DNA of 52,804 bases from Croceitalea sp. (lineage in GTDB: Bacteria > Bacteroidota > Bacteroidia > Flavobacteriales > Flavobacteriaceae), in contig JABDND010000078.1 of NCBI GenBank assembly GCA_013001145.1, positions 1 to 52,804 of the forward strand. The letters run 5' to 3'. The translations under genes and the position numbers were made by a program. Positions 1 through 52,804 of this stretch are shown piece after piece; within the stretch, counting starts at the first letter, position 1; the number at the start of each line of letters is the position of its first letter. The notes below the pieces were generated by a model, which was not told the origin of the DNA, made no database searches, and saw only the letters and a program-made list of their open reading frames with translations.

Positions 1-689
1 TTACTAAATGTTATAATTTGGGCAAACAACTGGTCTTTCAAACCTAATTCAAAAACCAGTCCCTTTTTGTAACCTCCTATGGCATGGGCTTCATCAACGA
101 CAAAATGTGCACTATTTTGTTTACAAAATTCGGCCAATTGCATTAGATTGGGTGAATCACCATCCATGGAAAAGACAGTCTCTGTTACTACATAAATCTC
201 AACGAAATCGGAAGTTCTTTTTAAACGAACGAGTTTTTTCTGAAGATCTTCGACATCATTATGTTTGAACTTTACACTTTGGGCATTGCCCATTTTTATT
301 CCGTCACGAATACTGGCATGGACCAATTCATCATAAAAAACGATATCCCCACGTTGGGGAACGGCCGAAAAAAACCCCACATTGGCATCATAACCAGAAT
401 TAAAGACAAGGGCCGATGGCACTTGATAATGGCTTGATAAATATTGCTCCAATTTGTCATACAGCGGATGGTTGCCTGTGAGTAACCTAGACCCTGTGCC
501 GCCATTTAAAAAAGGACTTTCACCTAGTATTTTTTGGGCATGCGCTTCTATGGCCCCAATTTTTGCAAAGCCTAAATAATCGTTGGAAGAAAAGTCTACC
601 AAACCATCGGTTATCAATAGTGTTCGTTGCGCATTAGCTTGAGTTCTTTGTTCAAGTTTTTGCCTTAAGTTTGAGGGGAAATTGGCCAT
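1..689 (-). CDS. bioF: 8-amino-7-oxononanoate synthase (BioF), C-terminus cut by window edge
   Basis: This PLP enzyme of the alpha-oxoamine synthase family condenses pimeloyl-ACP or pimeloyl-CoA with alanine in biotin synthesis, in the cytoplasm. The reading frame is open from the ATG at 689 (reverse strand) to base 1 with no stop, giving about 229 residues. Recognisable family motifs in order are VDFSSNDYLGF near the N-terminus, NGGTGSRLLTGNH, FNSGYDANVGFFS, VTETVFSMDGDSP and the PLP-binding VDEAHAIGGY. The last residues read QIITFS followed by a partial codon AA, so the window ends almost exactly at the expected PLP lysine of the TFGK motif. An exact -7 box (694-701) lies only 4 bases before the start codon. 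It is divergent from the acetyltransferase at 727. Another alpha-oxoamine synthase is possible but the motif set fits BioF best. Confidence 0.88.
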   Translation of the reverse strand, partial: MANFPSNLRQKLEQRTQANAQRTLLITDGLVDFSSNDYLGFAKIGAIEAHAQKILGESPFLNGGTGSRLLTGNHPLYDKLEQYLSSHYQVPSALVFNSGYDANVGFFSAVPQRGDIVFYDELVHASIRDGIKMGNAQSVKFKHNDVEDLQKKLVRLKRTSDFVEIYVVTETVFSMDGDSPNLMQLAEFCKQNSAHFVVDEAHAIGGYKKGLVFELGLKDQLFAQIITFS

Positions 690-693
690 GTAA

Positions 694-701
694 CAAAAAT
701 A
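694..701 (-). promoter_or_regulatory. Candidate -7 box for bioF
   Basis: The minus strand reads TATTTTTG, an exact match to the Bacteroidota -7 consensus TAnnTTTG. A TTG on the minus strand (723-725) could be the -33 element, with a 21-base spacer. The box ends 4 bases before the start codon, so a transcript from it would be nearly leaderless. Confidence 0.4.
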
Positions 702-726
702 CCATCTTTAATCAGATTTGTTCAAA

Positions 727-1254
727 ATGATACATTATAAACAGGCATCAGATTTAAGTGAACTTGAGCAAATATTGGCGTTGCAAAAAGTAAACCTCCC
801 ACAGAATATAACTGCCGAAGAAATGAACAAAGAAGGCTTTGTAACGGTTGAGCATGATTTACGGCTATTGAAAAAAATGAATGATGTTTGCCCACATACC
901 ATTGCGACGATTGATAATGAGGTGGTGGGCTATGCCCTAAGCATGCATCCTAGATTTGAAACCGAAATTGAAGTTTTAAAACCTTTGTTCAACGCGATTC
1001 CGGCTAAATATAAGCTGGCTGGAAATTTTATGGTTATGGGACAAATATGCATTTCAAAAGCACATCGGGGCCAAGGAATTTTTAGAGGGCTATATCATCA
1101 AATGAAATACTTCATGCCAAAGACCTTCCCGAATATCATTACTTCCATAGACACCAATAATCAACATTCATATGCCGCGCATAAAGCGATTGGCTTTATA
1201 GATTTGAGCATCTATTATACGAAAGGTAAATCTTGGCATCTCGTTATTTTATAG
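727..1254 (+). CDS. GNAT-family N-acetyltransferase
   Basis: A 175-residue GNAT-fold protein, likely transferring an acetyl group from acetyl-CoA to an unknown amine. The acetyl-CoA pyrophosphate-binding motif is visible as AHRGQGIFRGLY near residue 117, preceded by the strand VMGQICIS and followed by ITSIDTNNQHSYAAHKAIGF, the usual C-terminal part of the fold. An in-frame TTG lies three codons upstream (718), but the ATG at 727 is a better start. It diverges from bioF with only 37 bases between the start codons. The substrate cannot be deduced from sequence, and nothing around it points to a role in biotin synthesis. Confidence 0.85.
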   Translation: MIHYKQASDLSELEQILALQKVNLPQNITAEEMNKEGFVTVEHDLRLLKKMNDVCPHTIATIDNEVVGYALSMHPRFETEIEVLKPLFNAIPAKYKLAGNFMVMGQICISKAHRGQGIFRGLYHQMKYFMPKTFPNIITSIDTNNQHSYAAHKAIGFIDLSIYYTKGKSWHLVIL

Positions 1255-1261
1255 TTAATAA

Positions 1262-1310
1262 TTATTGTTTTTCGATAATTTTAATATATTTGTTATTGTT
1301 AAACGATAAT
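1262..1310 (+). promoter_or_regulatory. Promoter with tandem 18-bp operator-like repeats upstream of DUF2975-HTH operon
   Basis: Two copies of TTATTGTTNNNCGATAAT lie at 1262-1279 and 1293-1310, identical at 15 of 18 positions and 31 bases apart start to start, about three helical turns. Each is an imperfect palindrome (TTATTG against CGATAA). The exact -7 box TATATTTG (1285-1292) sits between them, and a TTG at 1265-1267 inside the first copy gives a 17-base spacer. Binding at these repeats would cover the -33 region and the start site. I infer autoregulation by the HTH protein encoded at 1833. Confidence 0.6.
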
Positions 1311-1314
1311 TATT

Positions 1315-1830
1315 ATGAAAATGTTTGGTCCAAATTCGCTCTCGTATTATTTGTTTTATTTCAGTAGAATAGCGGCATTCGGAAGTATTGCTTTGATAAG
1401 CTTTATTCTATTATCCTTGGCAACAGATAACTTTCATATGGAGGGCGATCAATTTCAGATTGCATTACCGCTTTTGCCCGATACTTATATTAAAGGTTTT
1501 TACGAAGCTAATATTATTACAACCATAACGCTCACCATGTTGTTCTTTGCAATCTTTTTTTATTTGTTATCCAACATTTTAAAAACCTTCAAGGCCGAAA
1601 AATTATTTTCTGAGAAGGCCATCAATCAACTTAATTATTTTGCTATTCTAAATCTAATTGTGGGGCCCTCATTGTATATCATAATTCATTTTTTCATTAT
1701 GAAACATCCTAGTTTTAGTAATATTTATAATCTACTGCTGAGTTTACTGCTCGGTGTATTTGTATTATTTATTAGAGCCGTTTTTAAGAAAGGATTCCAC
1801 GTTCAAAACGAAAACGATCTAACCATATAA
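1315..1830 (+). CDS. DUF2975 family membrane protein
   Basis: A 171-residue integral membrane protein with four predicted helices (about residues 10-37, 67-88, 104-128 and 138-158) and little soluble sequence, as in the DUF2975 family. Genes of this family are commonly found directly before a small YozG-like Cro/CI regulator, and that is the arrangement here: the stop is followed after 2 bases by the regulator start at 1833. The molecular function of DUF2975 is unknown; a sensor or partner of the regulator is one possibility. The promoter carries tandem operator-like repeats. The start ATG at 1315 is followed by Lys-Met and leads straight into the first helix. Confidence 0.8.
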   Translation: MKMFGPNSLSYYLFYFSRIAAFGSIALISFILLSLATDNFHMEGDQFQIALPLLPDTYIKGFYEANIITTITLTMLFFAIFFYLLSNILKTFKAEKLFSEKAINQLNYFAILNLIVGPSLYIIIHFFIMKHPSFSNIYNLLLSLLLGVFVLFIRAVFKKGFHVQNENDLTI

Positions 1831-1832
1831 TC

Positions 1833-2036
1833 ATGGCCATAATCGTAAATCTTGATCTCATGTTGGCCAAGCGTAAAATGAAGAGCAATGAATTGGCCGA
1901 TAAAATAGGTATAACCACAGCAAATTTATCCATCTTAAAAACGGGCAAAGCAAAAGCCATACGATTCTCTACATTAGAGGCCATATGTGAAGCATTGGAC
2001 TGTCAGCCCGCTGATATTCTTGAATATTCCCCATAA
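1833..2036 (+). CDS. Small Cro/CI-type (YozG-like) transcriptional regulator
   Basis: A 67-residue protein that is little more than one helix-turn-helix domain. The segment MKSNELADKIGITTANLSIL is the DNA-binding HTH, followed by the third-helix region GKAKAIRFSTLEAICEALDCQPADILEY typical of the YozG branch of the XRE family. It lies 2 bases after the DUF2975 gene, so the two are almost certainly cotranscribed and translationally linked. The likely operators are the two 18-bp repeats at 1262-1310, which would make the operon self-regulating. A bidirectional hairpin terminator follows directly after the stop codon. Confidence 0.88.
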   Translation: MAIIVNLDLMLAKRKMKSNELADKIGITTANLSILKTGKAKAIRFSTLEAICEALDCQPADILEYSP

Positions 2037-2064
2037 AAAAACCACCCATATAGGGTGGATTTTT
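2036..2064. terminator. Bidirectional terminator between HTH gene and atpC
   Basis: The stem CCACCC (2042-2047) pairs with GGGTGG (2053-2058) around a 5-base loop. It is preceded by an A-run and followed by a T-run, so it can stop transcripts arriving from both convergent operons. Confidence 0.75.
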
Positions 2065-2081
2065 ATATGTTCTTTCAATCA

Positions 2082-2360
2082 CTAATCTGCCAAAACAATA
2101 ACCTTATTGTCTTTCATTTCAACAGTGCCACTGGAAATGGCCAAGGTGGTATCACCATTATCAGCCTTTGAAAACTTGTTTAAATATTCCTCATCAATGG
2201 TCAAATCACCCTTTATCTTAACCAAGCCCTCTTGTAATAGAGATAAGATTGGCGCGTGATTTTCCAACATTTGAAATTCTCCATTGATTCCTGGAACGGT
2301 AACCGCCGTAATCTCGCCTGCAAACAAAGTTGCTTCTGGTGATACTATTTCTAAATACAT
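2082..2360 (-). CDS. atpC: ATP synthase F1 subunit epsilon, short form
   Basis: The epsilon subunit of the F1 rotor stalk. The 92 residues cover the N-terminal beta-sandwich domain (MYLEIVSPEATLFAGEITAVTVPGINGEFQMLENHAPILSL). The C-terminal two-helix domain of the longer epsilon subunits of about 135-140 residues is absent; in those bacteria that domain inhibits ATP hydrolysis. The gene follows atpD by 4 bases on the same strand and is the last gene of the transcript, ending at the hairpin 2036-2064. The genes for the other F1Fo subunits are not in this window, so atpD-atpC form a separate unit here. Confidence 0.95.
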   Translation of the reverse strand: MYLEIVSPEATLFAGEITAVTVPGINGEFQMLENHAPILSLLQEGLVKIKGDLTIDEEYLNKFSKADNGDTTLAISSGTVEMKDNKVIVLAD

Positions 2361-2364
2361 AGGT

Positions 2365-3894
<1,530 letters not shown>

Positions 3895-3932
3895 TCAATA
3901 ATTTGGTTGAAAAACGTTCTTTTTTCAGGCTG

Positions 3933-3940
3933 CAAAGATA
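3933..3940 (-). promoter_or_regulatory. Candidate -7 box for atpD-atpC
   Basis: The minus strand reads TATCTTTG, an exact TAnnTTTG match in the 115 bases between the atpD start and the terminator of the receptor gene upstream. No convincing TTG -33 element lies at the usual distance. Confidence 0.45.
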
Positions 3941-3988
3941 TGTTATTCCAATTTTAAATTGAAACTTCTCAATTATTTTTTTGCCAAC

Positions 3989-4017
3989 AAAAAAGGCACT
4001 CCAAAGAGTGCCTTTTT
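3989..4017 (-). terminator. Terminator after TonB receptor gene
   Basis: The 7-bp stem GGCACTC/GAGTGCC (3995-4001 with 4006-4012) has a 4-base loop, and the A-run on its left gives a T6 tract on the minus strand. It is 21 bases beyond the receptor stop codon. Confidence 0.85.
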
Positions 4018-4037
4018 ATTTCACTAAAGTATGTTTC

Positions 4038-6788
4038 TCAAGGATTTATCGTCCAAGAAACATAATATATGGCACCTATTAAACCAGAACCGAAGGCTTG
4101 AAAATATTCTTCATTTAAAATGTTGGACCCTCCAGCTTTGAATATAGATTTTATGCTTGGCACTGAGTAATTGATCTGGGCATCCAAAACGGTATATGCC
4201 GGCACATCGCCATCTGCAAAAGACGCTTCCCAGAAAAAGCTATCGCTCCATCGATAATTGACTCCGAAACCAAAATTCTTGAACAACTCAGTATTTCCAA
4301 AAGAAGCTTTTACCTTATGGTTTGGTGTGTTGAAATTAGTACGAAAATCAGGGAAATTAGCCCTATCAAAATCTAGATCTGCATAGGTGTAATTCACTCC
4401 TAGGTCAAAATTGCCAAAAACTTTGGTGTCAACCCCGAGTGTAGCACCCCATGAATTTATATCCACTGTTGAATTGGTGTAGGTTTGATATGGCCTAAAG
4501 TCTCCATTTTGCAATGCGAGCAAAGACAATGAATTATCCCCTACTTCACCATACAACGGAACCAAAACATTTACGTTGGAAATAAAGTTTGCATAGCTGT
4601 TATAATACCCGCTCAAATCAATGGTAAACTTGCCCAACTGTGCACGGTACCCTGCTTCATAGGTAGTGATTTCTTCAGGTTGCACCAATGCTGTATTAAC
4701 TCCTTGGGGAGCACCACTTTGTACGGAATTAACTGAAAAAGCATTCTCATAGGCCGCACGACCCACTACTTGGGCGGTACTTTGACCTGTTATTGTTTGT
4801 CCACTGGTACTTAACTCATAAGTTCTTACATCCCTATCTAAATTACTGGGAGCAGAACCAACCAATACCGCTAAGCCGGCATCAAGACCTATAAATAAAT
4901 CTTGGGTGGTTGGATTTCTAAAACCTTGCTGTACTGACGCCCTTAAATTATGATTGCGCATTTCACCTATGGTCACCGATATACCTGCCCTTGGCGAAAA
5001 GAATCCATCAAAAAATTCATTTTTGTCATATCTACCTGACAAGGTCAATTTTAAACGCTCATCTAGCATTTTCTTCTGAAATTGCACGTAAGCCCCGTAT
5101 TCTTGATAGGTTATTGGTCCGTCAAAATCTGTAAAAATAGTTCCTTGTGAATTTAATTCATATTCTCTCCAAGAACCCCCAATTTGAATATCGGCCCAGT
5201 CATTTATTAAATGGGCAATATTGTAGTTACCGTTCATGTGCCTAAATTTTGTCTGATCAATAAATTTGGCACCAGTTGTTAAATCGCCATCAGTGATAAC
5301 TTGGTTAAATGCGTTCTCAAAATCTGGAGTTCCAGGTTCAAATCGGCCTGTATCTGCTGCTGCCCTTGCTGCAGCGGCTGCCTGTTCATCTGTGGCGGGC
5401 ACACCAGTGCCTACACCTAATTTGGCACCTATGTAGGTATTTAAATAATCGGTACCCCATTGTGTATCAGATTTCCATCTTCTGTTGACATTAATTGCGG
5501 CAAACCTGGTATCATAGGCATCCCCTGAGTTTTCTGATACGACGTATCCTCGAATAAAAAAATTGTCATTTTTCAATTCCAATTTATGTTGTTGCATGGT
5601 AAAGCCCGCTACCGCATATCTACTTGCACCTTGATAAATTGTGGTGCCACGCCCAATGCGCCCATTATAAATGAATTCAAGGTCATCCCCAAAAGGTCTG
5701 TAATGAACTGAAAAGTCTGTTTTTACACTCTCTGCATTATAATTTGCGAAATCGCGTTCGTCATATCCTGTTCTAGTGAAAGAGTGGGAGCCCAAAGTTC
5801 CACTCGGTAAGCCAGCCAAAACATCTAAATTTCTGGTAATTACGGCATCATCACCATAGACATTTAGTCCGTTATAGGTTGGGTTGCTTCTATCTCCTCC
5901 TGGATTGTTTAAATCAAATCGACTATTTGCGTGCCAATCTTCTCCTTTTAAGAATGAGAGGCTTGCTTTTACAGCGAATTTATCACTGAATGCGTGGGCA
6001 GCCCTAATACCAAAATCATAATAATTATTGTCGCCTGCCGCTTCTTGAGATGTTATACCTGTTTTACCATAGGCACTTATACCTTGAAAATCAAAAGGAT
6101 TTTTACTTCTCATAAATAAGATACCATTAAAGGCTCCTGCTCCATATAACGCAGAAGAAGCTCCAGGTAATATTTCAACGCTTTGCACGTCCAATTCAGA
6201 CATACCCACTAAGTTACCCAATACAAAGTTCAGTCCTGGGGCGGTATTGTCCATACCATCTACCAATTGCAAAAAACGAACGTTTGCAAAAGTGGCAAAA
6301 CCACGGGTGTTGATTGATTGAAAAGTTAAACTATTGGTGTTGATGTCTACGCCTTTTAGGTTTTGTAATCCATCATAAAAGGATGGCGCAGTAGTATTCT
6401 TTATGTCTTTTAGTCCAAAACGCTCCACAGAAACCGGAGATTCAAATATACGTTCTGGAGTTCTTGAGGCCGAAATCACAATTTCGTCCAGAAGTGTGGT
6501 TGCTTCATTTAAGGTGACGGACAACTCTTGGTTATTGGCAGTAACACGAACAGTAACTTCGGTAAAGCCAATGCTATTAATTCGCAGTTGAAACGGGGGT
6601 TGTGCTGTGGTAGTCAAAATAAAATTACCATCAAAATCAGTATTGGTACCCTCTGCCAAACCGACCACAATGACATTGGCCCCAGGAATTGGCTCGTTAT
6701 TTTGATCTACGACATTTCCTGAAACGGTCGTTTGAGCCATGGATGCAAGACCAAACAGAAGACAAAATCCAAAAAATAAGTTTTTCAT
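4038..6788 (-). CDS. TonB-dependent outer-membrane receptor with carboxypeptidase-regulatory-like domain
   Basis: A 916-residue outer-membrane importer energised by TonB. It has a signal peptide (MKNLFFGFCLLFGLASMAQ), then a carboxypeptidase-regulatory-like beta-sandwich at about residues 20-95 (SGNVVDQNNEPIPGANVIVV), a plug domain containing the conserved VEILPGASSALYGAGAFNGIL, and a long beta-barrel ending in IYYVSWTINP. No SusD-like lipoprotein is adjacent, so it is not a classical glycan-uptake pair; the substrate is unknown. One barrel loop holds an alanine-rich stretch (AAAAARAAADTG). The gene stands alone between glmS and atpD with its own terminator at 3989-4017. The upstream region 6789-6945 shows an ATGCATGCAT palindrome but no exact -7 box. 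Confidence 0.93.
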   Translation of the reverse strand: MKNLFFGFCLLFGLASMAQTTVSGNVVDQNNEPIPGANVIVVGLAEGTNTDFDGNFILTTTAQPPFQLRINSIGFTEVTVRVTANNQELSVTLNEATTLLDEIVISASRTPERIFESPVSVERFGLKDIKNTTAPSFYDGLQNLKGVDINTNSLTFQSINTRGFATFANVRFLQLVDGMDNTAPGLNFVLGNLVGMSELDVQSVEILPGASSALYGAGAFNGILFMRSKNPFDFQGISAYGKTGITSQEAAGDNNYYDFGIRAAHAFSDKFAVKASLSFLKGEDWHANSRFDLNNPGGDRSNPTYNGLNVYGDDAVITRNLDVLAGLPSGTLGSHSFTRTGYDERDFANYNAESVKTDFSVHYRPFGDDLEFIYNGRIGRGTTIYQGASRYAVAGFTMQQHKLELKNDNFFIRGYVVSENSGDAYDTRFAAINVNRRWKSDTQWGTDYLNTYIGAKLGVGTGVPATDEQAAAAARAAADTGRFEPGTPDFENAFNQVITDGDLTTGAKFIDQTKFRHMNGNYNIAHLINDWADIQIGGSWREYELNSQGTIFTDFDGPITYQEYGAYVQFQKKMLDERLKLTLSGRYDKNEFFDGFFSPRAGISVTIGEMRNHNLRASVQQGFRNPTTQDLFIGLDAGLAVLVGSAPSNLDRDVRTYELSTSGQTITGQSTAQVVGRAAYENAFSVNSVQSGAPQGVNTALVQPEEITTYEAGYRAQLGKFTIDLSGYYNSYANFISNVNVLVPLYGEVGDNSLSLLALQNGDFRPYQTYTNSTVDINSWGATLGVDTKVFGNFDLGVNYTYADLDFDRANFPDFRTNFNTPNHKVKASFGNTELFKNFGFGVNYRWSDSFFWEASFADGDVPAYTVLDAQINYSVPSIKSIFKAGGSNILNEEYFQAFGSGLIGAIYYVSWTINP

Positions 6789-6945
6789 TAGAATATAGAT
6801 TAGTGTTATATGTGTTTTTATTGAAAAAGCAATTTTAAAGCGTGGAAGTTACATTTTTTTAGCTTTATTTCCACAAAAATCAAATAAATTATGCATGCAT
6901 AGTATTTTTTCTATAAAAATATGCCCCCCATTTTATGGATGCATC

Positions 6946-6976
6946 AAAAAAAGCCATCTTAAAAGATGGCTTTTTT
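6946..6976 (-). terminator. Terminator after glmS
   Basis: The 8-bp stem GCCATCTT/AAGATGGC (6953-6960 with 6963-6970) has a 2-base loop and is extended by A-run and T-run flanks. It is positioned 24 bases after the glmS stop codon on the minus strand. Confidence 0.85.
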
Positions 6977-6999
6977 GTCTAAATGTTAATTTGTAAAAA

Positions 7000-8847
7000 T
7001 TACTCCACTGTAACCGATTTTGCCAAGTTTCTTGGCTGATCAACATTACAGCCCCTCATTAATGCTATATGATATGATAATAATTGCAAAGGAATTGTTG
7101 TCAATAAAGGAGACAATGGTTCAGAAGTTTCCGGAACCTCCACTACGTGGTCGGCCAATTCTTTGACCGCAGTATCACCTTCGGTAACCACAGCTATAAT
7201 TTTACCCTGTCTTGATTTTATTTCTTGAATATTACTTACCACTTTTTCATAGTGCCCCTTTCTTGTAGCTATCACCACAACGGGCATTTCTTCGTCGATT
7301 AATGCAATGGGGCCATGCTTCATTTCTGCAGCGGGGTAACCTTCGGCATGAATGTAACTAATTTCTTTTAGCTTAAGGGCGCCCTCCAAGGCCACAGGAA
7401 AATTATATCCTCTACCCAAATAAAGACAATTGGTAGAATCTTTATAACATGCTGCAATGGTTTCAATAAGTGCATTTGATTGCAAGGCCTTTTCCACTTT
7501 AGCTGGAATTCCTTCCAATTCAGTCAAATATTCATGAAATTTTGATTCAGTAAAGACACCTTTCTCTTTCGCCAATTTTAAAGCAATCAACGTCAATACG
7601 GTTATTTGTGTGGTGAATGCCTTTGTTGAAGCCACACCAATTTCCGGGCCTGCATGCGTATATGCCCCAGCATGTGTTTCACGTGCGATGGATGAACCTA
7701 CGACATTACATACTCCAAATACAAAAGCACCTTTTTCTTTTGCCATCTTAATTGCCGCCAGCGTATCTGCTGTCTCTCCGGATTGTGAGATTGCAATAAG
7801 CACATCTTTATCTGTTATGACCGGATTACGGTATCTGAATTCAGATGCATATTCTACTTCAACAGGAATACGGGCCAAATCTTCAAAAATGTATTCAGCT
7901 ACCAACCCGGCATGCCATGAAGTGCCACAGGCAACGATAATAATGCGATTGGCATTCATGAATTTTTCAAGGTTCTGATCAATTCCAGCCATTCTGATAA
8001 TGCCTTGATCTGCCAAAAGACGACCTCTATAGGTATCTAAAATAGCTCTGGGTTGCTCATATATTTCTTTGAGCATAAAATGGTCATAGCCGTTTTTCTC
8101 AATTTCTTCAAGATTCAATTGAAGTTCCATTATGTCTGGGTAGGCTATGGCATCGTCCTTTATTTTACGCAATTTGATTTCTTTGCCAATGCGGATGATT
8201 GCCATTTCTTCATCTTCCAAGTAGACTGCATTATTAGTGAATTCAATAAAGGGCGAGGCATCAGATGCCACGAAATATTCGTTTTCACCAATTCCTATTG
8301 CCAATGGGCTGCCTAATTTGGCAACCACTATTTCATCGGGTTTATTTTTGTCAAACACAGCAATGGCGTAAGCTCCGACAACTTGGTTCAATGCAATTTG
8401 TACGGCTTTCCCCAGTTTAACGCCTTCTTTTTTCTTTACTTCTTCAATTAGATTGACCAGCACTTCCGTGTCAGTCTCAGATTGGAAGGAATATCCTCGT
8501 TTTACCAATGCTTTTTTTATGGCATCGTAATTTTCAATGATTCCGTTGTGAATGATGACCAAATCGCCTGAGTTGGAATAGTGCGGATGTGAATTGACAT
8601 CATTGGGAATTCCGTGGGTAGCCCATCTGGTATGGCCCAAGCCCAATTTACCTTTGGTAGATATTGATAATTCGGCTTTATGCTTCAAATCTTCTACTTT
8701 GCCTTTTGTCTTTGAAAGTTGGGTATTCTCTCCATCGAAGAGCACCAATCCCGCACTGTCATACCCACGATATTCTAGGCGTTGAAGACCTTTTATTATT
8801 ATTGGATAGGCATCACGATGCCCTATATATCCAACTATTCCACACAT
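7000..8847 (-). CDS. glmS: Glutamine--fructose-6-phosphate aminotransferase (isomerizing)
   Basis: This enzyme makes glucosamine-6-phosphate from fructose-6-phosphate and glutamine, the entry to peptidoglycan and lipopolysaccharide amino sugars. The protein has 615 residues, close to the usual 609. It starts MCGIVGYIG, with the catalytic Cys at position 2 of the glutaminase domain, which also shows GHTRWATHG and HNGIIENYD. Two SIS sugar-isomerase domains follow (IIIVACGTSWHAG, ISQSGETADTLAA, and a second with YLGRGYNFPVALEGALKLKEISYIHAEGY). It ends NLAKSVTVE, the conserved C-terminal tail. A -7 box lies at 8891-8898. No glmS ribozyme is evident or expected in this group. Confidence 0.98.
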   Translation of the reverse strand: MCGIVGYIGHRDAYPIIIKGLQRLEYRGYDSAGLVLFDGENTQLSKTKGKVEDLKHKAELSISTKGKLGLGHTRWATHGIPNDVNSHPHYSNSGDLVIIHNGIIENYDAIKKALVKRGYSFQSETDTEVLVNLIEEVKKKEGVKLGKAVQIALNQVVGAYAIAVFDKNKPDEIVVAKLGSPLAIGIGENEYFVASDASPFIEFTNNAVYLEDEEMAIIRIGKEIKLRKIKDDAIAYPDIMELQLNLEEIEKNGYDHFMLKEIYEQPRAILDTYRGRLLADQGIIRMAGIDQNLEKFMNANRIIIVACGTSWHAGLVAEYIFEDLARIPVEVEYASEFRYRNPVITDKDVLIAISQSGETADTLAAIKMAKEKGAFVFGVCNVVGSSIARETHAGAYTHAGPEIGVASTKAFTTQITVLTLIALKLAKEKGVFTESKFHEYLTELEGIPAKVEKALQSNALIETIAACYKDSTNCLYLGRGYNFPVALEGALKLKEISYIHAEGYPAAEMKHGPIALIDEEMPVVVIATRKGHYEKVVSNIQEIKSRQGKIIAVVTEGDTAVKELADHVVEVPETSEPLSPLLTTIPLQLLSYHIALMRGCNVDQPRNLAKSVTVE

Positions 8848-8890
8848 AATTTTAAGTTTATTTGGGTTATAACTAACTGGTTTCTAATAT

Positions 8891-8898
8891 CAAATGTA
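8891..8898 (-). promoter_or_regulatory. Candidate -7 box for glmS
   Basis: The minus strand reads TACATTTG, an exact TAnnTTTG match 43 bases upstream of the glmS start codon. It suggests that glmS has its own promoter and is not dependent on read-through from the DUF4270 operon. Confidence 0.45.
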
Positions 8899-8980
8899 AT
8901 GCTTGAAATTAAATCGGGGGTAATTTATAGATTATATAACGCAAAAAGTCCACAAGTGGTATAAACCGAGCAATTGGACT

Positions 8981-10855
8981 CTAATTTGCCTCAGTGTAAA
9001 AAAGCTCAAGCTTGAGCTTTTTGTCTTCATTCTCTTGTTCGACATTGCTACCATACAGGACCGTGCCCAAAGGATTTATGGTATTCATTACCGGTAAGTT
9101 AACCTCATCAACGCCAACTTGGGCACTTAGAACACCTTCAATGCCAATGTTTGATGTCAATACCAATGCCAATTTCGCGTTCGTTGAATCCCTGACAATG
9201 ATGTCATTGATGTATTCTGTAATTCTCACCGAATAATTGACTCCTTGATTATTTGAGTTTTTTTCAATGATGCCCCCATAATTCAAATACTGCCCTAAGG
9301 GAGTTTGTGAAAGAGTTCTTTCTGTGGCAACATTATAAAGAGGGGCGCCGGTTTCTGCATTAAAGAGATAGAGTCTAGGTGGTTCTATGGTACCTCCTAA
9401 GGCATCTAAGGCATCTCGGTCTATGTTGAATACCAATTTGGCTTCATTGATTATCCAATTATTGCTCTTGATTTGATTGATTACCTGTTCTCCCCCATTT
9501 TCTTCAAACAATTGAATTTCAGAATAAACACCTGAACCGCCCTTTAAGTAAATACGGGATGCATTTAATCCATTGTCAACATTATCATTCACCTGACTGG
9601 GCAAAGGCTCGTCAATAAATGTATTGACCGCATTTCCGTTAGTTACATTGTTGGCGTTTTGCAATAAGTTGAACGTATATTCCCTTTCCACTTTTTCAAT
9701 GGCACCAACTGTTTCACCTTCAACATCATTGGTTATATAATCGTCAAATTCATAAGTAAGGGTGACATTCGCCTGTGATATATCAAATAGAATCAAAATA
9801 TCTCCATTCAATGGTGTAATGGAGAAATGCAATCCTCTTATAAAATCATTGAAATTGCTCTGGCTCAATAATTCGGATTGTCCTTCTTTATCTAAAATAT
9901 TTTCTTGAAAAAATTGAGGGTCCAGTGCAACCCTAATACCTGGGTTTAAACGGGTTTTCACCAGTAAAGATTCGTCGGTCTCTTCGGTATCTGGATCATC
10001 TTCTTCAAAAAATAAATATTCTTCGTTACTTATGGTAACTTCACCATCAAAGAGTACGTCAGAAACAAAATTGGGAGAAAATTGTTGGGTGGAATAATAT
10101 TCTTGGGCTTCTTGAAAATTAGAACTAGGGTCCAAATCCCTTAAGAAAAAAGTAGAGCGTTCAACCTTAAAATTAAAAGGTAGGTTCAATGCGTCATCGC
10201 TACCATATATACTATCCAACGCAAATTTTTTGGCAAATGAATTAATTATAGTTACGTCGTCTTCTGCATCTCCTATGCCGTCACCATCGGTATCAGGATT
10301 AAAAGGGTCTGTCCCTTTGATGCGCTCTTCATTATCTGTTAGACCATCACCATCTTGATCACTATTTGGGTCTTCGGCATCTTCGGCAGACTCCAGTTCA
10401 TCCGGCACTCCGTCGGCATCTCTATCACTGTTGGCCGTGGGCACCAATTGATAAGGCAAATACAGAATGACTTCTTTTATGGTTTCATTTTCGTTTATGG
10501 TATTCTCGTCGTCGTCGTCGTCCGCGCTATTTTCACTATTCTGTGAAAAATTACCAAAACCCGGATTGCCTCTGAGGCCAGGGAAAGTCAATTGACTTGT
10601 AATCTGTGCTTGTCTGCGGCCAAATAAGGGGTCGTTATATGTGCCTAATTGATAAAGGGGCAATTTGTTTGTTTGTACCGCGGTCACTTTTTTGTTGAAT
10701 GCAAAAACATCAAATTCTACCCTTTCAGTATCAAAAGGCTCTCCAGCAATAACACCTTCACCTATGGTATCAAGGGCTTCTTCGCATGATAATTGAAAAA
10801 GAACCATGCTTAAAATTCCAGCAAGAGCTGAAAAAGAATTCGTTTTAAACCTCAT
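8981..10855 (-). CDS. DUF4270 lipoprotein with thrombospondin-type-3-like acidic repeats
   Basis: A 624-residue protein of the DUF4270 family, whose function is unknown. The N-terminal signal sequence ends in FQLSCEE, consistent with lipidation at Cys24. The family start ([13 protein letters not shown] and [21 protein letters not shown]-like segment, here with AVQTNK) is clear. Around residues 140-200 there is an insertion of Asp-rich calcium-type repeats ([45 protein letters not shown]), as in thrombospondin type 3 modules. A run of five Asp codons near residue 113 is built from a perfect triplet repeat (10508-10522). It follows the GT5-like gene by 5 bases on the same strand, so both are one operon. 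Confidence 0.88.
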
Positions 10856-10860
10856 TTGGT

Positions 10861-11670
10861 CTATTTTAAAACTTCTGTTTTGTAGAAATTTGAGTAAGCC
10901 TCCTCTGTTTCTTGAAATGAAACATAAGGCAACACCGGCTTATCACTTTTGGAAATATATTCTGTCAATTCTTCAGATATTTCTTCCGAGGCTAAAATAA
11001 CCGCATCAGAAAAATCTATTGCTACCTTTAACAAATTATTATAGTCAGGGCTTTCCAAGACTTTGATTTTGCTTTCGTCAATACCATCAAAGGCAATTTT
11101 TTTCTGCATATTGCCATCTAGGGTTCCATCAAAATTTTGAGCATAAACCGAAGTCACGATTTTGCTGTCTGCAAAGATTGGCTCATCTGCATAAAACTCT
11201 TTTAAATAGAGGGGCAATAATGACGCCAACCAACCATTTACATGTATAATATCAGGTGACCAATTTAATTTTTTGACTGTCTCTACGACACCTTTGGCAA
11301 AAAAAATGGCTCGCTCATCATTATCGGAAAACAATTTGCCCTCCTTGTCTTTAAAAGTGCCCTTTCTTTTAAAATATTCTTCATTGTCTATGAAATAGAC
11401 CTGTATACGCTCTCTAGGTATAGAGGCTACCTTTATGATCAAAGGCATGTCCATATCATTGATGACCAAGTTCATTCCTGATAATCGTATCACTTCATGA
11501 AGTTGATGTCTTCTTTCATTGATATTACCATAACGCGGCATAAAAATCCGTATTTGGCCACCATTACTGTTAACCATTCTTGGAGCTTCATACGACATTA
11601 AGGAAACTTGATTCTCTGGGAGGTAAGGCACTAATTCAGAAGATACAAACAATATCTTTTTACCATTCAT
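10861..11670 (-). CDS. Short GT5-like (glycogen/starch synthase N-terminal domain) protein
   Basis: A 269-residue protein resembling only the N-terminal Rossmann half of GT5 glycogen synthases, which are normally about 480 residues. It opens with [14 protein letters not shown] and has [12 protein letters not shown], both GT5 hallmarks, plus [21 protein letters not shown], matching the GT5 HDW-type region. However, the ADP-glucose-binding KTGG motif that should follow SELVPYL is replaced by PENQ (about residues 18-21), and the C-terminal GT-B domain with the catalytic E-x7-E site is absent. It is therefore unlikely to be an active glycogen synthase. It is cotranscribed with the DUF4270 lipoprotein and divergent from panC. 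A -7 box (TACTTTTG) is at 11707-11714. Confidence 0.8.
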
Positions 11671-11706
11671 AAATGCATTTTTTGATTATCTGCAAAAACG
11701 TAGGTG

Positions 11707-11714
11707 CAAAAGTA
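11707..11714 (-). promoter_or_regulatory. Candidate -7 box for GT5-like/DUF4270 operon
   Basis: The minus strand reads TACTTTTG, an exact TAnnTTTG match 36 bases upstream of the GT5-like start codon, in the 101-base divergent region shared with panC. Confidence 0.45.
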
Positions 11715-11745
11715 CAAAAATTATGTAGATTACCAGTATTTATGG

Positions 11746-11753
11746 TATTTTTG
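11746..11753 (+). promoter_or_regulatory. Candidate -7 box for panC-panD
   Basis: TATTTTTG is an exact TAnnTTTG match ending 18 bases before the panC ATG. It lies in the same divergent region as the opposite-strand box at 11707-11714. Confidence 0.45.
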
Positions 11754-11771
11754 CTCGCTTTTGAATAATTT

Positions 11772-12620
11772 ATGCGTGTATTCAATTTTAAAACTGAGCT
11801 TTTCACATTTATTAAAAATGAAAAGGCGAAAAACAAGACCATAGGTCTTGTGCCCACCATGGGCGCCTTGCACGAGGGTCATTTATCATTGGTTAAAAAG
11901 GCCATGGAAGAAAATGATGTTGTGGTGGTGAGTATTTTTGTCAATCCTACTCAGTTTGATAATAAGGACGACCTTGATAAATATCCTCAAAACTTTTCTG
12001 AAGACTTAAAGACTCTGAATACTGTTTCTGAAGCAATTATAGTTTTTGCCCCAACCAAAGATGATATTTATGAAGGTAGCATTGCTTCAAGATCCTATAA
12101 TTTTGAAGGATTGGAAAAAGTAATGGAAGGTGAGTTCAGAACAGGGCATTTTAACGGTGTAGCTACCATTGTTGAGCTATTATTGCGTACCGTCGATCCT
12201 AACAGGGCCTATTTTGGTGAGAAAGATTTTCAACAATTACAGATCATCAAAAAGCTTGTAAAAAACAAAAAACTACCCTACCAAATTATAGCTTGCCCAA
12301 TAGAAAGAGAGCCCAATGGGTTGGCCCGAAGCTCACGAAATGAAAGGCTTTCTAAAAAAACGCGACAAAAGGCCGCATTGATCTTTAAAACCCTGAGCTC
12401 TGCCAAAGAAAAATTTGGCACGAAAAGTGCTGAATATATAAAGGAATGGGTCACCAAGGTGTTTGATGAAAATGAGTTGTTCAAACTGGAATATTTTGAA
12501 ATAACAGATGTGGACACACTGACACCGATGATCAAAAAACAAAAAAATAGAAAATATCGTGCGTTTATTGCCGTTTATGCCGATGGTATTCGATTGATAG
12601 ACAATATCGCACTCAATTAG
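11772..12620 (+). CDS. panC: Pantoate--beta-alanine ligase (pantothenate synthetase)
   Basis: This enzyme catalyses the ATP-dependent joining of pantoate and beta-alanine to pantothenate, the last step to vitamin B5. The 282 residues match the family length. The ATP-binding HxGH signature appears in [10 protein letters not shown] (residues 28-37), followed by [21 protein letters not shown] and the KMSKS-like SSRNERLS. It precedes panD by 13 bases, so the two adjacent steps of pantothenate synthesis (beta-alanine supply and ligation) are made together. A -7 box lies at 11746-11753. The genes panB and panE are not in this window. Confidence 0.97.
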
Positions 12621-12628
12621 TAATTTTG
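12621..12628 (+). promoter_or_regulatory. Possible internal -7 box before panD
   Basis: TAATTTTG is an exact TAnnTTTG match directly after the panC stop and only 5 bases before the panD ATG. If it is used, the panD transcript would be essentially leaderless. It may also be chance in AT-rich sequence. Confidence 0.25.
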
Positions 12629-12633
12629 CCCCC

Positions 12634-12984
12634 ATGCAAGTAGAAGTTGTAAAATCTAAAATACACCGAGTAAAAGTTACCGGAGCCGACCTTAATTATA
12701 TAGGGAGCATCACCATTGATGAAGATTTAATGGATGCCGCCAATATTATAAGAGGTGAAAAAGTTCAAATTGTGAACAATAACAATGGCGAACGATTAGA
12801 GACTTATGCCATACCCGGCCAAAGAGGCTCGGGCGAATTGACTTTAAATGGTGCTGCTGCACGAAAAGTTGAAGTTGGCGACATACTCATCTTGATTACT
12901 TATGCCTGGATGAATATCGAAGAAGCCAAAAAATTTAATCCAGCCTTGGTCTTTCCGGACGAGACCACAAATTTACTGCACTAG
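12634..12984 (+). CDS. panD: Aspartate 1-decarboxylase
   Basis: This pyruvoyl enzyme makes beta-alanine from aspartate, the substrate of PanC. The 116 residues are close to the usual 126. The self-cleavage site Gly24-Ser25 is present in [16 protein letters not shown]; Ser25 becomes the pyruvoyl group. Later conserved segments [11 protein letters not shown] and [19 protein letters not shown] are present, including Tyr58-region residues and the AAARK helix. It sits 13 bases after panC and its stop is followed after 2 bases by the next reading frame. No panZ-type maturation factor is visible nearby. Confidence 0.97.
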
Positions 12985-12986
12985 TT

Positions 12987-13952
12987 TTGGGCTTTTCGGT
13001 TAAAAAAACTCTAAAAACCGCGGCACCCATAGTTCTTGGTATTTTTTTGGTTTGGTATTCTTACAATTCAACCACCCCCGCTGAACGTCGTCAAATCATT
13101 CATTACATTACCAATGCCAATCTTTTCTGGGTGGGCATCTCTATTGGTATTGGCATTTTGAGTCATATTTCTAGAGCCATAAGATGGAATTTTTTATTGC
13201 AGCCCATGGGCTTTGCTCCCAAAGTGACCAACAATGTACTTATGATATTGATGGCCTATTTAGCAAATTTGGGCATCCCCAGGTCAGGTGAAATTTTGCG
13301 CGCAACAGCCCTTACCACTTATGAAAAAGTACCCTTTGAAAAAGGTTTTGGCACGATTGTCACCGAACGAATCATTGATCTGATAATGTTGTTTTTGATC
13401 ATCATTATTGCCTTGATCTTACAAACAGATATCATATTGGAGTTTTTGAACAATAAAGGAGTGGGGCTTTTTGGCACATTTGTTATTGTCACGATCGGGA
13501 TTGTCGGATTGGTTGTTGGACTGTTTATTCTGAAAAAATCAAAAAATAACTTTGCCCTCAAACTCAAAACGTTTTTAAATGGCTTGCTCGATGGTATTTT
13601 GAGTATTTTGAAGATGGACAAAAAATGGTGGTTTGTATTCCATACATTTTTTATCTGGTTCTGCTATATAGCCATGTTCTGGGTAATTAAATTCACGGTT
13701 CCTGAGACCGAAACCCTTACCATTTCACAATTATTGGTTGCTTTTGTGGGCGGCGCTTTCGCTATGTCAACCACAAATGGGGGTGTGGGGCTGTATCCCA
13801 TAGCCGTTGGTGCATCATTGGCCATTTTTGGTATCAGCGAAGTATCGGGTGATGCATTTGGTTGGATTATGTGGATAGCACAAACCCTTATGGTCGTCGT
13901 ATTCGGTGCAATATCTTTTGTGCTCCTTCCGTTATTGAACAGAGGCCGATAA
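12987..13952 (+). CDS. Flippase-like / lysylphosphatidylglycerol-synthase TM-region family membrane protein
   Basis: A 321-residue polytopic inner-membrane protein of the UPF0104 (LPG_synthase_TM, AglD-like) family. About seven to eight helices are visible, starting with APIVLGIFLVWYSY, and the family's conserved SHISRAIRWNFLLQPMGF (about residues 62-79) and GIPRSGEILRATALTTYEKVPFEKGFGTIVTERIIDL segment are present. The catalytic aminoacyl-transferase domain of MprF is absent, so a lipid flippase-type role is more likely than lysyl-lipid synthesis. The only reasonable start is a TTG (12987), 2 bases after the panD stop; no in-frame ATG occurs upstream, which suggests translational coupling. 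Its substrate is unknown. Confidence 0.82.
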   Translation: MGFSVKKTLKTAAPIVLGIFLVWYSYNSTTPAERRQIIHYITNANLFWVGISIGIGILSHISRAIRWNFLLQPMGFAPKVTNNVLMILMAYLANLGIPRSGEILRATALTTYEKVPFEKGFGTIVTERIIDLIMLFLIIIIALILQTDIILEFLNNKGVGLFGTFVIVTIGIVGLVVGLFILKKSKNNFALKLKTFLNGLLDGILSILKMDKKWWFVFHTFFIWFCYIAMFWVIKFTVPETETLTISQLLVAFVGGAFAMSTTNGGVGLYPIAVGASLAIFGISEVSGDAFGWIMWIAQTLMVVVFGAISFVLLPLLNRGR

Positions 13953-13977
13953 GGCTGATTTTCAAAAGACTATCCAT

Positions 13978-15120
13978 ATGCGAAACATATTTTTTTCAAT
14001 AGCGGCCCTTTTGTGCTTTTCAATGAATGCACAGGTCATAAAAGAAATCTTTGAATCCTTTAAACTTCAAGAAAGAAGAGATGTTTCCTATTACTTTCCA
14101 GAAGATTACACCGATGAAAAAAAATATCTGCTTATTGTCGTTCTTGATGCCGAATATCTATTTGACAATGTGGTTGCCAACGCCAAGTTCTACAGCACCT
14201 TTAATCGTATGCCCGATGCAATCATTGTAGGCGTTCACCAAGCCAAAAACGATTTACGCTGGGAAGATTGTGATTTTGAAGAAACTTCTGGGCTACCAAC
14301 GGATAAAGGCAAACAGTTCTATGAATTTTTAGGCACAGAACTAATTCCCTATTTGGAAACCAGTTATAATATAGCCCCCTTTAAAATGTTCATCGGCTAT
14401 GACATCACGGCGAATTTTGGCAACTATTTTCTTTTTAAAGATAAGTCGCTGTTCAATGCATATGTAAGCATTTCACCTGTTTTGGCAACAGATATGGAAA
14501 GTAGGGTGCCCTCAAGACTATTGGACCTCAATCAAGAAATATTCTACAATTTAGTGCTTGAAAAAGAGAAGACCAGAGATAGGCAGCGTATACTTCAAAT
14601 GAACAATTCCATAGCTTCTTTGACCAAAGATAACATTCACTATTTCTTCGATGAATATGATGAACCAGATCATATTTCAATTGCCGCATATGGCGTTAGT
14701 AAGGCGTTCGACAATATATTTAAACTCTTTAGGCCCATAAGCCCAAAAGAATACAAAGAACAAATTATTACCTCAAACGAACCGGTCATCAATTACCTAA
14801 AGGACAAATATGATATGATTGAAAAGTTATTGGGTTTTGAAAAAGAAGTGGAACTCAATGATATTATGGCCATTTATGCCGGAAGTGTAAAAAAAGAAGA
14901 TTATGAATCTTTGGCTCCCTTGGCAGAAATATGTAAAAAGCAATTTCCCGAGACTATGCTGGGTTTTTACTTTGAAGGTGAGTATCTCGAATTAATTGGA
15001 GAACCCAAAAAAGCCATGCGTGCGTTTGAGAAATCGTTTATGATGAATGAAATAGATTTTCTGACCAAAGACATGGCCCTGGCCAAAATCGATGCCATTA
15101 AAGCTGATTTTGGCTATTGA
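13978..15120 (+). CDS. Secreted esterase-fold (alpha/beta hydrolase) protein lacking the Ser nucleophile
   Basis: A 380-residue exported protein: signal peptide MRNIFFSIAALLCFSMNAQ, an esterase D/IroE-like alpha/beta-hydrolase domain (about residues 25-255) and a helical C-terminal tail of about 120 residues resembling TPR pairs. The strand-turn-helix that normally carries GxSxG reads FIGYDITANF, with Asp142 (codon 14401-14403) where the serine should be. The histidine position looks kept (DEPDHIS, His232). As a classical serine esterase it should be inactive, so it may bind ligand or act in a structural role. It starts 25 bases after the flippase-like gene and is probably in the same operon, with radA 49 bases downstream. 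Confidence 0.72.
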   Translation: MRNIFFSIAALLCFSMNAQVIKEIFESFKLQERRDVSYYFPEDYTDEKKYLLIVVLDAEYLFDNVVANAKFYSTFNRMPDAIIVGVHQAKNDLRWEDCDFEETSGLPTDKGKQFYEFLGTELIPYLETSYNIAPFKMFIGYDITANFGNYFLFKDKSLFNAYVSISPVLATDMESRVPSRLLDLNQEIFYNLVLEKEKTRDRQRILQMNNSIASLTKDNIHYFFDEYDEPDHISIAAYGVSKAFDNIFKLFRPISPKEYKEQIITSNEPVINYLKDKYDMIEKLLGFEKEVELNDIMAIYAGSVKKEDYESLAPLAEICKKQFPETMLGFYFEGEYLELIGEPKKAMRAFEKSFMMNEIDFLTKDMALAKIDAIKADFGY

Positions 15121-15169
15121 TCCATATTAAACTTTCATATTATCTTTAGCCAAATTCCTAAAAGGATTT

Positions 15170-16531
15170 ATGGCGAAGACCAAAACTGCTTTTTTTTGTC
15201 AAAACTGCGGCACCCAGTACCCTAAATGGGTTGGGCAATGTAACGCTTGCAAAGAATGGAACACGATTGTTGAAGAGGTGGTTCAAAAAGAGGACAAAAA
15301 AGGATGGAGCCCCAAGTCTTCAAAGCCCCAAAGAGCACAAAAACCGCTTCGCATCAACGAAATCAGTACGGATAAAGAATTACGTTTTGACACTCTTGAT
15401 CTTGAATTCAACAGGGTGCTCGGTGGTGGCATAGTGCCTGGCTCGCTAATTTTGTTGGGAGGGGAACCCGGTATTGGTAAGAGCACCTTGCTTTTGCAAA
15501 TTGCCCTTAAACTGCCCTACCGCACCCTTTATGTTTCGGGGGAAGAAAGCCAAAAACAAATAAAAATGCGGGCCGATAGAATTATGCCCAATAGCCCTAA
15601 TTGTTATATTCTGACCGAAACCAAGACGCAGGCCATTTTTCAACAAATTGATGGATTAGAGCCAGAATTGGTCATTATAGATTCCATTCAGACCCTTCAT
15701 TCAGATTATATTGAATCGGCGGCGGGAAGCATTTCGCAAATACGCGAATGTACCGCTGAGCTCATCAAATTTGCCAAAGAGAGTAATACCCCAGTCGTAT
15801 TAGTAGGGCACATTACCAAGGATGGAATGATAGCAGGACCTAAAATTTTGGAGCATATGGTCGATACGGTCCTTCAATTTGAAGGTGACCGCAATTACGT
15901 TTATCGCATATTGCGATCACTTAAAAACAGGTTTGGATCTACTTCTGAGCTTGGAATTTATGAAATGCAAAGTGGAGGTCTGCGCGAAGTGAACAATCCT
16001 TCTGAAATATTGATTTCAAAAAATGACGAAAACCTCAGCGGTACGGCCATCGCCGCCACAGTTGAAGGTATGCGGCCATTGCTTATCGAAATTCAGGCAT
16101 TGGTTAGTACTGCGGTTTATGGCACCCCGCAACGTTCAGCGACGGGATTCAATGCCAAACGCCTTAATATGCTTTTGGCAGTGCTTGAAAAACGTGCAGG
16201 TTTTAAACTGGCGGCCAAAGACGTATTCTTGAATATTACCGGAGGTATTTCTATAGACGATCCAGCTATAGACCTCGCAGTTATCGCGGCAATTTTATCA
16301 AGTAATATCGATATGCCCATTGATAAGGGTTTCTGTTTTGCAGGCGAAGTTGGATTGGCCGGCGAGGTTAGACCGGTACAACGTATTGATCAACGTATTT
16401 TAGAAGCTGAAAAATTGGGATTCACAACCATTTTTGTCGCCAAAAACAATAAAATTGGCCTTAAAAATTCCACAATTGCTATTGAGAAAGTGTTCAAAAT
16501 TGAAGATGTTGCCAGTTCCCTTTTTGGTTAA
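15170..16531 (+). CDS. radA: DNA repair protein RadA
   Basis: RadA is a RecA-related ATPase that promotes branch migration during recombinational repair. The 453 residues match the family. In order: a C4 zinc finger (Cys10, 13, 24, 27), a RecA-type ATPase with Walker A GGEPGIGKS at residues 97-105, the RadA-specific KNRFG motif, and a C-terminal Lon-protease-like domain (TAIAATVEGMRPLLIEIQAL, GGISIDDPAIDLAVIAAILSS, GEVGLAGEVRPV). It has a short 49-base leader region after the esterase-like gene. Its stop lies only 2 bases from the convergent stop of the aldo/keto reductase gene, with no hairpin between them. Confidence 0.97.
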   Translation: MAKTKTAFFCQNCGTQYPKWVGQCNACKEWNTIVEEVVQKEDKKGWSPKSSKPQRAQKPLRINEISTDKELRFDTLDLEFNRVLGGGIVPGSLILLGGEPGIGKSTLLLQIALKLPYRTLYVSGEESQKQIKMRADRIMPNSPNCYILTETKTQAIFQQIDGLEPELVIIDSIQTLHSDYIESAAGSISQIRECTAELIKFAKESNTPVVLVGHITKDGMIAGPKILEHMVDTVLQFEGDRNYVYRILRSLKNRFGSTSELGIYEMQSGGLREVNNPSEILISKNDENLSGTAIAATVEGMRPLLIEIQALVSTAVYGTPQRSATGFNAKRLNMLLAVLEKRAGFKLAAKDVFLNITGGISIDDPAIDLAVIAAILSSNIDMPIDKGFCFAGEVGLAGEVRPVQRIDQRILEAEKLGFTTIFVAKNNKIGLKNSTIAIEKVFKIEDVASSLFG

Positions 16532-16533
16532 TT

Positions 16534-17574
16534 TCATGGCGCTGGATTGGGTATTTCATTGTGAATGGCCTCTATGCCCTTAAAGATCTCATCTGTAAGT
16601 TCCACTTCAATACTGGCAATATTCTCCTTTAGTTGGTTCATTGTAGTGGCGCCAATGATAGTACTTGTCAAAAATGGTCTGGTATTAACAAATGCCAATG
16701 CCATCTGCGTTAAACTCAACTCATGCTCTAAAGCCAATTGGTGGTATTCTTCTGTGGCTTTGACCGCCGTGTCACCACTATATCTATTATAATTGGGAAA
16801 TAGGGTTATTCGCCCTTTGCGTGGGTTAATGTCTCCTAAATATTTACCGGTCAGTGCACCAAAACCCAAAGGTGAATATGCCAACAAACCCATTTTTTCA
16901 CGTATTGCAATTTCTGATAGACCTACTTCAAAAAGTCGATTTAACAAACTATAGGGGTTTTGAATAGTGAGCATTCGGGGTAGATCACGGTGAACTTTAC
17001 TCTCTTCCAAGTAACGCATGGTTCCCCAAGGCGTTTCATTGGAAAGACCTACGTGCCTAATTTTACCCTCTTTAACCAAATCACGCAAGGTTTCCAAAAC
17101 CTGGTGAATATTATCTTCCCAAAAATCGGGTTCATCGGTATTGAATCCGCGCTGTCCGAAGTAGTTGGTATTGCGTTCAGGCCAGTGTAATTGATATAAA
17201 TCAATATAATCTGTTTGTAACCTTTGCAAACTACCTTCGACAGCATTAAATAAACCCTCCTTTTTAAAACCACTGGTCCTTATGAATTTGGTAAAAGCGG
17301 CCGGCCCGGCAATCTTTGATGCCAAAACAATCTTATCTCGATTCTTATTCTTATTGAACCATTTCCCAATTATTTCTTCGGTGACCGCGTAAAGCTCTTT
17401 TTTGGCAGGTATGGGGTAAAGCTCAGCAGTATCAAAAAAATTGACGCCTTTTTCAACCGCATAATCCATTTGTTTATGCCCTTCTTCGGTAGAGTTTTGA
17501 CGCCCCCAAGTCATGGTGCCCAAACATATTTTACTAATTCTGATATCGGTATTGGGCAAACGGGTATATTTCAT
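16534..17574 (-). CDS. Aldo/keto reductase (Tas-like)
   Basis: A 346-residue NADPH-dependent oxidoreductase of the aldo/keto reductase superfamily, closest in layout to E. coli Tas. The catalytic tetrad can be read as Asp48 and Tyr53 (FFDTAELYP), Lys87 (LASKIAG) and His130 (DLYQLHWPE). The cofactor-binding C-terminal part (LLAYSPLGFGALTGKYL and TRPFLTSTIIGATTMNQLKENI) is intact. Physiological substrate unknown. The gene stands alone, convergent with radA, and 64 bases downstream of the exonuclease III start region on the same strand. Confidence 0.93.
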   Translation of the reverse strand: MKYTRLPNTDIRISKICLGTMTWGRQNSTEEGHKQMDYAVEKGVNFFDTAELYPIPAKKELYAVTEEIIGKWFNKNKNRDKIVLASKIAGPAAFTKFIRTSGFKKEGLFNAVEGSLQRLQTDYIDLYQLHWPERNTNYFGQRGFNTDEPDFWEDNIHQVLETLRDLVKEGKIRHVGLSNETPWGTMRYLEESKVHRDLPRMLTIQNPYSLLNRLFEVGLSEIAIREKMGLLAYSPLGFGALTGKYLGDINPRKGRITLFPNYNRYSGDTAVKATEEYHQLALEHELSLTQMALAFVNTRPFLTSTIIGATTMNQLKENIASIEVELTDEIFKGIEAIHNEIPNPAP

Positions 17575-17638
17575 AGCAATTTCTTGTAAAGGCCAACAAA
17601 ATTAAGTATTCAGTACTAAACCGATTTTTAAGTGCGCA

Positions 17639-18403
17639 CTAATTTTCGACCTCTAAAAGAATGGGGCAATGATCGCTATGCTTTGCTTCGGACAATATGA
17701 CCGACCGTTTTAATCGGTTTTTAAGTGATTCATTGACCATCCCGTAATCTAAACGCCATCCCTTGTTGTTGGCTCTTGCATTTGCTCTATAGCTCCACCA
17801 AGTGTAATTATCGGGCTCGGTATTGAAATGCCTAAAGCTATCAATGAAGCCACTATCGATAAACTTGCTTATCCATTCGCGTTCCACGGGCAAAAACCCA
17901 GATACATTTTTGTTGCGCACAGGATCATGGATATCAATGGCTTTATGGCAAATATTATAATCGCCGCAAACGATCAAATTAGGACGTTCTTTACGAAGTG
18001 AATCGGCATACTTTTGAAAATCATCCATATAGGTCAACTTAAAATCCAATCGGTCCATGTTGGTGGCCGATGGCAAGTACATACTCATTACTGAAATATC
18101 ACCAAAATCGGCTCGTATATTTCTTCCTTCAAAATCCATATAATCGATACCTGTTCCATATTCAATATGGTCAGGCTCACTTTTGCACAATAAGGCAACC
18201 CCGCTATATCCTTTTTTTTGGGCGCTGTACCAGTAATTATGTTGATACCCGGCTGCTTCAAACAAAGAAAGGTCCAATTGTTCTTCCATGGCCTTGATTT
18301 CTTGCAAACAAACCACATCTGGACCTACAGATTGCAACCATTCCAAAAACCCTTTATTAAGTGCGGCCCTAATACCGTTTACATTGTAGGATACAATTTT
18401 CAT
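17639..18403 (-). CDS. xth: Exodeoxyribonuclease III
   Basis: A Mg-dependent AP endonuclease and 3'-5' exonuclease in base-excision repair. The 254 residues from the ATG at 18403 start MKIVSYNVNGIRAA, the family start; an in-frame upstream extension to 18472 reads hydrophobic sequence not seen in the family and is rejected. Key residues are visible: Asn7, Glu35 in CLQEIKA (metal ligand), the GDYNICHKAIDIHDP catalytic segment and the C-terminal HSDHCPI with the catalytic His. It is on the minus strand with a 270-base region before the next gene at 18674. Confidence 0.96.
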   Translation of the reverse strand: MKIVSYNVNGIRAALNKGFLEWLQSVGPDVVCLQEIKAMEEQLDLSLFEAAGYQHNYWYSAQKKGYSGVALLCKSEPDHIEYGTGIDYMDFEGRNIRADFGDISVMSMYLPSATNMDRLDFKLTYMDDFQKYADSLRKERPNLIVCGDYNICHKAIDIHDPVRNKNVSGFLPVEREWISKFIDSGFIDSFRHFNTEPDNYTWWSYRANARANNKGWRLDYGMVNESLKNRLKRSVILSEAKHSDHCPILLEVEN

Positions 18404-18560
18404 AGAATCGATTTTGGCCAAAAATAGCCATTGTGAGCGGTACACAAAAAGAATCAGGAACTTGATTCCCATTCTTGCTTTCTATCCTATTCAAAATTAG
18501 CAAGTAGATTCGTTTACATATAATTTATTTTCACCGAAAAGAAATACGAGTCGTCTTTAG

Positions 18561-18572
18561 GGTCAATTGACC
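18561..18572. promoter_or_regulatory. Perfect 12-bp palindrome upstream of beta-barrel/TonB receptor genes
   Basis: GGTCAATTGACC is a perfect inverted repeat, flanked by TTTA and TAAA that extend it with a one-base bulge. It is about 100 bases before the start codon at 18674 in a 270-base intergenic region, so it is a candidate operator. No factor can be assigned. Confidence 0.3.
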
Positions 18573-18673
18573 TAAAATTTTATACCCATAGCAGTTCTTT
18601 TTGAAATTTTTTGTTGGATATAACTATCTTGCCACTAGTATACAGACCACGAAATATCTGAAAATTAATACGC

Positions 18674-19219
18674 ATGAAATATTTATCTATACTGATTGTT
18701 TTTTTTCTTGGCACCCTAGTTCATGCCCAAGATGAAATTTTAGATGATGGCCTTGACAGAAACGAATTGAAGCTCAATGCTTCTAATTTAATCGCCTTTG
18801 AATTTTTGGATGGCTCATATGAGTATCTGATCAATGAAGAGTCATCAATAGGATTTGGCATTTTGGTCAATATTGGTGACGATGATGTACTCGATGAATA
18901 CCGTACCTTTTCATTTACCCCGTTTTATCGACAGTTTTTTTCTAAAAAATATGCCAAAGGTTTTTTTGTCGAGGCCTTTGGAATGTTCAATACAGGTAAG
19001 GATGAGTATTCAGATTTTATCTATGACCCTTATTATGAAAGCAATGAAGGAACCAAGTATACCGATTTTGCCTTAGGAATTTCTGTAGGTGGCAAATTTG
19101 TTACCAAACGTGGATTTGTTGCCGAAATATATGCCGGAATAGGGCGCAATTTAATGAATGGTGAAAATGCGCCAGAAGTAGTTGGTAGAGGCGGTGTATC
19201 CTTGGGGTATCGGTTTTAA
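18674..19219 (+). CDS. Small outer-membrane beta-barrel protein
   Basis: A 181-residue exported protein. The signal peptide MKYLSILIVFFLGTLVHAQ is followed by alternating hydrophobic and polar strands (NELKLNASNLIAFEFLDGSYEYLI, SSIGFGILVNIG, YRTFSFTPFYRQFF, GFFVEAFGMFN), consistent with an eight-stranded barrel, and the last residue is Phe (VSLGYRF), the usual insertion signal for BamA. It resembles the DUF3575-type family in layout. It lies 31 bases before the TonB receptor start at 19251, and the two may be cotranscribed, which would put it in an iron-uptake setting, but its own role is unknown. Confidence 0.72.
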   Translation: MKYLSILIVFFLGTLVHAQDEILDDGLDRNELKLNASNLIAFEFLDGSYEYLINEESSIGFGILVNIGDDDVLDEYRTFSFTPFYRQFFSKKYAKGFFVEAFGMFNTGKDEYSDFIYDPYYESNEGTKYTDFALGISVGGKFVTKRGFVAEIYAGIGRNLMNGENAPEVVGRGGVSLGYRF

Positions 19220-19250
19220 TATGTACATTTAGAACTTACCCTTTTTGTTT

Positions 19251-21314
19251 ATGCGAAACCTTTTCGTTTCTTGCTTTTTCGGCTTTTTTTTGACTACCAT
19301 AATAGCCCAGATTAAGCAAAATGATTCTATTACCCGCTTGGATGAAGTCATTGTTTTTGATGATCCTTTAGTCAAATCGGCCATAGGCATAACCCCATCA
19401 TCAACAGTTGGATTGGCCACCATCTCAAAATTCAGTCCCATTGATGCCTCTTCAGCAATCAACCAAATTGCAGGCGTGTACATGCTCTCAGGAGCCTTGA
19501 ACACCAATCGTATTACCATCAGAGGTGTAGGGGCCAGAACACCATTCGGGACTGATAAATTACGTTTGTACTTCAATGGAATTCCAGTAACCAATGGAAC
19601 AGGGTTTTCTACAATAGAAGCTTACGATTTGGAGAACATTGGCTCCATTGAGGTGATCAAGGGCCCAAAAGGAACAAGTTACGGCACAAATTTAGGAGGA
19701 GCCATAGTGTTGCACACCAAAATGCCCCTTATTGAAGAAAGCAAAATCACCAATGACTTTACCATTGGATCCTACGGACTTTTAAAAGACAACCTTACAT
19801 TTCAGCATTCAGAAAAAAAATTCAATTTGAACGTGTCCTATAATCATTTAGAAACCAATGGATACAGACAAAACAACCAATTTGAACGTGATGGCTTATT
19901 GCTAAATCTACAGACAAAAATCAATCAAAAAAGCACCTTGGCCCTATTGTTTAACCATATTGATTATACGGCCCAAATTCCCAGTTCATTGAATCTAACC
20001 GATTTTGAAGAAGATCCTACGCGGGCTGCTTCCAACTGGCTTGAAGCTCAAGGTTTTGAGGCCAATAAATACTCCTTGGCCGGGCTATCGTTCAGCCAAC
20101 TTTTTAATAGTAGGTTTAGCCAAACGACCAGTCTTTTTTATTCATATTTAGACCATTACGAACCCAGGCCATTCAACATATTAGATGAATTCACCAATGG
20201 CTTTGGTATACGTTCTGTATTTAAGGGCAAAATGCACAACGGCGAATTTGCTTTGGGTTTGGAATTATATAAAGACGAATATAATTGGAGCACTTTTGGT
20301 AACCTGTATCAATCAAATAATGGAAATGGCAGTTTGCAGGGTGATCAACTGAGCAGAAATAAAGAATTTAGAAGACAAGCCAATTTTTTTGGAACCTATA
20401 ACTATACCATACATAAAAAATTGAGAGCCCAACTGGGCCTTAATTTGAACAAAACGCAATATGATTTTCGTGATTTGTTCAATTCGGCAGATTCCAATAG
20501 GTCTGCTGAACGAAATTTTAAAGCTATTTTATTGCCCAGTTTAGGAATGCAATACGAAATTGGTAATGGTTATATATATGCAAACATTGGTCGGGGGTTT
20601 TCCAATCCTGGTCTTGAGGAAACCTTAACACCCGATGGGGTTATCAATCCGGATATTACACAAGAAACGGGTGTCAGCTACGAATTGGGCATGCAATGGA
20701 TGGGTCTTAAAAAGCGTCTGCAACTTTCGGCCTCGATTTACCGAATGAACATAAAAAACCTATTGGTTGCCCAGCGCGTTGGCGAAGATCAATTTATTGG
20801 TAAAAATGCAGGGCAAACAAAACATCAAGGATTGGAAATAAATATGAAATATTTCGCCAAGATGTCAAAAAACTTACGTTTTTCACCTTTTTTGAGCTAC
20901 ACTTTAAATGACCACAGCTTTGTGGATTTTATAGATGGTGACGAAGTGTTCTCAGGCAATCCCTTAACGGGCGTGCCCAAACACCGCATCAGTTTGGGCA
21001 TTGATTTACAACATACCAAAGGATGGCAAGTACACCTGACCCATCAATTTGTTGATGAAATACCATTAACAGATGCCAATACTCTCAACAGCGAATCATT
21101 TAACGTTTTTGGTGGCAAAGCCAGTTATCAAATTGGGTTGGGTAGGGCCTTGCGTGCAAACCTTAACTTGGGCGTTAATAACATCTTTGCCACCAATTAT
21201 GCCCAATCTGTATTGATCAATGCGGTAGGCTTTGGCGGCGCCCAACCGCGATATTATTACCCGGGCAATGGAAGGAATTATTTTGGCGGACTTCAATTGC
21301 GTTATTCTTTCTGA
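19251..21314 (+). CDS. TonB-dependent receptor, iron-complex type
   Basis: A 687-residue outer-membrane receptor beginning MRNLFVSCFFGFFLTTIIAQ; a TTG two codons upstream (19245) is a less likely start. No carboxypeptidase-like N-terminal domain is present: the signal peptide leads directly to the plug (TRLDEVIVFDDPLV, INQIAGVYMLSG, RITIRGVGARTPFGTDKLRLYFNGIPVT, IGSIEVIKGPKGTSYGTNLGGAIVLHT). The barrel contains GRGFSNPGLEETLTPDG and ends YFGGLQLRYSF with the terminal Phe. The organisation is like FecA/siderophore receptors, so ferric-chelate import is the best guess; the ligand cannot be named. Confidence 0.9.
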   Translation: MRNLFVSCFFGFFLTTIIAQIKQNDSITRLDEVIVFDDPLVKSAIGITPSSTVGLATISKFSPIDASSAINQIAGVYMLSGALNTNRITIRGVGARTPFGTDKLRLYFNGIPVTNGTGFSTIEAYDLENIGSIEVIKGPKGTSYGTNLGGAIVLHTKMPLIEESKITNDFTIGSYGLLKDNLTFQHSEKKFNLNVSYNHLETNGYRQNNQFERDGLLLNLQTKINQKSTLALLFNHIDYTAQIPSSLNLTDFEEDPTRAASNWLEAQGFEANKYSLAGLSFSQLFNSRFSQTTSLFYSYLDHYEPRPFNILDEFTNGFGIRSVFKGKMHNGEFALGLELYKDEYNWSTFGNLYQSNNGNGSLQGDQLSRNKEFRRQANFFGTYNYTIHKKLRAQLGLNLNKTQYDFRDLFNSADSNRSAERNFKAILLPSLGMQYEIGNGYIYANIGRGFSNPGLEETLTPDGVINPDITQETGVSYELGMQWMGLKKRLQLSASIYRMNIKNLLVAQRVGEDQFIGKNAGQTKHQGLEINMKYFAKMSKNLRFSPFLSYTLNDHSFVDFIDGDEVFSGNPLTGVPKHRISLGIDLQHTKGWQVHLTHQFVDEIPLTDANTLNSESFNVFGGKASYQIGLGRALRANLNLGVNNIFATNYAQSVLINAVGFGGAQPRYYYPGNGRNYFGGLQLRYSF

Positions 21315-21403
21315 GCTTGTTTTTATAGGTTTAACAAAAGGGTAACAACTTATTCTTGCAATTGACCACGAATTTTTTAGTTTATCCTTTGTAAAAACAT
21401 TTT

Positions 21404-21595
21404 ATGAAATTAGTCCGAGTAAAACGTAAAACCCGATACGAAAAGAGATTTAGTCCTCAAATGGGAAAGCTATCAGCCAAAATAACCTATATAAAGAAAT
21501 ACTTTTTAAACATCCCGATTGCTACGGTTCATAAATATCGAGAAACCTACTATGGTGAAGTGAAGGATTGCAAAGACTGTAAAATAACAGCCTAA
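21404..21595 (+). CDS. Small basic protein of unknown function with C-terminal CxxC
   Basis: A 63-residue, lysine- and arginine-rich protein: MKLVRVKRKTRYEKRFSPQ at the start, a middle segment YIKKYFLNIPIATVHKYRETYYGE, and a short C-terminal KDCKDCKITA carrying a CxxC pair. No signal peptide or membrane segment is visible. From memory, similar short proteins with the RETYYGxVKDC ending occur in other Flavobacteriaceae, which argues that it is real, but I cannot confirm this without a search. It stands alone between the receptor gene and the convergent glyS. The CxxC and basic charge could suit nucleic-acid binding or metal-linked pairing; no function is claimed. Confidence 0.62.
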   Translation: MKLVRVKRKTRYEKRFSPQMGKLSAKITYIKKYFLNIPIATVHKYRETYYGEVKDCKDCKITA

Positions 21596-21623
21596 GATAA
21601 ACCAGTCTATTACACTTAACAAT

Positions 21624-23165
21624 TTAAATTTTTTGCAACCAATAGCGCATATCCACTTCTTTGGCGATTATGGAATTCACATCGGCTAAACCAACCCTTT
21701 GCTGCTCCATGGTATCACGATGCCTTATGGTAACAGTATCATCTTCCAAAGTTTGGTGGTCAATTGTTATGCAAAATGGGGTTCCCGCGGCATCTTGACG
21801 ACGATATCGACGGCCAACAGCATCTTTTTCATCATAGACCACATTAAAATCCCATTTTAATTCGTCCATTAGTTTTTGGGCCACTTGGGGCAAACCATCA
21901 CGCTTTAACAAAGGCAAAATAGCCGCTTTGGTCGGAGCCAAAACCGCTGGTATTTTTAGTACAGTACGGGTAGTGCCATTTTCAAGTTCTTCTTCCTTTA
22001 GTGAATTTGAGAAAATGGCCAAAAACATACGGTCAAGACCTATGGAAGTTTCTAAAACATAGGGTACATAGCTTTCATTGAGTTCGGGATCGAAATATTG
22101 CAGTTTTTTACCTGAATATTTCTCATGCTGGCTTAAATCAAAATCAGTTCGGGAGTGAATACCCTCCAATTCTTTAAATCCAAATGGGAATTTAAATTCA
22201 ATATCGCAGGCGGCATCGGCATAATGCGCTAATTTTTCGTGATTGTGAAAACGGTAATTTTCTGGCCCCATACCCAAAGAAAGATGCCATTTCATCCGTT
22301 TTTCTTTCCAGGTGTCATACCATTCCGGCTGTGTGCCCGGCTTTATAAAGAACTGCATTTCCATCTGTTCAAATTCACGCATTCTAAAAATGAATTGCCG
22401 AGCAACTATTTCATTTCTAAAGGCTTTTCCTGTCTGTGCGATGCCAAAGGGAATTTTCATCCGACCCGTTTTTTGCACATTTAAAAAGTTTACAAAAATA
22501 CCCTGAGCTGTTTCGGGCCTCAAATAAAGGTCCATGGCCGTATCTGCAGTAGCGCCCAGTTTGGTGCCGAACATGAGATTGAATTGTTTGACATCGGTCC
22601 AGTTTTTTGATCCCGATAATGGGCAAGCAATTTCAAGCTCCTCAATCAGTGCCTTCACATCTCCCAAATCTTCATTCTCCAACGATTTTCCCAGGCGCTT
22701 GAGTATATCGTTTGCTTTCAATTGGTAATCGACTACGCGTTGATTGGTTTCCAAAAATTGCTTTTTGTCAAACTGATCTCCAAATCGCTTGGTAGCTTTT
22801 GCTACTTCTTTATCTATTTTGGCCTCAATCTTGGCGACGTAATCTTCGACCAAAACATCTGCTCGATAACGTTTTTTAGAATCTTTATTGTCAATTAACG
22901 GGTCATTAAAGGCATCTACGTGTCCAGAAGCTTTCCAAGTTGTTGGGTGCATAAAAATGGCCGCATCAATGCCCACGATATTCTCGTTGAGCTGCACCAT
23001 GGCTTGCCACCAATACTCGCGAATGTTCTTTTTAAGTTCTGCCCCGTTCTGTGCATAGTCATAGACCGCACTCAACCCGTCATAAATTTCACTTGACTGA
23101 AATACGTAACCGTATTCTTTTGCATGTGAAATGACCCTTTTAAAATCGTCTTCTTGATTTGCCAT
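21624..23165 (-). CDS. glyS: Glycyl-tRNA synthetase, homodimeric type
   Basis: This enzyme charges tRNA-Gly. The 513-residue single-chain alpha2-type class II synthetase shows the family N-terminus (DFKRVISHAKEYGYVFQSSEIYDGL), motif 2 (FRNEIVARQFIFRMREFEQMEMQFF), the motif 3 region (YVLETSIGLDRMFLAIF) and the anticodon-binding C-terminal domain (GTPFCITIDHQTLEDDTVTIRHRDTMEQQRV). It ends DMRYWLQKI. It lies 37 bases downstream of the coiled-coil membrane protein gene on the same strand and may share its transcript. Confidence 0.97.
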   Translation of the reverse strand: MANQEDDFKRVISHAKEYGYVFQSSEIYDGLSAVYDYAQNGAELKKNIREYWWQAMVQLNENIVGIDAAIFMHPTTWKASGHVDAFNDPLIDNKDSKKRYRADVLVEDYVAKIEAKIDKEVAKATKRFGDQFDKKQFLETNQRVVDYQLKANDILKRLGKSLENEDLGDVKALIEELEIACPLSGSKNWTDVKQFNLMFGTKLGATADTAMDLYLRPETAQGIFVNFLNVQKTGRMKIPFGIAQTGKAFRNEIVARQFIFRMREFEQMEMQFFIKPGTQPEWYDTWKEKRMKWHLSLGMGPENYRFHNHEKLAHYADAACDIEFKFPFGFKELEGIHSRTDFDLSQHEKYSGKKLQYFDPELNESYVPYVLETSIGLDRMFLAIFSNSLKEEELENGTTRTVLKIPAVLAPTKAAILPLLKRDGLPQVAQKLMDELKWDFNVVYDEKDAVGRRYRRQDAAGTPFCITIDHQTLEDDTVTIRHRDTMEQQRVGLADVNSIIAKEVDMRYWLQKI

Positions 23166-23202
23166 GCGGCAAAAATAGAATATTACCCTAAAACGAAATA
23201 GA

Positions 23203-24099
23203 TTATTTTAATTGAAATTCACTGGATGCCAGCAAGCGCTCATCTTCAAAGACATTTAAGGTGTAAATTCCCTCTATTAAAGAACCTTCTGGTACGGTAA
23301 TGGCATCACATACACTGATCTCTTTACCAGTGTAAACGACTTCGACTCTTTTGCTATAAATATTTCCACTAACAGATACCAAATTGGAATTATCTTCAAT
23401 TATGGTCATATCTGGCCCCAAAAATTGAAGATAAATTACCTTAATATCGCCAGTTTCATTGGGATTTGCCAAAATTGTGACACAACCTCTTAGCTTTTCA
23501 ATAGTCGACGCTTTATTTGTTTTTATAGGACGCCCAGCTCGAAGTCTAAAACCACTGCCTTCGGCATTAGACATTTTAAGATAGCTTTTTACCTTTAACT
23601 CTTTGGCCAATTCTTTGTTCTTTTCACGCACCAAAGCTTCTGCCTCTTGTAATGATTGGGCTTGCCCTCGCAATTGTTCCAATTCGCGTTTCGTCTGTTC
23701 AAACCTATTGGCCAATTGGCCGTTTGTGTATCGCAGAAAATTGTTGTTTATTTTAATACTGTCGTACTTCGCCTCTAATATTCGCAACGCTTTTTGACTT
23801 TCGCGTAATTTAGCGATGTTGAAATTCAATTGGCCAACAGAATCAAGCAACTGTCCAATACGTTCGCTCGAAGTTTGCAATTCAATCTCATTGACCTCGT
23901 TTAAACCTGCAAGCCGATCTACATCGGCCTTCATCAACGTCATGTCTTTGACCAGAAGATTCTTTTGGTCTTCCAAATAATTGATCTGATTTTGGGATTG
24001 GGCATAACTATAATAGAAAGCAATAAGAATGGCAATTATTACCGCCACTAACGCCGCAAGGATAATCTTATAGTTGAAAGTGGTATCTTGGGATTCCAT
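23203..24099 (-). CDS. Single-pass membrane protein with long coiled coil, unknown function
   Basis: A 298-residue protein with one N-terminal membrane helix (IILAALVAVIIAILIAFYY, about residues 12-30), then a coiled-coil region of roughly 130 residues rich in Leu, Gln, Glu and Lys (DQKNLLVKDMTLMKADVDRL through REKNKELAKELKV), then a beta-rich C-terminal domain of about 120 residues (TIEKLRGCVTILANPNETG through YTLNVFEDERLLASSEFQLK). The topology suggests an envelope protein with its C-terminal domain in the periplasm. The function is unknown. Its start is only 22 bases from the divergent comF start, and its likely -7 box (24144-24151) lies inside the comF coding region. Confidence 0.75.
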   Translation of the reverse strand: MESQDTTFNYKIILAALVAVIIAILIAFYYSYAQSQNQINYLEDQKNLLVKDMTLMKADVDRLAGLNEVNEIELQTSSERIGQLLDSVGQLNFNIAKLRESQKALRILEAKYDSIKINNNFLRYTNGQLANRFEQTKRELEQLRGQAQSLQEAEALVREKNKELAKELKVKSYLKMSNAEGSGFRLRAGRPIKTNKASTIEKLRGCVTILANPNETGDIKVIYLQFLGPDMTIIEDNSNLVSVSGNIYSKRVEVVYTGKEISVCDAITVPEGSLIEGIYTLNVFEDERLLASSEFQLK

Positions 24100-24121
24100 T
24101 GAATTGGCGAATAGTAGGTAA

Positions 24122-24841
24122 ATGTTTGGTTTTGATTGGGCATCAAAGATAATAAACGATATTCACTACATCCTCTTACCACAGGTCTGTTTTGGATGTA
24201 ATGCGCCATTATATAGAGGAGAACACCTACTATGTACCGTTTGTCGACATGATTTGCCGATTACCGATTATAACTTTAAAGAAGAGAACGAGATTGATCG
24301 TATTTTTTACGGCCGTGTGCGCATTGAAAAGGCTGCGGCCCTCTTATATTTTTCAAAGACGGGCATCGTTAAAAACCTCATTCATAATCTTAAATATAAA
24401 AACCAAGAACAAATTGGTGAATTTTTAGGCAATTGGTATGGTCAACTAATCAATGAGAGGCAAGAGCTGAGCTCAATTGATGTAGTAATTCCCGTGCCCT
24501 TGCATCCTAAAAAACAAAGACAAAGAGGATATAATCAGGTGGCATTGTTCGGTAAGCAGCTTGCCACGTATTTAAATGCTCAATATCTAGATCATATTTT
24601 GGTCAAAACGGCCAACACGAAAACACAAACCAAAAAAAGTAGGTTAAACCGCTGGGCAAGCAGCCAAGATTTATTTGATGTTGTCGAATTTGAATTGCTC
24701 AGAGATAAAACTGTTTTATTGGTTGATGATATTATCACAACAGGCGCCACCATTGAAGCTTGTGCTCTGGCGCTGCAAAAAATTAAAAATATTAAGGTAT
24801 ACGTGGCTACAATGGCCGCCGTACCTAAACTCATGAATTAA
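24122..24841 (+). CDS. comF: ComF-family phosphoribosyltransferase-like protein
   Basis: A 239-residue protein of the ComF family, linked to natural DNA uptake in other bacteria. The N-terminal zinc-ribbon type cysteines are seen as VCFGCNAP and LCTVCRHDL. The C-terminal phosphoribosyltransferase domain has IPVPLHPKKQRQRGYNQ and the PRPP-binding motif VLLVDDIITTGAT. Whether it binds PRPP in this species is unknown. It is divergent from the coiled-coil protein with 22 bases between start codons, so at least one of the two promoters must lie within the other gene. Confidence 0.92.
   Translation: MFGFDWASKIINDIHYILLPQVCFGCNAPLYRGEHLLCTVCRHDLPITDYNFKEENEIDRIFYGRVRIEKAAALLYFSKTGIVKNLIHNLKYKNQEQIGEFLGNWYGQLINERQELSSIDVVIPVPLHPKKQRQRGYNQVALFGKQLATYLNAQYLDHILVKTANTKTQTKKSRLNRWASSQDLFDVVEFELLRDKTVLLVDDIITTGATIEACALALQKIKNIKVYVATMAAVPKLMN
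24144..24151 (-). promoter_or_regulatory. Candidate -7 box for coiled-coil protein gene, inside comF
   Basis: The minus strand reads TATCTTTG, an exact TAnnTTTG match 44 bases upstream of the start codon at 24099. It falls within the first codons of comF, consistent with overlapping divergent promoters. Confidence 0.4.
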
Positions 24842-24890
24842 CTTCTTAAATAAATCAATTAGTTGTTACTTTGCCTTAGAACGTTCGTTT

Positions 24891-26510
24891 ATGACACTGC
24901 TTAAGCGCATTTCTATTTTCCTTTTGGTTCTCATGATGGTTTTGGCCTGTTGGCAATGTGCCCAAAGAGGTACCCCTACTGGTGGTCCAAAGGACGAAAC
25001 GCCGCCTGTATTAATAAAGGCAGATCCCCCAAACATGACCGTCAATTTTAATGAAAAACGTATACGACTATACTTTGATGAATACATTAAATTGACCGAT
25101 GTTCAGAATCAATTGATCGTTTCACCCCCACTTAAATATTTGCCTGAAATAAAGCCGCTGGGAGGCGCGATGAAATTTATAGAAATCAACTTAAAAGACA
25201 CTTTAAGGGCAAATACCACCTACACGATTAATTTTGGGCAAAGTATTGTTGACCATAATGAAGGCAATCCTACCAGTTTTTTAAGTTATGTATTTTCTAC
25301 AGGTGATTATATTGATTCATTGAAACTCGCAGGTGCTGTAAAAGATGCATTCAATAAAAAGGCCGATGAATTTGTTAGTGTAATGCTCTATGAAATGGAC
25401 AGTAGCTATAACGATTCGACCATTTTTAAACATCCTCCCAATTACATTACCAACACACTTGATAGTGTTCCGTTTTTTGAGCTCAAAAATTTAAAAGCCG
25501 GTCATTATGCCCTCTTTGGAATCACTGACAAGGCCAAAAACAATGTATTCGACCAGCGTTCAGATAAGATAGGATTTCTGAGCGATACTATACAATTGCC
25601 CACCGATGAGGTCTATCTGCTAAATCTTTTTATGGAAAGGCCCGATTACAGTGTTTCCGTGCCCAGCTATGCGGCAAAAAACAAAATTATTTTTGGCTAC
25701 CAGGGCGAGGCGGAAGCAATAAGCATCAATACCCTTACCCAATTGCCGGACTCTGTAAAAACCATGATTAGAAAGGACAGTGAAAGAGACAGCTTGAATT
25801 ATTGGTTGACCCCAACCGATATTGATTCTATCATATTTACTGTGGCCAACGTGCAGTTGAAAAAAATAGACACTTTTACTGTAAAAACCAGAAAATTGGC
25901 AGTGGATACCTTAAGGCTTGATCCGAGCCATCGGGGCAAATTGGGTTTTGAAGATGAATTCCACATTAATGCGTCAACACCATTGGTTCAATTAGATACT
26001 TCAAAAGTTGAGCTCATGAACCAAGACTCTCTTCGGTTACCAATAAAGATGCAACTGGATACAATTCGAAACAAAGTGATCATTGATTTCGAAAAACTGG
26101 GAAACCAAAAATATAACTTCACTTTGTTACCAGGGGCGGTTCAAGATTTTTTCGGCTCACAAAATGACACCTTACAATATCGTTTAAGTACAGGCAGTTA
26201 TGCTGATTATGGGAATTTGCGTATGAACATAACCGGCGCCGTCGAATACCCAATAATTGTGCAGTTGACCTCTGAGAAAGGGGAAGTGAAGCGCGAAGTA
26301 TATGCTACTGAGCCACGTTTGTTTGAATTCAATAATTTAGATGTGGGCAACTATGCCCTTAGGGTCATTTTTGATGCCAATGACAATGGTAAATGGGATA
26401 CCGGCAATTATCTAAAGAAATTACAGCCCGAGAAAGTAAGCCATTGGCCCGAAATTTTGGAAATGCGTGCCAATTGGGACGAAATAAAAACTTTCAATAT
26501 TCTAGAGTAA
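24891..26510 (+). CDS. Ig-like-domain (Big_5) lipoprotein
   Basis: A 539-residue exported protein. The N-terminal hydrophobic segment ends in Cys residues (LACWQCAQRG), consistent with a lipoprotein, followed by GTPTGGPKDETPPVL, a start shared by a Bacteroidota family with a SbsA-type Ig-like domain (PPNMTVNFNEKRIRLYFDEYIKLTD, residues about 45-130). The rest is beta-rich and the C-terminal part contains an EF-like FDANDNGKWDTG segment. The function is unknown; a surface or periplasmic structural role is likely. Its stop overlaps the convergent nitrilase gene by 17 bases (26494-26510). Confidence 0.82.
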   Translation: MTLLKRISIFLLVLMMVLACWQCAQRGTPTGGPKDETPPVLIKADPPNMTVNFNEKRIRLYFDEYIKLTDVQNQLIVSPPLKYLPEIKPLGGAMKFIEINLKDTLRANTTYTINFGQSIVDHNEGNPTSFLSYVFSTGDYIDSLKLAGAVKDAFNKKADEFVSVMLYEMDSSYNDSTIFKHPPNYITNTLDSVPFFELKNLKAGHYALFGITDKAKNNVFDQRSDKIGFLSDTIQLPTDEVYLLNLFMERPDYSVSVPSYAAKNKIIFGYQGEAEAISINTLTQLPDSVKTMIRKDSERDSLNYWLTPTDIDSIIFTVANVQLKKIDTFTVKTRKLAVDTLRLDPSHRGKLGFEDEFHINASTPLVQLDTSKVELMNQDSLRLPIKMQLDTIRNKVIIDFEKLGNQKYNFTLLPGAVQDFFGSQNDTLQYRLSTGSYADYGNLRMNITGAVEYPIIVQLTSEKGEVKREVYATEPRLFEFNNLDVGNYALRVIFDANDNGKWDTGNYLKKLQPEKVSHWPEILEMRANWDEIKTFNILE

Positions 26511-27270
26511 ATCCATCTCTATCGTTTAAAAATTTCAATTTTTTTCTTTGCTCCAATATATGCGACATAGAAAGCTGTGATTCTAAAATTGTCTCTTTTT
26601 CGCTAAAGACCAATGGTTCTCCCAATACATCATAAATTGCCGAATGACCTGGGTATTCATACCCTGAGCCATCTAACCCAACACGATTTACACCTATACA
26701 ATAGGCCATGTTCTCAATGGCTCGGGCCTTTAACAATGTTTCCCAGGCACTAATTCGGGGCTTAGGCCAATTGGCCACATATAGTAGTACATCATAATTT
26801 ATATCATTACGTGACCAAACAGGAAATCTTAGATCGTAGCAAATAAGTGGCAGAATACGAAATCCTTTGAAATTGATTACTGTTCTAGCGTTTCCGGCCT
26901 TATATACTTTATGCTCACCCGCCAATGTGAAGGTGTGGCGCTTGTCATAATGATCAAATGTGCCATCGGGCTTAACAAAGAAAAGTCGGTTATAATATGC
27001 TTGGTTAGCGCAATAAACAATACTTCCTACAATTGCTGCATCTTTGTTTTTTGCTTGTTTTTGCATCCAATTTATAGTGCCATTCCCTTCCTTTTTATCA
27101 ACATGATCTGGGTTCATGGTAAAACCAGTTGTGAACATCTCTGGTAGTATGATGATATCTACCTGTGTAGTTAGAGCATCTAATTTTTCCTGTAACATTT
27201 GCTTATTGGCCACAGGATTCTCCCAATGCAAATGTGTTTGTACAAGCGCTATGTTGAGGGTTTCATTCAT
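26494..27270 (-). CDS. Nitrilase-family amidohydrolase (omega-amidase/YafV-like)
   Basis: A 258-residue carbon-nitrogen hydrolase. The Glu-Lys-Cys triad can be read in LPEMFTTGF (Glu), HYDKRHTFTLAGE (Lys) and LPLICYDLRFPVW (Cys). The length, GEHKVYKAG segment and the ending are like the YafV/omega-amidase branch, which hydrolyses 2-oxoglutaramate and 2-oxosuccinamate left by glutamine and asparagine transaminases. It is the last gene of a tight operon ankyrin-Nudix-nitrilase (2 bases after the Nudix stop), a set of possible metabolite-repair or clean-up enzymes. Confidence 0.9.
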   Translation of the reverse strand: MNETLNIALVQTHLHWENPVANKQMLQEKLDALTTQVDIIILPEMFTTGFTMNPDHVDKKEGNGTINWMQKQAKNKDAAIVGSIVYCANQAYYNRLFFVKPDGTFDHYDKRHTFTLAGEHKVYKAGNARTVINFKGFRILPLICYDLRFPVWSRNDINYDVLLYVANWPKPRISAWETLLKARAIENMAYCIGVNRVGLDGSGYEYPGHSAIYDVLGEPLVFSEKETILESQLSMSHILEQRKKLKFLNDRDGFTLEY

Positions 27271-27272
27271 GG

Positions 27273-27896
27273 TTAATCAACGTATACCTCATGAATATTA
27301 TCTTTGACCATATGATAAAGATGTTCCAATTGGCTTTTTAAAATTCGCTCTTCTGACAATTCAGGCAGATTGTTCAATGAAAAATAAGCTGCCCCTTTCA
27401 TATCAAAACCGGCTTTTAACTCACCCCCGGTAGCCTTGCAAAAGAACATTAGTTTATAAATATAGTATGGCTCTGCAGGATGTTTATGTCTTTGTTTGTC
27501 ATATATGGCCAGTAATCTAACAGCCTCAGCCTCAATCCCTGTTTCTTCGAAGATTTCACGAATGACCACTTCCTTTGGTGTATTGCCAATATCAGCCCAA
27601 CCTCCAGGAATGGTCCACTTATTATCAACACTTTCTTTGGCCATCAAAATTTCATTCTTGTCGTTAAGCACAAACCCCCTAACGTCGACTTTGGGCGTGG
27701 GGTAGTCCAATTGGGGAATGAAAAAACTATCCAATGTCACAAATGGTTCGTTGGCCAAGTGCGCCATCAATTTCAAACTTATATTTCGAAGTTCTTCATA
27801 GCGTTCGATGTCATATCCTTCTTCCGCATACACAAGGCCCGTTTCGGCAATGGCCTTTATTCTTTTAATTAAGTCTAATTGTTTTTTGGCGTCCAT
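27273..27896 (-). CDS. NUDIX hydrolase with N-terminal helical domain
   Basis: A 207-residue protein with the Nudix N-terminal helical domain (residues 1-60, DLIKRIKAIAETGLVYAEEGYDIERYEELR) and a Nudix fold (VDVRGFVLNDKNEILMAKES). The Nudix box reads GGWADIGNTPKEVVIR followed by EIFEETGI. The metal-binding REIFEETGI part is intact, but the first glutamate of the consensus G-x5-E is Asn here. It hydrolyses a nucleoside-diphosphate-linked compound that cannot be named. It is the middle gene of the ankyrin-Nudix-nitrilase operon with 3-base and 2-base gaps. Confidence 0.9.
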   Translation of the reverse strand: MDAKKQLDLIKRIKAIAETGLVYAEEGYDIERYEELRNISLKLMAHLANEPFVTLDSFFIPQLDYPTPKVDVRGFVLNDKNEILMAKESVDNKWTIPGGWADIGNTPKEVVIREIFEETGIEAEAVRLLAIYDKQRHKHPAEPYYIYKLMFFCKATGGELKAGFDMKGAAYFSLNNLPELSEERILKSQLEHLYHMVKDNIHEVYVD

Positions 27897-27899
27897 TCT

Positions 27900-28382
27900 T
27901 TATTGGCGGTATTTTTCCAGAAGCTGCATCATAGGTTTGCTTTCTTGCATTTTTGCATGATCATACGCTGTTTGACCACGTGCATCTTTTGTTTTTGGGT
28001 TGGCTCCATTATCAAGCAATAACGCAGCAATCTCCAATCTATTGAAGGTTGCAGCGTAAATTAAACAGGTTGCACCCATGGCATTGGTTTGGTTGACATT
28101 GGCGCCAGCGTCAATCAATTTTTTGGCGATGGCCGTAAATCCCTTAAAACAAACGCCCATCAATGCGGTATTACCCGAGCCATCTTGTTCATCAATAATA
28201 GCTCCGTTGGCCAAGAGTAAAGTGGTCAACGGCAAGTGCTCATAATAGGTGGCCAAAATCAACGGTGTCGAGCCTCTTTGGTCTCTCGCATGAATTAGTT
28301 TTGGCTGTTCAAGTAGCAATTCTTCTACCGCCTTTTCATTGCCATTTCGTATTTCGGTAAAGAACACCTCTGTATTATCCAT
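27900..28382 (-). CDS. Ankyrin-repeat protein
   Basis: A 160-residue protein made of about four ankyrin repeats, for example GSTPLILATYYEHLPLTTLLLANGAIIDEQ, GNTALMGVCFKGFTAIAKKLIDAGANVNQ and GATCLIYAATFNRLEIAALLLDNGANPKT by position. No signal peptide is visible, so it is likely cytoplasmic and binds a protein partner. It is the first gene of the operon with the Nudix and nitrilase genes (3 bases before the next start). A -7 box lies at 28427-28434. Confidence 0.9.
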   Translation of the reverse strand: MDNTEVFFTEIRNGNEKAVEELLLEQPKLIHARDQRGSTPLILATYYEHLPLTTLLLANGAIIDEQDGSGNTALMGVCFKGFTAIAKKLIDAGANVNQTNAMGATCLIYAATFNRLEIAALLLDNGANPKTKDARGQTAYDHAKMQESKPMMQLLEKYRQ

Positions 28383-28426
28383 AAAAGATTGTTGAAGATA
28401 TTATTAAATACTACTGTTATCTAGTA

Positions 28427-28434
28427 CAAACTTA
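28427..28434 (-). promoter_or_regulatory. Candidate -7 box for ankyrin-Nudix-nitrilase operon
   Basis: The minus strand reads TAAGTTTG, an exact TAnnTTTG match 44 bases upstream of the ankyrin gene start, in the 174-base divergent region before the DinB gene at 28557. Confidence 0.4.
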
Positions 28435-28556
28435 TTCAAATCACATCAATTTAACATGAAAAATGAAAGCAGTAGCGATATGGTTACCTCTTTTAGATTA
28501 CCTTTAATTGCTTCTTTTTCAGAAGTCTAGAAAGTAGAACCTAAAAATACTAAGCA

Positions 28557-29168
28557 ATGAAAAAATTAATGTTTCCCCTAGTTGTCGTCTTTTTGATGAG
28601 TTTTTTGCCCAATACAGGGCTAACCGAGGCCGAACGGGCCAAAGCAGTTGATCACTTAAATAAGACCAAAGACCATATGATGGAAGTCTTGGATGGCCTT
28701 ACCGAGGATCAGCTTGATTTTAAACCGTCGGCAGATTCTTGGTCCATTGCAGAGTGCGTTGAACATTTGGCAATATCTGAAAATACCTTTGGCAGTATTG
28801 TACAAGCAACGGTTGCTGCGCCAGCAAACCCAGCCATGCGTGATTCAGTAAAATTGAATGATGACCAATTGTATGGCCTTATTGTCAACAGAGACCAAAA
28901 GGTCAAAACCTCTGAAGCCTTTGAGCCCAGCGGTAAATTTGGTTCATTTAAAGAAACCTTAACGGCTTTTTTAGACAAACGAAAAGAACATGTTGAATAT
29001 GTAAAAACAACAACCCACGACTTAAGAAGCCATTTCAACAGTAACCTGCCTTTTGGAACAGTAGATGCCTATCAACTTCTCATTTTTGCCGCCGGCCATA
29101 CCGAGCGGCATGTTTTACAAATGGAAGAGATTATGGAGCATGAAGACTTTCCGGAATCTGAAGATTAA
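28557..29168 (+). CDS. DinB-family protein with signal peptide
   Basis: A 203-residue four-helix-bundle protein of the DinB_2 type. A signal peptide-like start (MKKLMFPLVVVFLMSFLPNTG) is followed by the fold: KDHMMEVLDGLTEDQLDFKPSADSWSIAECVEHLA, with the first metal-binding His in the EHL position, and a final helix with GHTERHVLQMEEI carrying the others. Family members are metal-dependent thiol transferases or have unknown activity. Export would be unusual for a thiol transferase relying on cytoplasmic thiols. A strong terminator (29188-29214) follows. Confidence 0.88.
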   Translation: MKKLMFPLVVVFLMSFLPNTGLTEAERAKAVDHLNKTKDHMMEVLDGLTEDQLDFKPSADSWSIAECVEHLAISENTFGSIVQATVAAPANPAMRDSVKLNDDQLYGLIVNRDQKVKTSEAFEPSGKFGSFKETLTAFLDKRKEHVEYVKTTTHDLRSHFNSNLPFGTVDAYQLLIFAAGHTERHVLQMEEIMEHEDFPESED

Positions 29169-29187
29169 AGAACCCAGCCAAAGTAAG

Positions 29188-29214
29188 CCCACTCCCAATC
29201 GGAGTGGGTTTTTT
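29188..29214 (+). terminator. Terminator after DinB gene
   Basis: The 8-bp stem CCCACTCC/GGAGTGGG (29188-29195 with 29201-29208) has a 5-base loop and a T6 tract on the plus strand, 20 bases after the stop codon. The minus-strand side lacks a T-run, so it serves mainly the plus strand. Confidence 0.88.
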
Positions 29215-29217
29215 GTT

Positions 29218-30573
29218 TTAACGAACTCCCGGGGTAAAGTCTTCCGGCGCATTCTGAGGGTCATTGATGGTCCCTGAACCACCTGTATCATTGAAAATAC
29301 TCCATTCTGAAAAGGAATATATCGGATTGGAAAATACTACATCTAAATTGCGCGAGGCCCGCCCATCTTCAAATTCGTGGTTGGTTCCCGTACCATCTTC
29401 GCCGATTATTCCAAAAACATCTATTACTGTCCCAAAAGGATCGACAAGTTGAACATTATCATCACCATTGGAATCTGCTGGGCTGTTGGTTGAAACCGCC
29501 AAATCTGGAAGAATACCATAAACACTCTCAAACTCCGTATCGTTGGGCGAAATAACAAATGTGCTAGATCCTTCAATTGTGAAACCTGAAAGGTCAATGG
29601 TTGAGCTCACCTCGGTATTGGCGTTGGTATATCTTTTCAAAAGCCACCCATTCATATCCAAGGCTTCATCAGCCGCATTGTAAAGTTCCAAAAATCTTGC
29701 GCCGGCGTTATTATTTGGGTCTGCCAATTCTGAAATAATTATTTGATTGCTAGTGAATTCAGTGACTAGTTCTGGACAACGTTCGTTCGTAAAATTAATG
29801 TCGGTCAGGTCTCTGATAGATAGGAATAAATCATCGTTTTCTGTTAACAACACTCCAACTATGGAGCCGTTGCCTGGAGGAAGCATATCATCTTGGAAGT
29901 CGGCAAATCCACTGTTCAATAACATGATGGTGTTGCCGTCACAATCTATTAAGGTTCGTTCGGTTTCTTCTTGTGGTTCGGCAAAACTTTGGTCCAATTC
30001 CTCCTCTACAAATTCCAAATTGTCAAATTGAACCAAAGTATTGTTTTGATCAAGGGTAAGATTGGCCAATGAACTTTGCTTTGGAATTATATTTTGAACC
30101 CCTTCACAACTTCTAAAAACATGTTCGGGCACTTTGAGCGCAGGCAACCTACCTACGCTAGTGGTGCCAAATGCGGCAAACGTTCCCCCCAGTTTAAAAA
30201 CTCCTTTGCTTTGACCCAAATACAACCCTTTTAACTTGATCAGAATTTTTTGACCAGGTTCAAACAACAAATAAGAATCACGAAGGTCAATTTCAATTTG
30301 AAGGCCTCCTTCAGGATTTTGATACTTATCCTGAAAATGCAAAACACTAAAAAAATTGCCTGCCCTGTCAGAGGAGACCACATAACCCTCAATGACCCAA
30401 TCTTCTTGTATTTGAAGCAATTCGCCTTGGTACAATGATTTTAATTCTTCAAATGAGTTTGTAGCCACAATACCATCAGAGCAAGCAGGGGCCAATGAGT
30501 CAAAATCGTTGTTATTTATGCAACCTTGGGCCAACAAAGCCAAGAAAATAGGTAAAATAGCGTTTCTAAACAT
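29218..30573 (-). CDS. DUF5689 and lamin-tail-domain lipoprotein
   Basis: A 451-residue exported protein. The signal sequence ends LLAQGCINNN, a lipobox-like site with Cys18. Residues about 40-270 match the DUF5689 type (VIEGYVVSSDRAGNFFSVLHFQD, GQKILIKLKGLYLGQ, IPKQSSLANLTLDQNNTLVQFDNLEF). A lamin-tail domain follows at about residues 295-420 (IIISELADPNNNAGARFLELYNAADEALDMNGWLLKRY), an Ig-like fold found in secreted bacterial nucleases and adhesins. No nuclease domain is present. The function is unknown; a surface-binding role is plausible. Confidence 0.85.
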   Translation of the reverse strand: MFRNAILPIFLALLAQGCINNNDFDSLAPACSDGIVATNSFEELKSLYQGELLQIQEDWVIEGYVVSSDRAGNFFSVLHFQDKYQNPEGGLQIEIDLRDSYLLFEPGQKILIKLKGLYLGQSKGVFKLGGTFAAFGTTSVGRLPALKVPEHVFRSCEGVQNIIPKQSSLANLTLDQNNTLVQFDNLEFVEEELDQSFAEPQEETERTLIDCDGNTIMLLNSGFADFQDDMLPPGNGSIVGVLLTENDDLFLSIRDLTDINFTNERCPELVTEFTSNQIIISELADPNNNAGARFLELYNAADEALDMNGWLLKRYTNANTEVSSTIDLSGFTIEGSSTFVISPNDTEFESVYGILPDLAVSTNSPADSNGDDNVQLVDPFGTVIDVFGIIGEDGTGTNHEFEDGRASRNLDVVFSNPIYSFSEWSIFNDTGGSGTINDPQNAPEDFTPGVR

Positions 30574-30649
30574 TTTTAAAGCAAAGAGGAAAAAAAGATA
30601 CTAGTAAACTTATTTATTTCAAAATCGCTTGAAATATAAATTCATACCG

Positions 30650-31609
30650 TTACAAACTATTAAAAAACTGCAGCGCCCTACCCTCGACATAACTGATGTT
30701 GTTTTGCCCCCAAAAACCGACATGGCCTCCATATTGGGGAGTTTCCAAAAGGAGATTTTGATTATTCAGGGCTTCTTCAAACGGAAAACACAAAGCACCC
30801 AAAAAAGAATCATTTTTGGCATTGATAATCAAACTAGGAACATTGATTTTTTCAAGAAACTGCCTACAGCTACACATGGCATAATACTGATTGGCATTTT
30901 TGAATCCGTGGGCCCTGCTGGTATAAACATCATCAAAATCTTTCAGGGTTATTATATTGTTAATTTGGTCAACACTCACACAATCAGGAAACATGCTTTG
31001 TTTAACGCGCAGTTTGGCTATCAGGTTTTTTTTAAACTTTTGGGCATACAACATATTTTTGGGTTTTAACAACTCTTCACAGGCATTGGCCAAATCGCAG
31101 GGTATTGAAACACCCACAGCACCTTTTATTTTTTGATTCAATATGTTATTCTCACCTAAATATTTCATAGCTAAATTTCCTCCCAAACTGAAACCCATCA
31201 AATAAATTTGTTGGTAATCTTTATGATGGAGCAGATGTGATATCACCTCCGACAAATCTTCCGTGGCCCCGGAATGGTAAGACCTATACAATGTATTTGG
31301 CGTGCCACTACAAGACCTGAAATTAACAGCACAAGCATCAAATCCGTTTTGGTTGAGCAGCTTGGCACTGCCCAAAATGTAATGTCTTTGGGCATTGCCT
31401 TCAAGCCCGTGCAGGAGTACAACCACTTTTTTGGTGGTACTAGGACTGTGGCTCCAGTCCAAATCTAAAAAATCTCCATCCGATAACTGTAGACGTTCTC
31501 TTTTTTGAACAAGCCCATTGACCTTTCTGAAAGCGCCGGCATAAATGGTGGCTATATGGCCGTTTTTAAAAAGAAGTGGTGGATTGTATTTTGATTCAAT
31601 TTTAGGCAT
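30650..31609 (-). CDS. YheT-family alpha/beta hydrolase
   Basis: A 319-residue alpha/beta hydrolase of the YheT/ABHD1-3 type. The family start (YNPPLLFKNGHIATIYAGAFRKV), the oxyanion region VVLLHGLEGNAQRHYI, the FRSCSGTPN segment typical of YheT, and the nucleophile elbow LMGFSLGGNLAMKY are all seen. The Asp and His of the triad fall in IINAKNDSFLG and PQYGGHVGFW. The substrate is unknown, probably an ester or lipid. It lies 55 bases downstream of the nitronate monooxygenase gene on the same strand. Confidence 0.93.
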   Translation of the reverse strand: MPKIESKYNPPLLFKNGHIATIYAGAFRKVNGLVQKRERLQLSDGDFLDLDWSHSPSTTKKVVVLLHGLEGNAQRHYILGSAKLLNQNGFDACAVNFRSCSGTPNTLYRSYHSGATEDLSEVISHLLHHKDYQQIYLMGFSLGGNLAMKYLGENNILNQKIKGAVGVSIPCDLANACEELLKPKNMLYAQKFKKNLIAKLRVKQSMFPDCVSVDQINNIITLKDFDDVYTSRAHGFKNANQYYAMCSCRQFLEKINVPSLIINAKNDSFLGALCFPFEEALNNQNLLLETPQYGGHVGFWGQNNISYVEGRALQFFNSL

Positions 31610-31664
31610 TGTTTAAACTATCTTGACACAAGTTTTACCTTGCAATAGGCGCCATACGAACGCA

Positions 31665-32645
31665 TCACACGTTTTTGGGATAGCGCTCCAAAAGCTTGTA
31701 TTGCTCTTTAATAGCCCCTTCAAATTCAGTTTTAAGCCCTTTAATCAATTCGGCTACCGGTAAGGTGTTTTCTATGGTGGTCACTCCTTGCCCTGCCGAC
31801 CAAATAGTCTTCCAAGCTTTGGCCTCAGTATCCAATTCTTTTCCAAAGTCAACTTTATGGTTCTTTTTCAGGTCTTCCTCTGTTATACCTGCCGCTTTTA
31901 AACTTGAGGCCAAAAAATTGGCATGTACCCCAGAAATAGCGGCCGTATAGACTACGTCGCTAGCTCCTGCCTCAATGATCATTTGTTTATATTCTTCTGG
32001 AGCCTTGCTCTCTTCCGCATTTATAAATCGTGTGCCCATATAAGCTAAATCGGCTCCCATTTGCATTGCAGAAGCTATATCGCGCCCTGTACTAATACAA
32101 CCGGATAACAGTATGGTCTTCTTAAAAAACTTTTTGACCTCGGCCACTAAACTCATGGGGTTAATTGTACCGGCATGACCTCCAGCACCTGCGGCAACCA
32201 AAATAAGACCGTCAACGCCAGCATCTGCAGCCTTCTGTGCATGCCTCTTTTTGATTACATCATGAAACACCAGCCCTCCATAACTATGAATAGCATCAAT
32301 GACCATGGAGACTGCTCCCAACGATGTAATGACCAGCGGCACTTTATGCTTCATGCACAGTTTAACATCGGCTTCCAACCTTGGATTGGTAGGGTGAACA
32401 ATGAGGTTTACACCAAACGGGGCTGGTTTTTTGCCAGTATCTTCTTCAAATTTTTTAAGTTCGGTCTTTATCTCAATCAACCATTCTTCAAAGCCCTCGC
32501 TGGTTCTTTGATTAAGCGCGGGAAAAGTACCCACTATTCCATTCTTACAGCATTCGATGACCAATTTTGGTCCCGAAATTAAAAACATGGGTGCTGCTAC
32601 TGCCGGCAACGAAAGATCATTGATGAAAGGTGCTTTTTGGCTCAT
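31665..32645 (-). CDS. Nitronate monooxygenase
   Basis: A 326-residue FMN enzyme of the 2-nitropropane dioxygenase/NMO family that oxidises alkyl nitronates such as propionate-3-nitronate. The TIM-barrel motifs include PAVAAPMFLISGPKLVIEC at the N-terminus, VDGLILVAAGAGGHAGTINP (FMN phosphate binding) and LSGCISTGRDIASAMQMGADLAYMGTRFI. Members of the family also include enoyl-ACP reductase FabK-like enzymes, but the sequence of motifs here fits NMO. A -7 box (32680-32687) lies in the divergent region with the thioesterase gene. Confidence 0.9.
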   Translation of the reverse strand: MSQKAPFINDLSLPAVAAPMFLISGPKLVIECCKNGIVGTFPALNQRTSEGFEEWLIEIKTELKKFEEDTGKKPAPFGVNLIVHPTNPRLEADVKLCMKHKVPLVITSLGAVSMVIDAIHSYGGLVFHDVIKKRHAQKAADAGVDGLILVAAGAGGHAGTINPMSLVAEVKKFFKKTILLSGCISTGRDIASAMQMGADLAYMGTRFINAEESKAPEEYKQMIIEAGASDVVYTAAISGVHANFLASSLKAAGITEEDLKKNHKVDFGKELDTEAKAWKTIWSAGQGVTTIENTLPVAELIKGLKTEFEGAIKEQYKLLERYPKNV

Positions 32646-32668
32646 GACGATATCTAGGCTAAAAATTA

Positions 32669-32697
32669 TTGGTAATCTTCAAATCTATGCTATTTTT
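32669..32697. promoter_or_regulatory. Overlapping divergent promoters, nitronate monooxygenase / thioesterase
   Basis: On the minus strand TAGATTTG (32680-32687) is an exact TAnnTTTG match 34 bases before the monooxygenase start. On the plus strand TTG (32669-32671) and TATTTTTA (32691-32698), a 7-of-8 match with 19-base spacing, could serve the thioesterase gene. The two overlap, so they may compete. Confidence 0.35.
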
Positions 32698-32732
32698 ACG
32701 AACTATTATGCATGCATAACAAAATAACTAAT

Positions 32733-33209
32733 ATGTTCTATAAAGAGTTTGAGGTTAGATGGAGCGATTTGGATGCCAACAGGCATTTGGCAAATTCAGC
32801 GTATATCAATTTTATGAGCCATACCCGTATGGCCTATTTATCGGCCTTGGGCTTTAACCAAAAAAGTATGGCGGCCTACCATATTGGGCCTGTGGTGTTT
32901 TATGAACATATGTATTATTTTAAAGAGGTCTTTGCAGGCAAACCTGTCAAAGTTTCGTTGGGGTTTCAAGGGATGAGTGAAAATGGTATGTTCTTCGAAT
33001 TTCATCACAATTTTTATGATGCCCAAGGCAAAAACTTTGCCCATTGCGAAATGATGGGTGCCTGGATGGATTTAAACACGCGTAAATTGACCGGTTTGCC
33101 CCAAGTGTTTTTAGATGCTTTTGAAACTATGGAAAAAGACCCAAATTTTAAAGTTCTAACCAAAGAACACACCCGAAAATTCGTGAAAATACCTAAGGAC
33201 TTGGTTTAG
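32733..33209 (+). CDS. Hotdog-fold acyl-CoA thioesterase (4HBT family)
   Basis: A 158-residue thioesterase of the 4-hydroxybenzoyl-CoA thioesterase type. The signature VRWSDLDANRHLANSAYINF includes the catalytic Asp of the 4HBT family, and the remaining hotdog helix and strands (MSHTRMAYLSALGF, VFYEHMYYFKEVFAGKPVKVSLGF) follow. An ATG at 32712 would add seven residues, but it sits only about 15 bases after the likely -7 box, so the ATG at 32733 is preferred. The substrate is an unknown acyl-CoA. Its end overlaps the convergent EamA gene by 17 bases. Confidence 0.9.
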   Translation: MFYKEFEVRWSDLDANRHLANSAYINFMSHTRMAYLSALGFNQKSMAAYHIGPVVFYEHMYYFKEVFAGKPVKVSLGFQGMSENGMFFEFHHNFYDAQGKNFAHCEMMGAWMDLNTRKLTGLPQVFLDAFETMEKDPNFKVLTKEHTRKFVKIPKDLV

Positions 33210-34086
33210 GCTTTTTACTGGCAAGATATACCCCTGTCAACACCAAAAGTGCAGCTAAAACTTTAACGATAGTTAAGGAGTCTTTCCCTACGGCAAGCGC
33301 AAAAAGTATTCCGAATATGGGTTGCACATATATGAAGGCCCCAATGGTAGAGGCCTTTAACTGTGTCATGGCAAAAATGTTGAACAGGTAGGTCATGAAG
33401 GTCGTGCACAAAATCACAAAAGCAATGACTCCGTACACCCAAAGTGGCATAATCGTCCACTCAATCTCTAAAAATTCTGGAAGCGTTATTGGTAAATTGA
33501 TGATAACAGCAATGGTAAATAGCCACTTCATTAAAGTAAATGGGTGATACTTTTCAACAAGCTTTTTTGCTACTATCAAATAAGACCCGTAGGCCGTGGC
33601 ATTCACAATAAATAATGCATTGCCCAAAGGAATATTAGGTGCATCTTGACGCAGTTCGGCCCCATAAAGGACTAATGCCAATGCCCCTACAAAACCCATA
33701 ACTATTCCGAGTCCCTTGTTGAATGTTATTCTTTCTTTTAAGAACATTGCTGATAGTACTACAACAATTATAGGGCTTATGGTTACCAAAACAGAGCTGT
33801 TTATCGGGGTGGAGAGCTCCAATCCTTTAAAAAAAGAGAGCATATTGATCACCATGCCCAAAAGGGCACAGACCAGCATGCGACCCCAATCGCGTTTTTC
33901 AATACGCTCCTTGGGGCCTAAGAACGAAATGCCCCAAAACAAAATAGCGGCACCTACTACCCGAAGAAAAATAAATCCGAAAGGTTTTACATACAATGGC
34001 ATTATGCCTTTAGCCACAGTATGGTTTATTCCATATATAGTGGTGGCTCCCAAGGCGGCCAAAATCGCCAAAGTTCGCTTGCTCAT
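33193..34086 (-). CDS. EamA-family (DMT) transporter
   Basis: A 297-residue inner-membrane protein with ten predicted helices formed by two EamA repeats (residues about 5-140 and 155-290), for example ILAALGATTIYGINHTVAKG at the start of the first and ALFIVNATAYGSYLIVAKKLV at the start of the second. The substrate is unknown; family members export amino acids and other metabolites. Its ATG overlaps the stop codon of the upstream ArsC-like gene as ATGA, so translation of the two is coupled. Its 3' end overlaps the thioesterase gene by 17 bases. Confidence 0.93.
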   Translation of the reverse strand: MSKRTLAILAALGATTIYGINHTVAKGIMPLYVKPFGFIFLRVVGAAILFWGISFLGPKERIEKRDWGRMLVCALLGMVINMLSFFKGLELSTPINSSVLVTISPIIVVVLSAMFLKERITFNKGLGIVMGFVGALALVLYGAELRQDAPNIPLGNALFIVNATAYGSYLIVAKKLVEKYHPFTLMKWLFTIAVIINLPITLPEFLEIEWTIMPLWVYGVIAFVILCTTFMTYLFNIFAMTQLKASTIGAFIYVQPIFGILFALAVGKDSLTIVKVLAALLVLTGVYLASKKPKPSP

Positions 34087-34436
34087 GAATGGAGTGCGGC
34101 CTTGGCACCTTCCACGGCTTTACGGGCGTTACCAATAAAAATTTCATTATTGACCAGCACAACGGGGCGCTTTAAAAAAGTATAGTGTTCCAAAATTAAT
34201 TTTTTGAAATCTTTTTCACTCAATTGTACCTCATTCAGGCCGCGTTGGCGAAACAGCATTGCCCGTCTGCTGAACAATGATTCATAGTTGCCAGTAATCG
34301 CATACATCTCCTCCAGTTCTTTCTCGGTAATCCCTTTTGATTTGATCTCTCGAATTTCAATGCCATCCAATGGTTCCAATTCTTTTAATATTTTCTGACA
34401 GGTTTTGCACGTTTCCAAATGGTATATCTTTTTCAT
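34083..34436 (-). CDS. ArsC/Spx-like thioredoxin-fold protein
   Basis: A 117-residue protein of the arsenate reductase/Spx/YffB family. The start MKKIYHLETCKTCQKILKEL carries a CxxC pair (Cys10, Cys13) and the middle ITEKELEEMYAITGNYESLFSRRAMLFRQRG and ending FLKRPVVLVNNEIFIGNARKAV show the typical Arg-Pro with cis-proline. An in-frame extension to 34604 is not family-like and is rejected in favour of the ATG at 34436. No other arsenic-resistance gene is near, so a thiol-redox role is as likely as arsenate reduction. It is coupled by ATGA to the EamA transporter. Confidence 0.87.
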   Translation of the reverse strand: MKKIYHLETCKTCQKILKELEPLDGIEIREIKSKGITEKELEEMYAITGNYESLFSRRAMLFRQRGLNEVQLSEKDFKKLILEHYTFLKRPVVLVNNEIFIGNARKAVEGAKAALHS

Positions 34437-34564
34437 TGTCTTGGTAATTACAATGCAAAGAAACCCAATTTCAAACAATTCCACTATTTTCATATCCTCA
34501 AAACATCTATTTTGGAAAACCTTTTTATCATCGCCCAGCAAAACCGAAAATTTTATACCAGTAT

Positions 34565-34975
34565 TTGAAAAACACCCCAAAGGAGGCTTTGTTTTTAGTG
34601 CCAAAAGGGTTCAATAACAACATTTGGTGGAACATTGCCCACGTGGTGGTCACACAACAGAAATTAGTTTATGGACTAAGTGGATTACCGCTTGTAATAG
34701 ATGATGCGCTTGTGAAAAAATACGAGAAAGGCACCTACCCCAAAGGGGTGCCCAATGATGTTGAATTCGAAAACATTAAAAAGCTCCTTTTTTCTACAAT
34801 TGAGCAAACTAAACACGATTTGGAAAATGGGCTTTTCGTGAATTTCACTCCCTATATGACCACTCCCAAAATACCGCTTAATTCGGTTGAAGATGCCATC
34901 GCATTCAACATGTTTCATGAAGGAATTCACTTGGGAACCATCATGGCTTTGGCCAAAACTATACAGGTAGCCTAA
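34565..34975 (+). CDS. DinB-family protein, apparently with an N-terminal frameshift
   Basis: The frame from 34565 (a TTG) to 34975 encodes 136 residues including VPKGFNNNIWWNIAHVVVTQQ, LVYGLSGLPLVIDDALVKKY and the C-terminal AIAFNMFHEGIHLGTIMALAK, recognisable as a DinB-fold protein with His in the metal positions (AHV and FHEGIH). This frame has no ATG start. It stays open upstream to 34448, but family-like N-terminal sequence (ILENLFIIAQQNRK) is found in the neighbouring frame at 34509-34550, and one additional A in the AAAA run at 34547-34550 would join it to ILYQYLKNTPKE. So the gene is either frameshifted, carries a sequence error, or uses an unusual start. The stop overlaps the convergent DUF3298 gene by 4 bases. 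Confidence 0.65.
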   Translation: MKNTPKEALFLVPKGFNNNIWWNIAHVVVTQQKLVYGLSGLPLVIDDALVKKYEKGTYPKGVPNDVEFENIKKLLFSTIEQTKHDLENGLFVNFTPYMTTPKIPLNSVEDAIAFNMFHEGIHLGTIMALAKTIQVA

Positions 34976-35721
34976 TCAATAACTGTAAAATTTAAGAACT
35001 GGTTAATTTCTGAAAAAGGTAAGGTCAAAGTAATGGGGCCATCTGCATAGGAAGAAACCTCATATTGGTTGTAAATAAGCTGCACCCCTTCTGAACAATA
35101 GCCTAGGTTATTTGCCAGTCTAAAACGATTATTGGGAAACATAAAACCCGAATCATTGATGCCACCATTCATCGGAACACCTTCTTGTTGGCGAAATTTT
35201 GATTCAGCTAATTTAATAAAGCCCTCAATGTTGTCAATTAATTCTGTGCCTTCAATTTCAATGCCCCTTATTTTGTCAAAGTTCAATACATGTGTTTTGG
35301 TAAAGCCATGCGCACCACCAGTAAATAAAAACGACTCCACGCCTATTGTAATTAGTTGTGGGTCTTCGTACATAATAATGGCATCAATTTCAACCTCCCA
35401 ACCAAGCACTTCATCTGCAAACGAAGATTGCATTTTTTGATAGGCTTTTTTGAATGAGGCAATGGCGTCTTCAACGGTTGAAATTTCCAGCTCATCATCA
35501 AAATGCAACGTTTCTATGATCTCTTCGCTCAATGCCGTATTAATTGCATTGGAAATTTTGGACTCTCCAAGTGCTTCTGGATACGATAGCCTTATTCTTG
35601 CGCAAATGTCGCACCGGTCTGCTTCAAGGGTCTTTTCTTCAAAGGTGAGGTTTTGTTCATCGGCGCATCCCATGAAGAAGAAGAATACAATCAATAGATA
35701 ACAACCTATATTTTTAAACAT
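34972..35721 (-). CDS. DUF4163/DUF3298 lipoprotein
   Basis: A 249-residue lipoprotein: the signal sequence ends FFFFMGCAD with the lipidated Cys at 19. Residues about 35-130 match the DUF4163 (PdaC-type) region and about 140-245 the DUF3298 region, with the conserved SFLFTGGAHGFTKTHVLNFD and GYCSEGVQLIYNQYEVSSYADGP segment. In other bacteria this domain is found in sigma-factor regulators and in polysaccharide deacetylases; here it stands alone, so an envelope-binding role is only a guess. It diverges from the cystathionine gamma-synthase gene with 56 bases between starts. Confidence 0.88.
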   Translation of the reverse strand: MFKNIGCYLLIVFFFFMGCADEQNLTFEEKTLEADRCDICARIRLSYPEALGESKISNAINTALSEEIIETLHFDDELEISTVEDAIASFKKAYQKMQSSFADEVLGWEVEIDAIIMYEDPQLITIGVESFLFTGGAHGFTKTHVLNFDKIRGIEIEGTELIDNIEGFIKLAESKFRQQEGVPMNGGINDSGFMFPNNRFRLANNLGYCSEGVQLIYNQYEVSSYADGPITLTLPFSEINQFLNFTVID

Positions 35722-35729
35722 AATTTGTA

Positions 35730-35757
35730 TTGAAGTTCAAAAGTAACAATACATTTG
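35730..35757. promoter_or_regulatory. Back-to-back divergent promoters, DUF3298 lipoprotein / cystathionine gamma-synthase
   Basis: On the plus strand TTG (35730-35732) and TACATTTG (35750-35757) have a 17-base spacer and the box ends 20 bases before the ATG at 35778. On the minus strand TACTTTTG (35738-35745) is an exact -7 box 16 bases before the DUF3298 start. The two promoters occupy the same DNA and should exclude each other. Confidence 0.55.
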
Positions 35758-35777
35758 CATGCACTACAAAGTAAATT

Positions 35778-36932
35778 ATGAGCAAATCAGATTTAAAATT
35801 CAATAGTAAGACCATTCATGGAGGGCAACAACCTGATGCGGCCTATGGCGCCGTGATGCCGCCCATTTACCAAACCTCAACCTATGCACAATCTACCCCA
35901 GGAGGTCATAAAGGGTATGAATATTCAAGAAGTGCCAACCCTACAAGGACTGCCTTGGAAAATGCTTTGGCCAGTATTGAAAATGGCACTTACGGCCTCG
36001 CTTTTGCCAGTGGCCTTTCTGCCATTGACGCGATCATAAAATTATTGACTCCTGGTGATGAAGTAGTTTCGACCAATGACCTTTACGGAGGCAGTTACCG
36101 TTTGTTCAAGCAAGTATTTGAAAAATTTGGCATTACCTTCCATTTTATGGGCATGCAAAGTATGGACGCCATTGAGGCTAAAATCAATGCAAAAACCAAA
36201 CTACTCTGGATTGAGACGCCAACCAATCCCATGATGAATGTAATCGATATCAAAGCAGTTGCCGGCCTTGCCAAAAAACATGATTTGCTTTTGGCCGTTG
36301 ACAATACCTTTGCTTCTCCATATTTGCAAAGACCCTTGGATTTAGGTGCGGATATCGTCATGCACTCGGCGACAAAATATTTGGGAGGACATAGTGATGT
36401 TGTGGTAGGGGCCCTTGTAGTAAAAGATAAGGAGCTTGCCGACAAACTTTATTTTATTCAAAATGCCAGCGGCGCCGTTTGCGGTCCCATGGATAGTTTT
36501 CTAACCCTTCGTGGTATAAAAACTTTGCATGTGCGCATGCAGCGGCATTGTGAAAATGGAAAACTAATAGCCGAATATTTGGCTGATCACCCTAAAATTG
36601 GTAAGGTATACTGGCCCGGTTTTGAAGACCATCCCAATCATCAGATTGCCAAATCGCAAATGGATGATTATGGTGGAATGATCTCTTTTGTTCCCAACGG
36701 GAGCAGTTATGAAGATGCCATTAAAATTGTTGAAAAGCTTAAAGTATTCACACTTGCCGAATCATTGGGTGGTGTAGAAAGTTTGGCCGGTCATCCAGCA
36801 AGTATGACACATGCTAGCATACCTAAAGCCGAACGCGAAAAAAGTGGTGTGGTCGATGCTTTGATTCGATTGAGCGTCGGCATAGAGGATGCCTCAGATT
36901 TAATTGCCGATCTTGAGCAAGCCATCGGATAG
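35778..36932 (+). CDS. Cystathionine gamma-synthase-type PLP enzyme
   Basis: A 384-residue Cys/Met-metabolism PLP enzyme. It shows the family start FNSKTIHGGQQPD, YEYSRSANPTRTALE, FASGLSAIDAI, the PLP aspartate in LLLAVDNTFASPYLQRP, and the Schiff-base Lys200 in MHSATKYLGGHSD. The C-terminal AESLGGVESLAGHPASMTHA is typical. Sequence alone does not separate cystathionine gamma-synthase from gamma-lyase or O-acetylhomoserine sulfhydrylase; the length and motifs fit the gamma-synthase/gamma-lyase branch, acting in methionine or cysteine synthesis. It has a clear promoter at 35730-35757 and a weak hairpin after the stop. Confidence 0.9.
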   Translation: MSKSDLKFNSKTIHGGQQPDAAYGAVMPPIYQTSTYAQSTPGGHKGYEYSRSANPTRTALENALASIENGTYGLAFASGLSAIDAIIKLLTPGDEVVSTNDLYGGSYRLFKQVFEKFGITFHFMGMQSMDAIEAKINAKTKLLWIETPTNPMMNVIDIKAVAGLAKKHDLLLAVDNTFASPYLQRPLDLGADIVMHSATKYLGGHSDVVVGALVVKDKELADKLYFIQNASGAVCGPMDSFLTLRGIKTLHVRMQRHCENGKLIAEYLADHPKIGKVYWPGFEDHPNHQIAKSQMDDYGGMISFVPNGSSYEDAIKIVEKLKVFTLAESLGGVESLAGHPASMTHASIPKAEREKSGVVDALIRLSVGIEDASDLIADLEQAIG

Positions 36933-36951
36933 CCAAAAATTGAAAATTTAT

Positions 36952-36990
36952 AAAAAAAGGCTATTCAAATTATTTAAATAGCATATTTTT
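36952..36990 (+). terminator. AT-rich hairpin after cystathionine gamma-synthase gene
   Basis: GCTATTCAAAT and ATTTAAATAGC (36960-36982) form an 11-bp stem with one mismatch and a 1-base centre, preceded by A7 and followed by a T-run. It is a weak AT-rich terminator candidate. The downstream T-run also forms part of a -7 box for gdhA (36984-36991). Confidence 0.45.
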
Positions 36991-37040
36991 GGCTACATAT
37001 TCCTAATTCAATAAAATCAACCCTTTTCAATTTGAAAAGG
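36984..37040 (+). promoter_or_regulatory. gdhA promoter box and 19-bp palindrome in its leader
   Basis: TATTTTTG (36984-36991) is an exact TAnnTTTG match 71 bases before the gdhA start. Downstream, CCTTTTCAATTTGAAAAGG (37022-37040) is a perfect 9-bp inverted repeat with a 1-base centre, placed in the expected leader about 22 bases before the ATG. It could be a repressor site for nitrogen or glutamate control or a small RNA hairpin overlapping the translation start region. Confidence 0.4.
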
Positions 37041-37044
37041 TTAA

Positions 37045-38406
<1,362 letters not shown>

Positions 38407-38431
38407 AAAAAGCGATTACATTTATAATATG

Positions 38432-38464
38432 CCCCGTAGTATATTTAAGTACTACGGGGTTTTC
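38432..38464 (+). terminator. Strong terminator after gdhA
   Basis: The 10-bp stem CCCCGTAGTA/TACTACGGGG (38432-38441 with 38450-38459) has an 8-base loop and is followed by a T-run. It separates gdhA from recO, whose -7 box begins 7 bases later. Confidence 0.88.
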
Positions 38465-38470
38465 ATTTGC

Positions 38471-38478
38471 TATATTTG
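38471..38478 (+). promoter_or_regulatory. Candidate -7 box for recO and heme-type receptor
   Basis: TATATTTG is an exact TAnnTTTG match ending 16 bases before the recO ATG at 38495. The -33 position would fall inside the gdhA terminator stem and no TTG is there. Confidence 0.4.
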
Positions 38479-38494
38479 AATTTGTTTGATAATC

Positions 38495-39214
38495 ATGCAG
38501 GTCACCACCAAAGCCATTGTTCTATCTTCCCTCAAATACGGAGACTCCAGTTTGATCGTAAAAGCTTTTACGGCCTCAGACGGGCTTAAATCGTACTTGT
38601 TGAAAGGAGTATTGGCCTCAAAAAAAGGTAAATTAAAAGTGGCCTATTTTATGCCTTTAATGCAATTGGAAATTACGGCTGTTCATAAAAATAAGGGCAC
38701 TTTGGAGTCCATTAGAGAAGTTAAAGTACTCAATGCCTATTCAAGTTTACACACCCATATTGTCAAAAATGGTTTGGTTCTCTTTTTATCCGAAATGTTA
38801 TCAAGCAGCATACAGGAAGAAGAAAAAGACGCGGCACTTTATCAATATTTGGAAAACGCCCTCAATTGGCTTGATGTGCATGAAAACATCGCTAATTTTC
38901 ATTTATTGTTTCTTCTCAATTTAAGTAGATTCTTAGGTTTTTACCCTGATCGTGAAAACCAAGATGCCCCATTCTTTGACTTGTTGGAAGGATGTTTTGT
39001 CGTCGCCCCTTCGCTTAACCCATTGATTGAAAAGGAAAATTTAAATTATTTCAAACAGCTTTTGGGCATAAATTTTGATGCTTTAGATGGAATTAAAATG
39101 GCCAAGATGCATCGAGAATCACTTTTAAAATCAATCATTCTCTATTTTGAATTACATTTGCAGGGATTCAGAAAACCCAAATCCTTGGCCGTTCTCAACG
39201 CTGTTTTTCAATAA
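38495..39214 (+). CDS. recO: DNA repair protein RecO
   Basis: RecO loads RecA on SSB-coated DNA in the RecF pathway. The 239 residues begin MQVTTKAIVLSSLKYGDSSLIVKAFT, the N-terminal OB-fold of the family, followed by the conserved LKSYLLKGV and an all-helical C-terminal part. The ATG at 38495 is preferred to an in-frame TTG at 38486. The zinc-ribbon cysteines found in some RecO proteins are not seen. Its stop codon is followed after 1 base by the start of the heme-type receptor gene, an arrangement that implies cotranscription. Confidence 0.93.
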   Translation: MQVTTKAIVLSSLKYGDSSLIVKAFTASDGLKSYLLKGVLASKKGKLKVAYFMPLMQLEITAVHKNKGTLESIREVKVLNAYSSLHTHIVKNGLVLFLSEMLSSSIQEEEKDAALYQYLENALNWLDVHENIANFHLLFLLNLSRFLGFYPDRENQDAPFFDLLEGCFVVAPSLNPLIEKENLNYFKQLLGINFDALDGIKMAKMHRESLLKSIILYFELHLQGFRKPKSLAVLNAVFQ

Positions 39215-39215
39215 A

Positions 39216-41630
39216 ATGCGCATACTTCTTATCGCCATCTTTACCGTCTTTGTGTCAAACCTTATTCAAGGACAGGAAATTCTTGTTTTGGATGCCGACT
39301 CAGGACAACCAGTAGTGAATGCCGCGGTTTTTAATCTTGACAAGAGCAAAACGGCGGTGACTGATTTTGATGGGCGTTGTGATCTTTCCATATTTACTAA
39401 AAACGAGCGGATTGTTTTTAAACACATTAGTTATCAAATATTGAGAACCACCAAGGAACTTGTTTTAAAGAAGAATCTACAGGTGATGCTTCAATTAAAA
39501 CCCGAGCAATTGGATGAAGTGGTTATGTCGGTTTCTAAATGGGAACAACAAAAGCGCGATATCCCACAAAAAGTTGCCTCAATTGATGCGAGAAGCATTG
39601 CCTTTACCAATCCACAAACAGCCGCAGATTTATTGCAAAATAGTGGGAAGGTATTTGTTCAAAAAAGCCAATTAGGGGGTGGCAGCCCTATGATTCGTGG
39701 TTTTGCGACCAACAGACTATTGTTATCAGTTGATGGCGTGCGCATGAACAATGCCATTTTTAGAGGTGGTAATATTCAAAACGTGATTTCTATTGATCCA
39801 TTTACCATAAGAAACACAGAGGTCATTTTTGGTCCTGGTTCGGTCATTTATGGCAGTGACGCGATAGGTGGGGTGATGAATTTTTTCACCCAGGACCCTC
39901 GCTTTTCATATACCGATAGCCTAACGTTTTCTGGGAGAGTAAATTACAGATATGCCTCAGCGAACAATGAAAATACCGTTCATGCCGATTTCAATATTGG
40001 TAAAAAGACGTGGGCTACATACACCAGTTTTACCTATAACAGCTTTGATGACCTTAAAATGGGCAACCATGGGCCAGATTCATACTTGCGAAATGCGTAT
40101 GTAATACGAGAAAATGGGCAAGATGTTTTGGTCAACAACAATACGCCTAAAAAACAAGTGCCCACCGGCTATGACCAAATCAACATACTCCAAAAATTTC
40201 GATATAAACCCAATTCCATATGGACATATGATTTGGGGCTATACTATTCTGAAACATCTGACTTTTCCCGTTACGACCGACTAATTAGGCCCAACAGCAC
40301 TAATGATGGCCTGCGCTCGGCAGAGTGGTTTTATGGGCCTCAAAAATGGTTTATGGGCAATTTTCAAATTACCAAAAAAGGACAGAACAAATTCTATGAT
40401 GGTGTTAAATTGACCACAGCCTATCAGTTTTTTGAAGAAAGTAGAAACGAACGTAATTTTCAATCTACAGACCACTTTACCAATCAAGAAAATGTTAATG
40501 CACTCTCTGTTAATCTTGATTTTGAAAATAAGAAAATTGGAAATTTAAGACTGTACTATGGCGCGGAGTATATATTTAACAAAGTCAACTCAGAGGGCAG
40601 CCAACAAAACATAGATACCGAATCCATCATAGATGCCGCACCCCGCTATCCAGACAATGCTAAATGGCAAACAATGGCCGGTTATTTGAATGGAGAATAT
40701 CAAATTAAACCCAATTTTACCTTGCTTTCAGGATTTAGGTACAGCCAGGTATGGGTAGATGCCGAATTTGACAAAACTTTTTATCCCTTTCCTTTCGACG
40801 AGGCCGATTTGATCACAGGGGCATTAACAGGTAGTATTGGCTTTAGTTGGTTTCCACAGGCCAATCTACAGATTACTTTAAACGGCTCTACAGGTTTTAG
40901 GGCGCCCAACATTGATGATATTGGGAAAGTATTTGATTCTGAACCCGGTTCGGTGGTAGTGCCGAATCCAGATTTAGAACCCGAATATGCCTATAACATA
41001 GATTTTGGGGTCAGTAAAAATTTCAATAATAAGCTAGTGTTAAAGGCCGCGACATTTTATACCTATTTGGTAGATGCCCTGGTACGTAGAGATTTTACGT
41101 TTAATGGCCAAACAGAAATAGAATATAACGGAGAAACCAGCAACGTACAGGCAATTCAAAACGCGGCAAGGGCCTATGTATATGGTTTCGAATTTGGTAT
41201 GGACGCCTTCTTGGGTGAACATTGGTCATTGGCGTCAAACATGACCATTACCAATGGCAATGAAGAAGATGATGATGGTACAGATTCTCCGGCCCGCCAT
41301 GCGGCACCTACCTTTGCCGATTTACATCTACTTTGGCAAAATCAAAAAATAAAGACCGATCTATTTGTAAATTATAATGCCGAAATAGATTTTGATAATT
41401 TGGCGTTTACAGAACGTAGCAAAGATTTCATTTATGCCATTGATGCAAATGGAAATCCCTATTCACCTTCTTGGTATACCCTCAATTTTAGGTCTCAATA
41501 TCAAATAACACCATCCCTTTTGGCCACTATGACATTTGAAAATATTACTGATCAACGTTACCGCACCTATTCTTCTGGTATTGTGGCGCCTGGAGCCAAT
41601 TTAATTTTTGGTTTGGGCTACCAATTCTAA
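39216..41630 (+). CDS. TonB-dependent receptor of the heme/hemoglobin type
   Basis: An 804-residue outer-membrane receptor. The signal peptide MRILLIAIFTVFVSNLIQGQ leads to a carboxypeptidase-regulatory-like domain (ILVLDADSGQPVVNAAVFNL), the plug (GGGSPMIRGFATNRLLLSVDGVRMNNAIFRGGN, VIFGPGSVIYGSDAIGGVMNF) and the barrel. The heme-receptor landmarks FRAP (Phe561-Pro564) and a NPDL version of NPNL about 25 residues later are both visible, which supports heme or hemoglobin uptake. It ends YRTYSSGIVAPGANLIFGLGYQF. The start at 39216 lies 1 base after the recO stop; an in-frame start at 39147 inside recO is rejected because the signal peptide starts at 39216. No hemin transport genes are adjacent. 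Confidence 0.92.
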   Translation: MRILLIAIFTVFVSNLIQGQEILVLDADSGQPVVNAAVFNLDKSKTAVTDFDGRCDLSIFTKNERIVFKHISYQILRTTKELVLKKNLQVMLQLKPEQLDEVVMSVSKWEQQKRDIPQKVASIDARSIAFTNPQTAADLLQNSGKVFVQKSQLGGGSPMIRGFATNRLLLSVDGVRMNNAIFRGGNIQNVISIDPFTIRNTEVIFGPGSVIYGSDAIGGVMNFFTQDPRFSYTDSLTFSGRVNYRYASANNENTVHADFNIGKKTWATYTSFTYNSFDDLKMGNHGPDSYLRNAYVIRENGQDVLVNNNTPKKQVPTGYDQINILQKFRYKPNSIWTYDLGLYYSETSDFSRYDRLIRPNSTNDGLRSAEWFYGPQKWFMGNFQITKKGQNKFYDGVKLTTAYQFFEESRNERNFQSTDHFTNQENVNALSVNLDFENKKIGNLRLYYGAEYIFNKVNSEGSQQNIDTESIIDAAPRYPDNAKWQTMAGYLNGEYQIKPNFTLLSGFRYSQVWVDAEFDKTFYPFPFDEADLITGALTGSIGFSWFPQANLQITLNGSTGFRAPNIDDIGKVFDSEPGSVVVPNPDLEPEYAYNIDFGVSKNFNNKLVLKAATFYTYLVDALVRRDFTFNGQTEIEYNGETSNVQAIQNAARAYVYGFEFGMDAFLGEHWSLASNMTITNGNEEDDDGTDSPARHAAPTFADLHLLWQNQKIKTDLFVNYNAEIDFDNLAFTERSKDFIYAIDANGNPYSPSWYTLNFRSQYQITPSLLATMTFENITDQRYRTYSSGIVAPGANLIFGLGYQF

Positions 41631-41710
41631 AATATTTAAACTTTTTCGTAGGGTTTTTTCAAATCAACTTGTTCTATAAGCGAACTAATAATTTTCAAAA
41701 TTTAATAATT

Positions 41711-42667
41711 ATGAAACATTTATTTAAAACTACAGTTTTCGCTTTGGTAATTTCATTGATGGCAACTTCTTGTAGTAAAGACGACAATGAAGATGTAAAC
41801 TTTGATGAGGAATCGTATAACACAACTTTTAAATTAACTGATGCCCCTATTGACGACTCCAAAGTTGAGGCGGTGTTTGTTACTATAACCGATGTCAAAG
41901 TTGACGGAAATTCATTGAACGGTTTCACAGCGACCACTGTTGAACTATCTGCCTTGGTCAACGGCCAAACACAAACTTTGGGCAATCTTGACTTACAAGC
42001 TGGCTCGTATTCGAACATTGAATTGGTTTTGGATTATGACACCGATGTAAATGGCAATGCTCCTGGTTGTTATGTAGAAATGGCCAATGGCGAAAAAGAC
42101 AAATTGGAAGCTTCGGCGAACAGCATCAATGTCAATAAGACTTTTGAAGTCTTGGCATCGACTTCCAATGATATTGTCATCGATTTTGACTTAAGAAAAA
42201 CAATAAAGGAAGAGGAAAACAACCTGTCAAGTGACTTTGAGTTTGTTACGATGTCTGAATTACAAGCAGGAATCAGAGTGGTAAACGATGAAATGGCCGG
42301 GAGCATTTCTGGTACAGCCAATGATGCTGAAAATACCTCTGATAAAATCATTGTTTACGCTTATGAGCAAGGAACATTTAATGAAGAAACTGAAACCCAA
42401 GGATCGGGTGCCAGCAATGTTACTTTTGCCAATGCCGTAACCAGTGCCGAAGTTGATGGTTTGGGCAATACTTATAATCTGTCTTTTATTGCCGAAGGTA
42501 TGTATGAACTTGTTTTTGTATCGTATACTGAAGATTCTAACAATGAACTGCAATTCAACGCATTGCTTGAGGCAGAGTCAACAACTGGATTGAACTTAGG
42601 GGCCATTTCGGTTTCATCGGCCTTACAGGTAAATGCCAATGTGACCATTACTGGAACCATGCAATAA
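41711..42667 (+). CDS. DUF4382 lipoprotein
   Basis: A 318-residue lipoprotein with the signal sequence MKHLFKTTVFALVISLMATSCSKDD (lipobox ATSC). Residues about 35-180 match the DUF4382 family (TFKLTDAPIDDSKVEAVFVTITDVKVDG, LNLGNLDLQAGSYSNIELVLDYD by type), and a beta-rich C-terminal domain follows. The ATG at 41711 is chosen over an upstream in-frame start at 41669, because the signal sequence begins there. It is 80 bases after the heme-type receptor gene and may be on the same transcript; a strong terminator follows. The function is unknown. Confidence 0.85.
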   Translation: MKHLFKTTVFALVISLMATSCSKDDNEDVNFDEESYNTTFKLTDAPIDDSKVEAVFVTITDVKVDGNSLNGFTATTVELSALVNGQTQTLGNLDLQAGSYSNIELVLDYDTDVNGNAPGCYVEMANGEKDKLEASANSINVNKTFEVLASTSNDIVIDFDLRKTIKEEENNLSSDFEFVTMSELQAGIRVVNDEMAGSISGTANDAENTSDKIIVYAYEQGTFNEETETQGSGASNVTFANAVTSAEVDGLGNTYNLSFIAEGMYELVFVSYTEDSNNELQFNALLEAESTTGLNLGAISVSSALQVNANVTITGTMQ

Positions 42668-42690
42668 CATTTGATTACCAACAAATAATA

Positions 42691-42715
42691 AAAAGCCCCT
42701 TTCCAGGGGCTTTTT
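42691..42715 (+). terminator. Terminator after DUF4382 gene
   Basis: AAAAGCCCCT (42691-42700) pairs with AGGGGCTTTT (42705-42714) around a 4-base loop, with a T-run on the plus strand. It is 24 bases after the stop codon. Confidence 0.88.
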
Positions 42716-42732
42716 CACTTTTAGAAAAGAAT

Positions 42733-42762
42733 AAAAAAAACCCCAACTAATTATAGTCGGGG
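42733..42762 (-). terminator. Terminator after LEA-like lipoprotein gene
   Basis: The stem CCCC-A-ACTA / TAGT-C-GGGG (42741-42749 with 42754-42762) has a 4-base loop, and A8 on the left becomes T8 on the minus strand. It follows the minus-strand gene ending at 42792. Confidence 0.8.
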
Positions 42763-42791
42763 ATTCAATAATTTATAACGAGTACTAAGAA

Positions 42792-43148
42792 TTAATTGTC
42801 GTCAGTAGCGTCTTCAACTTCTTTGGCAACTTTGTTCGCAGCATCTTTGGCATCCTTGCCTATTTCTTGAGCACCTTTTTTGATGCTTTCACCTGCTTTT
42901 TTAATGCTGTCCATGGCTTTCTCACCGGCTTCTTTAACTTCATCACCAGCTTCTTTTGCCTTGTCTAAGGCATCTTCACCTGCCTCTTTTAGGTTTTCAC
43001 CAGCTTCTTTAAGATTGTCACCTGCTTCGTCCATGGCGTTTTCGGTTGCAGAAGCTGCATCTTCAGCTTTTTTTTCCATTTCCTTACATGAGGTTAACAC
43101 CGAAGATGTCATTGCCAATGCCAAAACGGCTAGAAATACTTTTTTCAT
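42792..43148 (-). CDS. LEA-like helical-repeat lipoprotein
   Basis: A 118-residue lipoprotein. The signal sequence MKKVFLAVLALAMTSSVLTSCKE has the lipobox LTSC. The mature part is highly charged, rich in Lys, Glu, Asp, Ala and Gly, and repetitive: units such as EAGDNLK, EAGENLK, EAGEDALDKAK, EAGDEVK, EAGEKAMDSIK and KAGESIKKGAQ recur in 7- to 11-residue periods, similar in composition to LEA and apolipoprotein-like amphipathic helices. The in-frame upstream start at 43232 is rejected because the signal peptide starts at 43148. It may coat membranes or protect against desiccation or stress, but this is only inference. A terminator follows at 42733-42762. Confidence 0.82.
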   Translation of the reverse strand: MKKVFLAVLALAMTSSVLTSCKEMEKKAEDAASATENAMDEAGDNLKEAGENLKEAGEDALDKAKEAGDEVKEAGEKAMDSIKKAGESIKKGAQEIGKDAKDAANKVAKEVEDATDDN

Positions 43149-43279
43149 TTTAATGGGTTTTAGATTATAATGATTTATCAATATACGGGTAAAAATAAGT
43201 TTTGGCCGTAAATCTTTAATCTTTGGACACATGAAAAGGATTTAAGTCACTGATTACTGCCGAATTCCGTCTAATTCAT

Positions 43280-43287
43280 TAATTTTG
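43280..43287 (+). promoter_or_regulatory. Candidate -7 box for ileS operon
   Basis: TAATTTTG is an exact TAnnTTTG match ending 24 bases before the GTG start at 43312. Confidence 0.4.
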
Positions 43288-43311
43288 CAACCTTGTAAAT
43301 TATAAGTGGTC

Positions 43312-46300
43312 GTGAGTAAAAAGTTTAAAGAATATCAAGGCTTGAATCTTCCCCAAACTGCCAATACAGTTCTGGCTTATTGGAAAGAGAAACGCATTTT
43401 TGAAAAAAGTGTTTCAACAAGAGAGGGCAGCCAAAGTTATGTGTTTTACGAAGGCCCGCCATCGGCCAATGGTATGCCGGGTATTCACCATGTTATGGCG
43501 CGTACCATCAAAGATATTTTTCCTAGGTACAAGACCATGAAGGGCTACCAAGTGAAGAGAAAGGCAGGTTGGGATACCCATGGTCTTCCCATTGAACTCG
43601 GTGTTGAAAAAGAATTGGGAATCACAAAAGAAGATATTGGCACTAAAATATCCATTGAAGAATATAACGCCGCCTGCAAAAAAGCGGTCATGCGATATAC
43701 CGATGTCTGGAATGAAATGACAGAAATGGTAGGTTATTGGGTCGATATGAACGATCCCTATATTACCTACAAGCCCAAATACATGGAAACCGTTTGGTGG
43801 TTATTAAAACAGATTTATGACAAAGGGCTAATTTATAAAGGCTACACCATTCAACCCTACTCTCCTAAAGCTGGCACAGGCCTGAGCAGTCATGAATTGA
43901 ACCAACCTGGCACCTATCAAGATGTGACAGATACCACGGTAACAGCACAATTCAAAGCCAAAAAAGAGAGCCTTCCAGACTTTTTAAAAGTCTTTGAGGG
44001 CAATACATATTTGCTCGCATGGACCACCACGCCTTGGACATTGCCTTCAAACACCGCATTGACGGTAGGGCCAAAGATTGATTATGTTCTGGTCAAAAGT
44101 ATCAACCAATACACCTTTGAACCAATTATGGTCATTCTGGCCAAAAAATTGGTAGGCAAATTGTTTGCGGGTAAATTTTATGAGGTTGATGATGAAACGG
44201 CCTTTGCCAACTATTCGTCCGGTGACAAAAAGATACCCTATCAAGTTATTACAGAAGCCAAAGGTGATAAATTGGTAGGTATCCGATATGAACAATTAAT
44301 AGATTACGCACAACCTTATCAAAGACCCGAAAACGCCTTTAGGGTCATCGCCGGTGACTTTGTAACTACAGAAGATGGAACTGGAATAGTGCACACGGCG
44401 CCAACTTTTGGTGCTGATGATGCCATGGTGGCAAAATTGGCCGAGCCGGAGGTTCCCCCATTATTGGTATTGGATGAAAACAACAATCCGGTACCCTTGG
44501 TAGATCTTCAGGGAAAATTTAGGCCAGAACTCAAAGAATTTGGGGGCAAGTATGTCAAGAATGAATACTATGAAGATGGTCAAGCGCCCGAAAAATCAGT
44601 CGATGTAGAAATTGCCATAAAGCTCAAAGAAGAAAACAAAGCTTTTAAAGTTGAGAAGTATGTACACAGCTACCCCAACTGCTGGCGCACAGATAAACCC
44701 ATTCTTTATTATCCGTTGGATTCTTGGTTCATAAAAATAACAGACGTCAAAGGCCGTATGTTCGAGTTGAACCAAACAATCAATTGGAAACCAAAAGCTA
44801 CGGGCGAAGGTCGTTTTGGCAATTGGCTGGCCAATGCCAACGATTGGAATTTATCGCGCTCCCGATACTGGGGTATACCCTTGCCCATTTGGCGGACAGA
44901 AGATGGTTCGGAACAAATTATGATTGGTTCCGTGGCAGAATTAAAGGCTGAAATAGCAAAAGCCGTTGAAGCCGGAGTACTTGAAAAAGATGTTTTTGAA
45001 GATTTTGTTGTAGGCGATATGAGTGAGGTCAATTATAATAAAATTGACCTACATAAGAATATTGTCGATCAAATCACATTGGTTTCAGACTCGGGCAAGC
45101 CTATGATTCGTGAGGCGGACTTGATCGACGTTTGGTTTGATAGTGGTTCTATGCCCTACGCACAATGGCATTACCCTTTTGAGAATAAGGATTTGATTGA
45201 CAAGGGCACCTTTTTTCCCGCCGATTTTATTGCGGAGGGCGTTGATCAAACCAGAGGTTGGTTCTATACCCTTCATGCAATAGGCACCTTGGTCTTTGAT
45301 ACAGTAGCATACAAAAATGTGGTTTCAAACGGCCTTGTTCTTGACAAAGAGGGCAAAAAAATGTCAAAAAGACTGGGCAATGCAGTTGATCCATTTGAAA
45401 CATTACCAGAACACGGTGCCGATGCCACCCGTTGGTACATGATTTCAAATGCCAATCCTTGGGACAATCTTAAATTTGATATAGACGGTATTATTGAAGT
45501 AAAGCGCAAATTTTTTGGAACACTTTACAACACCTATTCCTTCTTTTCATTATATGCCAATATAGATGGCTTTACTTATGCTGAAAAAGAAGTTGCCTTA
45601 GCGGATAGACCTGAATTAGATCAATGGATTCTATCTGAATTAAATACCGTAATCAAGGGCGTAGATGCGGCCTATGACGATTATGAGCCCACCAAGGCGG
45701 CCAGAATGATTGCTTATTTTGTTCAAGAAAATTTAAGCAATTGGTATGTGCGTTTGAGCAGAAGGCGTTTTTGGAAAGGCGATTATCAACAAGATAAAAT
45801 ATCGGCCTATCAAACACTCTATACTTGTTTGGTGTCCATTGCAAAATTAGGCGCCCCAATTGCCCCATTTTTTATGGATCAGCTCTATCAAGATTTGAAC
45901 GAGGTCACTCAAAAAGAAGCCTTTGAAAGTGTTCATCTGGCAAATTTTCCAGAGTTTGATGGTAAGATGGTCAACTCCAGCCTGGAGCAGAAAATGCAGA
46001 CTGCCCAAAAAATTTCATCCTTGGTACTTTCCATCCGTCAAAAAGAGAAAATTAAGGTTCGTCAACCTTTACAAAAAATTATGATTCCCATAATGAGCGA
46101 CGCCCAAAAGACTGAAATTGAGGCAGTCGCCGACCTGATCAAATCTGAAGTGAATGTCAAACAGATTGACCTTATGGACGATGCATCTGGTATTTTGGTG
46201 AAACAAATAAAACCCAACTTTAAGGTGTTGGGCCCAAAATATGGCAAGGATATGAAAGCTGTTTCACAAGCAATTCAGGGGTTAGAACAGAAAGATATCC

Positions 46301-46719
46301 AAAAAATAGAGCAGGAAGGCGAATTATCGCTCATTTTAGAAAATAAAAGTATTAAATTACAGTTGTCGGATGTAGAAATAACCTCTCAAGATATTGAAGG
46401 TTGGTTGGTGGCCAGTTCAGGGGCGCTAACCGTCGCTTTGGACATAACCATTGATGATGCCCTTAAAAATGAAGGTATCACGAGAGAATTGGTCAATCGC
46501 ATTCAAAACTTAAGAAAAGACTCAGGCTTTGAAGTAACCGACAAAATAGACCTAAAAATATTGAAAGACGGTCACGTTGAAAAGGCGGTCGCCAGCAATG
46601 AGCAGTATTTAAAAAGTGAAACATTGACTGCAGACCTTCAATATAAAGATCATTTGGAAGAAGGCACGGAAATTGCTTTCGACAATGTAAACACAAAATT
46701 GTTCATCCAAAAACATTAA
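43312..46719 (+). CDS. ileS: Isoleucyl-tRNA synthetase
   Basis: A class I synthetase that charges tRNA-Ile and edits valine. The 1135 residues are the long form. The ATP-binding HIGH site is GIHH at residues 57-60 (PPSANGMPGIHHVMART), and the KMSKS loop is KMSKR at about residue 683 (GKKMSKRLGNAVDPFE). The editing domain (LLAWTTTPWTLPSNTALTVGP) is present. The start has no ATG; GTG at 43312 gives MSKKFKEYQGLNLP, the family N-terminus, and another GTG six bases upstream (43306) is possible. It is 2 bases ahead of the DksA-like gene, so the two are coupled. Confidence 0.97.
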   Translation: MSKKFKEYQGLNLPQTANTVLAYWKEKRIFEKSVSTREGSQSYVFYEGPPSANGMPGIHHVMARTIKDIFPRYKTMKGYQVKRKAGWDTHGLPIELGVEKELGITKEDIGTKISIEEYNAACKKAVMRYTDVWNEMTEMVGYWVDMNDPYITYKPKYMETVWWLLKQIYDKGLIYKGYTIQPYSPKAGTGLSSHELNQPGTYQDVTDTTVTAQFKAKKESLPDFLKVFEGNTYLLAWTTTPWTLPSNTALTVGPKIDYVLVKSINQYTFEPIMVILAKKLVGKLFAGKFYEVDDETAFANYSSGDKKIPYQVITEAKGDKLVGIRYEQLIDYAQPYQRPENAFRVIAGDFVTTEDGTGIVHTAPTFGADDAMVAKLAEPEVPPLLVLDENNNPVPLVDLQGKFRPELKEFGGKYVKNEYYEDGQAPEKSVDVEIAIKLKEENKAFKVEKYVHSYPNCWRTDKPILYYPLDSWFIKITDVKGRMFELNQTINWKPKATGEGRFGNWLANANDWNLSRSRYWGIPLPIWRTEDGSEQIMIGSVAELKAEIAKAVEAGVLEKDVFEDFVVGDMSEVNYNKIDLHKNIVDQITLVSDSGKPMIREADLIDVWFDSGSMPYAQWHYPFENKDLIDKGTFFPADFIAEGVDQTRGWFYTLHAIGTLVFDTVAYKNVVSNGLVLDKEGKKMSKRLGNAVDPFETLPEHGADATRWYMISNANPWDNLKFDIDGIIEVKRKFFGTLYNTYSFFSLYANIDGFTYAEKEVALADRPELDQWILSELNTVIKGVDAAYDDYEPTKAARMIAYFVQENLSNWYVRLSRRRFWKGDYQQDKISAYQTLYTCLVSIAKLGAPIAPFFMDQLYQDLNEVTQKEAFESVHLANFPEFDGKMVNSSLEQKMQTAQKISSLVLSIRQKEKIKVRQPLQKIMIPIMSDAQKTEIEAVADLIKSEVNVKQIDLMDDASGILVKQIKPNFKVLGPKYGKDMKAVSQAIQGLEQKDIQKIEQEGELSLILENKSIKLQLSDVEITSQDIEGWLVASSGALTVALDITIDDALKNEGITRELVNRIQNLRKDSGFEVTDKIDLKILKDGHVEKAVASNEQYLKSETLTADLQYKDHLEEGTEIAFDNVNTKLFIQKH

Positions 46720-46721
46720 AC

Positions 46722-47105
46722 ATGGCAGAAGACTTAAAAGTAAGATATTCAGATAAAGATTTGGCCGAATTCAAATCATTGATCGAAGAAAAAATAGAAA
46801 AAGCTAAAAGTCATTTAGATTTATTGCGCAGTTCATACATGAACGATGGCAATAATGGCACAGATGATACATCGCCCACTTTCAAAGCCTTTGAAGAAGG
46901 TTCTGAAACTATGAGCAAAGAAGCAAATACCCAATTGGCCATTCGTCAAGAAAAGTTTATTCGCGATCTTAAAAATGCTCTTTTGCGCATAGAAAATAAA
47001 ACCTATGGCATATGCAGGGTGACCGGCAAGTTGATCAATAAAGATCGTCTCAAATTGGTACCCCATGCGACTTTGAGCATTGAGGCCAAAAACATGCAAT
47101 CATAG
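46722..47105 (+). CDS. DksA/TraR-type protein with degenerate zinc finger
   Basis: A 127-residue protein with the coiled-coil N-terminal part of the DksA/TraR family (DLAEFKSLIEEKIEKAKSHLDLL) and the C-terminal region YGICRVTGKLINKDRLKLVPHATLSIEAK. Of the four zinc-ligand cysteines of DksA only Cys98 remains; the others are Thr101, Ser119 and Ala122. The acidic DxxDxA tip motif of DksA is not evident. It therefore cannot hold the usual C4 zinc. It starts 2 bases after ileS and may regulate transcription by binding RNA polymerase, but this is inferred from the family only. Confidence 0.88.
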   Translation: MAEDLKVRYSDKDLAEFKSLIEEKIEKAKSHLDLLRSSYMNDGNNGTDDTSPTFKAFEEGSETMSKEANTQLAIRQEKFIRDLKNALLRIENKTYGICRVTGKLINKDRLKLVPHATLSIEAKNMQS

Positions 47106-47106
47106 C

Positions 47107-47125
47107 AAACACCCTTTGGTGTTTT
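47107..47125 (+). terminator. Short hairpin after DksA-like gene
   Basis: AAACACC (47107-47113) pairs with GGTGTTT (47118-47124) around a 4-base loop, followed by T and A residues. It begins right after the stop codon and ends 6 bases before the next start, so it may cause partial termination between the two genes. Confidence 0.5.
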
Positions 47126-47130
47126 AAAAG

Positions 47131-47754
47131 ATGAGGGTTCAGCCACTTATAATTTTGTTCTTTTTGTGGTTGACGACACTAAGTGCGCAAAAAATTGTGG
47201 AAAAAAGGATATTAAATCCTGAAAGCAAATTTATACAGCTAAATACCAAAAACTGTTTTGTTGTAAATGTAAACTCTTCCAATTCGCCTCAGATGATCGT
47301 GAAGGCCTCCATGGAAGGGGAATACCAAAAAGATTTGGTCGTACGCATTGAAGAAGATGGCCAAAATGTGCTAGTAAGCGCAGACTTTTTGCCCAATTTT
47401 ATTCAACCAAATGACAAATTGAGTGCCCATAAAGTGATATCCATTGCATTGGATCTCATTATACCCGCAAATACCAATATTTCAATACATGGAACAACGA
47501 GTGATGTGGCCGTTCAAGGTATTTATAAAACTGTTGAAATAACACTTTCCGACGGCGTTTGCAGACTTCAACATCAATCTGAAACCACCAAAGTCCAAAC
47601 CCAAAAAGGCAATATCATTTTACGAACAAATAAAGGACGGATTACGGCCCAAAGTATCTACGGCAAAGTGCTGAACACGGAAATTCCCAAAGGCAACGGC
47701 AGTTACATTTTAAACTCCGTTGAAGGTGATATCACCATTCAAAAAACCGAATAA
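47131..47754 (+). CDS. Secreted protein with DUF4097-like beta structure
   Basis: A 207-residue exported protein with signal peptide MRVQPLIILFFLWLTTLSAQ. The mature part is beta-rich with a repetitive strand pattern (IPANTNISIHGTTSDVAVQGIYKTVEITLSDGVCRLQHQSETTKVQTQKGNIILRTNKGRITAQSIYGKV), resembling the right-handed beta-solenoid of DUF4097-type putative adhesins. It is located between the DksA-like gene and lspA on the same strand; lspA has its own -7 box after it. The function is unknown. Confidence 0.7.
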   Translation: MRVQPLIILFFLWLTTLSAQKIVEKRILNPESKFIQLNTKNCFVVNVNSSNSPQMIVKASMEGEYQKDLVVRIEEDGQNVLVSADFLPNFIQPNDKLSAHKVISIALDLIIPANTNISIHGTTSDVAVQGIYKTVEITLSDGVCRLQHQSETTKVQTQKGNIILRTNKGRITAQSIYGKVLNTEIPKGNGSYILNSVEGDITIQKTE

Positions 47755-47760
47755 TATGGC

Positions 47761-47768
47761 TATTTTTG
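47761..47768 (+). promoter_or_regulatory. Candidate -7 box for lspA
   Basis: TATTTTTG is an exact TAnnTTTG match, 6 bases after the preceding stop codon and ending 19 bases before the lspA ATG. Confidence 0.4.
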
Positions 47769-47787
47769 CCGCTTTAGTAGTAGAAGT

Positions 47788-48414
47788 ATGAGTTTAAAGA
47801 AGTCGTTGATTCTAATTATTGCAATCCTAGTCGTAGACCAAGTAAGCAAGGTCTATATTAAAACCAATTTTGTTCTTGGTGAATCTGTAATTGTATTTGA
47901 TTGGTTCAAAATTCTGTTCATTGAAAATGAAGGAGCTGCCTGGGGGACCAAATTGAGCGATATTTTACCTATATCTGAGTCGGCCGGAAAGTTATTCTTG
48001 ACCATTTTTAGGCTTTTTGCCATTATAGGAATAGGTTATTGGCTCTACGATATCATTAAAAAGAAATCTCCTAAGATTTTAATCTTGGCCGTATCATTGA
48101 TTTTTGCAGGCGCATTGGGCAATATCATAGACTCTGTCTTTTACGGCTTGTTGTTCAATGATAGCAACAATCAAGTAGCCAGTTTATTTTCAAAAGATCC
48201 CTATGGTTCTCTATTTCACGGAAAAGTGGTCGACATGCTCTATTTTCCCTTGATTGACACTCAATTGCCTAACTGGCTACCATTTGTGGGGGGAAACAAT
48301 TTTAGGTTTTTTGAGCCCATCTTTAATATAGCCGATACGGCCATAAGTACCGGAGTTGGCATTCTAATCTTTTTCAACAAAAAGGCGTTTCCAAAACAAC
48401 CACCTCAAAATTGA
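47788..48414 (+). CDS. lspA: Lipoprotein signal peptidase
   Basis: An inner-membrane aspartic protease that removes signal peptides from prolipoproteins after lipid attachment. The 208 residues have four membrane helices; the conserved VVDQVSKVYIKTNF (residues 15-28), the GNIIDS motif with Asp115, VVDMLYF and FNIADTAISTGVG with Asp183 form the active site. The protein is longer than the E. coli enzyme (164) because of loop insertions, as is common in Bacteroidota. It serves the many lipoproteins in this window. Its 3' end overlaps the cyclo-ligase gene by 10 bases. Confidence 0.96.
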   Translation: MSLKKSLILIIAILVVDQVSKVYIKTNFVLGESVIVFDWFKILFIENEGAAWGTKLSDILPISESAGKLFLTIFRLFAIIGIGYWLYDIIKKKSPKILILAVSLIFAGALGNIIDSVFYGLLFNDSNNQVASLFSKDPYGSLFHGKVVDMLYFPLIDTQLPNWLPFVGGNNFRFFEPIFNIADTAISTGVGILIFFNKKAFPKQPPQN

Positions 48415-48965
48415 TAAACGCGGTCCGGATTCACACAATAATCTAGTTTAACATCTCCTTCATGTGTATCTTCAATTTTGTCGACCGGTTCAAAAAAGGA
48501 TAAACCTATTTTAATGGTTTCTGGCCTACATTTTTGCAAAAAGCAATCATAAAACCCTTTGCCATATCCAACCCGGTTACCCAGCTTGTCAAAAGCCAAT
48601 AAGGGAACAAATACAACATCAATTTTAATTTCAGGTATTTCTATACCCTCAACCGGCTCTGGTATATTTAAGGTATTGGGCATCAAAACTGTTGCATCGG
48701 TTAGTAAAAAATGGTTTAGTCGGTTCTTGCTCGTGACCTTGGGTACTACAATATGCTTATCCTTGCCATGAAGAATGGCCATAACGGCATTGGTATCAAC
48801 CTCTTTGTTTTTTGCAATGGAAAGAAAAATGTGGTAATAAGAATAGTGCCAAATAGGCATGCCCAAAAGGGCATTTGCTATTTTTAGGCTTAGATTATCG
48901 ATATTTTCGGAAGAAAGGGACGTTCTTTTCGCAAGATACGCCAGTCTCAATTCACTTTTGAGCAT
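48405..48965 (-). CDS. 5-formyltetrahydrofolate cyclo-ligase
   Basis: This enzyme converts 5-formyl-THF to 5,10-methenyl-THF with ATP in one-carbon metabolism. The 186 residues include the family start KSELRLAYLAKRTSL, the loop IEIPEIKIDVVFVPLLAFD and the signature RVGYGKGFYDCFL. The gene is convergent with lspA and overlaps its end by 10 bases. Upstream of its start lies the 402-base region without a recognised gene. Confidence 0.94.
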   Translation of the reverse strand: MLKSELRLAYLAKRTSLSSENIDNLSLKIANALLGMPIWHYSYYHIFLSIAKNKEVDTNAVMAILHGKDKHIVVPKVTSKNRLNHFLLTDATVLMPNTLNIPEPVEGIEIPEIKIDVVFVPLLAFDKLGNRVGYGKGFYDCFLQKCRPETIKIGLSFFEPVDKIEDTHEGDVKLDYCVNPDRVYQF

Positions 48966-49012
48966 CTACTGAAGGTAGGTCAATTTTATTCGGGGGAAGT
49001 TTTAGGCGTTAC

Positions 49013-49099
49013 TTAGTCTCTTGAAGCAACAGCAAAGTAAATTTTAATGAACAACATTAAAATTAAATACATACCTAAAACGATAAAATAGTTTTCCAT
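49013..49099 (-). CDS. Candidate 28-residue single-helix membrane protein
   Basis: The minus strand from the ATG at 49099 to the stop at 49013-49015 encodes 28 residues, of which positions 5-24 (FIVLGMYLILMLFIKIYFAV) form a convincing membrane helix ending in a short polar tail (ASRD). It is too short for standard gene finders. A weak AT-rich promoter-like TAGTTTTA lies upstream on the minus strand. It ends about 48 bases before the start of the cyclo-ligase gene on the same strand, so it could be a leader peptide or part of that transcript. Chance occurrence cannot be excluded. Confidence 0.35.
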   Translation of the reverse strand: MENYFIVLGMYLILMLFIKIYFAVASRD

Positions 49100-49291
49100 A
49101 TGGTCCGTAATATTTGCTCTAAAACTAAAAAAAAAATGGAATTAATCCTATGAACGGTTATTTTTTCTCGTTGAAACGCATCATTTTTACAAATACTTTA
49201 ACAAAAAAAGTCGTTTGCCTCATTTATCTGCTTCAATTCTAGGTTTTTATGAAAATATTCTCACAAAAATCATATGGCGAATTACACAAAA

Positions 49292-49303
49292 GGCCGATCG
49301 GCC
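49292..49303. promoter_or_regulatory. Perfect GC-rich 12-bp palindrome upstream of uvrC
   Basis: GGCCGATCGGCC is a perfect inverted repeat in AT-rich intergenic DNA, 64 bases before the uvrC start. It could be an operator or the core of a hairpin. Confidence 0.3.
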
Positions 49304-49367
49304 ACTATTAATTAAAAACATAGTAAATTAAGGGTCTGTTTAGAATAGTATAATTACTGCTTTTTCA

Positions 49368-51155
49368 ATGTCTCAATTGCCCCTCGAAATTCAATTAAGT
49401 GCTCTGCCCAACAATCCAGGTGTTTATCAATTCTATGATGTTGATGACAAGATTTTATATGTTGGCAAGGCCAAAAATCTTAAAAAGAGGGTTTCATCGT
49501 ATTTCAACAAAACACATGAGTATGGCAAAACCAAGGTCATGGTCAAAAAAATTAAGACTATAAAGCACATTGTGGTAGCTTCAGAGTCCGATGCCCTATT
49601 GCTTGAAAATAGTTTGATTAAAAAGCATCAACCAAGATACAACGTACTCTTAAGGGATGATAAAACTTATCCATGGATTTGCATTAAAAATGAACGTTTC
49701 CCCCGCATTTTCCCCACAAGAAAAATCATTAAGGACGGTTCAGAATATTATGGCCCCTATACCAGCATGAAAACCGTAAGAACTTTGTTGGACCTTGTCA
49801 GAAGCGTTTATCCATTGCGGACCTGTTCTTACGATTTATCAGCCCAAAACATCGATGCCGGTAAGTATAAACGATGTCTTGAATACCATTTGGGAAATTG
49901 CCTGGCACCCTGTGAAGGACTGCAAAGCGTGGATGATTACAACAGGCAAATCGAAGATATTCGTCAAATTGTCAAAGGCAACTTTAAAAGTTCATTACAA
50001 TATTTTAAACATCAAATGAAGGCTCGAGCAGAGGCCATGGAATTTGAAAAAGCTCAAAGAATCAAAGAAAAAATAGAAGTACTTGAAAATTATCAGGTAA
50101 AATCGACCATTGTCAATCCGAGGATCAACGACGTGGATGTGTTTTCAATATATGATGACCAAACCCACGCCTATGTCAACTTTTTACAAGTTTCACATGG
50201 TTCTATTATTAGATCCTATACCATGGAAATTAAAAAGAAGTTGGATGAAAGCAAGAGTGAGCTTTTACGTTTGGCCATTATAGAAATTCGACAGCGCTTT
50301 AATCTTAATTCGAAGGAGCTTTATCTTCCATTTGATATTGAGCTGGATGGTGATTTAAAATTGACCGTTCCCAAGCTGGGTGACAAAAGAAAATTGTTGG
50401 ACCTGTCTCTTAGAAATGCCATGTTCTTTAGGCAAGAGAAGTTTAAACAAATGAAGATCGTTGACCCCGATCGTCATGCCAAACGCATTATGGCCCAAAT
50501 GAAGGCCGACCTAAGACTTTCACAAGAGCCTACACACATTGAATGTTTTGATAATTCAAATATTCAAGGTAGCAACCCAGTCGCCGCTTGTGTGGTTTTC
50601 AGAAATGGAAAGCCATCAAAAAAGGAATATCGCCATTATAACATTAAAACCGTTGAGGGCCCAGATGATTTTGCCTCTATGGAAGAAGTGGTGTTAAGGC
50701 GTTACAAGCGCCTATTAAATGAAGATGAGCCCCTACCACAATTGATCGTTATTGATGGTGGTAAGGGACAACTTTCGTCAGCCATAAAAAGTTTGGATCT
50801 TTTGGGGCTTAGAGGTAAAATTGCCATTATTGGCATTGCCAAAAGGTTGGAAGAGATTTATTTTCCCAAAGACCCCATTCCATTATATCTTGATAAAAAA
50901 TCGGAAACCTTAAAAATTATCCAACAATTGCGGAATGAAGCCCATCGATTTGGCATTACTTTTCATCGCAATAAGCGCAGTAAGGCCGCTATTAACAGTG
51001 AACTTGAAAAAATTGAGGGCATCGGCGGCAAAACTGCCGAACAACTACTGAAAAAATTTAAATCGGTCAAGCGAATTCGAGAGGCTTCAATTGATACCTT
51101 AGCAGCATCAATTGGCATGGCCAAGGCCAAAAAAATATATGAATCCTTTCATTGA
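49368..51155 (+). CDS. uvrC: Excinuclease ABC subunit C
   Basis: UvrC makes the two incisions of nucleotide-excision repair with UvrA and UvrB. The 595 residues show the N-terminal GIY-YIG nuclease (NNPGVYQFYDVDDKILYVGKAKNLKKRVSSYF), the UvrB-binding UVR motif (AMEFEKAQRIKEKIEVLENY), the RNase H-like second nuclease (IECFDNSNIQGSNPVAACVVF, LIVIDGGKGQLSSA) and the C-terminal helix-hairpin-helix pair (LEKIEGIGGKTAEQLLKKF). The patatin-like gene begins 11 bases after its stop, probably in the same transcript. Confidence 0.97.
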   Translation: MSQLPLEIQLSALPNNPGVYQFYDVDDKILYVGKAKNLKKRVSSYFNKTHEYGKTKVMVKKIKTIKHIVVASESDALLLENSLIKKHQPRYNVLLRDDKTYPWICIKNERFPRIFPTRKIIKDGSEYYGPYTSMKTVRTLLDLVRSVYPLRTCSYDLSAQNIDAGKYKRCLEYHLGNCLAPCEGLQSVDDYNRQIEDIRQIVKGNFKSSLQYFKHQMKARAEAMEFEKAQRIKEKIEVLENYQVKSTIVNPRINDVDVFSIYDDQTHAYVNFLQVSHGSIIRSYTMEIKKKLDESKSELLRLAIIEIRQRFNLNSKELYLPFDIELDGDLKLTVPKLGDKRKLLDLSLRNAMFFRQEKFKQMKIVDPDRHAKRIMAQMKADLRLSQEPTHIECFDNSNIQGSNPVAACVVFRNGKPSKKEYRHYNIKTVEGPDDFASMEEVVLRRYKRLLNEDEPLPQLIVIDGGKGQLSSAIKSLDLLGLRGKIAIIGIAKRLEEIYFPKDPIPLYLDKKSETLKIIQQLRNEAHRFGITFHRNKRSKAAINSELEKIEGIGGKTAEQLLKKFKSVKRIREASIDTLAASIGMAKAKKIYESFH

Positions 51156-51166
51156 CCAAATCCAAT

Positions 51167-52804
51167 ATGTTTAAAAACTGCCTTTTAATCCTTTTTCTGT
51201 TATTTGCGACGGCTCTTTGGTCTCAGCAAGAGCCAAAGATAGGGCTGGTGCTCAGTGGTGGTGGCGCAAAAGGTCTGGCTCATATTGGCGCCTTAAAGGT
51301 GATTGAAGAAGCTGGTGTTAAGATTGACTATATAGGTGGAACCAGCATGGGTGCCATTGTTGGCGCGCTTTATGCTTCGGGCTATTCGGCTAATGAACTT
51401 GATTCTATTTTCAATTCGACCAATTTTGCCGAACTAATTCAGGACAATGTTCCCCGTGGGGCAAAAAACTTTTATGAGAAAGATGATTCAGAGCGGTATG
51501 CCTTGGGGCTTCCTTTCGATAATTTCAAAGTAAGCTTTCCTGAAGCCATTTCTGGTGGGCAAAATATTTATAATGAATTTGTTAGGCTACTTTTTCATGT
51601 TAAGGATATTAATGATTTCAACAACCTGCCCATCCCGTTTTTATGTATGGCGACCGATGTAGAAACAGGCAAATCAATTTTACTTGACAGGGGGTATTTG
51701 CCAGAAGCGATTATGGCCAGTGGAACCTTCCCCTCACTATTTGAACCCTCGGCAGTCGATGGCCAAATACTCATCGACGGCGGAGTGGTCAACAATTATC
51801 CGATAGATGAGGTCAGAGCCATGGGCGCTGACATAATTATCGGGGTCGATGTGCAACATGGTTTGGCCAAGAGGGAATCTTTATTATCGGCTACCGAAAT
51901 TTTATTGCAGATCAACAACTATAGAACTGTGAATGACATGGCCAAAAAAAAGGGCCTTACCGATGTTTATATAAAACCTGATATCGAAAAATACTCTGTC
52001 ATTGATTTTGAAAAGGGCTCGGCCATCATCAAAGTCGGTGAAAAAGCAGCAGATTCGGTACGAAATGAACTATTACAATTGGCCAAAGGCCAGCAAAACC
52101 GTGCTCCCACTATTGAGCGGGTAAAATTAACGGACAGTCTTATTATCAATAGATTGATCATTGAAGGCAATGAACGCTATACCCGTGGCTATGTGAAAGG
52201 AAAATTGCGTTTTAAACTGGCCGACAAAATCACATTTGATAAACTACAGCAGGGTATAAGTAATCTGGCCGCCACAGGTAACTTTAAAACCATACGTTAT
52301 AAATTGGTTTCCAATGGCTTGGGCACCGACCTAATTTTAAATATTAAAGAGAATCCTGTAAAAATGTACTTGAAAATGGGTGCTCATTACGATGATTTGT
52401 ATAAAAGTGGTGCACTGATCAACCTTACCAGAAAGAACCTGTTTTTAAAAGACGATGTGGGCTCCTTTGACCTTATTTTGGGAGACAACATAAGGTACAA
52501 TTTGCAATACTATTTAGATAAGGGCCTCTATTGGAGTTTTGGTGTAAATTCCTCTTTTACTGATTTTAACGAAGAAATAGACTTTGCATTGATACAATCC
52601 AATTTCGATGTAACTGATGACCCCAATATTGGTGAAATCAATCTTGACGTAACAGACCTAACCAATCAGATTTATCTACAAACCGTACTCAAAGAAGAGT
52701 TTGCTTTCAGTATCGGTGTGGAACACAAATTATTGAAGTTTAGCACCCGAACCATCAATAATATAAATCCGGAGCCAGAAGATGGCTTCACCCCTTCGGG
52801 CAAT
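51167..52804 (+). CDS. Patatin-like phospholipase with BamA-type (POTRA/D15) C-terminus, cut by window end
   Basis: The frame from the ATG at 51167 is open through base 52804 (546 codons). A signal peptide (MFKNCLLILFLLFATALWSQ) is followed by a patatin domain: oxyanion loop GGGAKG, nucleophile motif GTSMG and the catalytic Asp in DGGVVNN, so the Ser-Asp dyad is intact. After about residue 320 a POTRA-like segment (INRLIIEGNERYTRGYVKGKLRF) and the start of a beta-barrel are seen. This is the PlpD-type two-part design, in which the barrel anchors or secretes the phospholipase at the cell surface. It follows uvrC by 11 bases. Confidence 0.92.
   Translation, partial: MFKNCLLILFLLFATALWSQQEPKIGLVLSGGGAKGLAHIGALKVIEEAGVKIDYIGGTSMGAIVGALYASGYSANELDSIFNSTNFAELIQDNVPRGAKNFYEKDDSERYALGLPFDNFKVSFPEAISGGQNIYNEFVRLLFHVKDINDFNNLPIPFLCMATDVETGKSILLDRGYLPEAIMASGTFPSLFEPSAVDGQILIDGGVVNNYPIDEVRAMGADIIIGVDVQHGLAKRESLLSATEILLQINNYRTVNDMAKKKGLTDVYIKPDIEKYSVIDFEKGSAIIKVGEKAADSVRNELLQLAKGQQNRAPTIERVKLTDSLIINRLIIEGNERYTRGYVKGKLRFKLADKITFDKLQQGISNLAATGNFKTIRYKLVSNGLGTDLILNIKENPVKMYLKMGAHYDDLYKSGALINLTRKNLFLKDDVGSFDLILGDNIRYNLQYYLDKGLYWSFGVNSSFTDFNEEIDFALIQSNFDVTDDPNIGEINLDVTDLTNQIYLQTVLKEEFAFSIGVEHKLLKFSTRTINNINPEPEDGFTPSGN

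Follow-up and report, generated by a model that had tools for sequence, protein, structure and literature searches.

Genomic context of the GT5-like gene

The window, that is, the whole 52,804-nucleotide stretch of Croceitalea sp. DNA analyzed here, carries at positions 10,861 to 11,670 (minus strand) an ORF with an ATG start that encodes a 269-amino-acid GT5-like protein, a pseudo-glycogen synthase with a single N-terminal GT-B domain. Residues 5 to 237 match the Pfam family Glyco_transf_5 (PF08323; E = 3e-52, 178.1 bits against a cut-off of 22.7), which is the sole family above its cut-off in this protein, and no Pfam match to a GT1 domain was found in it. The protein does not reach the cut-off of the glgA model TIGR02095 (105.6 versus 328.45 bits), and its best NCBIfam match, PRK14098 "starch synthase" (NF010698), scores 171.3 bits against a cut-off of 754. 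The first-pass annotation, which had described a relative of glycogen synthase with 269 residues, PENQ in place of the KTGG motif, and no C-terminal half of the GT-B fold, is borne out in these features. No signal peptide or lipobox was seen by inspection, and the first strand of the fold begins at residue 5. The true full-length glgA that the first-pass annotation had proposed to look for is present on another contig of the same genome, where it encodes a separate GlgA of 511 amino acids with the motif KSGGMGD.

The gene that follows on the same strand (8,981 to 10,855) lies, as had been noted before, 5 bases beyond the end of the GT5-like gene at 10,861. It encodes a DUF4270 lipoprotein of 624 amino acids (PF14092; E = 1.8e-78, 265.1 bits, cut-off of 27), an orthologue of BamH, with the lipobox FQLSC, the cysteine of which (Cys24) is invariant among 14 members of the class. 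The NCBIfam model BamH_fj (NF053686) scores 409.2 bits, just below its cut-off of 420, which may be explained by three TSP3-type, calcium-binding-like repeats at residues 144 to 196 (10,268 to 10,426, minus strand). Of 78 flavobacterial BamH proteins, 19 have at least one TSP3-like motif, among them every one from the window's nearest relatives (L073 to L087). The next gene downstream of bamH is glmS (7,000 to 8,847, minus strand). On the other side lies panC (11,772 to 12,620, plus strand), and a divergent promoter region, also proposed in the first-pass annotation, is confirmed in the 101 bases between panC and the GT5-like gene (11,671 to 11,771). The motif TAnnTTTG, which we take to be the -7 promoter consensus, occurs there once on each strand, 0.14 occurrences in all being expected from the window's own frequency. 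TACTTTTG (11,707 to 11,714, minus strand) is the promoter-like motif of the GT5-bamH unit, and TATTTTTG (11,746 to 11,753, plus strand) is that of panC.

DUF4270 has been described as BamH, a surface lipoprotein of the BAM complex of Bacteroidota (PMC12611786). BamH of Flavobacterium johnsoniae (Fjoh_0823) is reported to be essential unless BamA is mutated (PMC12611786), and that of Bacteroides thetaiotaomicron (Bt4306) is reported to be important and not essential (PMC12578637). The promoter of fjoh_0824 served for depletion constructs in F. johnsoniae (PMC12611786), which fits an operon common to fjoh_0824 and bamH. The GT5-like protein does not appear among the BAM subunits named in the available text of these two studies, and the word "glycogen" is absent from the main texts of both (PMC12611786 and PMC12578637). 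BamH is a surface lipoprotein, whereas the GT5-like protein is, by inspection, devoid of an export signal.

Predicted structure and loss of catalytic residues

An AlphaFold2 model of the GT5-like protein, computed from the window protein and those of 62 of 80 loci, has a mean pLDDT of 88.0 and a pTM of 0.89. Glycogen and starch synthases rank first among its structural matches, with a Z score of 26.2 and an rmsd of 2.6 over 251 residues for 6GNE. Beyond these, Foldseek returned other GT-B enzymes and weak matches, and the next group in VIA-align is the glycogen phosphorylases, which have a common fold. The N-terminal fold is thus that of GlgA (1RZU, 2QZS, and 6GNE), but GlgA possesses a GT1 domain, the KTGG loop, the aspartate of the HxxDW site, and the active-site histidine, all four of which are missing from the GT5-like protein. 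PENQ (residues 18 to 21; 11,608 to 11,619, minus strand) replaces the KTGG donor loop, with which it aligns in full-length relatives. HVNGW (residues 143 to 147; 11,230 to 11,244, minus strand) corresponds to HxxDW with Asp replaced by Gly, and Y176 (11,143 to 11,145, minus strand) stands at the column of the active-site histidine. The two replaced residues are presumably D137 and H161 in Escherichia coli numbering.

These losses extend to other short forms, as the single-domain proteins are called here. K-x-G-G is kept in none of 32, and lysine is found at that column in two of them (L049 and L050), versus 21 of 21 intact full-length relatives. Some distant short forms retain one or both of the N-side active-site Asp and His, most completely L049. 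The acceptor-side residues H143, W147, D116, N117, and R120 are largely retained, and 26 positions reach 90% conservation or more with the same residue in the short and the intact full-length sets. Four conserved positions (S64, A82, S83, and K103) are new in the short form. Among the best-conserved parts is the family signature at residues 51 to 65 (11,476 to 11,520, minus strand), which runs into a beta hairpin formed by residues 58 to 70 and 73 to 84 and is present even in the reduced genome described below.

The manner in which the GT1 domain was lost is indicated by the C terminus. In VIA-align, the final residues of the model align to the ends of full-length chains (6GNE, 23 to 514; 2QZS, 1 to 477), and for five short forms among the alignments listed, a gap of 174 to 183 residues relative to a full-length relative is followed by a 21-residue tail. 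A position-weight test of the tail gave P values of 0.05 or less in 14 of 32 short forms and placed the best-scoring segment in the tail for 22 of 32, with a P value of 0.099 for the window protein itself. The C-terminal helix (residues 252 to 267; 10,870 to 10,917, minus strand) is probably the retained crossing helix, and the GT1 domain was probably lost internally rather than by removal of the whole C-terminal half. Internal loss, suggested by the model and less strongly by the sequence, is likely and not proven. The missing C-terminal half of the first-pass annotation is therefore correct as far as the GT1 domain is concerned and probably not for the last helix.

Distribution, bamH adjacency, and selection

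Of the 149 class genomes sampled, 143 matched a profile built from the 32 short forms (E of 1e-60 or less, all in open frames of 256 to 336 amino acids), as did 134 of the 136 of good quality. Across the phylum, 197 of 198 genomes gave profile matches. Among the matches listed, the short form is the best match in at least 97 genomes, among which are the 49 from the class without exception, whereas at least 53 have a full-length frame of 467 to 565 amino acids as their best match. In a sample of 41 genomes, 19 have the short form, and 17 of these also have a full-length GT5 protein. The short form is the only GT5 protein in the other two (G017 and G029), the count covering GT5 and not GT3-type glycogen synthases.

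Adjacency of the gene to bamH was counted in three samples. The first comprised 70 loci, the window among them, or 68 once the duplicates L071 and L072 (of L022 and L032) are discounted. In 66 of these 68, the gene immediately downstream on the same strand matches the BamH profile, L035 and L057 being the exceptions; 30 of the 70 were returned by search, and 40 were picked for short frames and spread before their neighbors were seen. bamH is adjacent in 15 of 20 further class loci picked for family spread, a set that includes G002 and the small genome G219, and in 74 of 80 named flavobacterial loci by a single-sequence search, the profile locating BamH within 78 of these 80 loci. BamH is encoded elsewhere in the genome in G002, G007, G240, and G262, and it was not found in profile searches of the G219 and G213 genomes. 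The short form is not an oddity of the Croceitalea genome, and its spread through the class (143 of 149 genomes) is far from chance.

In eight of 10 pairs, dN/dS lies between 0.02 and 0.06, figures that are rough because synonymous sites are near saturation throughout, and synonymous sites are saturated in the other two pairs. The mean identity to relatives is 0.71 for the GT5-like protein (80 loci), compared with 0.55 for PanC (80 loci), 0.80 for GlmS (75 loci), and 0.37 for BamH (38 loci). The substitution pattern indicates that the GT5-like gene is under purifying selection.

Origin among full-length GT5 proteins

In the nearest full-length relatives, a signature of the same kind is found after a P-[RK]-Y-G motif, and in 10 of 20 full-length loci a BamH-profile ORF lies downstream on the same strand. 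BamH was not found in the examined stretch of the other 10, which include all five of the loci in this set that lack KTGG (L159, L162, L163, L165, and L168). Outside the class, BamH was detected with an iterated profile and checked by hhalign. The class BamH aligns with the downstream ORFs of other short-form families (E = 1.6e-26) and with those of the full-length loci (E = 2.1e-24), and the latter two groups align with each other (E = 1.2e-33), which supports homology of the putative BamH proteins of the full-length loci to BamH. Two other markers were set aside. PF14092 was too narrow outside the class, being found in 11 of 41 genomes, and of seven downstream ORFs, four gave weak matches below the cut-off and three gave none; BamH_fj gave no match in the three downstream ORFs of other lineages tried.

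An HAD phosphatase gene follows glgA directly, as judged by eye, in seven of the 10 BamH-bearing full-length loci (L153, L154, L155, L156, L167, L169, and L172), with further genes between it and bamH at L154 and L156, and one also follows full-length glgA at L159 and L162. The three HAD proteins tried (L154, L169, and L162) match GmhB-type models below the cut-offs. The gene after bamH at L161 and L167 matches BamG with 235.1 and 257.5 bits, respectively, the cut-off being 250. An older unit of the order glgA-HAD-bamH-bamG is suggested.

In a tree of 76 N-domains (226 columns), displayed with the GlgA of the window's own genome as the root, the 32 short forms group together with an ultrafast bootstrap support of 79. 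This support being just 79, more than one loss of the GT1 domain is possible. Together with 11 full-length proteins without KTGG, the short forms make up a group with a support of 100, which is joined with intact full-length proteins at 98 to 99. Housekeeping GlgA proteins fall outside the group of short forms and full-length relatives, a nesting that depends on the own-genome GlgA root. The 11 proteins, which are "starch synthases" by name (L159, L162, L163, L165, L168, L192, L193, L197, L200, L201, and L202), have Arg at the lysine column and are without GG, and both of the two run against PRK14098 score above its cut-off. This PRK14098 sister group resembles the GT5-like protein in being without KTGG but is of full length (488 to 489 amino acids). 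Judged from these residues, the catalytic activity of the KTGG-less full-length proteins is doubtful.

A short form in a reduced genome

The G219 genome consists of one contig (489,825 bases; 93% complete), with a GC content of 22% and masked stretches. Its only GT5 protein is a short form, encoded, as judged by eye, between enolase-like and GyrB-like genes. No BamH (profile, E of 1 or less), no Omp85/BamA, and no LpxC were found in this genome, nor were GlmS, PanC, and PanD in searches with the window's proteins; genes for a MurA-type protein (PF00275), MurG, MreB, and FtsZ are present. GlmS, BamH, BamA, and LpxC are thus not necessary partners in G219, as none is detectable there. This one genome, in which neither BamA, BamH, nor LpxC was detected, argues against a need for BAM in the function of the protein and against a role confined to BAM, and it weakens a BAM-only role, which we set aside. 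The same result qualifies the envelope process proposed in the first-pass annotation: the link to an envelope gene, bamH, stands, and confinement to envelope assembly is weakened.

The G219 short form retains 34 of the 43 positions that are at least 90% conserved. The hairpin residues R53, L57 to S64, and K80 to S83 are unchanged except for the replacement of E59 by D, and D116, H143, R102, and R120 are changed. In this one genome, the retained and changed residues argue for a greater importance of the hairpin than of the former cleft, and they suggest that the cleft of the G219 protein is possibly not a working part.

Proposed function and alternative explanations

The GT5-like protein may be a noncatalytic cytoplasmic remnant of GlgA that binds a partner or ligand and adjusts the supply of envelope precursors, a reading to which we give about an even chance. 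Its parts differ in strength. That the protein is a pseudoenzyme derived from a full-length glycogen synthase is highly probable; the fold matches, the lost catalytic residues, and the tree nesting support the repurposed glycogen synthase relative that the first-pass annotation had proposed. A role in envelope-precursor supply is tentative; it is favored because such precursors are what the bamH, glmS, and GmhB-like neighbors and the pathways kept by G219 have in common. Its descent from a full-length GT5 lineage of ADP-glucose glycogen synthases, some members of which are encoded near and upstream of bamH, is well supported. The KTGG loop was lost at a first step, with Arg at the lysine column in the full-length sister group, and the GT1 domain at a second, probably by internal excision with retention of the terminal helix, in the line from which the class and some other families of the phylum derive. 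The present protein would make no glucan and would bind a partner or a small ligand through the invariant hairpin (R53, L57 to S64, and K80 to S83) and the remains of the acceptor cleft. It would adjust the cytoplasmic supply of envelope precursors rather than BAM itself, and the link to bamH would reflect coexpression with envelope growth.

A review states in one sentence that Bacteroidetes keep a GlgA-GT5 fragment (PMC11046441), which is very probably the same protein, and the sentence makes no link to bamH, origin, or function. Our search of the open-access literature returned no paper on the function of the protein or its link to bamH. Judged by locus number alone, BT_4307 is the counterpart of the GT5-like protein in B. 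thetaiotaomicron, where it adjoins bamH (BT_4306). It has been called a "putative glycogen synthase" and cited as a sign of potential glycogen storage (PMC10797578), so the earlier remark that such proteins are easily misannotated holds.

Among the alternatives, the one that survives best is a core role in the cytoplasm that has nothing to do with the envelope, for instance, as a sensor of a metabolite or cofactor, with bamH adjacency being an inherited operon without functional meaning; we consider it possible and on balance improbable. G219, where none of BamH, BamA, LpxC, GlmS, PanC, and PanD was detected beside the short form, and the four genomes that encode BamH elsewhere speak for it, as does a B12 photo-probe screen of B. 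thetaiotaomicron in which BT_4307 belongs to a set of 16 proteins that both replicates enriched (PMC8941943). However, the adjacency persists in most loci of many families and in half of the full-length loci, and the B12 screen also includes several enzymes without a stated B12 role (PMC8941943). The enrichment is a lead only.

The protein could instead be a noncatalytic helper of glycogen synthesis that would determine the number of granules by binding to glucan or to the true GlgA, by analogy with plant STARCH SYNTHASE 5 (SS5), a non-enzymatic starch synthase with a role in starch granule initiation (PMC10801857). Both would be non-enzymatic relatives of starch synthase, SS5 being eukaryotic and tied to starch and likened here by description only. 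The presence of a full-length GT5 protein beside the short form in 17 of 19 genomes and the retained acceptor-side residues agree with such a helper, but G017, G029, and G219 have no GT5 protein other than the short form (the search covering GT5 enzymes), and the neighbors that could be identified are not glycogen genes. We regard this explanation as unlikely.

GT-B enzymes hold the donor chiefly through their C-terminal domain. The sugar-nucleotide-binding protein in an undescribed envelope process that the first-pass annotation had favored agrees with the GT5 ancestry and the bamH operon; with the nucleotide-binding half gone and K-x-G-G lost in all 32 short forms, however, sugar-nucleotide binding is unlikely, and this reading as a whole is quite improbable. 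Slightly less probable still is a split glycosyltransferase of the Alg13/Alg14 kind, in which the nucleotide-binding half is supplied in trans by another protein. The good confidence of the N-domain modeled on its own speaks for it, but active-site residues on the N side are gone as well. In the genome to which the window belongs (88% complete), each of the 11 PF00534 matches falls in a frame of 362 to 512 amino acids, and a search with the C-domain of a full-length relative located the only close GT5-type C-half within the full-length GlgA, so that a free C-half was found in this genome by neither route. A decaying fragment without function, as the domain loss and the term "fragment" in the review (PMC11046441) could be taken to mean, is contradicted by the dN/dS values, by occurrence in 143 of the 149 class genomes, and by retention in a 0.49-Mb genome, and its probability is negligible.

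The preferred reading, a noncatalytic remnant of GlgA acting in the cytoplasm, gives a clear case of pseudoenzyme origin, with three grades: an enzyme whose motifs are intact, a full-length protein that has lost its donor loop, and a single domain. Bacteroidota count among the major bacteria of the gut and of numerous marine environments. Their distinct BAM complex was described structurally in 2025, and the GT5-like gene adjoins bamH in most loci examined. The protein occurs in almost all sampled genomes of the class and is kept by a half-megabase genome, yet it is named as an enzyme, from which glycogen storage has been inferred (PMC10797578). More speculatively, and with a probability that we put rather low, this former enzyme in the bamH operon may be a class-wide and possibly essential regulator that couples sugar or precursor status to envelope construction, with the hairpin as its working surface.
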